Part shown: piece after piece, positions 1 to 33,035 of the stretch
How positions within the stretch are numbered: position 1 is the first letter of the stretch
Layout: each line of letters begins with the position of its first letter
Assembly (NCBI GenBank): GCA_018058545.1
Contig: JAGOZU010000026.1
Span: 1-33,035, forward strand
DNA length: 33,035 nt
Source: Promineifilum sp.
Lineage (GTDB): Bacteria > Chloroflexota > Anaerolineae > Promineifilales > Promineifilaceae
Direction: 5' to 3'
Notes under the pieces: model-generated
Told to the model about the DNA's origin: nothing
Database searches by the model: none
The model's input: only the letters and a program-made list of their open reading frames with translations
Translations under genes and position numbers: made by a program

Positions 1-5
1 ACAAA

Positions 6-1298
6 ATGTCACCGCTTCTGCCACCCGACGCGCCCCCTGCTTTTCACCTCCTGGCCAAACCGACCGGCGCCACCTGTAATCTCGACTGCGCCTACTGCTT
101 CTTCCTGTCCAAGGAGATGCTCTATCCTGGCAGTCGCTTCCGCATGGCCGATGAGCTACTGGAAACCTACATCCGCCAACTCATCGAGGCTCATCGGACG
201 TCTCATGTCATCATCGCCTGGCAAGGGGGCGAGCCGACATTGATGGGCGTCGACTTCTTCCGGCGCTCCGTCGAGCTGGCCGAGAAGTATCGCCGACCGG
301 GGATGACTTTCGAGTATACGATCCAGACCAACGGCACGCTGCTCAATGACGAATGGGGCGAGTTCCTGGCCGCCAATCGTTTCCTGGTGGGCATCAGCAT
401 CGACGGTCCGCGAGCGATGCACGACCTGTATCGCTATGACAAGGGGGGCGGGCCGACCTTCGACAAAGTCATGCGCGGCCTGGATGTGCTGAAACGGCAT
501 GGCGTGGACTGGAACATCCTGTGCACCCTGCACCGGACGAATGCCGAACGGCCGTTGGAGATCTACCGTTTCTTTCGCGACGACCTGGGGGCTGAGTTCA
601 TGCAATTTATCCCTATCGTCGAGCGACTGACGCCGGAAGCCGCGGGCGAGATTTGGGCTTCATGGCGTGATCGGCCGCTGTATACCCAGTCCGGTGACCG
701 GGTGACCGAGCGATCGGTGACGGCCGAGCAGTACGGCCGCTTCCTCAGCGTCATCTTTGACGAGTGGGTGCGGCGCGATGTTGGCCGGGTCTATGTGCAG
801 ATGTTCGATGTGGCCCTGGCCAACTGGGTAGGGGCGCCATCGAGCCTGTGCATCCACTCCGAAACCTGCGGCACGGCCTTGGCCATGGAGCATAACGGCG
901 ATGTCTATTCCTGTGATCATTTTGTCGAACCCGCCTATCGGCTCGGCAATATCAACCAGGAGCATCTCATCGAGCTGGTGGCTTCGGACAGGCAGCGCCA
1001 GTTCGGCCGGGACAAGTACGAGCGCTTGCCCGCCTACTGCCTCGCCTGCGATGTCCGCTTCGCCTGTCATGGCGGCTGTCCCAAGGACCGTTTCATCGCC
1101 GCGCCGGACGGGGAGCCGGGACTCAACTACCTTTGCTCGGGATACAAGCAGTTCTTTCACCACATCAGCGAGGCCATGGATTTCATGGTTGGTGAACTGC
1201 GCTGGAATCGCCCGCCGGCCAATGTGATGAATTATATGGCTCGCAAGGACGCCAAACTCCACCAGCTACTTCGTGATGCGCTAAACAAGCCCGGTTGA
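6..1298 (+). CDS. Anaerobic sulfatase-maturase-type radical SAM/SPASM enzyme
   Basis: This 430-residue protein has the radical SAM cluster motif CxxxCxxC at Cys24, Cys28 and Cys31, followed by a GGEPTL motif near residue 74. Its C-terminal half has the Cys pattern of a SPASM domain (Cys282, 288, 303, 345, 348, 354, 358, 377), which would hold two auxiliary [4Fe-4S] clusters. Asp304 directly follows Cys303, as the catalytic Asp does in known anaerobic sulfatase-maturating enzymes. Family members oxidise an active-site Cys or Ser of a sulfatase to formylglycine in the cytoplasm, with S-adenosylmethionine as radical source. No sulfatase gene lies in this window, so the substrate is unknown, and a peptide-maturase role cannot be excluded. 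Only five bases precede the ATG, so the promoter is out of view. The length is normal for the family. Confidence 0.88.
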   Translation: MSPLLPPDAPPAFHLLAKPTGATCNLDCAYCFFLSKEMLYPGSRFRMADELLETYIRQLIEAHRTSHVIIAWQGGEPTLMGVDFFRRSVELAEKYRRPGMTFEYTIQTNGTLLNDEWGEFLAANRFLVGISIDGPRAMHDLYRYDKGGGPTFDKVMRGLDVLKRHGVDWNILCTLHRTNAERPLEIYRFFRDDLGAEFMQFIPIVERLTPEAAGEIWASWRDRPLYTQSGDRVTERSVTAEQYGRFLSVIFDEWVRRDVGRVYVQMFDVALANWVGAPSSLCIHSETCGTALAMEHNGDVYSCDHFVEPAYRLGNINQEHLIELVASDRQRQFGRDKYERLPAYCLACDVRFACHGGCPKDRFIAAPDGEPGLNYLCSGYKQFFHHISEAMDFMVGELRWNRPPANVMNYMARKDAKLHQLLRDALNKPG

Positions 1299-1355
1299 CC
1301 AAAGGTCCGCGTCACCACAAATAAACCCGATTGATTCCGCCCAATTCAATAATTT

Positions 1356-1364
1356 TGCTATGAT
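1356..1364 (+). promoter_or_regulatory. Extended -10 promoter placing the start at the ATG
   Basis: TGCTATGAT is an extended -10 element (TGn plus TATGAT). The -10 ends six bases before the ATG at 1371, so the expected transcription start falls on the A of the start codon. No good -35 hexamer sits at 16-18 bases, as is usual for extended -10 promoters. There is no room for a Shine-Dalgarno site between the predicted start and the ATG, which implies a leaderless mRNA. Seen by eye only. Confidence 0.5.
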
Positions 1365-1370
1365 CGGGGA

Positions 1371-3176
1371 ATGTCTACTGCAACCACCTCTGCTCATCCC
1401 ATGCGGCGGCTGTCGCAATACGCCGGCCAATACAACCACCGCATCCTGCTGACCACCCTCTACTCCATTCTCAACAAGATCTTCGATCTGGCCCCGCCGG
1501 TGCTTATCGGCATGGCCGTCGATGTCGTCGTCTCTCGGGAGGATTCCGTCCTGGCTCGTTTCGGCATCGTCGACGTCACCCATCAGCTTATCGGCGTCGG
1601 GCTGATCACGGCCGTCCTCTGGGGTTTCGAATCGCTTTTCGACTACCTCAAGGCTGTCGGCTGGCGTAACCTGGCCCAGGATATCCAGCACGACTTGCGA
1701 CTGGACACCTATGATCATGTCCAGCGGCTTGATATGGCTTATTTTGAGGAGCAGAGCACCGGCGGCCTGATGTCCGTCCTTAACGATGACGTCAACCAGC
1801 TGGAACGCTTCCTCGACATCGGGGCTAACGAGATCATCCAGCTTGTCACCACCATCGTCGTCGTCATCGGCGGCTTTGCCATCACCGCGCCGTCAGTCAC
1901 CTGGTTGACCATCCTGCCCATCCCGTTCATCGTCTACGGCTCGCTCAAGTTCCAGCAACGGCTGGCGCCACGCTACGCGGCCGTTCGCGAGCAGGTTGGC
2001 ATCCTCAACAGCTTTTTGTCCAACAACCTCAGCGGCATCGCTACCGTCAAGAGCTATACGGCCGAGGCGTATGAGGTCGGCCGGGCTTCTGTCGAAAGCG
2101 ACCAATATCGCCAACGTAATACGGCCGCCATTCGTCTCAGTTCGGCCTTCGTACCCATCATCCGCATGTTCATCATGGCCGGGTTTATCGCCATCCTGAT
2201 CTTTGGCGGCCTGCTGGTCATCAACGGCAAGCTCAATATCGGCATCTACAGCGTGCTCGTCTTCATGACCCAGCGCCTGCTCTGGCCCCTAACCCGCCTG
2301 GGCGAGACGCTCGACCTTTACCAGCGGGCCATGGCCTCCACCGGCCGCATCTTCCGCCTGCTGGATGTGAAGCCCAAGGTGATCGAAGGCACGACCCGAC
2401 TCCCGTCGCGCGTTCGCGGCGAAGTCGTCTTCGAGGATGTCAGCTTCCGCTACCAGTGGCGCGATTATGAAGGCTATTCCGACCGCCGACCGCGCGTGCT
2501 GCGCGACCTCTCCTTTCGCATCCCGGCGGGCACCACGGCGGCCATCGTCGGCTCCACCGGCTCGGGCAAGACGACCGTCGTCAAGCTGTTGTTGCGCTTC
2601 TACGATGTCGAGGCCGGTCGGATTTGCCTGGACGGCCATGATATACGCGACCTGACTTTCGACGATTTGCGCGGCTCCATCGGCCTGGTCAGCCAGGATG
2701 TATTCCTGTTCCACGGCAGCGTGCGCGAAAATATCGCCTACGGCACGTTCAACGCCACCCTTGACGAGATCGTCGCCGCCGCCCGAACGGCCGAAGCGCA
2801 TGATTTCATTATGGAGTTGCCCGACGGCTACGACACCATCGTCGGTGAGCGCGGCCAGAAACTGTCCGGAGGGCAGCGCCAGCGCATTTCCATCGCTCGC
2901 GCCGTCCTCAAGGACCCGCCGGTGCTCATCCTGGACGAAGCCACGTCCTCCGTGGACAACGAGACCGAGGCTGCCATCCAGCGCTCGATGGAGCGCATCT
3001 CGAAGGGACGCACGATGATCGTCATCGCTCATCGCCTGTCCACTGTGCGCAATGCCGATCGAATCTTCGTGCTGGAAAACGGCGAGCTGCGCGAGCAGGG
3101 AACCCATATCGAATTGGCTGTGGCCAATAAAGGAATCTACGCCTCCCTGTGGCGTGTTCAGACCGGCGAGGTCTGA
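1371..3176 (+). CDS. ABC exporter half-transporter, fused permease and ATPase
   Basis: This 601-residue half-transporter has an N-terminal six-helix exporter-type membrane domain (about residues 25-325) and a C-terminal nucleotide-binding domain. Walker A GSTGSGKT is at 394-401, the Q-loop Gln at 442, the signature LSGGQ at 498-502, Walker B with catalytic Glu523, and the H-loop His554. All ATPase residues are intact. Such proteins work as homo- or heterodimers in the cytoplasmic membrane and export drugs, lipids or peptides. The substrate cannot be read from the sequence. No second half-transporter is adjacent, so a homodimer is likely. The gene is transcribed alone, from an extended -10 promoter that abuts the ATG, and ends at the hairpin at 3211-3241. 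Confidence 0.93.
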
Positions 3177-3210
3177 GCGCACCTATTCGTAGCAGACGAC
3201 TGATAAAATA

Positions 3211-3241
3211 AAAGGCCTCGATCGATATCGAGGCCTTTTTA
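3211..3241. terminator. Bidirectional intrinsic terminator
   Basis: A perfect 12-bp stem (3211-3222 with 3227-3238) closes a four-base CGAT loop. It is followed by a T-run on the plus strand and preceded by an A-rich run that becomes U-rich on the minus strand. It sits between the convergent ABC transporter and transketolase genes and should stop transcription from both sides. Confidence 0.9.
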
Positions 3242-3271
3242 ATTGGCGGTTCGGTGGCGGGAATTAGGGTT

Positions 3272-5278
<2,007 letters not shown>

Positions 5279-5319
5279 GATATGTTACTCAAAATAATGG
5301 ACTGGTAGTGAATTGGCCC

Positions 5320-6705
5320 CTACTCCCATTCTTCATGGAAAATGCCTTCCTTGTCGATGCGACGAAAGGTGTGGGCGCCGAAGAAATCGCGCTGGGCCTG
5401 GATCAGATTGGCCGGCAGACGCTCCGATCGCATCGCGTCGAAGTAGGCCAACGTGGAGCCGATAGCCATCATGGGAATGCCCAGATCGATCCCCGCCTTG
5501 ACTACCTCGCGCCATTTGGTCTGACGGTCCAGTAAAGCTCGCGCAAAGGTTTCGTCGAGATACAAATGGGGCAAGTCCGGCTGCTGTTCGGCCGCGTCGG
5601 CGACGTCATCCAGGAGCGCTGCCCTGATGATACACCCGGCGCGCCAGATACGCATGATGGAGGCGATATTCAGGCTCCAGCCATATTCTTTGGATGCCGT
5701 TTGCAGCAGGTCGATGCCCTGGGCGTAGACAGTGATCTTGCCGGCATAGAGGGCCGCCTCGGCTGCCGCCACCAGCTCGTCGGTATCACCGGTATAGGTC
5801 TGCGTCCCGCCCAATGACTTGGCGACGGCCGTGCGCTTGTCCTTCCCGGCCGAGACCACACGCATGACGACGGCCGAGTCGATCGTGGGGGTTGGCGCAC
5901 CGATCTCCAGCGCGTTCTGGCTTGTCCAGCGGCCGGTTCCCTTTTGCCCGGCCTCGTCCAAGATCAGATCGACCAGCGGCTTGCCCGTTGCTTCGTCGAT
6001 ATGGCGCAATATTTTGCCGGTTATTTCGACCAGATAGGAGCGCAGTGGGCCTTCGTTCCAGCGTTCGAAGATGCCGGCCAGGGTGGCGTTGGACAGACCA
6101 ACCCCGCGATGGAGCAGGTCATAGATTTCGGCGATCAGCTCCATGTCGCCGTATTCAATGCCATTATGGACCATCTTGACATAATGACCTGCGCCCTCCG
6201 GCCCCATCCAGGCCACGCACGGCTCACCATCGTCGGCCTTGGCGGCGATGGCGCGAAGCATCGGCCGCACGTGCTCCCAGGCCGCCACAGAGCCGCCGGG
6301 CATCAGGCTTGGCCCCCAGAGCGCGCCGCTCTCGCCGCCGGACACCCCCATGCCGATGAAGTGGATGCCCTTGCTCTCCAGCTCTTTGGCACGCCTGGTG
6401 GTTTCGACGAAGTAGGAGTTGCCGCCGTCGATCACGATGTCGCCGGGCTGCAGGTGGCTCACCAGGGAATCAATGGCGGTATCGACAGGCGCGCCGGCCG
6501 GCACCATCATCAAAATGATGCGTGGCGTCGATAGCGACTCGACCAGTTTGGCCGGCGTCTCCGCCAGATCGACTGAAACGCCCTGCGGCAGATGGGGGTG
6601 GGGGTCGTAGCCGATGGCCGGATAGCCATTACGCTCGAAATTGAGGGCCAGACTGCGGCCCATGACGCCCATTCCCATAATGCCCAGCGCATATTGCTTT
6701 TTCAT
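5320..6705 (-). CDS. gnd: 6-phosphogluconate dehydrogenase (decarboxylating), long type
   Basis: This 461-residue enzyme would oxidise and decarboxylate 6-phosphogluconate to ribulose 5-phosphate. It has a Rossmann GMGVMG at 11-16, the substrate motif VSGGESG at 121-127, and the catalytic pair Lys177 and Glu184 in the segment HYVKMVHNGIEYG. Total length fits the long (about 470 residue) family. One oddity stands out: the end of the second Rossmann strand reads GYDPHP, with Asp34 where NADP-dependent members have Asn-Arg-Ser/Thr. This suggests a preference for NAD+. I chose the second of two tandem ATG codons (6705 rather than 6708) because GGAG lies six bases upstream of it. A longer reading to 6744 lacks a ribosome-binding site. 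Confidence 0.95.
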   Translation of the reverse strand: MKKQYALGIMGMGVMGRSLALNFERNGYPAIGYDPHPHLPQGVSVDLAETPAKLVESLSTPRIILMMVPAGAPVDTAIDSLVSHLQPGDIVIDGGNSYFVETTRRAKELESKGIHFIGMGVSGGESGALWGPSLMPGGSVAAWEHVRPMLRAIAAKADDGEPCVAWMGPEGAGHYVKMVHNGIEYGDMELIAEIYDLLHRGVGLSNATLAGIFERWNEGPLRSYLVEITGKILRHIDEATGKPLVDLILDEAGQKGTGRWTSQNALEIGAPTPTIDSAVVMRVVSAGKDKRTAVAKSLGGTQTYTGDTDELVAAAEAALYAGKITVYAQGIDLLQTASKEYGWSLNIASIMRIWRAGCIIRAALLDDVADAAEQQPDLPHLYLDETFARALLDRQTKWREVVKAGIDLGIPMMAIGSTLAYFDAMRSERLPANLIQAQRDFFGAHTFRRIDKEGIFHEEWE

Positions 6706-6711
6706 CATTTT

Positions 6712-6715
6712 CTCC
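6712..6715 (-). promoter_or_regulatory. Shine-Dalgarno site deciding the gnd start
   Basis: GGAG on the minus strand lies three bases before the ATG at 6708 and six bases before the adjacent ATG at 6705. The six-base spacing is the more usual and favours the second ATG. It also argues against the upstream in-frame ATG at 6744. Confidence 0.6.
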
Positions 6716-6793
6716 ACGGTAGTAAGGATGACTCGCCCCAGCAAGGACGCGATTACTATGAATCGTTTATACGACGGGCTTGTTAGATTCTTC

Positions 6794-8002
6794 TTAGAAA
6801 ACGGCCTGGCGGATGGATGGTGGAGGCAATTCCAGCGTCGCTAACCGCTCCTGTAATTCTCCCACACGCTGTTGGGCTTCGGCCGTGAGAATGACTTGCT
6901 CTTCCAGCAGCGACATCATCTCGTTCAGCTCAGCCTCGTAACGCCCGATCTGCTCCACAGCCAGTCGGTTGAACTCGTTTTGCTGGGTCACATAATGGTC
7001 CACGTACCAGCGGGAGGCGATGTTGTTCCAGGCGGTGCGAAACCAGACGATGAGCGGCCCCAACAGAGGAACCTGGGAGGCGAAGGGTTTTTCCTGCAGC
7101 GCGGCCGCGGCCGATAAGCGACCCAACGCTTCCGAATCGATCGCATCGTGCCGCGCGACCGCCTGCAGATTCGCCAGAACGGCCACCGCTGTTTGCTGCT
7201 CCTCCAGCGAGATGGGTCCAGCGCCTTCTCGCTCGCGCGCCGACCAGATCTCCGGCAGCCGTTGCCTCGTCGCCAAACAGGCCAGTCCGGCCGCTCGTCT
7301 CTCAACCGGATTGAGATGATTCAGCCAGGCTGTTTCCTCGCCCGGGATCACTGCGGTGATTTCCTCGATAGGGAGGTGCTTCAACAGATAGCGCCACCGG
7401 CTACAATGATAGCGATAAAGAGTGGTGACGTTGTCCTGGCCGGCCGCAGTCGGATCGGAGCAAATGCTCGTCGTCACCGGCAGGGGAGCCACGCGATAGC
7501 CGGCTCGCGTCGCGCGCGCGCGCAGGTCGGCATCCTCGAAGGCGAACAGTTCCTCATCCAGTGGCCCGATTCGTTCGAACAGATCGTGCCGGACGGCCAT
7601 CACCGCGCTACCGGGGGGTCGGACTGCCGCCTCATTGGGAAGCCAAAGGTTGCGGTCGACGATCCCGATGTCGGGATCGTGGGCAATAATTGCCTCGATG
7701 GTCGCCAGGCAGTCGGGTGGGAGGATGACGCCGGAGTCGAGTAACAGAACCAGGTCGGTGGTCAGGCTACTCAACGCGGTATTGATACTCGCGGCGAATC
7801 TCAGGTTGCCACCACTTTCCCAAACTCGCACTTGGGGATAATGCTCGCGAACGAAAGCCGCCGAATCATCCACTGAACCGAAATCCACCAGCAAGACGCT
7901 CTCCGGCGGCCGTGTCTGCGCGAAGAGCGCGCTCAGGCATTCCTCCAGGCAGGCGCGGCCGTTCCGGTTGGCGATGATGGTGGCGACGGTCAGGCTGGCC
8001 AT
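6794..8002 (-). CDS. GT2-family glycosyltransferase with C-terminal coiled coil
   Basis: This 402-residue protein begins with a GT-A type glycosyltransferase family 2 fold (about residues 1-200). The nucleotide-binding segment LLVDFGSVDDS is near 37-47, an LLLDSGV metal-site loop at 86-92, and the acceptor-side ED-x-D cluster at Glu156, Asp157 and Asp159. The usual NPD/DxD loop is changed to Asp-Ser-Gly, so one metal ligand may be missing. The C-terminal part has a conserved-looking Trp-Tyr-Val and QQNEFN segment around 340-355, then a predicted amphipathic coiled coil to about 390. There is no membrane segment, so it is likely cytoplasmic. It lies 38 bases downstream of the secreted glycosidase-like gene and in line with the Wzt-type ATPase. 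A role in surface polysaccharide assembly is inferred. Donor and acceptor sugars are unknown. Confidence 0.85.
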   Translation of the reverse strand: MASLTVATIIANRNGRACLEECLSALFAQTRPPESVLLVDFGSVDDSAAFVREHYPQVRVWESGGNLRFAASINTALSSLTTDLVLLLDSGVILPPDCLATIEAIIAHDPDIGIVDRNLWLPNEAAVRPPGSAVMAVRHDLFERIGPLDEELFAFEDADLRARATRAGYRVAPLPVTTSICSDPTAAGQDNVTTLYRYHCSRWRYLLKHLPIEEITAVIPGEETAWLNHLNPVERRAAGLACLATRQRLPEIWSAREREGAGPISLEEQQTAVAVLANLQAVARHDAIDSEALGRLSAAAALQEKPFASQVPLLGPLIVWFRTAWNNIASRWYVDHYVTQQNEFNRLAVEQIGRYEAELNEMMSLLEEQVILTAEAQQRVGELQERLATLELPPPSIRQAVF

Positions 8003-8040
8003 GCGATCACTCCCTGAGGCTCTTCACCGGCTGATCTGCA

Positions 8041-9543
8041 TTAACGTCCCACATGGGGGAAGAAGTTCTGTTCTGTGCCCACAAAGACCGTGAATTCCCG
8101 GGTGTTGTTACCCTCATTGGTTTCGGCGATAGCGTTAGCGGGATCGACCACCACAAAGATGCGGTGCCATCCCGCGATGACGCCGTTCCACGTGACGCTG
8201 ACGGGGCCATTATCGCCACAGCCGGCCAGATTGATCGACTGATCGCCGCCGATCTGGACGCCGCCCTGGGCTGGATTGCCCAGATAGAAGCGTACCACCG
8301 CCGGTCCTGTCTTGGCGGCCAGATTACCGGCGTTGCCGATATCGACGGTCAGTTGCAACGAGAGAGGCGTCCCAGCATAGATGGGCGAGCCCGGATAGGT
8401 CGAGACGGCGTAGGGGAGGAAATCGACAGCCTGGGTGACGGCCCCCGTATAGGTCGCGAAATTTTGCCCCATTTCAGAGATTAGCTTGGTCTTTGTGTTG
8501 AACAGCCAGCCGTTGGAATTCTCGGGGCTATCATAGTCCAGGCTATACCAGGACCACGATTGGACCAGGCGATAGCCGTCGGCCGGATAGCCGATTACAG
8601 GGTCGGTTGCGACAGTCATGTAATCAAATGTGGCGTTCATGAACGCGTTAACCCGCGGCGTACCGAAGTCATATCCCTCCGCATCCATATAGTCGGGCGG
8701 TAATAGGATGCCGAACTCGGTTACGTGGAGCGGTGTATTGCCATACCCTCGTGATTTCATCCAGTTGCGGAAGCGGACGATCCTCTCCTTGAAAATCTGC
8801 ATATTGTCATGGTCTTTGAGAGCGATGGATTCCCCTACGAAATTGTCGATGCCGGGAGGGAGTTCGGCGCCATTTGGGCCTACCTCATCGATGATAAAGT
8901 TGTGGATGCTCCAGGCATCGACCGGCATCCCGTTGCCGTACTGCCGGCGGTAGCTATCCAGGATCATGTCCAGATATAGTAAGCGAACCGGCGTCGGCTG
9001 GACGATAGTCCCGGCGATGATCTGGGCAGTCGGATCGATGCCCTTGATCAGGTAATAGAGATCGTGGTAAGCGGTGGCATAGACGTGAGGCTCAAGATCG
9101 TCCTGGTATTTTCTCCGATCCGGTTCGTTCCCAATCAGCCATCTCGCACCTGGGCTAGCGAGGATGGCATCCTTAACTTGTTGGTCGCTTAGCTCAATTC
9201 CATCAACGTGGACGAGATATCCATTATCACCGACCTGTTTCAAGCGAAATGTCGGCAAAAATTCAAGGCCGGCAGGCTGGGCGTATGCTTTTCTCGGAAA
9301 ATAATTGGAATAATAGCCGAGGCGTAGTGGGTCCGTGTTAAGCCCAACGAACCCCTTGGTTGGAAGCGACACTGAGTTGACCCCGTAGCGGCACAGCCTG
9401 GACAAGTCTGCCTGCGAGGCGGCCGTTTCAGCTTTATCGACGGCAGGGCGAGCCTGGGCAACGCTGGCGACAAGCAACGCGCCAAGTATCATGATCAGAC
9501 AACAACTGACCCGGACCAGATGCATGGTTCGGCTTTCATTCAT
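8041..9543 (-). CDS. Secreted clan GH-A-like glycosidase with CARDB domain
   Basis: This 500-residue protein has an N-terminal signal peptide (hydrophobic stretch about 8-30, Ala-rich cleavage region AQA near 29-31). A probable TIM-barrel follows: Glu140 in GNEPD and Glu276 in TEFG fit the acid/base and nucleophile of clan GH-A glycosidases. Residues about 380-490 form a beta-rich CARDB (cell-adhesion related) domain, recognisable by the NxGN segment near 403-407 and the closing ETNEGNNT segment. The exact glycoside hydrolase family and substrate cannot be told. It sits between the Wzt-type ATPase and the GT2 gene on the same strand, consistent with trimming or modifying an exported polysaccharide. 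A second ATG six codons in could be the true start. GGAG lies 11 bases before the first. Confidence 0.72.
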   Translation of the reverse strand: MNESRTMHLVRVSCCLIMILGALLVASVAQARPAVDKAETAASQADLSRLCRYGVNSVSLPTKGFVGLNTDPLRLGYYSNYFPRKAYAQPAGLEFLPTFRLKQVGDNGYLVHVDGIELSDQQVKDAILASPGARWLIGNEPDRRKYQDDLEPHVYATAYHDLYYLIKGIDPTAQIIAGTIVQPTPVRLLYLDMILDSYRRQYGNGMPVDAWSIHNFIIDEVGPNGAELPPGIDNFVGESIALKDHDNMQIFKERIVRFRNWMKSRGYGNTPLHVTEFGILLPPDYMDAEGYDFGTPRVNAFMNATFDYMTVATDPVIGYPADGYRLVQSWSWYSLDYDSPENSNGWLFNTKTKLISEMGQNFATYTGAVTQAVDFLPYAVSTYPGSPIYAGTPLSLQLTVDIGNAGNLAAKTGPAVVRFYLGNPAQGGVQIGGDQSINLAGCGDNGPVSVTWNGVIAGWHRIFVVVDPANAIAETNEGNNTREFTVFVGTEQNFFPHVGR

Positions 9544-9597
9544 ATCAAAAAAGTCTCCATTATCATTTGATTGATTATTTTAGTTAGCGTTGGCGGG

Positions 9598-10866
9598 CTA
9601 CCCCGCCAGGGGCAGGGCGGGCGCCAGAGGCTGTTGTTCCGGCAGCCATTCCCAGGTCGCGTCCAGATTGATGAGGCCTTCTTTCTGCTCCACGCCGTCA
9701 TCGGTCACCTGAAAGCTGTAGGCGGCCTCGTGATAATCATAGGTGACGGGTTCGACGCTATGATGAGCGGAGACGGAAATCTGATAGCGTCCCGCCACCA
9801 GCGGCAGCCGGTGAATATCATAGCGAACCACGCCTTCACCCTCGACGACGCCGAAGGCCATTTCGCCCGTGCGCGTGTTTGACCCGGCGATATGGATCCC
9901 GTCGAGCGTGTGGATAGCCAGTCTAAACTCGGGCTCATCGATCGGTTCATGGGCGATGTAGTAAATTTCAACAGCCAGAAAATCGCCCGTGCCGAACACG
10001 GTTGCTTCCCCACCGGCTTCGTTCACCAGCCGGACATCGGTGATTTGTATCTGCTGCGTTCCCCACCGTTGAAACTCGCTAGCTTCGTTGGCGACCGCCA
10101 GCCGGTCACCGACCTGTTGAAAGACGCTATCGCTATAATGGGCCAGCACATGTTCCGTCAGACCGACCATGCGCACCTCACCGCGGTCCAGCCAGACGAC
10201 ATCGCTGCACAGATGGCCCACGCTATCCATATCGTGGCTGATGAAGAGGATGGTGGTGCCGTTCCGTTTCATCTCCATGATTCGATCCAGACATTTGGCC
10301 TGGAAGGATTGATCGCCTACGGCCAGAATTTCATCGACGATCAGGATATCCGGCCGGACATGGATGGCGACGCTGAAACCGAGGCGCATGTACATGCCGG
10401 ATGAATAATGCTTGACCGACATATCGATGAAGTCGCCCAATTCGGAGAACTCCACGATTTCATCAAAGAGTTCCGTGGTCTCCTCCCGCCCCAACCCCAA
10501 AACGGAAGCGTTAAGGTAGATATTCTCGCGACCGGTCAGATCGGGATGAAAACCCGCGCCAAGCTCCAGCAAGGCGCTGATTCGGCCGCGAACCATGATC
10601 TCGCCGGAGGTGGGCTGGATGATGCGGGCGATGAGCTTGAGGAGGGTGCTCTTGCCGCTGCCGTTGCGGCCGACAATGCCCACACACTGGCCGGGCATAA
10701 CATCGAAGGAGACGTCGCGGACAGCCCACAGATCTTTGGCCTCTTTATGGCGGCGGGAGAACAGGGCGATCAACCATTCGAGAACCGATCGCGGAGTGTC
10801 TCGGGTGAACGTGAAGCGCTTGCTGACGCTCCTTAACCGGATGGCCGGTTGGCTTTGCATACTCAT
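9598..10866 (-). CDS. Wzt-type polysaccharide ABC transporter ATPase with C-terminal carbohydrate-binding domain
   Basis: This protein of about 422 residues has an ABC ATPase domain in the first 250 residues: Walker A GRNGSGKST, the shortened signature YSSGM typical of polysaccharide and teichoic-acid exporters, Walker B ILIVDE, and SHD at the H-loop. Residues about 270-420 form a beta-sandwich resembling the Wzt C-terminal domain, which in characterised systems reads the end of the glycan before export. The start at 10866 is preferred over an upstream ATG at 10905 because a -10 box lies just before it (10879-10884). The partner permease (Wzm) is not present, since the upstream neighbour is the divergent mutS2. 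The gene heads a minus-strand run with the glycosidase-like and GT2 genes. Export of a cell-surface glycan is inferred. Confidence 0.9.
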   Translation of the reverse strand: MSMQSQPAIRLRSVSKRFTFTRDTPRSVLEWLIALFSRRHKEAKDLWAVRDVSFDVMPGQCVGIVGRNGSGKSTLLKLIARIIQPTSGEIMVRGRISALLELGAGFHPDLTGRENIYLNASVLGLGREETTELFDEIVEFSELGDFIDMSVKHYSSGMYMRLGFSVAIHVRPDILIVDEILAVGDQSFQAKCLDRIMEMKRNGTTILFISHDMDSVGHLCSDVVWLDRGEVRMVGLTEHVLAHYSDSVFQQVGDRLAVANEASEFQRWGTQQIQITDVRLVNEAGGEATVFGTGDFLAVEIYYIAHEPIDEPEFRLAIHTLDGIHIAGSNTRTGEMAFGVVEGEGVVRYDIHRLPLVAGRYQISVSAHHSVEPVTYDYHEAAYSFQVTDDGVEQKEGLINLDATWEWLPEQQPLAPALPLAG

Positions 10867-10878
10867 AGGCGCGCGGAT

Positions 10879-10907
10879 AGTATAGCATGTCGGCGTAAAT
10901 TTCAACC
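10879..10907 (-). promoter_or_regulatory. Candidate promoter of the Wzt-type ATPase gene
   Basis: On the minus strand TGCTATACT (10879-10887) is an extended -10 element. A weak -35-like GGTTGA/TTGAAA lies 15-17 bases further upstream. The predicted start is about 10872, only about six bases before the ATG at 10866, giving a near-leaderless transcript. The promoter lies between this gene and divergent mutS2. Confidence 0.5.
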
Positions 10908-10930
10908 GCCGTTAAGAACGCTGGGATACA

Positions 10931-13357
10931 ATGATCGATCAGAAGACACTCTCCATTTTGGAATTCATTAAAATCCGCGAGCTTGTCGCCGGACACGCCA
11001 ATTTCAGCGGTGGCCGCGAATTGGCCCTGGCCATGCAGCCAACGACCGATTTGACGGAGGCGCGTGCGTGGCAAACCGAGACCCGCGAGGCGGTGTCTCT
11101 GTTCGAGACCGATAGCGGCGTGACCATCGGCGGCGCGCGCGACGTGCGTCGAGCGGCCGATAATGCCATGCGCGGCTTCGTCCTGCCGGCCGAGGATTTG
11201 CTGGCCATTCAGGCGACCATCGTGGCCGGGCGTAACCTGCGCCGCCAGTTGTTGCGCCTGGAAGATCGCGTGCCCCATCTGGTGGCCATTGCTAATCTCA
11301 TTGAGGAGTGTCGCGGCATCGTCAGCGCCATCACCGGCGCAATTGACGAACGTGGCGACGTGCTGGACAGCGCCAGCCCTTCTCTGGCCAGGGTGCGCCA
11401 ATCCCAACGAATGGTCCACGGCCGCATCCAGGACAAGCTGCAGCGCATCCTCAACAGCAGTATGTCCCAATTTCTTCAGGAGCCGATCATCACTCAGCGC
11501 GGCGGCCGTTATGTCATCCCGGTTCGGGCCGATGCCAAGGGGCGGCTGAAAGGCATCGTCCATGACCAAAGCGGCAGCGGGGCGACGCTTTGGGTGGAGC
11601 CGCTCGGCACGGTCGAACTCAATAATGAGTATCGCGGGTTGCTGCTGGAGGAGCAGGAGGAGATTCAGCGCATCCTGCGCGAGCTGTCCAATCTGGTGGC
11701 CGATCAGGGCGACGCCGTCAAGCGGGTCGTCGAGCGCATGGCCGAACTCGACCTCATCTTCGCCCGCGCCGGTTATGCCCTGGTCACGAACGCTGTCGAG
11801 CCGGTCTTCGTGCCCTGGCGCGAATCACCAAAGGCTCGGCCTCCCCGTCATCGCAACCAGCTGGAAGACTGGACGCCGCCACCGCCCGACCTTCACCCCG
11901 GTTCGAGCATCTGGATCAAGGCCGCGCGCCATCCGTTACTCGATCCGGCCAGGGTCGTGCCCACTAACCTGACTCTGGATGAGGATATCTTCATCGTGCT
12001 CATCACCGGCCCCAACACCGGCGGCAAGACGGTCAGCCTGAAGACGATGGGCCTGATGGCCGTCATGGCCCAGTCCGGGCTGCATCTGCCGGCCAATGAG
12101 GCGCGACTGACGGTGTTCGACGCCATCTTCGCCGACATTGGTGACGAGCAATCGATCGAGCAAAGCCTGTCCACCTTCTCGGCCCACATGTCCAATATCG
12201 TGCGCATCCTCGCCCAGGTGAACGACCGCTCCCTCGTCCTGCTCGACGAGCTGGGATCGGGGACCGATCCGACGGAGGGCGCGGCTTTGGCCCAGGCCGT
12301 AGTCAACTTCCTGCGCGACAAGGGGGCGACGACGTTTGTGGCCACCCATTTCCCCGAGCTAAAGATCTACGCCAGCCAGATGCCGGGAGCGACCAATGCC
12401 TCGCTGCTGTTCGACATGGAGACGCTGTCGCCCACGTATGAGATGACCATTGGCCTGCCCGGCCGGTCCAACGCCTTTGCCATCGCCCGCCGCCTGGGTT
12501 TGGACGCGACGATCCTCGACGATGCCATGCGCCAGGTGAGCGCCGACAGCCACCAGGCCGAGGACTTGCTTGACTCCATCTATACCCTGCGCGAGAAGAT
12601 GGAGGCTGAAGAAGCCCAGACCCGCAAGGTTTTGCGCGATGCCGAGGCCGAGCGGGAGCGGCTGCGGCGGCGGCAGCAGGATGTCGAGGTCGAGCGCGAG
12701 CGTATCCTGGAAGAGACGCGCCAGGAGATGAAACGGCAGATCGAACTGCTCCAGACCGAGATTCGCCAGGCCCGCACCAGGTTGAAGGATGCCGCCTCGG
12801 TCACCGCGGTCAAGAAGCTGAGCAAGCAGGCGGCCGATCTGGAGGTGGAGCAACAGGCGACATTGGCCCCCGAGCCGGTTGGAGAGCCGGAGGTCAGTCG
12901 CGGCAAGCGTCGCGCCCTCCAGGTGGGGGATATCGTCCAGGTGCGCTCGCTCAATGTCAAGGGCGAGATTGTCTCGCTGGGCAAGAGCGAGGTGGTGGTG
13001 GCCGTCGGCCGCCTGCAGATGCGCGCGGGCTATGACGATGTGGAGTTCCGGGAGCGGCCGTCGGATGAGCGGGAGGTCGAAGCCGTTGCCAACCTGCATC
13101 CCTCGCCCGGCATCGAGCTGGACATTCGCGGCGTGCGGGTGGAGGACGGCGTGGAGCAACTCCAGCGCTACATTGACTCGGCCTTTCTGGCCCGGTTACC
13201 GTTCGTGCGCATCATCCACGGCAAGGGCACCGGCCGCCTGCGCCAGGCTGTGCGCGAATCCCTGAGCGCCAGCAAGCAGGTGCGCGCCTGGGAAGAGGGC
13301 AAGGACGGCGAGGGTGGGCCGGGGGTGACGGTGGCCCACCTGGTAGAACACAAGTAG
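10931..13357 (+). CDS. mutS2: MutS2 family ATPase/endonuclease
   Basis: This 808-residue protein has the complete MutS2 architecture: N-terminal helical core domains, MutS-type ATPase with Walker A GPNTGGKT at 360-367 and Walker B LVLLDELGSGTDP starting at 435, a long charged coiled coil (about 545-640), a KOW-like linker segment (about 664-690), and a C-terminal Smr nuclease domain (LDIRG at 730-734, HGKGTG at 763-768). Family members bind branched DNA or collided ribosomes. Roles in suppressing recombination and in ribosome rescue have both been described, and the sequence does not tell which applies here. It lacks the mismatch-recognition domain of MutS. It is divergent from the Wzt-type gene and converges on uvrB with only 19 bases between stops. 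No Shine-Dalgarno site precedes the ATG. Confidence 0.97.
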   Translation: MIDQKTLSILEFIKIRELVAGHANFSGGRELALAMQPTTDLTEARAWQTETREAVSLFETDSGVTIGGARDVRRAADNAMRGFVLPAEDLLAIQATIVAGRNLRRQLLRLEDRVPHLVAIANLIEECRGIVSAITGAIDERGDVLDSASPSLARVRQSQRMVHGRIQDKLQRILNSSMSQFLQEPIITQRGGRYVIPVRADAKGRLKGIVHDQSGSGATLWVEPLGTVELNNEYRGLLLEEQEEIQRILRELSNLVADQGDAVKRVVERMAELDLIFARAGYALVTNAVEPVFVPWRESPKARPPRHRNQLEDWTPPPPDLHPGSSIWIKAARHPLLDPARVVPTNLTLDEDIFIVLITGPNTGGKTVSLKTMGLMAVMAQSGLHLPANEARLTVFDAIFADIGDEQSIEQSLSTFSAHMSNIVRILAQVNDRSLVLLDELGSGTDPTEGAALAQAVVNFLRDKGATTFVATHFPELKIYASQMPGATNASLLFDMETLSPTYEMTIGLPGRSNAFAIARRLGLDATILDDAMRQVSADSHQAEDLLDSIYTLREKMEAEEAQTRKVLRDAEAERERLRRRQQDVEVERERILEETRQEMKRQIELLQTEIRQARTRLKDAASVTAVKKLSKQAADLEVEQQATLAPEPVGEPEVSRGKRRALQVGDIVQVRSLNVKGEIVSLGKSEVVVAVGRLQMRAGYDDVEFRERPSDEREVEAVANLHPSPGIELDIRGVRVEDGVEQLQRYIDSAFLARLPFVRIIHGKGTGRLRQAVRESLSASKQVRAWEEGKDGEGGPGVTVAHLVEHK

Positions 13358-13376
13358 CCGACCGTCACCCGGCGTA

Positions 13377-15464
<2,088 letters not shown>

Positions 15465-15504
15465 AGCGCACCTCGTTATTCGGTTCCGAAGAACACCGAT
15501 AATT

Positions 15505-15518
15505 AGAACAGAAGTTCT
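15505..15518. promoter_or_regulatory. LexA-type SOS operator of uvrB
   Basis: AGAACAGAAGTTCT is a perfect inverted repeat, AGAAC-N4-GTTCT. It contains the GAAC-N4-GTTC core known for LexA of Gram-positive and several other non-proteobacterial phyla. It lies two bases downstream of the uvrB -10 box and covers the predicted transcription start, an ideal position for repression. lexA itself is not in the window. A second, oppositely arranged repeat GTTC-N4-GAAC lies 10 bases further towards the gene (15483-15494) and does not match the LexA consensus. Confidence 0.72.
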
Positions 15519-15520
15519 TG

Positions 15521-15549
15521 ATTCTACACGTTTATCGGCCGAAAATCAA
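15521..15549 (-). promoter_or_regulatory. uvrB promoter
   Basis: On the minus strand TTGATT (15544-15549) and TAGAAT (15521-15526) are separated by exactly 17 bases. The expected start is near 15514, inside the LexA-like box, which gives a leader of about 50 bases. The -35 nearly touches the 3' end of the upstream glutaminyl cyclase gene. Confidence 0.7.
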
Positions 15550-15553
15550 CGGC

Positions 15554-16570
15554 CTAAGGCGCGGGAATCACTTCAATTTCGAACAAGGTGGGCCAGAGTT
15601 TGCCGGTGACGAAAATGCGTCCGGTCTGGGGATCGTGGGCGATTCCGTTCAACACATCTACCGGTTGGGTCAAGGCGCTCATATCCAGCAAACCGGTCAG
15701 GTCGACGTAGCCGAGCACGGCGCCGGTCTCCGGCGAGATGCGGGCGATCAAATCTGTCATCCAGATATTGGCCCATATCTCGCCATCGATGTATTCGAGT
15801 TCATTCAGTCGATTTAACGGCCCCTGGTGATCGCGCACGGTGATTCGGTCGATCTCCTCCAAGGTATTGGGGTCCCAAAAATAGAGCGTTGACGTGCCGT
15901 CGCTGACGATCAGCCTCTGTCCGTCGTGGGTGATGCCCCACCCTTCGGTGGGATAATTAAAAGTCTGGAGTGTATTGAAGTTGGCGCGGTCGTATACGAA
16001 GCCGGTTTGTTCCTGCCAGGTCAACTGGTAGATCTTGTCATTCAGGAGGGCGATACCCTCGCCAAAGTATTGCGGATCCAGTGCGTGAGACCGTATCACG
16101 CTGCCGGTCTCAAGGGTCACCTCCCGCAAGGTGGATTCACCCCAGCGTCCTGTTCCTTCATACAGGAGGCCGTCGTAATAAACCAGCCCTTGAGTAAACG
16201 CTTCGGGGTCGTGGGGGTAGGTGTTGACAATCCGATAGGTGTAAGTTATTGGAGGGGCGGGGGTGGGCGTGGGCGTCACCGTCGGCGTGGGCGTCTCGGT
16301 GGGCGGGACTGTGGGGATCGGTGTGCTCTGACTGGCGACGACGGCGGCATAGGCTACTTCGGTCGCAACTGTGCTGGTGGAAACGATATCCGCCTGGGAA
16401 AGGGTTACCTGGGAGGGATCGATTGGCGCGGAATCAATGGTTTCCAGGATTGGAACGACGGCCGTCGCTGCCAGTGTCGCTATAGCTGGGGGAGATTGAA
16501 CACAAGCCGACAGCCCAACGGCGAGGGATATCAATAATAAACAGGATATTGGAATAATAAGTCGCTTCAT
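15554..16570 (-). CDS. Glutaminyl-peptide cyclotransferase, lipoprotein form
   Basis: This 338-residue protein begins with a lipoprotein signal peptide ending in LSAC (Cys23), so it is probably anchored to the outer face of the membrane. A Thr/Pro-rich linker spans about 80-108. Residues about 109-335 form a beta-propeller matching glutamine cyclotransferase (plant/bacterial type): HDPEAFTQGL, then a GRWGESTLRE segment and a late LNGIAHDP segment. Such enzymes convert N-terminal Gln of peptides to pyroglutamate, releasing ammonia. The biological substrates in bacteria are mostly unknown. GAGAAG lies four bases before the ATG as a ribosome-binding site. It ends just upstream of the uvrB promoter and could read through into uvrB. 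The function is well supported by fold motifs, though activity is inferred. Confidence 0.86.
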   Translation of the reverse strand: MKRLIIPISCLLLISLAVGLSACVQSPPAIATLAATAVVPILETIDSAPIDPSQVTLSQADIVSTSTVATEVAYAAVVASQSTPIPTVPPTETPTPTVTPTPTPAPPITYTYRIVNTYPHDPEAFTQGLVYYDGLLYEGTGRWGESTLREVTLETGSVIRSHALDPQYFGEGIALLNDKIYQLTWQEQTGFVYDRANFNTLQTFNYPTEGWGITHDGQRLIVSDGTSTLYFWDPNTLEEIDRITVRDHQGPLNRLNELEYIDGEIWANIWMTDLIARISPETGAVLGYVDLTGLLDMSALTQPVDVLNGIAHDPQTGRIFVTGKLWPTLFEIEVIPAP

Positions 16571-16696
16571 GATACTTCTCGATGATTACTGATGGACGTA
16601 TCCTGAGAAAACCGGCTTGATTGTGCCGCCAGGTCCGATTCATGGCAAGCGATCGGCATATTCGCTCATCCAAAAAGTGACGTGACTTCTGTTTCA

Positions 16697-17407
16697 TCAG
16701 CATGATACCGGGGCGATGATTCGGGTCAGGCTGCAAACCCGACCATCGTCAGCCCATTCAATCACCCACTCACCTTGACCGAAGGTTCGCCGGACACCGC
16801 GCAATAACATCTGCAATCGTCGCGCAAAGTGGGGCAGGTCTTCTCCGGGTTTCCTCCAACCGGTCAAGACAGGTAACGCGAGCGTGAGGCCACGCGTATC
16901 GCCATCAGAGTATTCGACACGATCTTCCCGCTGTTCATTGCTGAGGAAGGCGCGGCCGCTATATCCGGCGGCGATCTCTTCCATTAGTAGCAAGTCGCGG
17001 CGTGCTTCGTCCGGCCGGTGTGCGGCGTTGTTCCAGGTTGTCGCCAGCGCGCGGGCTAACTCGTCTGGTCTGGCGGTATCGATGATGTGCTGCCGGCGTG
17101 GCTCGTCCGATTTATGGATCTCGTCCACGCCCGTTGGAATGAGACTTACACCGACCTGCCTCTCGAACCGAGGCAGTCGCACGCTATGGAATAACGTACC
17201 ATGCAACAACTCGGCATCCGGTATGTTGACGCGGCCGTTGGACACCTCAAGCAAGGACTTCTCGAGACAGACGCGATAGAACTCGTCCAGCAGGATCGCG
17301 CCTGGAGCGACCGGCAGCCCGGCTTTAGCGGCCTGGTCCAGTAGCTGTCCCTCCGGGTCCACGTGGCGTCTTTTGGCTCGCCCCGAACCAAGCCATACAA
17401 AATACAT
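16697..17407 (-). CDS. Short PEP-synthase ATP-binding-domain-like protein
   Basis: The product is 236 residues from the ATG at 17407 (an in-frame ATG at 17416 adds three). The N-terminus (LLDQAAKAGLPVAPGAILLD) resembles the start of the PEP/pyruvate-binding ATP-grasp domain of PEP synthase and pyruvate phosphate dikinase. The middle (SGRAFLSN) and the end (EWVIEWADDGRVCSLTRII) resemble later parts of the same domain. The typical VRSSA-x-ED ATP-binding segment is replaced by VSLIPTGVDEI, and the phosphohistidine and PEP domains are absent. Catalysis is therefore doubtful. It may be a regulatory or binding remnant with an open, undamaged frame. It lies downstream of an AT-rich promoter-like stretch and stands alone. 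The family link rests on motif resemblance in order, not on a search. Confidence 0.55.
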   Translation of the reverse strand: MYFVWLGSGRAKRRHVDPEGQLLDQAAKAGLPVAPGAILLDEFYRVCLEKSLLEVSNGRVNIPDAELLHGTLFHSVRLPRFERQVGVSLIPTGVDEIHKSDEPRRQHIIDTARPDELARALATTWNNAAHRPDEARRDLLLMEEIAAGYSGRAFLSNEQREDRVEYSDGDTRGLTLALPVLTGWRKPGEDLPHFARRLQMLLRGVRRTFGQGEWVIEWADDGRVCSLTRIIAPVSC

Positions 17408-17511
17408 AGCGGTCATAGGGGAATTATTCTACAAAATGTCCAGTCCGGCATCTCCGACGTGGCTAAAAGGGCTGATTTTCAAATCGGACTGGATGTTGTG
17501 AGCGATTTGTG
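17408..17511. other. Intergenic segment with promoter-like AT-rich box
   Basis: On the minus strand a GTAGAATAAT stretch lies just before the short PEP-synthase-like gene and could serve as its -10 region. No convincing -35 was found. No RNA gene or hairpin terminator was seen. Confidence 0.3.
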
Positions 17512-17844
17512 TTAAACTCCCATTAGAGTTTTCTGCACCTGCTCAATGGAACAGTAATCCGCATCAACAACCTCGCGACGTAGCACGAAAGCCCCCCTAA
17601 TTCCAGATGGGGAGTGGCAGGTGTCAATCTTTAGGGCGCTGAAACGCACGATGGTTTCGCGATTCGTATTTTTAATGGCCTGTAGCATTGTACAGTTATC
17701 CCGCAGCCATGTTCTTGATAGACGTTCCGGCGTCGTGCGATCCCCTTTCCGAAAATCAGCCCCCCAAGTCTCTTGCAAAATTTCATCTGACCGTTTGTAT
17801 GGTTATTTGTCCGCTTGGCCGATCTCTTGCCATACCTGAACCAT
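17512..17844 (-). pseudogene. Reading frame interrupted by an in-frame TAA, unknown product
   Basis: Read on the minus strand from the ATG at 17844, a frame of 111 codons runs to the stop at 17512. A single TAA at 17803-17805 (codon 14) interrupts it. After the stop, about 95 codons are open and begin PYKRSDEILQETWG. The base composition is visibly less GC-rich than the neighbours. A TTG at 17778 could restart translation and give an 88-residue protein. I do not recognise the product. Either it is a small broken gene (for example CAA to TAA), or the downstream part is a real short gene with an unusual start. The start codon overlaps, in antisense, the start of the tiny plus-strand gene at 17843. 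Confidence 0.3.
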
Positions 17845-17941
17845 GATCCGCAGCAACCGCAAGGCGGCCGATTATCGAGCCAATCGATTGCGCGGAAGGA
17901 ACGTTAATTTCTGGCGAAAGGAGTTTATCGAGGATGTCTAA
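17843..17941 (+). CDS. Tiny basic peptide, unknown function
   Basis: The 32-codon frame starts MIRSNRKAADYR and ends overlapping the next gene by eight bases, with the next gene's ribosome-binding site inside it. This arrangement suggests translational coupling. The peptide is rich in Arg, Lys and Asn. A weak TGCCATACC -10-like box ends six or seven bases before the ATG. Its short length means it could be a leader peptide or a chance frame. No family is recognised. Confidence 0.3.
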   Translation: MIRSNRKAADYRANRLRGRNVNFWRKEFIEDV

Positions 17942-18122
17942 GAAGAAGGTAGTGTTAACGGAGGATCAGAGAAAGCGAAACGCGGAAATATTGGCTCGCC
18001 TCGAAGAAGAACGGTCTCGTTTGATTGAAGAGACTCGCGCGCTGCAACAACAGGAACGGCGCCGACCCGGGCGCAAACGCAAGAAGAAACCGGCTGATGA
18101 TTTTATGATCGCCGCCGACTAG
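17934..18122 (+). CDS. Small highly charged helical protein, unknown function
   Basis: This 62-residue protein has a Lys-rich start, a Glu/Arg-rich amphipathic helix or coiled coil (about 8-45), and a basic patch (RRPGRKRKKK, about 46-54) before an acidic, hydrophobic end. AAAGGAG lies 10 bases upstream of the ATG, and a strong intrinsic terminator follows 40 bases after the stop. Together these support a real gene. Codon use (AGA, TTA, GTA, ATA, many GAA) differs from the GC-rich neighbours. The basic patch suggests nucleic-acid binding, but that is inference. No family is recognised. Confidence 0.55.
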   Translation: MSKKKVVLTEDQRKRNAEILARLEEERSRLIEETRALQQQERRRPGRKRKKKPADDFMIAAD

Positions 18123-18162
18123 CGCCGCAAGATTTCAGCGACATTCGTTCGCCGAACGCCGG

Positions 18163-18198
18163 ACACCCGTACAGCCAGTTCTGTGCGGGTGTTTTTTT
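18163..18198 (+). terminator. Strong intrinsic terminator
   Basis: A 12-bp stem with one G-U pair (18163-18174 with 18181-18192) and a six-base loop is followed by seven T residues (18192-18198). It is oriented to end the small plus-strand gene at 17934-18122. It lacks a U-run on the minus strand. Confidence 0.9.
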
Positions 18199-18229
18199 AT
18201 TGTGGAATTCCCGACACTCGCCCCTGATG

Positions 18230-18916
18230 TTAGGCCAATGTCTGGCGGAACAGATCGGCGATCCGCCGAAAGGCGTCCTCGGCCGCTTCGGGGTTATAAA
18301 CCGGCCGCCGATCATTCATGAACGCATGTTCCGCGTTCGGGTAGATGATCGTTTCGTGTCGAACGCCGGCCGCATCCATCAATTCCGCCCGTTGCCGGGC
18401 CACTTCGGGCGAGACACCCCGATCAAGCTCACCGTAGATCGCCAGCACCGGAACCTCGATTCGGGCAGCCTCCTCCAGGGTCATCTCGGGGCCGCCGCCA
18501 TAGCAAGGCGCAACCGCGCCAACCCCCTCCAGCCTGACCGCCCCATGCCAGGCCAGTCCACCGCCCATGCAGAAGCCGGTGACGCCGATTTTCTTGGGGG
18601 ATACTTCGTCAAGGGCGATGAGGTAGTTGACGGCTGACTGAATCACATTCAAGGCGTCGGGATACTCCAGGGCCATCGCCAGCTTCCGAGCCGTGTCCGG
18701 CTCTTCGGCCGTCTCGCCGTAATAGAGGTCCGGGGCCAGAGCGACAAACCCTTCCCGCGCGAAACGGTCGGCGATGTCCCGAATATTGTCGTTTAAGCCC
18801 CACCACTCCTGAATGACTATCACGCCCGGCCGAGGACTATTTCCGGCCGGGATCGCCAGATAGCCCCGTGTCTCACGGCCGTTGGCCTGCAATTTAATAT
18901 CAGGTTTGCGTTCCAT
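18230..18916 (-). CDS. Dienelactone hydrolase family protein
   Basis: This 228-residue alpha/beta-hydrolase of the dienelactone hydrolase type has the nucleophile Cys116 in GFCMGG, the activating Glu37 in QEWWG, Asp165 and His197 (AEHAF), so the full catalytic set is present. The family hydrolyses cyclic enol lactones such as dienelactone, but many genomic members act on unknown esters. No aromatic-degradation genes are nearby, so the substrate is open. The start at 18916 is chosen because AGGGAG lies four bases before it. An in-frame ATG at 18931 has no such site. It lies 21 bases downstream of the TIGR01777 epimerase gene and is surely cotranscribed with it. It is cytoplasmic, with no signal peptide. 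Confidence 0.92.
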   Translation of the reverse strand: MERKPDIKLQANGRETRGYLAIPAGNSPRPGVIVIQEWWGLNDNIRDIADRFAREGFVALAPDLYYGETAEEPDTARKLAMALEYPDALNVIQSAVNYLIALDEVSPKKIGVTGFCMGGGLAWHGAVRLEGVGAVAPCYGGGPEMTLEEAARIEVPVLAIYGELDRGVSPEVARQRAELMDAAGVRHETIIYPNAEHAFMNDRRPVYNPEAAEDAFRRIADLFRQTLA

Positions 18917-18937
18917 CTTTCTCCCTCTCATATTTGA

Positions 18938-19885
18938 TTATGCTATTGAATCCAATGGCCGGCCGAGGATGTCACGCAGCGCAGTTTCCAGCATCGGAAA
19001 CTCGAACTCAAACCCCAGCCCTTGCAGTTTCCCGACACTGACCGGCCTTCCCTCCAGCACCATGGCCGATACCTCTCCCAAGACCAGCTTCAGGGCGAAT
19101 TCAGGCACGGGAAGTAGGGTTGGCCGCCCCATGACTCGCCCCAATATGCGGGTAAACTCGGCGTTCGTCACCGGGTTGGGCGAGGCGATGTTATACGGCC
19201 CCACGGCATCGGGCGAATCGACGAGGAAGCGAATGGCGCGGATGGCGTCATCGGTATGGATCCACGAGAACCACTGTTTGCCGCCACCCAATCGGCCGCC
19301 GGCGAAGAGCTTGAATTGCAATACCGACGCCGGCAGAGGGCCGGAAATCAGGTTAAGCAAGGGAGCCATGCGGCCGATGATGCGTCGAACCCCCAGCGCC
19401 TCAACAGCCGCTGTGGAAGGCTCCCATGTGTCCGCCACCACCTCGGTCAGGAAATTCTCGCCACGGTCGTCGTCCTCCGCCATCACATGACTGGTCGACG
19501 GATAATAATCAATGCCCGACATTTGGAAAACAACGTCGGGCTTCGTCGCGGCCAACTCCACGGCCGCCACAACCGCTTGCCCCGCATTCCATCGGCTGGA
19601 CTTGATGAGGCGCTTGCGTTCGTCCGACCAGGTGCCGGGCAGCGGGATGGTTCCCTTGCCGCCGATGCTCTCTCCAGCCAGGTTGACGATCGCATAGGCG
19701 CCGTTGGCAAGTTGGCCCCAGCCCTCAGCCGTGCGGCCGTCCCATTTGACGCCGGTGACGCCGTCGGGAAGGCGATGGCTGGCCGGGTCGCGGCTGAGGA
19801 CGAAAACTTCATGGCCGCCAGCCGCCCACCTTTGGGCCAGCCGGCTACCGATTGTGCCCGATCCACCTGTCAAAATATAACGCAT
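18938..19885 (-). CDS. TIGR01777-family NAD(P)-dependent epimerase-like protein
   Basis: This 315-residue protein belongs to the extended short-chain dehydrogenase group often annotated as TIGR01777/YfcH. It begins with a Rossmann motif GGSGTIGS at 7-14, has the VNLAGESIGG segment typical of the family, the WFSWIHTDDAIRAI segment near 220-235 and a C-terminal DUF1731-like tail. The classical Tyr-x3-Lys is not evident: the place reads SGIDYYPST. Natural substrates of this family are unknown. The start at 19885 is set by the family N-terminus (MRYILTGG). An ATG 14 codons upstream lies between the -10 box and the predicted start, so it is unlikely to be used. It is first gene of a two-gene operon with the dienelactone hydrolase. 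Confidence 0.9.
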   Translation of the reverse strand: MRYILTGGSGTIGSRLAQRWAAGGHEVFVLSRDPASHRLPDGVTGVKWDGRTAEGWGQLANGAYAIVNLAGESIGGKGTIPLPGTWSDERKRLIKSSRWNAGQAVVAAVELAATKPDVVFQMSGIDYYPSTSHVMAEDDDRGENFLTEVVADTWEPSTAAVEALGVRRIIGRMAPLLNLISGPLPASVLQFKLFAGGRLGGGKQWFSWIHTDDAIRAIRFLVDSPDAVGPYNIASPNPVTNAEFTRILGRVMGRPTLLPVPEFALKLVLGEVSAMVLEGRPVSVGKLQGLGFEFEFPMLETALRDILGRPLDSIA

Positions 19886-19910
19886 GGGGTGTCTCTCTGT
19901 TCTTTTTCCC

Positions 19911-19939
19911 ATTATAAGGAATGACATCCGGGACGTCTA
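19911..19939 (-). promoter_or_regulatory. Promoter of the epimerase/hydrolase operon
   Basis: On the minus strand a perfect -10 TATAAT (19911-19916) is preceded at 17 bases by TAGACG (19934-19939), a four-of-six match to the -35 consensus. The expected start near 19904 leaves a leader of about 19 bases before the ATG at 19885. Confidence 0.65.
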
Positions 19940-20252
19940 ATTTGACCACCCAATCAATAATATTGAGATTGAGTCAAGATGCTGCCTTTCATAAATTTTA
20001 CATAATGTTTTTGCCGTTTGTCTTGCCGCGAGCTGATTCCAGTCAACTCCTGCCGTGTAAGGCTACACACAATCGTGAGAAACATTACAAAAATTGTTAC
20101 AAGTATTAACAGGGTTTTTCGAATTCACGGATGTTTCCTAGGGGGTGTAATCTGCTTTACACATTTCCTGTATAGATTTACCCAATTGCCTTCCTAAAGA
20201 CCTCTTAAACTGAAATTGTAACGTGGATCTATCAGGTTTTGAGGTAGTCAAG
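19928..20252. other. AT-rich intergenic region with paired inverted repeats
   Basis: This 325-base stretch is clearly AT-richer than its surroundings and has no supported gene. It holds two inverted repeats with related half-sites: GTGTA-AGGC-TACAC at 20055-20068, and GTGTAA-TCTGCT-TTACAC at 20145-20162. Extra TTACA and TGTAA words lie between them. It precedes the secreted Thr-Pro-linker protein gene and contains the -35 region of the divergent epimerase operon. A regulator-binding role is possible but unproven. Confidence 0.4.
20145..20162. promoter_or_regulatory. Candidate operator palindrome
   Basis: GTGTAATCTGCTTTACAC is an 18-base perfect inverted repeat with six-base arms and a six-base spacer, about 90 bases upstream of the gene at 20253. 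The form fits a dimeric helix-turn-helix regulator. No regulator gene is adjacent. Confidence 0.35.
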
Positions 20253-21323
20253 ATGAAGCAGTACGCATCGCGAGTGTTAACTATTTTTACCCTCTGTTTG
20301 GGGGTTGGATTCGCGCTTCTGACGTTCATTCAGATCTGGCAAGTGCGGGCGGACGGTGATGTGCCGACCCTGACGTATCTGGGAGAAGGCGGAAGTTATA
20401 GCGTCGGCGAGGGTTATAATTTTATCGTTAAATCAACCGGCCCTTTTGTTTTCATGACGATGCCGGGGCCGGAATTTACAGCTGCCGGGAACCAGCGTGT
20501 ATGGTCTGTGTGGGGAAATGTTGATGCCCCAGCCCCCGATGTTAATGTCACCAGAATGGTTGGCGCCGTAGAGAAAGATTGCGTCGTCGAATATGCCATG
20601 ATCGATGACGATGAAGATGACCGGATCAATTACTTTATGCTGGACGACCAGGTCATCTATACGATGGGGCAAGGCATGGTTTCGCGCGGCCGTTTCGTCG
20701 TTCCGCGTGACGGCCTACTCAGTTATGTGATCAACGATAGTGTCGGGATGTTTATCGATCGGTGCTCCAAAAAGGTTACGGCTACGCCGACGATGACCCT
20801 CACCCCGACGGCGACGCTGGAGCCGACGTTCACCGCTACACCCACGATGACTCCGACGATGACGTTAACCCCGACGGCGACGCTGACCGGCACGCTGACG
20901 GTGACCCCAATCGTGACCCCGACGGCGACCTCCACACCGGTGCCGGCAACCCCGACGGCCGAGCCGAATATCTCGACCGCCACGCCGACGCCCAGCCCGA
21001 CACCTATCAGGGATCCTCGATTGCCGTCTTGCCTGCGTATTAACTTTGATGTCAGCGGCCAGGAGGCGAAGCGAGGCGTCTACGTCGTCCAGGAGGTAGG
21101 CGGCCGATTCCTGACCAGTTGGGAGGCGGATGATGGCTGGAAGGATAGCGGTTGGTTCTACGGAATCGATATTACTTTCCCCGCCGTCTATGTCGATGTA
21201 TTTTACTATCACGGTCCCGGCGCTGAGCCGCAGCGATTAAAGATGTGGAACCCCGCGCCGGACACAGATTCCGGTTGGCTGGGGCGCGGCATGTGCCACG
21301 CGCTGGAGGTCGGCTGGCCCTAG
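20253..21323 (+). CDS. Secreted or membrane-anchored protein with Thr-Pro linker
   Basis: The product is 356 residues. The start at 20253 is chosen because GAGGT lies seven bases upstream and it opens directly into a hydrophobic signal/anchor segment (about 8-30). An in-frame ATG ten codons earlier lacks this. Residues about 34-170 form one beta-rich domain containing an acidic DDDEDD run near 119-124. A Thr-Pro linker (about 174-255) holds the 12-residue unit TPTMTLTPTATL twice. Residues about 258-356 form a second domain rich in aromatic residues, with Cys at 259 and near the end. Neither domain is recognised. The design (anchor, domain, spacer, domain) fits an exported surface protein. It is a single gene flanked by an AT-rich upstream region and the convergent methyltransferase gene. 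Confidence 0.7.
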   Translation: MKQYASRVLTIFTLCLGVGFALLTFIQIWQVRADGDVPTLTYLGEGGSYSVGEGYNFIVKSTGPFVFMTMPGPEFTAAGNQRVWSVWGNVDAPAPDVNVTRMVGAVEKDCVVEYAMIDDDEDDRINYFMLDDQVIYTMGQGMVSRGRFVVPRDGLLSYVINDSVGMFIDRCSKKVTATPTMTLTPTATLEPTFTATPTMTPTMTLTPTATLTGTLTVTPIVTPTATSTPVPATPTAEPNISTATPTPSPTPIRDPRLPSCLRINFDVSGQEAKRGVYVVQEVGGRFLTSWEADDGWKDSGWFYGIDITFPAVYVDVFYYHGPGAEPQRLKMWNPAPDTDSGWLGRGMCHALEVGWP

Positions 21324-21334
21324 CAAGTGGAGGG

Positions 21335-22528
21335 CTAACCGGTTGGGTGGCCGATCAGCACGGTCGCCCGGCCCATGACCCGGGTTAAAAAAATGGTCCG
21401 CTGAGAATCCCCTCTCAAGCGAAGGGCTTGCCGCAAGACATCCGGGTCGAGCGGTGAGCCTCTTTTTTTGATCGTAACCGTGCCCACGTCACGCTCGCGC
21501 AAGTAATGACGCAGTCGTTTGAGCTGGAACGGGAAGTGGTCTTCGATGATATAGCTTCGCGCAAATGGTGTAAGGACGACCTCATCGGCCGTCAGATAGG
21601 CGATAGTGGGGTCGAGCAGCGAGGCGTCGATCTGATGGGCCAACTGACCTACCAGATGTGCGCGAATCACCGCGCCATCCGGCTCGTACAGATACTGGCG
21701 TGGCTCTCCTGCCTCTGCGCTCTCCGGCTCCCGATCGGTCAGGGTGTCACCCTTCGGTAGCAGAGTCGCTCGGCGAGTGGCCGTGCGCAACTCGCCGTAC
21801 CATAAAACCCCCTCCCGGACTTCTCCATGAAACGACACAAATTCCGCCTCAACCCCGGCCGGTAATTCGGTGTAATCGATGGCCGGGCTGACCTTCACAG
21901 CCCCACGCGGCACGAGCGGCCGCCAGGTATCGATCAGGCTTAAAGGCGGACGGTAATCATGGACGGATTTCAGACGGCGACCCGGAGCTTGACTGGGTCC
22001 TCCTATGGTTCGTCGAGCCGGGTCGAAGAAAAACGCATCCACCCGCAGGGGCGGCAATTCGACAAGGTCGGCCTGGATCGGGGAGACGGTGTCGGTTAGC
22101 CCATAAACGGCCGCGTTGGCGGCTGTCATGACCGCATGGGCCCACTCCCGGTCGATGGCTATGACCGTCGATCCTGTCGCGGCCAGGGCCAGCGCATCCC
22201 CGCCGATGCCGCAGCCCATATCGGCCACAAGGCTCACGCCCGCCTGCGCGTAGCGGTGCGCGCGGTGGGCCGCCAGAGGTTCGGCCGTGGCTTGTTCCAG
22301 CCCGTCACGTGTGAAATACATCCGGCCGCTTCGACTAAACTTCGCGGCTGCTTGCCGTCTCAGCAGCGTTAATTCCAGCGCCGCGTTAGCCTGCGCCGGC
22401 TCCAGTTGTGTCCGTAATCGCGCGGCCGTCGCCAGATGGGTGTCCGGAGTCAGCGGTTCGGCCGCCAATGCTTCCAGCACGGCTGCCCCCGCCTCGCTCA
22501 GGATAAAATTCAGTTCGTCTGGTTGCAT
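21335..22528 (-). CDS. SAM-dependent methyltransferase with THUMP-like C-terminal domain
   Basis: This protein of 397 residues has an N-terminal helical part, a class I methyltransferase core with motif I DMGCGIGG at 103-110, an acidic residue in IAIDRE near 123-128, the FDPARR motif at 168-173, and a C-terminal THUMP-like domain ending with the TIKKRGSPLDPDVLRQ segment and a final beta strand. The FDPARR motif and THUMP-like tail place it with putative RNA methyltransferases related to the trimethylguanosine-synthase group. The RNA target is not known. I set the start at 22528, ten bases after the stop of the upstream nuclease gene. The longer in-frame version overlaps that gene. It is cotranscribed with the Cas4-like nuclease. 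Confidence 0.85.
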   Translation of the reverse strand: MQPDELNFILSEAGAAVLEALAAEPLTPDTHLATAARLRTQLEPAQANAALELTLLRRQAAAKFSRSGRMYFTRDGLEQATAEPLAAHRAHRYAQAGVSLVADMGCGIGGDALALAATGSTVIAIDREWAHAVMTAANAAVYGLTDTVSPIQADLVELPPLRVDAFFFDPARRTIGGPSQAPGRRLKSVHDYRPPLSLIDTWRPLVPRGAVKVSPAIDYTELPAGVEAEFVSFHGEVREGVLWYGELRTATRRATLLPKGDTLTDREPESAEAGEPRQYLYEPDGAVIRAHLVGQLAHQIDASLLDPTIAYLTADEVVLTPFARSYIIEDHFPFQLKRLRHYLRERDVGTVTIKKRGSPLDPDVLRQALRLRGDSQRTIFLTRVMGRATVLIGHPTG

Positions 22529-22538
22529 GGGCTGGCGA

Positions 22539-23360
22539 TTATCCCCACTGAGGCTCCAGCCAGTCCTCGGTCGGCTCCAAAGCATCCTCATCAGCTTCGA
22601 CAGGAAGCGGGTTGCCGGCTATTTGACGTCCGCAGTAGGTTTGATAGGCGCACAGGCGACATTCTGCAAGCGCGTCGGTCAGCGGCCATTCTTCGGTAGT
22701 CAATTGCTTGTCGATTCCGGCCACCACTGCCTCCAACTCGGCCAGATTGCGCCGGTGGGTTGCCTCGTCGTAGCGGATGACGCGGGGATGGTCAGGATCT
22801 TCAACGTACCAGTAGATGAAGGAGAGTCGGTCGGGAGCGAATGCCTCGGGGTTGCCCGGCGCGAGCGCTGCGCCGCCTTCGGCCAAAACAGCCAGATAGA
22901 CCCGTGTTTGCCAGGCGCGACGCAGGCGGCCGATGTCTCGCGGATCGCCGGTCTTCCAGTCGTAGATTGTCGCCGCCGGTCGCCCGTCCACGTCATCGCC
23001 GACGACGACCAGATCGAAGCGGCCGCTCAAGGTGTGGCGATTATCATGGCCGATAGGGATAGTTAGAGAAGCTTCCACGAAGCGCTGTCCGGCCGGTAAT
23101 GCCGGACGATTGGCCCGGTAGATCGACCACCATTGTTGCAACAAAGGATCCCTGTGAGTCTCATCAGTGGCAAGCAAGCCCAGGAAATCGCGTTCGATCC
23201 AGCGATGAAACCGGCGACCGCGCTCGTAGGCTAGAGCCTGGTCGGGTCCCAGAGGCGCTTCAGGCCACGGCACATGAGCCAGGTAGCGCAAATAAAAGCG
23301 GCGTGGACATGCCTCGAAAGTGTACAGATGTTGCTGATAGAGGTGAAGTCGTTCGTTCAT
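22539..23360 (-). CDS. PD-(D/E)XK nuclease, Cas4/RecB-like with Fe-S cysteines
   Basis: This 273-residue protein has the Cas4/AddB-type nuclease layout. Cys18 in the N-terminal FEACPRRFYLRY segment and Cys234, Cys237 and Cys243 at the C-terminus could hold a [4Fe-4S] cluster. The nuclease core shows GRFDLV (Asp116), DWK (Asp134, Lys136) and Gln151. All expected catalytic and cluster residues are present. Such nucleases resect DNA ends. No CRISPR array, cas gene or helicase is nearby, so this is a stand-alone version with an unknown partner. Ten bases separate its stop from the methyltransferase start, so the two form an operon. Confidence 0.85.
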   Translation of the reverse strand: MNERLHLYQQHLYTFEACPRRFYLRYLAHVPWPEAPLGPDQALAYERGRRFHRWIERDFLGLLATDETHRDPLLQQWWSIYRANRPALPAGQRFVEASLTIPIGHDNRHTLSGRFDLVVVGDDVDGRPAATIYDWKTGDPRDIGRLRRAWQTRVYLAVLAEGGAALAPGNPEAFAPDRLSFIYWYVEDPDHPRVIRYDEATHRRNLAELEAVVAGIDKQLTTEEWPLTDALAECRLCAYQTYCGRQIAGNPLPVEADEDALEPTEDWLEPQWG

Positions 23361-23477
23361 CGGATTTGTGGCGGGTCATGTGGCCGTTGCATAACACGCG
23401 ATGGCCGCATAATAAAGGAAAGGCGTTGATGGCGCAACGATGACGTTTTAATCTGACTGAGAATCAGCCGCGACAAG

Positions 23478-23506
23478 TTGACGCGCGCCTCCGAGCCATA
23501 GAGAAT
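23478..23506 (+). promoter_or_regulatory. Promoter of the M23 peptidase gene
   Basis: TTGACG (23478-23483) is followed after 17 bases by GAGAAT (23501-23506). The -35 is a five-of-six match; the -10 is weaker. The predicted start is about 23513, only some three bases before the ATG at 23516, so the mRNA would be nearly leaderless. Confidence 0.5.
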
Positions 23507-23515
23507 CGGCGGTCT

Positions 23516-24661
23516 ATGAATCGATCGGTCCAGGCCTATGGCCTGATCACGATGACACTCCTCTGCCTGCTCGCCACGATCGGATGCGGCCAGACGGCCG
23601 ATCCGTCTGACCAGGCGGTGGTGATCACTCAGCCGCCTTCGCTGGTGCCGACGTTGACGCCTGCCGTTGAACTGTTGCCTCCCGCGTCACCGACGCCTCG
23701 GCCGACGGCTCCGCCCCTGCCGCAGCCCACGCCCGTTCCAGTGGCAATTGTGCCCACCGGCACCCCTGACACGGCCGGAGTTGGATTGCAATGTCCCGAG
23801 GCGCCGCCGCTCAAACCGGATTACCTCGCCTACGTCCTGTCGGCCGAGCCGTGGCCGTCGCCGAATCCCTCCGTGCCGCGACCGCCGCTTTCATTGGCCG
23901 ATCCGCTGCCGGACGCCAACCGCAATCCGGGCTATCCCTACGGCTCCGACGGCAGCGGTCGCTACCTGTTGCACAATGGACTTGATATGGTTGACGAGGG
24001 TGATGCTCTGGCCGGGGCGGTGGCCGACGGCCAGGTCATCGTCGCCCGTGACGATCTGGATGAGATGTTCGGCTGGCGTTGCGATTGGTATGGCCAACTT
24101 GTCGTCATTCAGCTGGATGAGATGTGGGACGACCAACCGGTCTACGCGCTCTATGGCCACGTCAAGGATATCCAGGTGAGCGAGGGACAGCGCGTCGAGC
24201 GTGGCGATCCGGTGGCACGCGGCGGCACGGCCGGCGTGGCTGTTGCGCCGCACCTCCATTTGGAAATACGTGTCGGCGCCAACGCCTTTGGAGCGACGCG
24301 CAATCCCTTGTTGTGGCTGGAACCTCCAAGCGGGCATGGGGTAGTTGCCGGGCGGCTGGTCGATCCCGAAGGCCATGCCTGGCAAGGGGTCATGGTCACG
24401 CTGATCGACCGCACGGGTCAGGCCCCGTTCCTTAATACATGGACCTACCTGGATGATCCTGATCACCTCATCCGCCCCGATCCCGCTCTCGGCGAGAATT
24501 TCGCCTTTGAGCCGGTGGCAGCCGGATCGTATGATGTGCATGCCAGAGTCCAGGGGGTGGATTATCGTCAGATAGTCGAGGTGGTCGAGGGGCAGCTGAC
24601 CACGGTGGAGATCGTTACCGGGCCTTATCGCACGCCAACGCCGGAGTCACCCGGCCCGTGA
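23516..24661 (+). CDS. M23 family metallopeptidase lipoprotein
   Basis: This 381-residue protein starts with a lipoprotein signal peptide (lipobox ending at Cys24), followed by a Pro/Thr-rich spacer (about 40-85). The LytM/M23 peptidase core lies at about 140-270: His153 and Asp157 in HNGLD, and His248 in HLHLE, are the zinc ligands, and His215 in YGH and His246 are the catalytic histidines. All are present, so it is probably an active peptidoglycan endopeptidase or a cell-wall remodelling enzyme on the outside of the membrane. Residues about 275-375 form a carboxypeptidase-regulatory-like beta domain. It is transcribed alone, divergent from the nuclease/methyltransferase operon. Confidence 0.9.
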   Translation: MNRSVQAYGLITMTLLCLLATIGCGQTADPSDQAVVITQPPSLVPTLTPAVELLPPASPTPRPTAPPLPQPTPVPVAIVPTGTPDTAGVGLQCPEAPPLKPDYLAYVLSAEPWPSPNPSVPRPPLSLADPLPDANRNPGYPYGSDGSGRYLLHNGLDMVDEGDALAGAVADGQVIVARDDLDEMFGWRCDWYGQLVVIQLDEMWDDQPVYALYGHVKDIQVSEGQRVERGDPVARGGTAGVAVAPHLHLEIRVGANAFGATRNPLLWLEPPSGHGVVAGRLVDPEGHAWQGVMVTLIDRTGQAPFLNTWTYLDDPDHLIRPDPALGENFAFEPVAAGSYDVHARVQGVDYRQIVEVVEGQLTTVEIVTGPYRTPTPESPGP

Positions 24662-24745
24662 CGATAAGCCGGCGATCCCTGTCGGCTCCCATATTACGTT
24701 TTGTCATTGAAGTACCGCCCGGTATTTTTGAAGTTGCGCCGGTCA

Positions 24746-24754
24746 TGATAGCAT
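24746..24754 (+). promoter_or_regulatory. Extended -10 promoter abutting the lplA ATG
   Basis: TGATAGCAT (TGn plus TAGCAT at 24749-24754) ends six bases before the ATG at 24761, so transcription should begin at the start codon. TTGAAG lies 15 bases upstream as a possible, closely spaced -35. No Shine-Dalgarno site would be in the transcript. Confidence 0.45.
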
Positions 24755-24760
24755 TGGGAC

Positions 24761-25756
24761 ATGCTTTTCGTTGATAACCAGGGGGTCAACGATCCCCGAC
24801 TCAATCTGGCCTTCGAAGAATATTTGTTGCGCCATGTCGATTGTCTCGAACCGTTGCTGCTCTTCTACGTCAACGAGCCTTCGGTCATCATCGGCCGTAA
24901 TCAGAACACCATCGAGGAGATCGATCCCGATTACGTCGCCGCCCGCCAAATCCATGTCGTTCGCCGCCTGTCGGGTGGCGGGGCTGTCTACCACGACCTT
25001 GGCAATCTGAACTTCAGTTTTGTCACCAACGGCCGTGACGACCTCCATAACTTCGCCATTTTCACCGAGCCGGTTGTGGCCGCTCTTCGTTCCTTGGGCG
25101 TCTCCGCCGAACTGCGCGGCCGTAGTGACATTTTCGCCGATGGTCGAAAAATCTCCGGCAACGCGCAATATGCCACGACCGGGCGCATGTTCAGCCACGG
25201 CACGCTGTTGTTCGATACCGACCTGTCCGAGATGCTGCGAGCCATCAACCCGCGTCGGACGGAGATCGAATCCAAGGCCGTCCAGTCGGTGCGCAGCGTT
25301 GTGGCCAATATCCGTGAGTTGCTGCCGGGCGACATGGCGAGTGAGTTTAATCTGGACGATCTCAAAGACACCCTGTTGCGGGGCATATTCGGCGACGGCT
25401 CTATCCCGACCCTGGCCCTCACGCCCGCCGACTGGGAGCGGATCGAGGAGATCGCGGCCGCACGATATAATCAGTGGGATTGGAATTACGGCCGCTCGCC
25501 CCGGTTTAATGTTCGGAAAACAGTGCGCTTTCCCATCGGCAAGGTGGACGCGCAAATTGATGTGGAAGACGGCCAGATCCGCGCCATTCGCCTTTTTGGC
25601 GACTTCAACGGCCGGGAAAGTGTGACTGCGCTGGAGACCCATCTGAAAGGTGTTCCCTACGATAAGGAGCAGTTGACGGCCGCGCTGCAAGACGTCAATC
25701 TCAATAGCTTTTTTGGCCAAATGGACGCAACGACTTTTATTGACCTGTTATATTGA
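24761..25756 (+). CDS. lplA: Lipoate-protein ligase A
   Basis: This 331-residue enzyme has the N-terminal ligase domain with RRLSGGGAVYHD at 68-79 and the DIFADGRKISGNAQ segment whose Lys130 matches the lipoyl-AMP-binding Lys of LplA. The C-terminal accessory domain (about 250-331) is present, so it should carry out both lipoate activation by ATP and transfer to lipoyl domains of 2-oxoacid dehydrogenases or glycine-cleavage H protein. The length fits the two-domain E. coli-type enzyme. The next gene, comEA-like, starts 27 bases after its stop and may be cotranscribed, though the functions look unrelated. No lipoylated enzyme gene lies in the window. Confidence 0.93.
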   Translation: MLFVDNQGVNDPRLNLAFEEYLLRHVDCLEPLLLFYVNEPSVIIGRNQNTIEEIDPDYVAARQIHVVRRLSGGGAVYHDLGNLNFSFVTNGRDDLHNFAIFTEPVVAALRSLGVSAELRGRSDIFADGRKISGNAQYATTGRMFSHGTLLFDTDLSEMLRAINPRRTEIESKAVQSVRSVVANIRELLPGDMASEFNLDDLKDTLLRGIFGDGSIPTLALTPADWERIEEIAAARYNQWDWNYGRSPRFNVRKTVRFPIGKVDAQIDVEDGQIRAIRLFGDFNGRESVTALETHLKGVPYDKEQLTAALQDVNLNSFFGQMDATTFIDLLY

Positions 25757-25771
25757 TCCGGCCTAGTGACC

Positions 25772-25780
25772 GAGGAGGGG
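25772..25780 (+). promoter_or_regulatory. Strong Shine-Dalgarno site fixing the comEA start
   Basis: GAGGAGGGG has its GGAGG core five bases from the ATG at 25784. It rules against the in-frame ATG at 25766, which lies before it. Confidence 0.65.
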
Positions 25781-25783
25781 AAG

Positions 25784-26425
25784 ATGAAGATCGGTTGGCC
25801 GCAGTTAATTGGCGCTGCCCTGGCATGTGCCTTGCTGGTGGGCGCGGGCTTTGTTCTGGCGAACTTGCGCCGCGACATGCAACCCACGCCCATCGAGATC
25901 ATTCCTCCTCAACCAACCTCGCTCCCACCGGTGGCCACTGCCGAACCTACGGCTACAGTCGGGCCCTATCATGTCTACGTTAGCGGGGCAGTGGTCAACC
26001 CGGCCGTCTATGAGCTTGCTCCGGGCAGTATCATTGATGATGCCGTACGTGCCGCCGGGGGGTTTGCGGCAGATGCCGATACGGCGGCCGTCAATCTGGC
26101 CCAGCCCGCGGTCGACGGGATGCAAGTCCACGTGCCGGTCATGGGCGAAGCGGCCGCCACGCCCCCGCCCATCAGCCTGCCGGCGGGAGGCGCGCCCCCG
26201 AGCCGCATGGGCGGCATCACCATCGGCGGCCTGGTCGATATCAATCTCGCCGGCCAGGCCGAACTGGAGATGTTGCCGGGCATTGGCCCAGCCACGGCCG
26301 CGAATATCCTTGCCTATCGCGAGGCAAACGGTCCCTTTGCGACTATAGAGTCTATCATGGACGTGCCGGGGATTGGCGAGGCCAAGTTCGAGGAGATACG
26401 GGCATTGATCACCGTCGGACCGTAA
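25784..26425 (+). CDS. comEA: ComEA-type DNA-binding protein with SLBB and helix-hairpin-helix domains
   Basis: The 213-residue product starts at 25784, set by the strong ribosome-binding site GAGGAGGGG five bases upstream. An N-terminal membrane anchor (about 7-28) is followed by a short Pro-rich spacer, an SLBB domain (about 62-120) and a C-terminal pair of helix-hairpin-helix motifs (LPGIGPATAANILAYR and VPGIGEAKFEEIR). This is the layout of ComEA, which binds incoming double-stranded DNA on the outer surface during natural transformation. ComEC and type IV pilus genes are not in the window, so competence is suggested, not shown. A use in other DNA uptake or binding is possible. Confidence 0.88.
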   Translation: MKIGWPQLIGAALACALLVGAGFVLANLRRDMQPTPIEIIPPQPTSLPPVATAEPTATVGPYHVYVSGAVVNPAVYELAPGSIIDDAVRAAGGFAADADTAAVNLAQPAVDGMQVHVPVMGEAAATPPPISLPAGGAPPSRMGGITIGGLVDINLAGQAELEMLPGIGPATAANILAYREANGPFATIESIMDVPGIGEAKFEEIRALITVGP

Positions 26426-26510
26426 GCCTCTATTGTAGGATGATGTGGATTATCGCTCAATGTTAAGCCTCTCCATCGACAGTTGCCGGGGCATATATTC
26501 GGTTGCCGAG

Positions 26511-26516
26511 TATAAT
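26511..26516 (+). promoter_or_regulatory. -10 box upstream of the PrsW-type protease
   Basis: A perfect TATAAT lies 40 bases upstream of the ATG at 26557. No good -35 was found at 16-18 bases (TTGCCG lies 22 bases away). The predicted leader is about 34 bases. Confidence 0.35.
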
Positions 26517-26556
26517 CTTCCCGATCAGGACTCTTATAACATGAACGGAACGCGAC

Positions 26557-27564
26557 ATGACGGCCAATAATTACTTGCTCTACTCGGTGCTGGCGGCCGT
26601 CTTGCCGGTCCTGGCCTACATCGGAATCATTTATTGGGTGGATCGTTACGAGAGGGAGCCATTGTGGCTGCTTTCGGCCGCCTTCATCTGGGGAGCCGTC
26701 CCCAGCGCCTTGCTGGCGATATTCTTCAATATGATGTTCAGCCTGCCGTTCTATCTTCTGTTCTCGTCGTCGACGGCCGACTTCATCTCCAGCGGAGCCA
26801 TCGCCCCGCTTGTCGAGGAGACGACCAAAGGGCTTGTCCTGTTTCTGATTTTGATCATTCAACGGCATGAATTGGACAGCCCGCTGGACGGCATCATCTA
26901 TGGCGCGATGGTCGGCATGGGCTTCGCCATGATCGAGAACTTCCTCTATTACATCTCGTACTTTCAGGAGTTCGGAGTTGCTGGATGGAATGAGCTGGTC
27001 ATCATTCGCGGGATGGTCTTCGGTCTCAATCATGCTCTCTATACGGCGATGACCGGTCTGGGGATCGCGCTGGCCCGCATGAGCAAAAGCTGGCCTGTTC
27101 GCATCGCTGCGCCGTTGCTGGGGCTGGCCTTGGCTATGACCCTCCACTCTATTCATAACGTGGCCATGTCCGGCGTTGTTGTCGCGCCCCTGTTTGTGGG
27201 AATCACCTTCGGTTGGGGCGGGGTGCTGGTGACGTTGCTGATAATCATCCTGTCGCTCTATCAGGAACGACGCTGGATGCGCCAATATTTGCAGGAAGAG
27301 GTGGCGAAAGGCACGATAACGGATAACGATTATCGCATCGTCCATTCGGCCGCTTCGCGAGCCAGGCACCGATTGGGGTTGCTGATCAAGGAAGGGCCGA
27401 GAGCTTACTTCCGCAGTGGCCAATACTATCGGCGTTGCAGCGAGCTGGCTTATCGCAAGCGTCACCACGCCCATTTCAATGACGACGCCGGTCTCCAGGC
27501 TATCGATTCCCTGCGTCAGTCGATTGTCGATATGAGAGCGGCCGAGTCGAACCTGGCCGCATAA
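26557..27564 (+). CDS. PrsW-type intramembrane metalloprotease
   Basis: This 335-residue polytopic membrane protein has about seven hydrophobic segments in its first 245 residues. It shows the family marks: DRYEREP at 29-35, the putative catalytic EETTKG at 87-92, GFAMIENFLY with Glu127, His159 in NHALYTAM, and HSIHN with His197 and His200. These match the PrsW/CPBP-related glutamic or metallo-intramembrane proteases. In Bacillus, PrsW cleaves the anti-sigma factor RsiW. No anti-sigma or sigma gene is adjacent here, so the substrate is unknown. The soluble C-terminal tail (about 245-335) is rich in Arg and Tyr. It converges on the DinB gene, with 15 bases between stops. Confidence 0.87.
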   Translation: MTANNYLLYSVLAAVLPVLAYIGIIYWVDRYEREPLWLLSAAFIWGAVPSALLAIFFNMMFSLPFYLLFSSSTADFISSGAIAPLVEETTKGLVLFLILIIQRHELDSPLDGIIYGAMVGMGFAMIENFLYYISYFQEFGVAGWNELVIIRGMVFGLNHALYTAMTGLGIALARMSKSWPVRIAAPLLGLALAMTLHSIHNVAMSGVVVAPLFVGITFGWGGVLVTLLIIILSLYQERRWMRQYLQEEVAKGTITDNDYRIVHSAASRARHRLGLLIKEGPRAYFRSGQYYRRCSELAYRKRHHAHFNDDAGLQAIDSLRQSIVDMRAAESNLAA

Positions 27565-27579
27565 TCGGGCGATAAGCGA

Positions 27580-28059
27580 TTACCCGGCCGATTTGACGTC
27601 CAGAAGGGCGATCTGCCGGGCATGGGTTCGGTCGTGCTGGATGGCCAGATAGACGATCTCGCGCATCGAAGTCGGCCCGAAAAAGGTGTGCTGTCCTTGC
27701 CGATCCCATACCTCGACGGGCAGTGACGCGAGCAGGCCAATGGTCTCCTGACGGGCATACAGAAAATCGGCCATAGCTATGCGGCCGTCCTGCATCCGGT
27801 AGTTTCGCTGTTCGGCCCACTCATCGGCATCGACGCCCGGCAGGAAAGCGCCGTCCTCTTCTATCAGGGCGCGTATCCGGGCCTGGTGTACTTCCAGCTC
27901 CACATCGCGCAGATGACAGGCGATCTCGGTTAGCGACCACTCTTCGGGCGCGGGCCGGTAGAACCAGTCACGTGTCCCATCAGCCAAAATAGAGGCCAAC
28001 GCGCGGCAGAACGACGCCAGTTCGGCCAATAGTTCGGGGATGGGTGGTGGGTTTTGCAT
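27580..28059 (-). CDS. DinB family protein
   Basis: This 159-residue four-helix-bundle protein of the DinB/YfiT type has a conserved EEWSLTEIACHLRD segment (His49) and a late IQHDRTHARQI segment with two further histidines, the usual metal-binding triad. The Trp-Ser segment is the family hallmark. DinB-like proteins include thiol-dependent transferases (for example for bacillithiol or mycothiol), but most are unassigned. It is last gene of a three-gene minus-strand operon, 21 bases after the HAD gene. No ribosome-binding site of note precedes the ATG. Confidence 0.87.
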   Translation of the reverse strand: MQNPPPIPELLAELASFCRALASILADGTRDWFYRPAPEEWSLTEIACHLRDVELEVHQARIRALIEEDGAFLPGVDADEWAEQRNYRMQDGRIAMADFLYARQETIGLLASLPVEVWDRQGQHTFFGPTSMREIVYLAIQHDRTHARQIALLDVKSAG

Positions 28060-28080
28060 GGGCGGCGGGCCGAAAACAGA

Positions 28081-28824
28081 TTAAAGTGCGGCGGAAGCCC
28101 CAAGTTGTTCCAGCCAGCCGTTGGCCACGCGCTCGGCCAGCGCGTCAAGGGTGCCCTGACCGTGGAGAATAGACGGATCGGGGGGAGCGACATCCTCGGC
28201 GGCGATCCAATAGGTATGAAGGCCTGCCGCGGCCGCCGGAGCGATGTCGTTTTTCCAGTCGTCACCGACCATGAGCGCCTGTTCCGGGCGAACGCCGACG
28301 GTGGCCAGAATCTCCCGGTAATAGGCCGGCTGGGGTTTGGCGGCGTGCATGTTCTCGTAGGTCGTCACCAGCGCAAAATCGTATTGGCTGACGGGCAGCC
28401 CCGCCCACTCCAGCCGATGCTCGATGGCGCGTTGTGGAAAGAGCGGGTTGGTGGCCACGACAACCGAAAGGCCGCGCTCCATCGCCATGTTGACCAGTTG
28501 CGCCGCTGCGGGCCGCATTTCGGTCTGGGCTTGCAAGCGCAGAAAGTCATCCTCATAAAAGTGAGTGAAGAAAGGCTCCAGTTCATCCCGCTTGCCGCCG
28601 GTCATTCCTTCGAAAGCGCGCCAGAAGACCTGGTCATTGGTCAGCGCCGGGTCGGTGTTTTGCACCATGACCTGCGTGGCCTGGATGAGCGAGGGCAGGA
28701 AAGTCGCCTCATCGAAGTGGGGTCGGGCATAGTCGCTAAGGAGCGAGAAATAGCCGTTCATAAAGTTTTGGACGCTATTACCCAGCAGGGTATCGTCCAG
28801 ATCGAGCAACAGGGATTTAATCAT
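28081..28824 (-). CDS. HAD family hydrolase
   Basis: This 247-residue haloacid-dehalogenase-type phosphatase has motif I DLDDT at the N-terminus (nucleophile Asp8, acid/base Asp10), a helical cap region (about 20-100), the motif II Thr in VVVATNPL, motif III Lys in the NMHAAKPQP segment, and motif IV GDDWKNDI. All catalytic residues are present. The substrate cannot be predicted; members of this subgroup act on small phosphorylated metabolites. It is middle gene of an operon, following the Cys-rich protein by 30 bases and preceding DinB by 21. Confidence 0.92.
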   Translation of the reverse strand: MIKSLLLDLDDTLLGNSVQNFMNGYFSLLSDYARPHFDEATFLPSLIQATQVMVQNTDPALTNDQVFWRAFEGMTGGKRDELEPFFTHFYEDDFLRLQAQTEMRPAAAQLVNMAMERGLSVVVATNPLFPQRAIEHRLEWAGLPVSQYDFALVTTYENMHAAKPQPAYYREILATVGVRPEQALMVGDDWKNDIAPAAAAGLHTYWIAAEDVAPPDPSILHGQGTLDALAERVANGWLEQLGASAAL

Positions 28825-28854
28825 GATACTCTGTCGTTGGCTCCAGACGACCGT

Positions 28855-29199
28855 TTATTCCAGGTCGTTGAACAGTTCGCGCAGGCCTGGCCGCTCGGCG
28901 GCGCATTTAGGGCAGCCGGCTTCGGGTTTGGTTACTTCGATGAGATGGCGGCTGCAAAAGGCATAGACTTCAATATGGCGATTGAGGCCCAACAGGCCCG
29001 GTTTCACCGTCGCCTCCAGCACCAGGTCGGGATTGCTGTTGGCGTGCAGGATGCCGGGGACGGGGCAGTTGAAGCAATCCTTGGGTCGCCATTTGGGGGA
29101 GCGGGGATTGGCTTTGATGAGCCGGCACTCCTGCTCCGAACGGCCGCGGAAGAAATCCTGGTAATAGAAGCGGCACTCTTTGCCGGCCGGCGTGATCAT
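28855..29199 (-). CDS. Cys-rich putative metal-binding protein, unknown function
   Basis: This 114-residue protein has seven cysteines, including CFNC (residues 42-45) and CPKC (95-98), plus His and Cys in the YAFCSRH segment. The two CxxC pairs suggest a zinc site or Fe-S cluster. The N-terminus has an YYQDFFRGR segment that looks like a conserved core. I cannot assign a named family. It is first gene of the operon with the HAD phosphatase and DinB, directly downstream of the tRNA terminator. No signal peptide was seen, so it is cytoplasmic. Confidence 0.65.
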   Translation of the reverse strand: MITPAGKECRFYYQDFFRGRSEQECRLIKANPRSPKWRPKDCFNCPVPGILHANSNPDLVLEATVKPGLLGLNRHIEVYAFCSRHLIEVTKPEAGCPKCAAERPGLRELFNDLE

Positions 29200-29226
29200 G
29201 CGTTGCGCATTACTCCGAAAAACAAA

Positions 29227-29250
29227 GAGCGGCGCCGATAAGCGCCGCTC
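29227..29250 (-). terminator. Intrinsic terminator of the tRNA operon
   Basis: A perfect nine-base stem (29227-29235 with 29242-29250) has a six-base loop. On the minus strand it is followed by a T-rich tract (TTTGTTTTT). It lies 10 bases after the last tRNA and 27 bases before the Cys-rich protein gene, so it should separate the two units. Confidence 0.85.
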
Positions 29251-29260
29251 AAAAATACAG

Positions 29261-29334
29261 TACGCCCTGAGGGATTCGAACCCCCGGCCTCATGGTTCGT
29301 AGCCATGCGCTCTAATCCACTGAGCTAAGGGCGC
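29261..29334 (-). tRNA. tRNA-Arg (anticodon ACG)
   Basis: A 74-base cloverleaf fits on the minus strand. The seven-pair acceptor includes one G-U, the anticodon stem is CATGG/CCATG around the loop CTACGAA (anticodon ACG), and the T loop is TTCGAAT. The ACG anticodon would be edited to ICG to read CGU, CGC and CGA. No CCA is encoded. It is the last of three tRNAs in the operon. Confidence 0.95.
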
Positions 29335-29438
29335 GTGGATCGACTGTTTAATAGAGTAGCAGAAATGCCGGTCATCGGCAAGCGTCAAGACGATTCACTT
29401 ATCAAGTCGCGACTGATCGGGTCGTGATGGACAATGAG

Positions 29439-29527
29439 CGGGGAGGATGGGATTCGAACCCATGACCGAGTTTTAGCCCGGTAACCGCTTAGCAGGCGGC
29501 CCCAATCGACCTCTCTGGCACCTCCCC
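29439..29527 (-). tRNA. tRNA-Ser (anticodon GCU)
   Basis: This is an 89-base class II tRNA with a long variable arm (CCGGG/CTCGG stem). The acceptor GGGGAGG pairs with CCTCCCC, and the anticodon loop is CTGCTAA (anticodon GCT). The T loop is TTCGAAT and the discriminator is G, as expected for serine. It is the middle tRNA of the operon. Confidence 0.95.
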
Positions 29528-29568
29528 AATCCATGGGCGAAGCCGTCTTGCATTCGATTGTCAATAAC

Positions 29569-29659
<91 letters not shown>

Positions 29660-29690
29660 GGGCCAACCCGTGGGGGAACGTCGAACAGAA

Positions 29691-29719
29691 AGTATATCAT
29701 GGCCCCCAAGGCGTGTCAA
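29691..29719 (-). promoter_or_regulatory. Near-consensus promoter of the tRNA operon
   Basis: On the minus strand a perfect -35 TTGACA (29714-29719) and the -10 TATACT (29691-29696) are separated by exactly 17 bases. This is the best promoter in the window, as expected for a stable-RNA operon, and predicts a start near 29684. Confidence 0.85.
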
Positions 29720-30102
29720 AGCGAATGGGCAGCCGGCCTCTCATCCAGCAAGCTGCCGGTCGCGGCCGATCCTTGATAAGGAGCTGCGTTAGGCAGAGGA
29801 TCGTTCGATATATTATGAGTAGAATCTAAGTTTGGGAACCGGGGTATCCCGGGGAACGTTATACTGCTGAGTGGCCGCGGGCATATAACCGGATGCGGAT
29901 TGGAGTGAAGGCCGGGATTGAACTTCCAAATTTCTCTCATAAATCGCGCCGACGTTAACATTGTTCCAGAGCATCCACGACAGGCGGATCTGTTTCCTGC
30001 TTCGTGGATCGTCTTTCACCCAGAGCTTGCCCCAACTTGTCGAAGATCGTTCGACCAGGCCCCAAGTTTTCCAACCATATTTCGTAAGGAGTTGAGAAGA
30101 GA
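29720..30102. other. Long upstream region of the META lipoprotein gene
   Basis: This 383-base stretch has no supported gene. It holds an isolated TATACT (29860-29865) with no good -35, a CCGGG-GTAT-CCCGG repeat near 29839-29852, and two hairpins in the presumed leader. The larger is an eight-base stem (29973-29980 with 30002-30009) extended by four inner pairs with a two-base bulge. The smaller is GTCGAA-GATCG-TTCGAC at 30039-30055. If TATACT is used, the leader is about 230 bases. No known riboswitch class is recognised. Confidence 0.4.
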
Positions 30103-32394
30103 ATGAAACGTCTGTTACTGATAGTTTTGCTTGTCTCGCTGACGGCGTTGGCTGCTTGTAGCCAGCAAGAGACGCCCCAGCCCCAACCGACGGCCGAGGC
30201 CGTTGTAGCCCCCACCGAGGCCCCGGCAGCAGTGGAGCCGACGGCGGTGCCCGCCCCCACCGAGGAGCCGGCCCCGGCCATCGTCGTCGACCCGGCCCTT
30301 GTCAACACGCTTTGGTATTGGACCCGCCGCGACGCGGCCGAGCCGATCGAAGTCTCCAATCCCGAGAACTATAACTTGCTGTTCAATGAGGACGGCACGT
30401 TCTTTGCCGGTCTCGACTGCAACCGGGGTAGTGGTATGTATACCACGCCCGGCGACGGCACACTCACAATGGAAGCGGGCATGACCACCGCCGCCATGTG
30501 CGCGGAAGATTCGCTGTTCGACACGATGCTCACTCTAATCGCCAACGCGGCCTCTTATGAGATCGTGGAAGATGGTGAAATCCTGCTCATCACCGCGGCC
30601 GACGGCTCGACCGACTCCTTCCGCTCGGCCGATACCTTCACCGCCGCGCCGCCTGCCATGGAAAATGCGGACCCCGATCTGGTCGACCGCGTTTGGCAGT
30701 GGTACAGCCGCGCCGTCGGTGAGCAGGTTACCACGATCGCGACACCTGAAAAATATGCCCTGACCTTTAATGATGACGGCTCGTTCTTCGCCACCCTCGG
30801 TTGTAATGTCGGCGGCGGCAGCTACACCAGCGATGCCCCCGGCGCCATGCAGATGACGCTGGAGCGGACGACCATGGCTTACTGCTCCGATGATGCCTAC
30901 ACTGGGCCGATGGAAGCGTTATTTGGCTCGGCTATCACCTATACTTTTGATGAGAACGGCGATGTCCTGGTGATAACTCATGAGGACGGCACTGTTGATA
31001 TGTTCCGCGCCGCCACGGATAAAACCCCCACCCTGACCGGCACGACCTGGCAGTGGCTGGGCACGATGACGGCCAAAGGCCCCATCACTGTGGCTGATTC
31101 CGCTCGCTATCTCGTGGAGTTCATGGACGACGGTTCGGTCGTCATCACCGCCGATTGCAATAACGTCATCGCCCAGTATACCGTCGATGAGAGTTCCATC
31201 ACCGTGACTCCCGGCCCCAGCACGCTGGTGGCTTGTGAGGAAGATTCCCAGGGCGATCTGTTCGTTCAGCAGTTGAGCGCCGCCGCCATCTACTTCTTCA
31301 AGGAAGGCGATCTCTACATCGATATGTTTGCCGACGGCGGTACGATGCGCTTCAGCCCGCTGCCCGATGTCGATCTGCCCGATCCCGAGGCCGGCGCCCC
31401 GACCGGCACCGTCAACGCGCCCGATGGCGTCTTCCTGCGCACCGGCCCCGGCACCAACTTCCCCAGCGTTGGCGCGGCCGCGCAGGGCGATAGCGGCACG
31501 TTGATCGGCATCAGCGAGGACAGCCAGTGGTTCGTGGTTCAGGCCCCCGGCTTCCCCAATGGCCGTGTCTGGGCGTTCGCCCAGTTCATCGACGCCACCG
31601 GTGCGGAGAACCTGCCGGTTGTGCCGACGCCGCCCCTGCCCAGCTCGCTCATCGGCCGCACCTGGCTGTGGCGAGGCACGACCACGCCTGTAGAAGAAAT
31701 CCATGTGGCTGACCCCACCCGCTATACCATTGATTTCCTGGCTGACGGCACTGCCGCCATCAAGGCCGATTGCAATCGCGTCGTCGCCGCCTACACCACG
31801 GACGGCCAGTCGATCACCATCACTCCCGGCCCCAGCACGATGGCCGCTTGCCCGGCCGATTCACAGGCTGACCTGTTTATCGTGCAGCTGAGCAATGCCG
31901 CCATTTACTTCTTCCAGGGCAACGATATGTTCATCGACCAGGCGTCCTCCAGCGGCACCATGCGGTTCACAACTGCCGCGGGGTTGCCTGCCCCGAGTCC
32001 GGCCCCTGAGACGACCGGCCCCGGCGATCTACCCTTCCGCGTCGTGTCCTTCGGCCCGGCCGGAGCCCAGACGCCGATCATTGATGGCACAGAAATCAGC
32101 GTCGCGTTCGACCAGGCCGGCGGGCGAGTCAGCGGCTTTTCAGGCTGCAACTCTTTCTTTGGCGAGCTGCGTACGCAATCGGGCGCTTTCGGCATGGGTC
32201 CCTTTGGCAGCACGATGATGTTTTGCGCCGAGCCGGAAGGTGTGATGGAGCAAGAGGCGGCTTTCCTGGCTGCTCTTGGTGGAGCCACCAGCTTTGAATG
32301 GGCCGTCGCTCCCAATTCGTTCATCACCAACGGCTCGGTTAACTACACGCTGGCCGATGGTTCGACCGGCGTCATCACCCTCGTCTCGCCCTAA
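30103..32394 (+). CDS. Lipoprotein with five META-like repeats and one SH3 domain
   Basis: The 763-residue product starts with a lipoprotein signal (ALAAC, Cys19) and a Pro/Glu-rich spacer (about 20-62). Four META-like repeats follow at about 66-175, 193-303, 311-420 and 516-624, with a bacterial SH3 domain at about 434-500. A last, classic META/HslJ domain lies at about 644-761. Each repeat has a CN-containing Cys and a second Cys 26-27 residues on (106/133, 234/261, 352/378, 557/583, 682/708), probably a disulfide each. Repeats 3 and 4 are the most alike (shared TPGPST segment). META domains are found in surface and stress proteins (HslJ). SH3 suggests cell-wall contact. TAAGGAG lies 11 bases before the ATG. 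The gene ends at the terminator at 32487-32547. Confidence 0.85.
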   Translation: MKRLLLIVLLVSLTALAACSQQETPQPQPTAEAVVAPTEAPAAVEPTAVPAPTEEPAPAIVVDPALVNTLWYWTRRDAAEPIEVSNPENYNLLFNEDGTFFAGLDCNRGSGMYTTPGDGTLTMEAGMTTAAMCAEDSLFDTMLTLIANAASYEIVEDGEILLITAADGSTDSFRSADTFTAAPPAMENADPDLVDRVWQWYSRAVGEQVTTIATPEKYALTFNDDGSFFATLGCNVGGGSYTSDAPGAMQMTLERTTMAYCSDDAYTGPMEALFGSAITYTFDENGDVLVITHEDGTVDMFRAATDKTPTLTGTTWQWLGTMTAKGPITVADSARYLVEFMDDGSVVITADCNNVIAQYTVDESSITVTPGPSTLVACEEDSQGDLFVQQLSAAAIYFFKEGDLYIDMFADGGTMRFSPLPDVDLPDPEAGAPTGTVNAPDGVFLRTGPGTNFPSVGAAAQGDSGTLIGISEDSQWFVVQAPGFPNGRVWAFAQFIDATGAENLPVVPTPPLPSSLIGRTWLWRGTTTPVEEIHVADPTRYTIDFLADGTAAIKADCNRVVAAYTTDGQSITITPGPSTMAACPADSQADLFIVQLSNAAIYFFQGNDMFIDQASSSGTMRFTTAAGLPAPSPAPETTGPGDLPFRVVSFGPAGAQTPIIDGTEISVAFDQAGGRVSGFSGCNSFFGELRTQSGAFGMGPFGSTMMFCAEPEGVMEQEAAFLAALGGATSFEWAVAPNSFITNGSVNYTLADGSTGVITLVSP

Positions 32395-32486
32395 TGGAGA
32401 AGACTATCGCAGATATTCAGTTATGAGCCTGCGGGTCATGTGATATCTGCCCTGAGTTCTCATTAGAGCGAATTGAAACAATAAAT

Positions 32487-32547
32487 AATCCCGCCGGCCG
32501 ATCGGTCTCTGGTCACCAGACCAACCGAACAGCCGGCGGGATTTTTT
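32487..32547. terminator. Large bidirectional terminator
   Basis: A perfect 12-base stem (32487-32498 with 32532-32543) is followed by a T-run on the plus strand and preceded by an A-rich run. The 33-base loop holds further self-complementary sequence around CTGGTCACCAG. It lies between the META lipoprotein gene and the convergent C39-like gene. Confidence 0.85.
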
Positions 32548-32578
32548 CATGCCAATCCTTGCCGGAAGGACCGACCTA

Positions 32579-33035
32579 CTACATCCAGTAGACCAGGGTC
32601 GATTTAATCGCCTGGCGCAGGTTCTCCTCTTTTGTTTGACCGGCGATCCGATTGCCGTATTTCAGCATCAGCGAGCGCGGCTGATCCCGAACCTGATCGG
32701 CCGCCACGACCGGGTCGAGGATCAGGTAATCGTCTCCCAATGGTGTCCGTTGCACGATGATCACCCAATGCTGCTCGATGTTGGAATCAAAGAGGCCGTT
32801 GTTGGGCTTGACGTCCACCTGGGCCAGGACAATATAGCCGGCCGCCAGCGCGTTGTCGATTCGCGCGATGGGGTTCTCTCCCGTCCATTGGGTATCCGGG
32901 ATATTGGAGTCCTCAAACGATCTCAGGTTAACCCCCTGATTCAATCCTGTCAGTACCTTGGTCGGAGCGATGAACTGCACGTTCGAGCCGACGAAGCCGT
33001 TCTCGCCCTCCAATAGCAGCCGGGTGTTGAGTTCC
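32579..33035 (-). CDS. C39-like peptidase domain protein, 5' end outside the window
   Basis: This is an open frame of 151 codons that runs off the right edge. Only the C-terminal part is seen. The segment GENGFVGSNVQF near the edge, the EQHWVIIVQRT segment (candidate catalytic His) and the following DDYLILDPV segment (candidate Asp) resemble papain-like C39-family peptidases. The Cys that would complete the triad must lie upstream, outside the window. A cell-wall or surface peptidase is plausible. The stop is just after the large terminator, and the final residues are hydrophobic/aromatic. The family assignment is tentative because the N-terminus is missing. Confidence 0.55.
   Translation of the reverse strand, partial: ELNTRLLLEGENGFVGSNVQFIAPTKVLTGLNQGVNLRSFEDSNIPDTQWTGENPIARIDNALAAGYIVLAQVDVKPNNGLFDSNIEQHWVIIVQRTPLGDDYLILDPVVAADQVRDQPRSLMLKYGNRIAGQTKEENLRQAIKSTLVYWM

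Follow-up and report, generated by a model that had tools for sequence, protein, structure and literature searches.

In the window (the whole 33,035-nt stretch of Promineifilum sp. DNA analysed here) the predicted promoter of uvrB is followed by a site that we read with high confidence as a LexA operator of the GAAC-N4-GTTC type, at which LexA would block the promoter until its RecA-triggered self-cleavage. The reading is built on what the sequence provides, namely the site itself, its position after the -10 element, its conservation among relatives, a LexA and RecA encoded in the genome, and boxes in the promoters of lexA and recA.

The uvrB promoter and its palindrome

The UvrB product scored 1035.6 bits against NCBIfam PRK05298.1 (cut-off 743) and 1016.3 bits against TIGR00631 (cut-off 750), contained the Pfam domains UvrB_inter, UvrB, Helicase_C and UVR, and had its closest named matches in MAGs of Anaerolineae and Anaerolineales (65–67% identity), which suggests a placement in Chloroflexota, in or close to the class Anaerolineae. 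Only 89 bp separate the end of the glutamine cyclotransferase gene from the uvrB start, and this gap holds both the promoter and the box (Table 1). On its other side uvrB converges with mutS2, the two stop codons lying 19 bp apart (region 10931-13464). Five relatives (G001, G023, G025, G033 and G037) have two uvrB genes each, one copy ~62-63% and the other 77-80% identical to UvrB of the window.

Read on the minus strand, the gap contains TTGATT-N17-TAGAAT-CA-AGAACTTCTGTTCT, which confirms the first-pass annotation's description of TTGATT-17-TAGAAT with the box following two bases later. A promoter scan of positions 15300-15700 returned this promoter as its sole promoter-like match (9 of 12 positions), and a TTGATT or TTGAAT -35 element with the identical 17-nt spacing was seen in two genus members. 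The core of the box, GAACTTCTGTTC (15506-15517), forms a GAAC-N4-GTTC palindrome without mismatch. It starts three bases past the -10 hexamer and so spans roughly -3 to +9 relative to the inferred start of transcription; given the predicted promoter, this places it within the range (-35 to about +20) where binding would block RNA polymerase. The earlier description of a promoter overlapped by a perfect box thus holds for the inferred start of transcription, which the box covers, but not for the -10 hexamer, which it leaves free.

Table 1. Positions of the features discussed; coordinates refer to the window except where a contig is named.
Feature	Position	Strand	Basis or remark
mutS2	10931-13357	plus	convergent with uvrB
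uvrB, excinuclease ABC subunit B, 695 aa	13377..15464	minus	NCBIfam and Pfam profiles
Everted repeat GTTC-TTCG-GAAC, uvrB leader, judged incidental	15483..15494	minus	sequence
LexA-type operator AGAACTTCTGTTCT (candidate)	15505..15518	minus	sequence and family conservation (20/28)
Predicted -10 element TAGAAT, uvrB promoter	15521..15526	minus	promoter scan and TANAAT-type hexamer at family sites
Predicted -35 element TTGATT, uvrB promoter	15544..15549	minus	promoter scan and genus members
Glutamine cyclotransferase	15554-16570	minus	next same-strand gene upstream of uvrB
lexA, sole copy over family cut-off	C134:26065-26727		LexA_DNA_bind and Peptidase_S24 domains

A lone core of this kind is weak evidence. 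The window holds two perfect GAAC-N4-GTTC cores against 0.31 expected from shuffles, the other one (18320-18331) lying inside a coding frame, and a pattern search for perfect matches counted 43 cores in the whole genome, many of them inside genes, against 19 for the reversed control pattern. With the core so common, it is location that counts, and these numbers by themselves would suit a chance palindrome in front of a constitutively expressed uvrB. The relatives argue decisively against that reading. When we took as much as 220 bp of the sequence ahead of uvrB from 28 genomes of the family, 20 of the regions contained the perfect core and none contained the reversed control, and dinucleotide shuffles of the same 28 regions gave a mean of 0.12 cores and a maximum of 4. 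At all 20 sites the core lay 2-3 bases after a -10-like hexamer (TAGAAT, TAAAAT, TACAAT or TATAAT), even though the sequence flanking the box diverged and the distance from box to start codon ranged from 18 to 186 bp. This conservation refutes a chance origin, to which we assign practically no probability. The other eight family regions had no perfect box. Elsewhere in the class a perfect core was found upstream of uvrB in 6 of 27 loci, the remaining 21 being without one; a box directly after the uvrB -10 recurs in some of these families (G060, G081, G051 and G048), and it was seen as well in two Caldilineaceae of the Anaerolineae, L083 and L088.

A second, opposite repeat (GTTC-N4-GAAC), which had been proposed as a possible separate feature, is indeed present 11 bases from the box core. 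We rejected it as a hairpin or a second operator and treat it as incidental, because it is not conserved (it occurs in 1 of the 28 family uvrB upstream regions, by inspection the window's own) and because folding of the uvrB leader does not surpass that of shuffled sequences (z 0.18).

LexA, RecA and further genes with boxes

The first-pass annotation had held that its proposal would be refuted by the absence of lexA or of a similar box upstream of lexA or recA, and neither objection held. The genome has one lexA, whose product carries the LexA DNA-binding and S24 domains. Aligned with solved LexA proteins, it matched the Ala-Gly cleavage site (IVAG), the serine motif (GDSM) and the lysine motif (TLKHF), and the genome is accordingly predicted to encode an intact LexA of the self-cleavable type. 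The lexA promoter (TTGACAGCGAACATGTGTTCGTGTTATACT in full) has the form TTGACA-gc-GAACATGTGTTC-gtgt-TATACT, with a perfect GAAC-N4-GTTC box within the spacer between -35 and -10, and a perfect box occupies this spacer at all 30 of the 30 family lexA loci.

Boxes had also been anticipated at recA and uvrA, and here the outcome was mixed. The genome carries two recA genes. The promoter of recA1 (TTGACAGATACGAACATCCGTGCTAGTAT in full), TTGACA-gatac-GAACATCCGTGC-TAGTAT, has a one-mismatch box in the -35/-10 spacer and a second, distal one-mismatch box 41 bp farther upstream. Most relatives keep this combination of spacer and distal box at their recA1-type loci, often as a perfect distal box plus the spacer box GAAC-N4-GTGC. 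No box was found in the region read for the second recA (C147) or in that read for a dinB-like polymerase (C29). Upstream of uvrA in this genome inspection revealed just the two-mismatch GACCATATGTGC, which is not convincing, and we rejected uvrA as a co-regulated gene here, although a uvrA box does not define promoters of this class; across the family a perfect box was found in 3 of 28 uvrA regions, and several others have a one-mismatch GAATNNNNGTTC merged with the -10.

By the established LexA mechanism, binding, repression and damage induction would be expected at uvrB: a LexA dimer lying over about -3 to +9 would block RNA polymerase at the promoter, RecA filaments on damaged DNA would trigger self-cleavage of LexA, and the promoter would then open and UvrB rise. 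Since the start of uvrB carries the same switch sequence as the lexA promoter and, slightly altered, the recA promoter, excision repair is very probably damage-inducible, as in Bacillus and Clostridium. The earlier proposal of an SOS response with inducible excision repair is thereby supported by lexA, by the boxes at lexA and recA1 and by the uvrB box in 20 of 28 relatives, from which we infer the inducibility.

LexA-type boxes were also seen at several other genes. Two homologous proteins with hydrophobic stretches, encoded at L002:566-1444 (minus) and L287:592-1341 (minus), share 57% identity over 218 residues and by eye were judged to be located in the membrane; upstream of the first is a perfect GAACAATCGTTC and upstream of the second a recA-type TTGACTAATAGAACATCTGTGCTAATAT. 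The L002 protein had no Pfam or NCBIfam match, and viral contigs yielded no relative of P0001, the SOS-linked membrane protein. We regard the L002 and L287 genes as candidate undescribed SOS genes. An FtsK/SpoIIIE-like gene (L032:4752-5963, minus) adjoins lexA on the same strand and has its own perfect box, GAACATATGTTC, at L032:5989, 25 bp before its start. The same perfect GAACATATGTTC is found at L037:3567, 46 bp upstream of an AAA_25-domain gene (L037:2396-3520, minus) that is followed by a zinc-ribbon/Toprim primase-like gene, and these two genes may form an SOS-controlled module that is mobile or serves replication. Finally, a perfect GAACAATTGTTC lies at L023:1507, 15 bp upstream of the start of mraZ (L023:1072-1491, minus), a gene that usually heads the cell-division cluster. 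In the genus g20 (G020 and G034) we found no LexA over the family cut-off in either incomplete genome; the uvrB of G020 nevertheless keeps a perfect box, GAACGTTAGTTC.

Inner bases of the uvrB box

The uvrB and lexA boxes of the family differ in the bases between the half-sites. The base after GAAC is T in 19 of 20 uvrB boxes versus A in 28 of 30 lexA boxes, and the base before GTTC is C in 14 of 20 versus T in 27 of 30; a purine follows GAAC in one half only in 17 of the 20 uvrB boxes, compared with 1 of the 30 lexA boxes. By these counts the family uvrB operator is an asymmetric sub-type of the box.

Inner bases opposite to those of lexA and conserved across the family, together with the persistence of the uvrB box in G020, would fit a repressor other than LexA, for which the GAAC and GTTC half-sites would be convergent and the inner TT(T/C/A)C would provide the specificity. 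We consider this improbable, as a single lexA was found in the genome of the window, the G020 genome is incomplete (92%), and LexA proteins of other bacteria are associated with sites of the same kind. The LexA of Clostridioides difficile binds the operator GAACTAATGTTC of its uvrB in vitro, the uvrB region carrying AGGAACTAATGTTCGA, and it also binds the operator GAACTTTAGTTC of CDR20291_2689, a member of the higher-affinity group (PMC4234289); G021 and G029 have exactly the core of the latter operator as their uvrB boxes. A listed SOS box of the Bacillus phage SPbeta, CGAACtTtTGTTCt, likewise has T after GAAC (PMC8270828), and the uvrB region of a Bacillus sp. (L092) itself carries GAACTTTTGTTC. 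Because the C. difficile LexA sites and the SPbeta box share this T, it is not a strong argument against LexA, which on our analysis remains the best candidate binder of the uvrB site.

It is also conceivable, although we doubt it, that LexA binds here too weakly for much repression, because the T that replaces A in one half-site reduces its affinity, and that uvrB is induced only mildly or very early. The one-sided purine that sets uvrB boxes apart from lexA boxes is in keeping with such a weakened site, but dissociation of LexA from the uvrB operator is slow in C. difficile, where that operator carries this T as well (PMC4234289). A weak operator of this kind is a refinement of the LexA reading and compatible with it. 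Equally tentative is the idea that GAACTT(T/C/A)CGTTCT is a distinct LexA sub-type that selection might keep apart from the lexA and recA operators, either to give excision repair an induction threshold of its own or on account of a second factor that reads this site.

Relation to known SOS systems

In Firmicutes and Actinobacteria, operators of the GAAC-N4-GTTC type were recognised long ago (PMC3323433), and the uvrB site is a further instance of this Gram-positive-type SOS operator. The SOS systems of Bacillus subtilis, Mycobacterium and C. difficile share with the one described here the operator core, a LexA with HTH and S24 domains, and boxes at lexA, recA and uvrB (motif, PMC3323433; C. 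difficile, PMC4234289). Unlike in those systems, uvrB has no uvrA behind it in the window, where a convergent mutS2 is found instead; its box sits just after the -10, whereas the lexA and recA boxes lie between -35 and -10; and the inner TT(T/C/A)C makes the uvrB box of the present family asymmetric. In E. coli, uvrB is likewise under LexA control, but through an unrelated operator (CTG-N10-CAG type) and with several promoters and the involvement of DnaA (PMC6015884).

The literature searched contained no description of the uvrB arrangement and family-wide conservation seen here, no paper on LexA in Chloroflexi, Anaerolineae or Dehalococcoides, and no SOS study of the present uncultured Chloroflexota family. 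A LexA box of the Gram-positive type has reportedly been found in Dehalococcoides ethenogenes, which belongs to the same phylum and shares the operator core, but represents a different class.

At the level of sequence, the analysis supports a working SOS circuit of lexA, recA and uvrB across one large uncultured Chloroflexota family, and it provides a strong family-level motif that can now be used for predicting further SOS genes. The difference between the uvrB and lexA operators offers, in addition, a testable hint that induction in this family may be graded.
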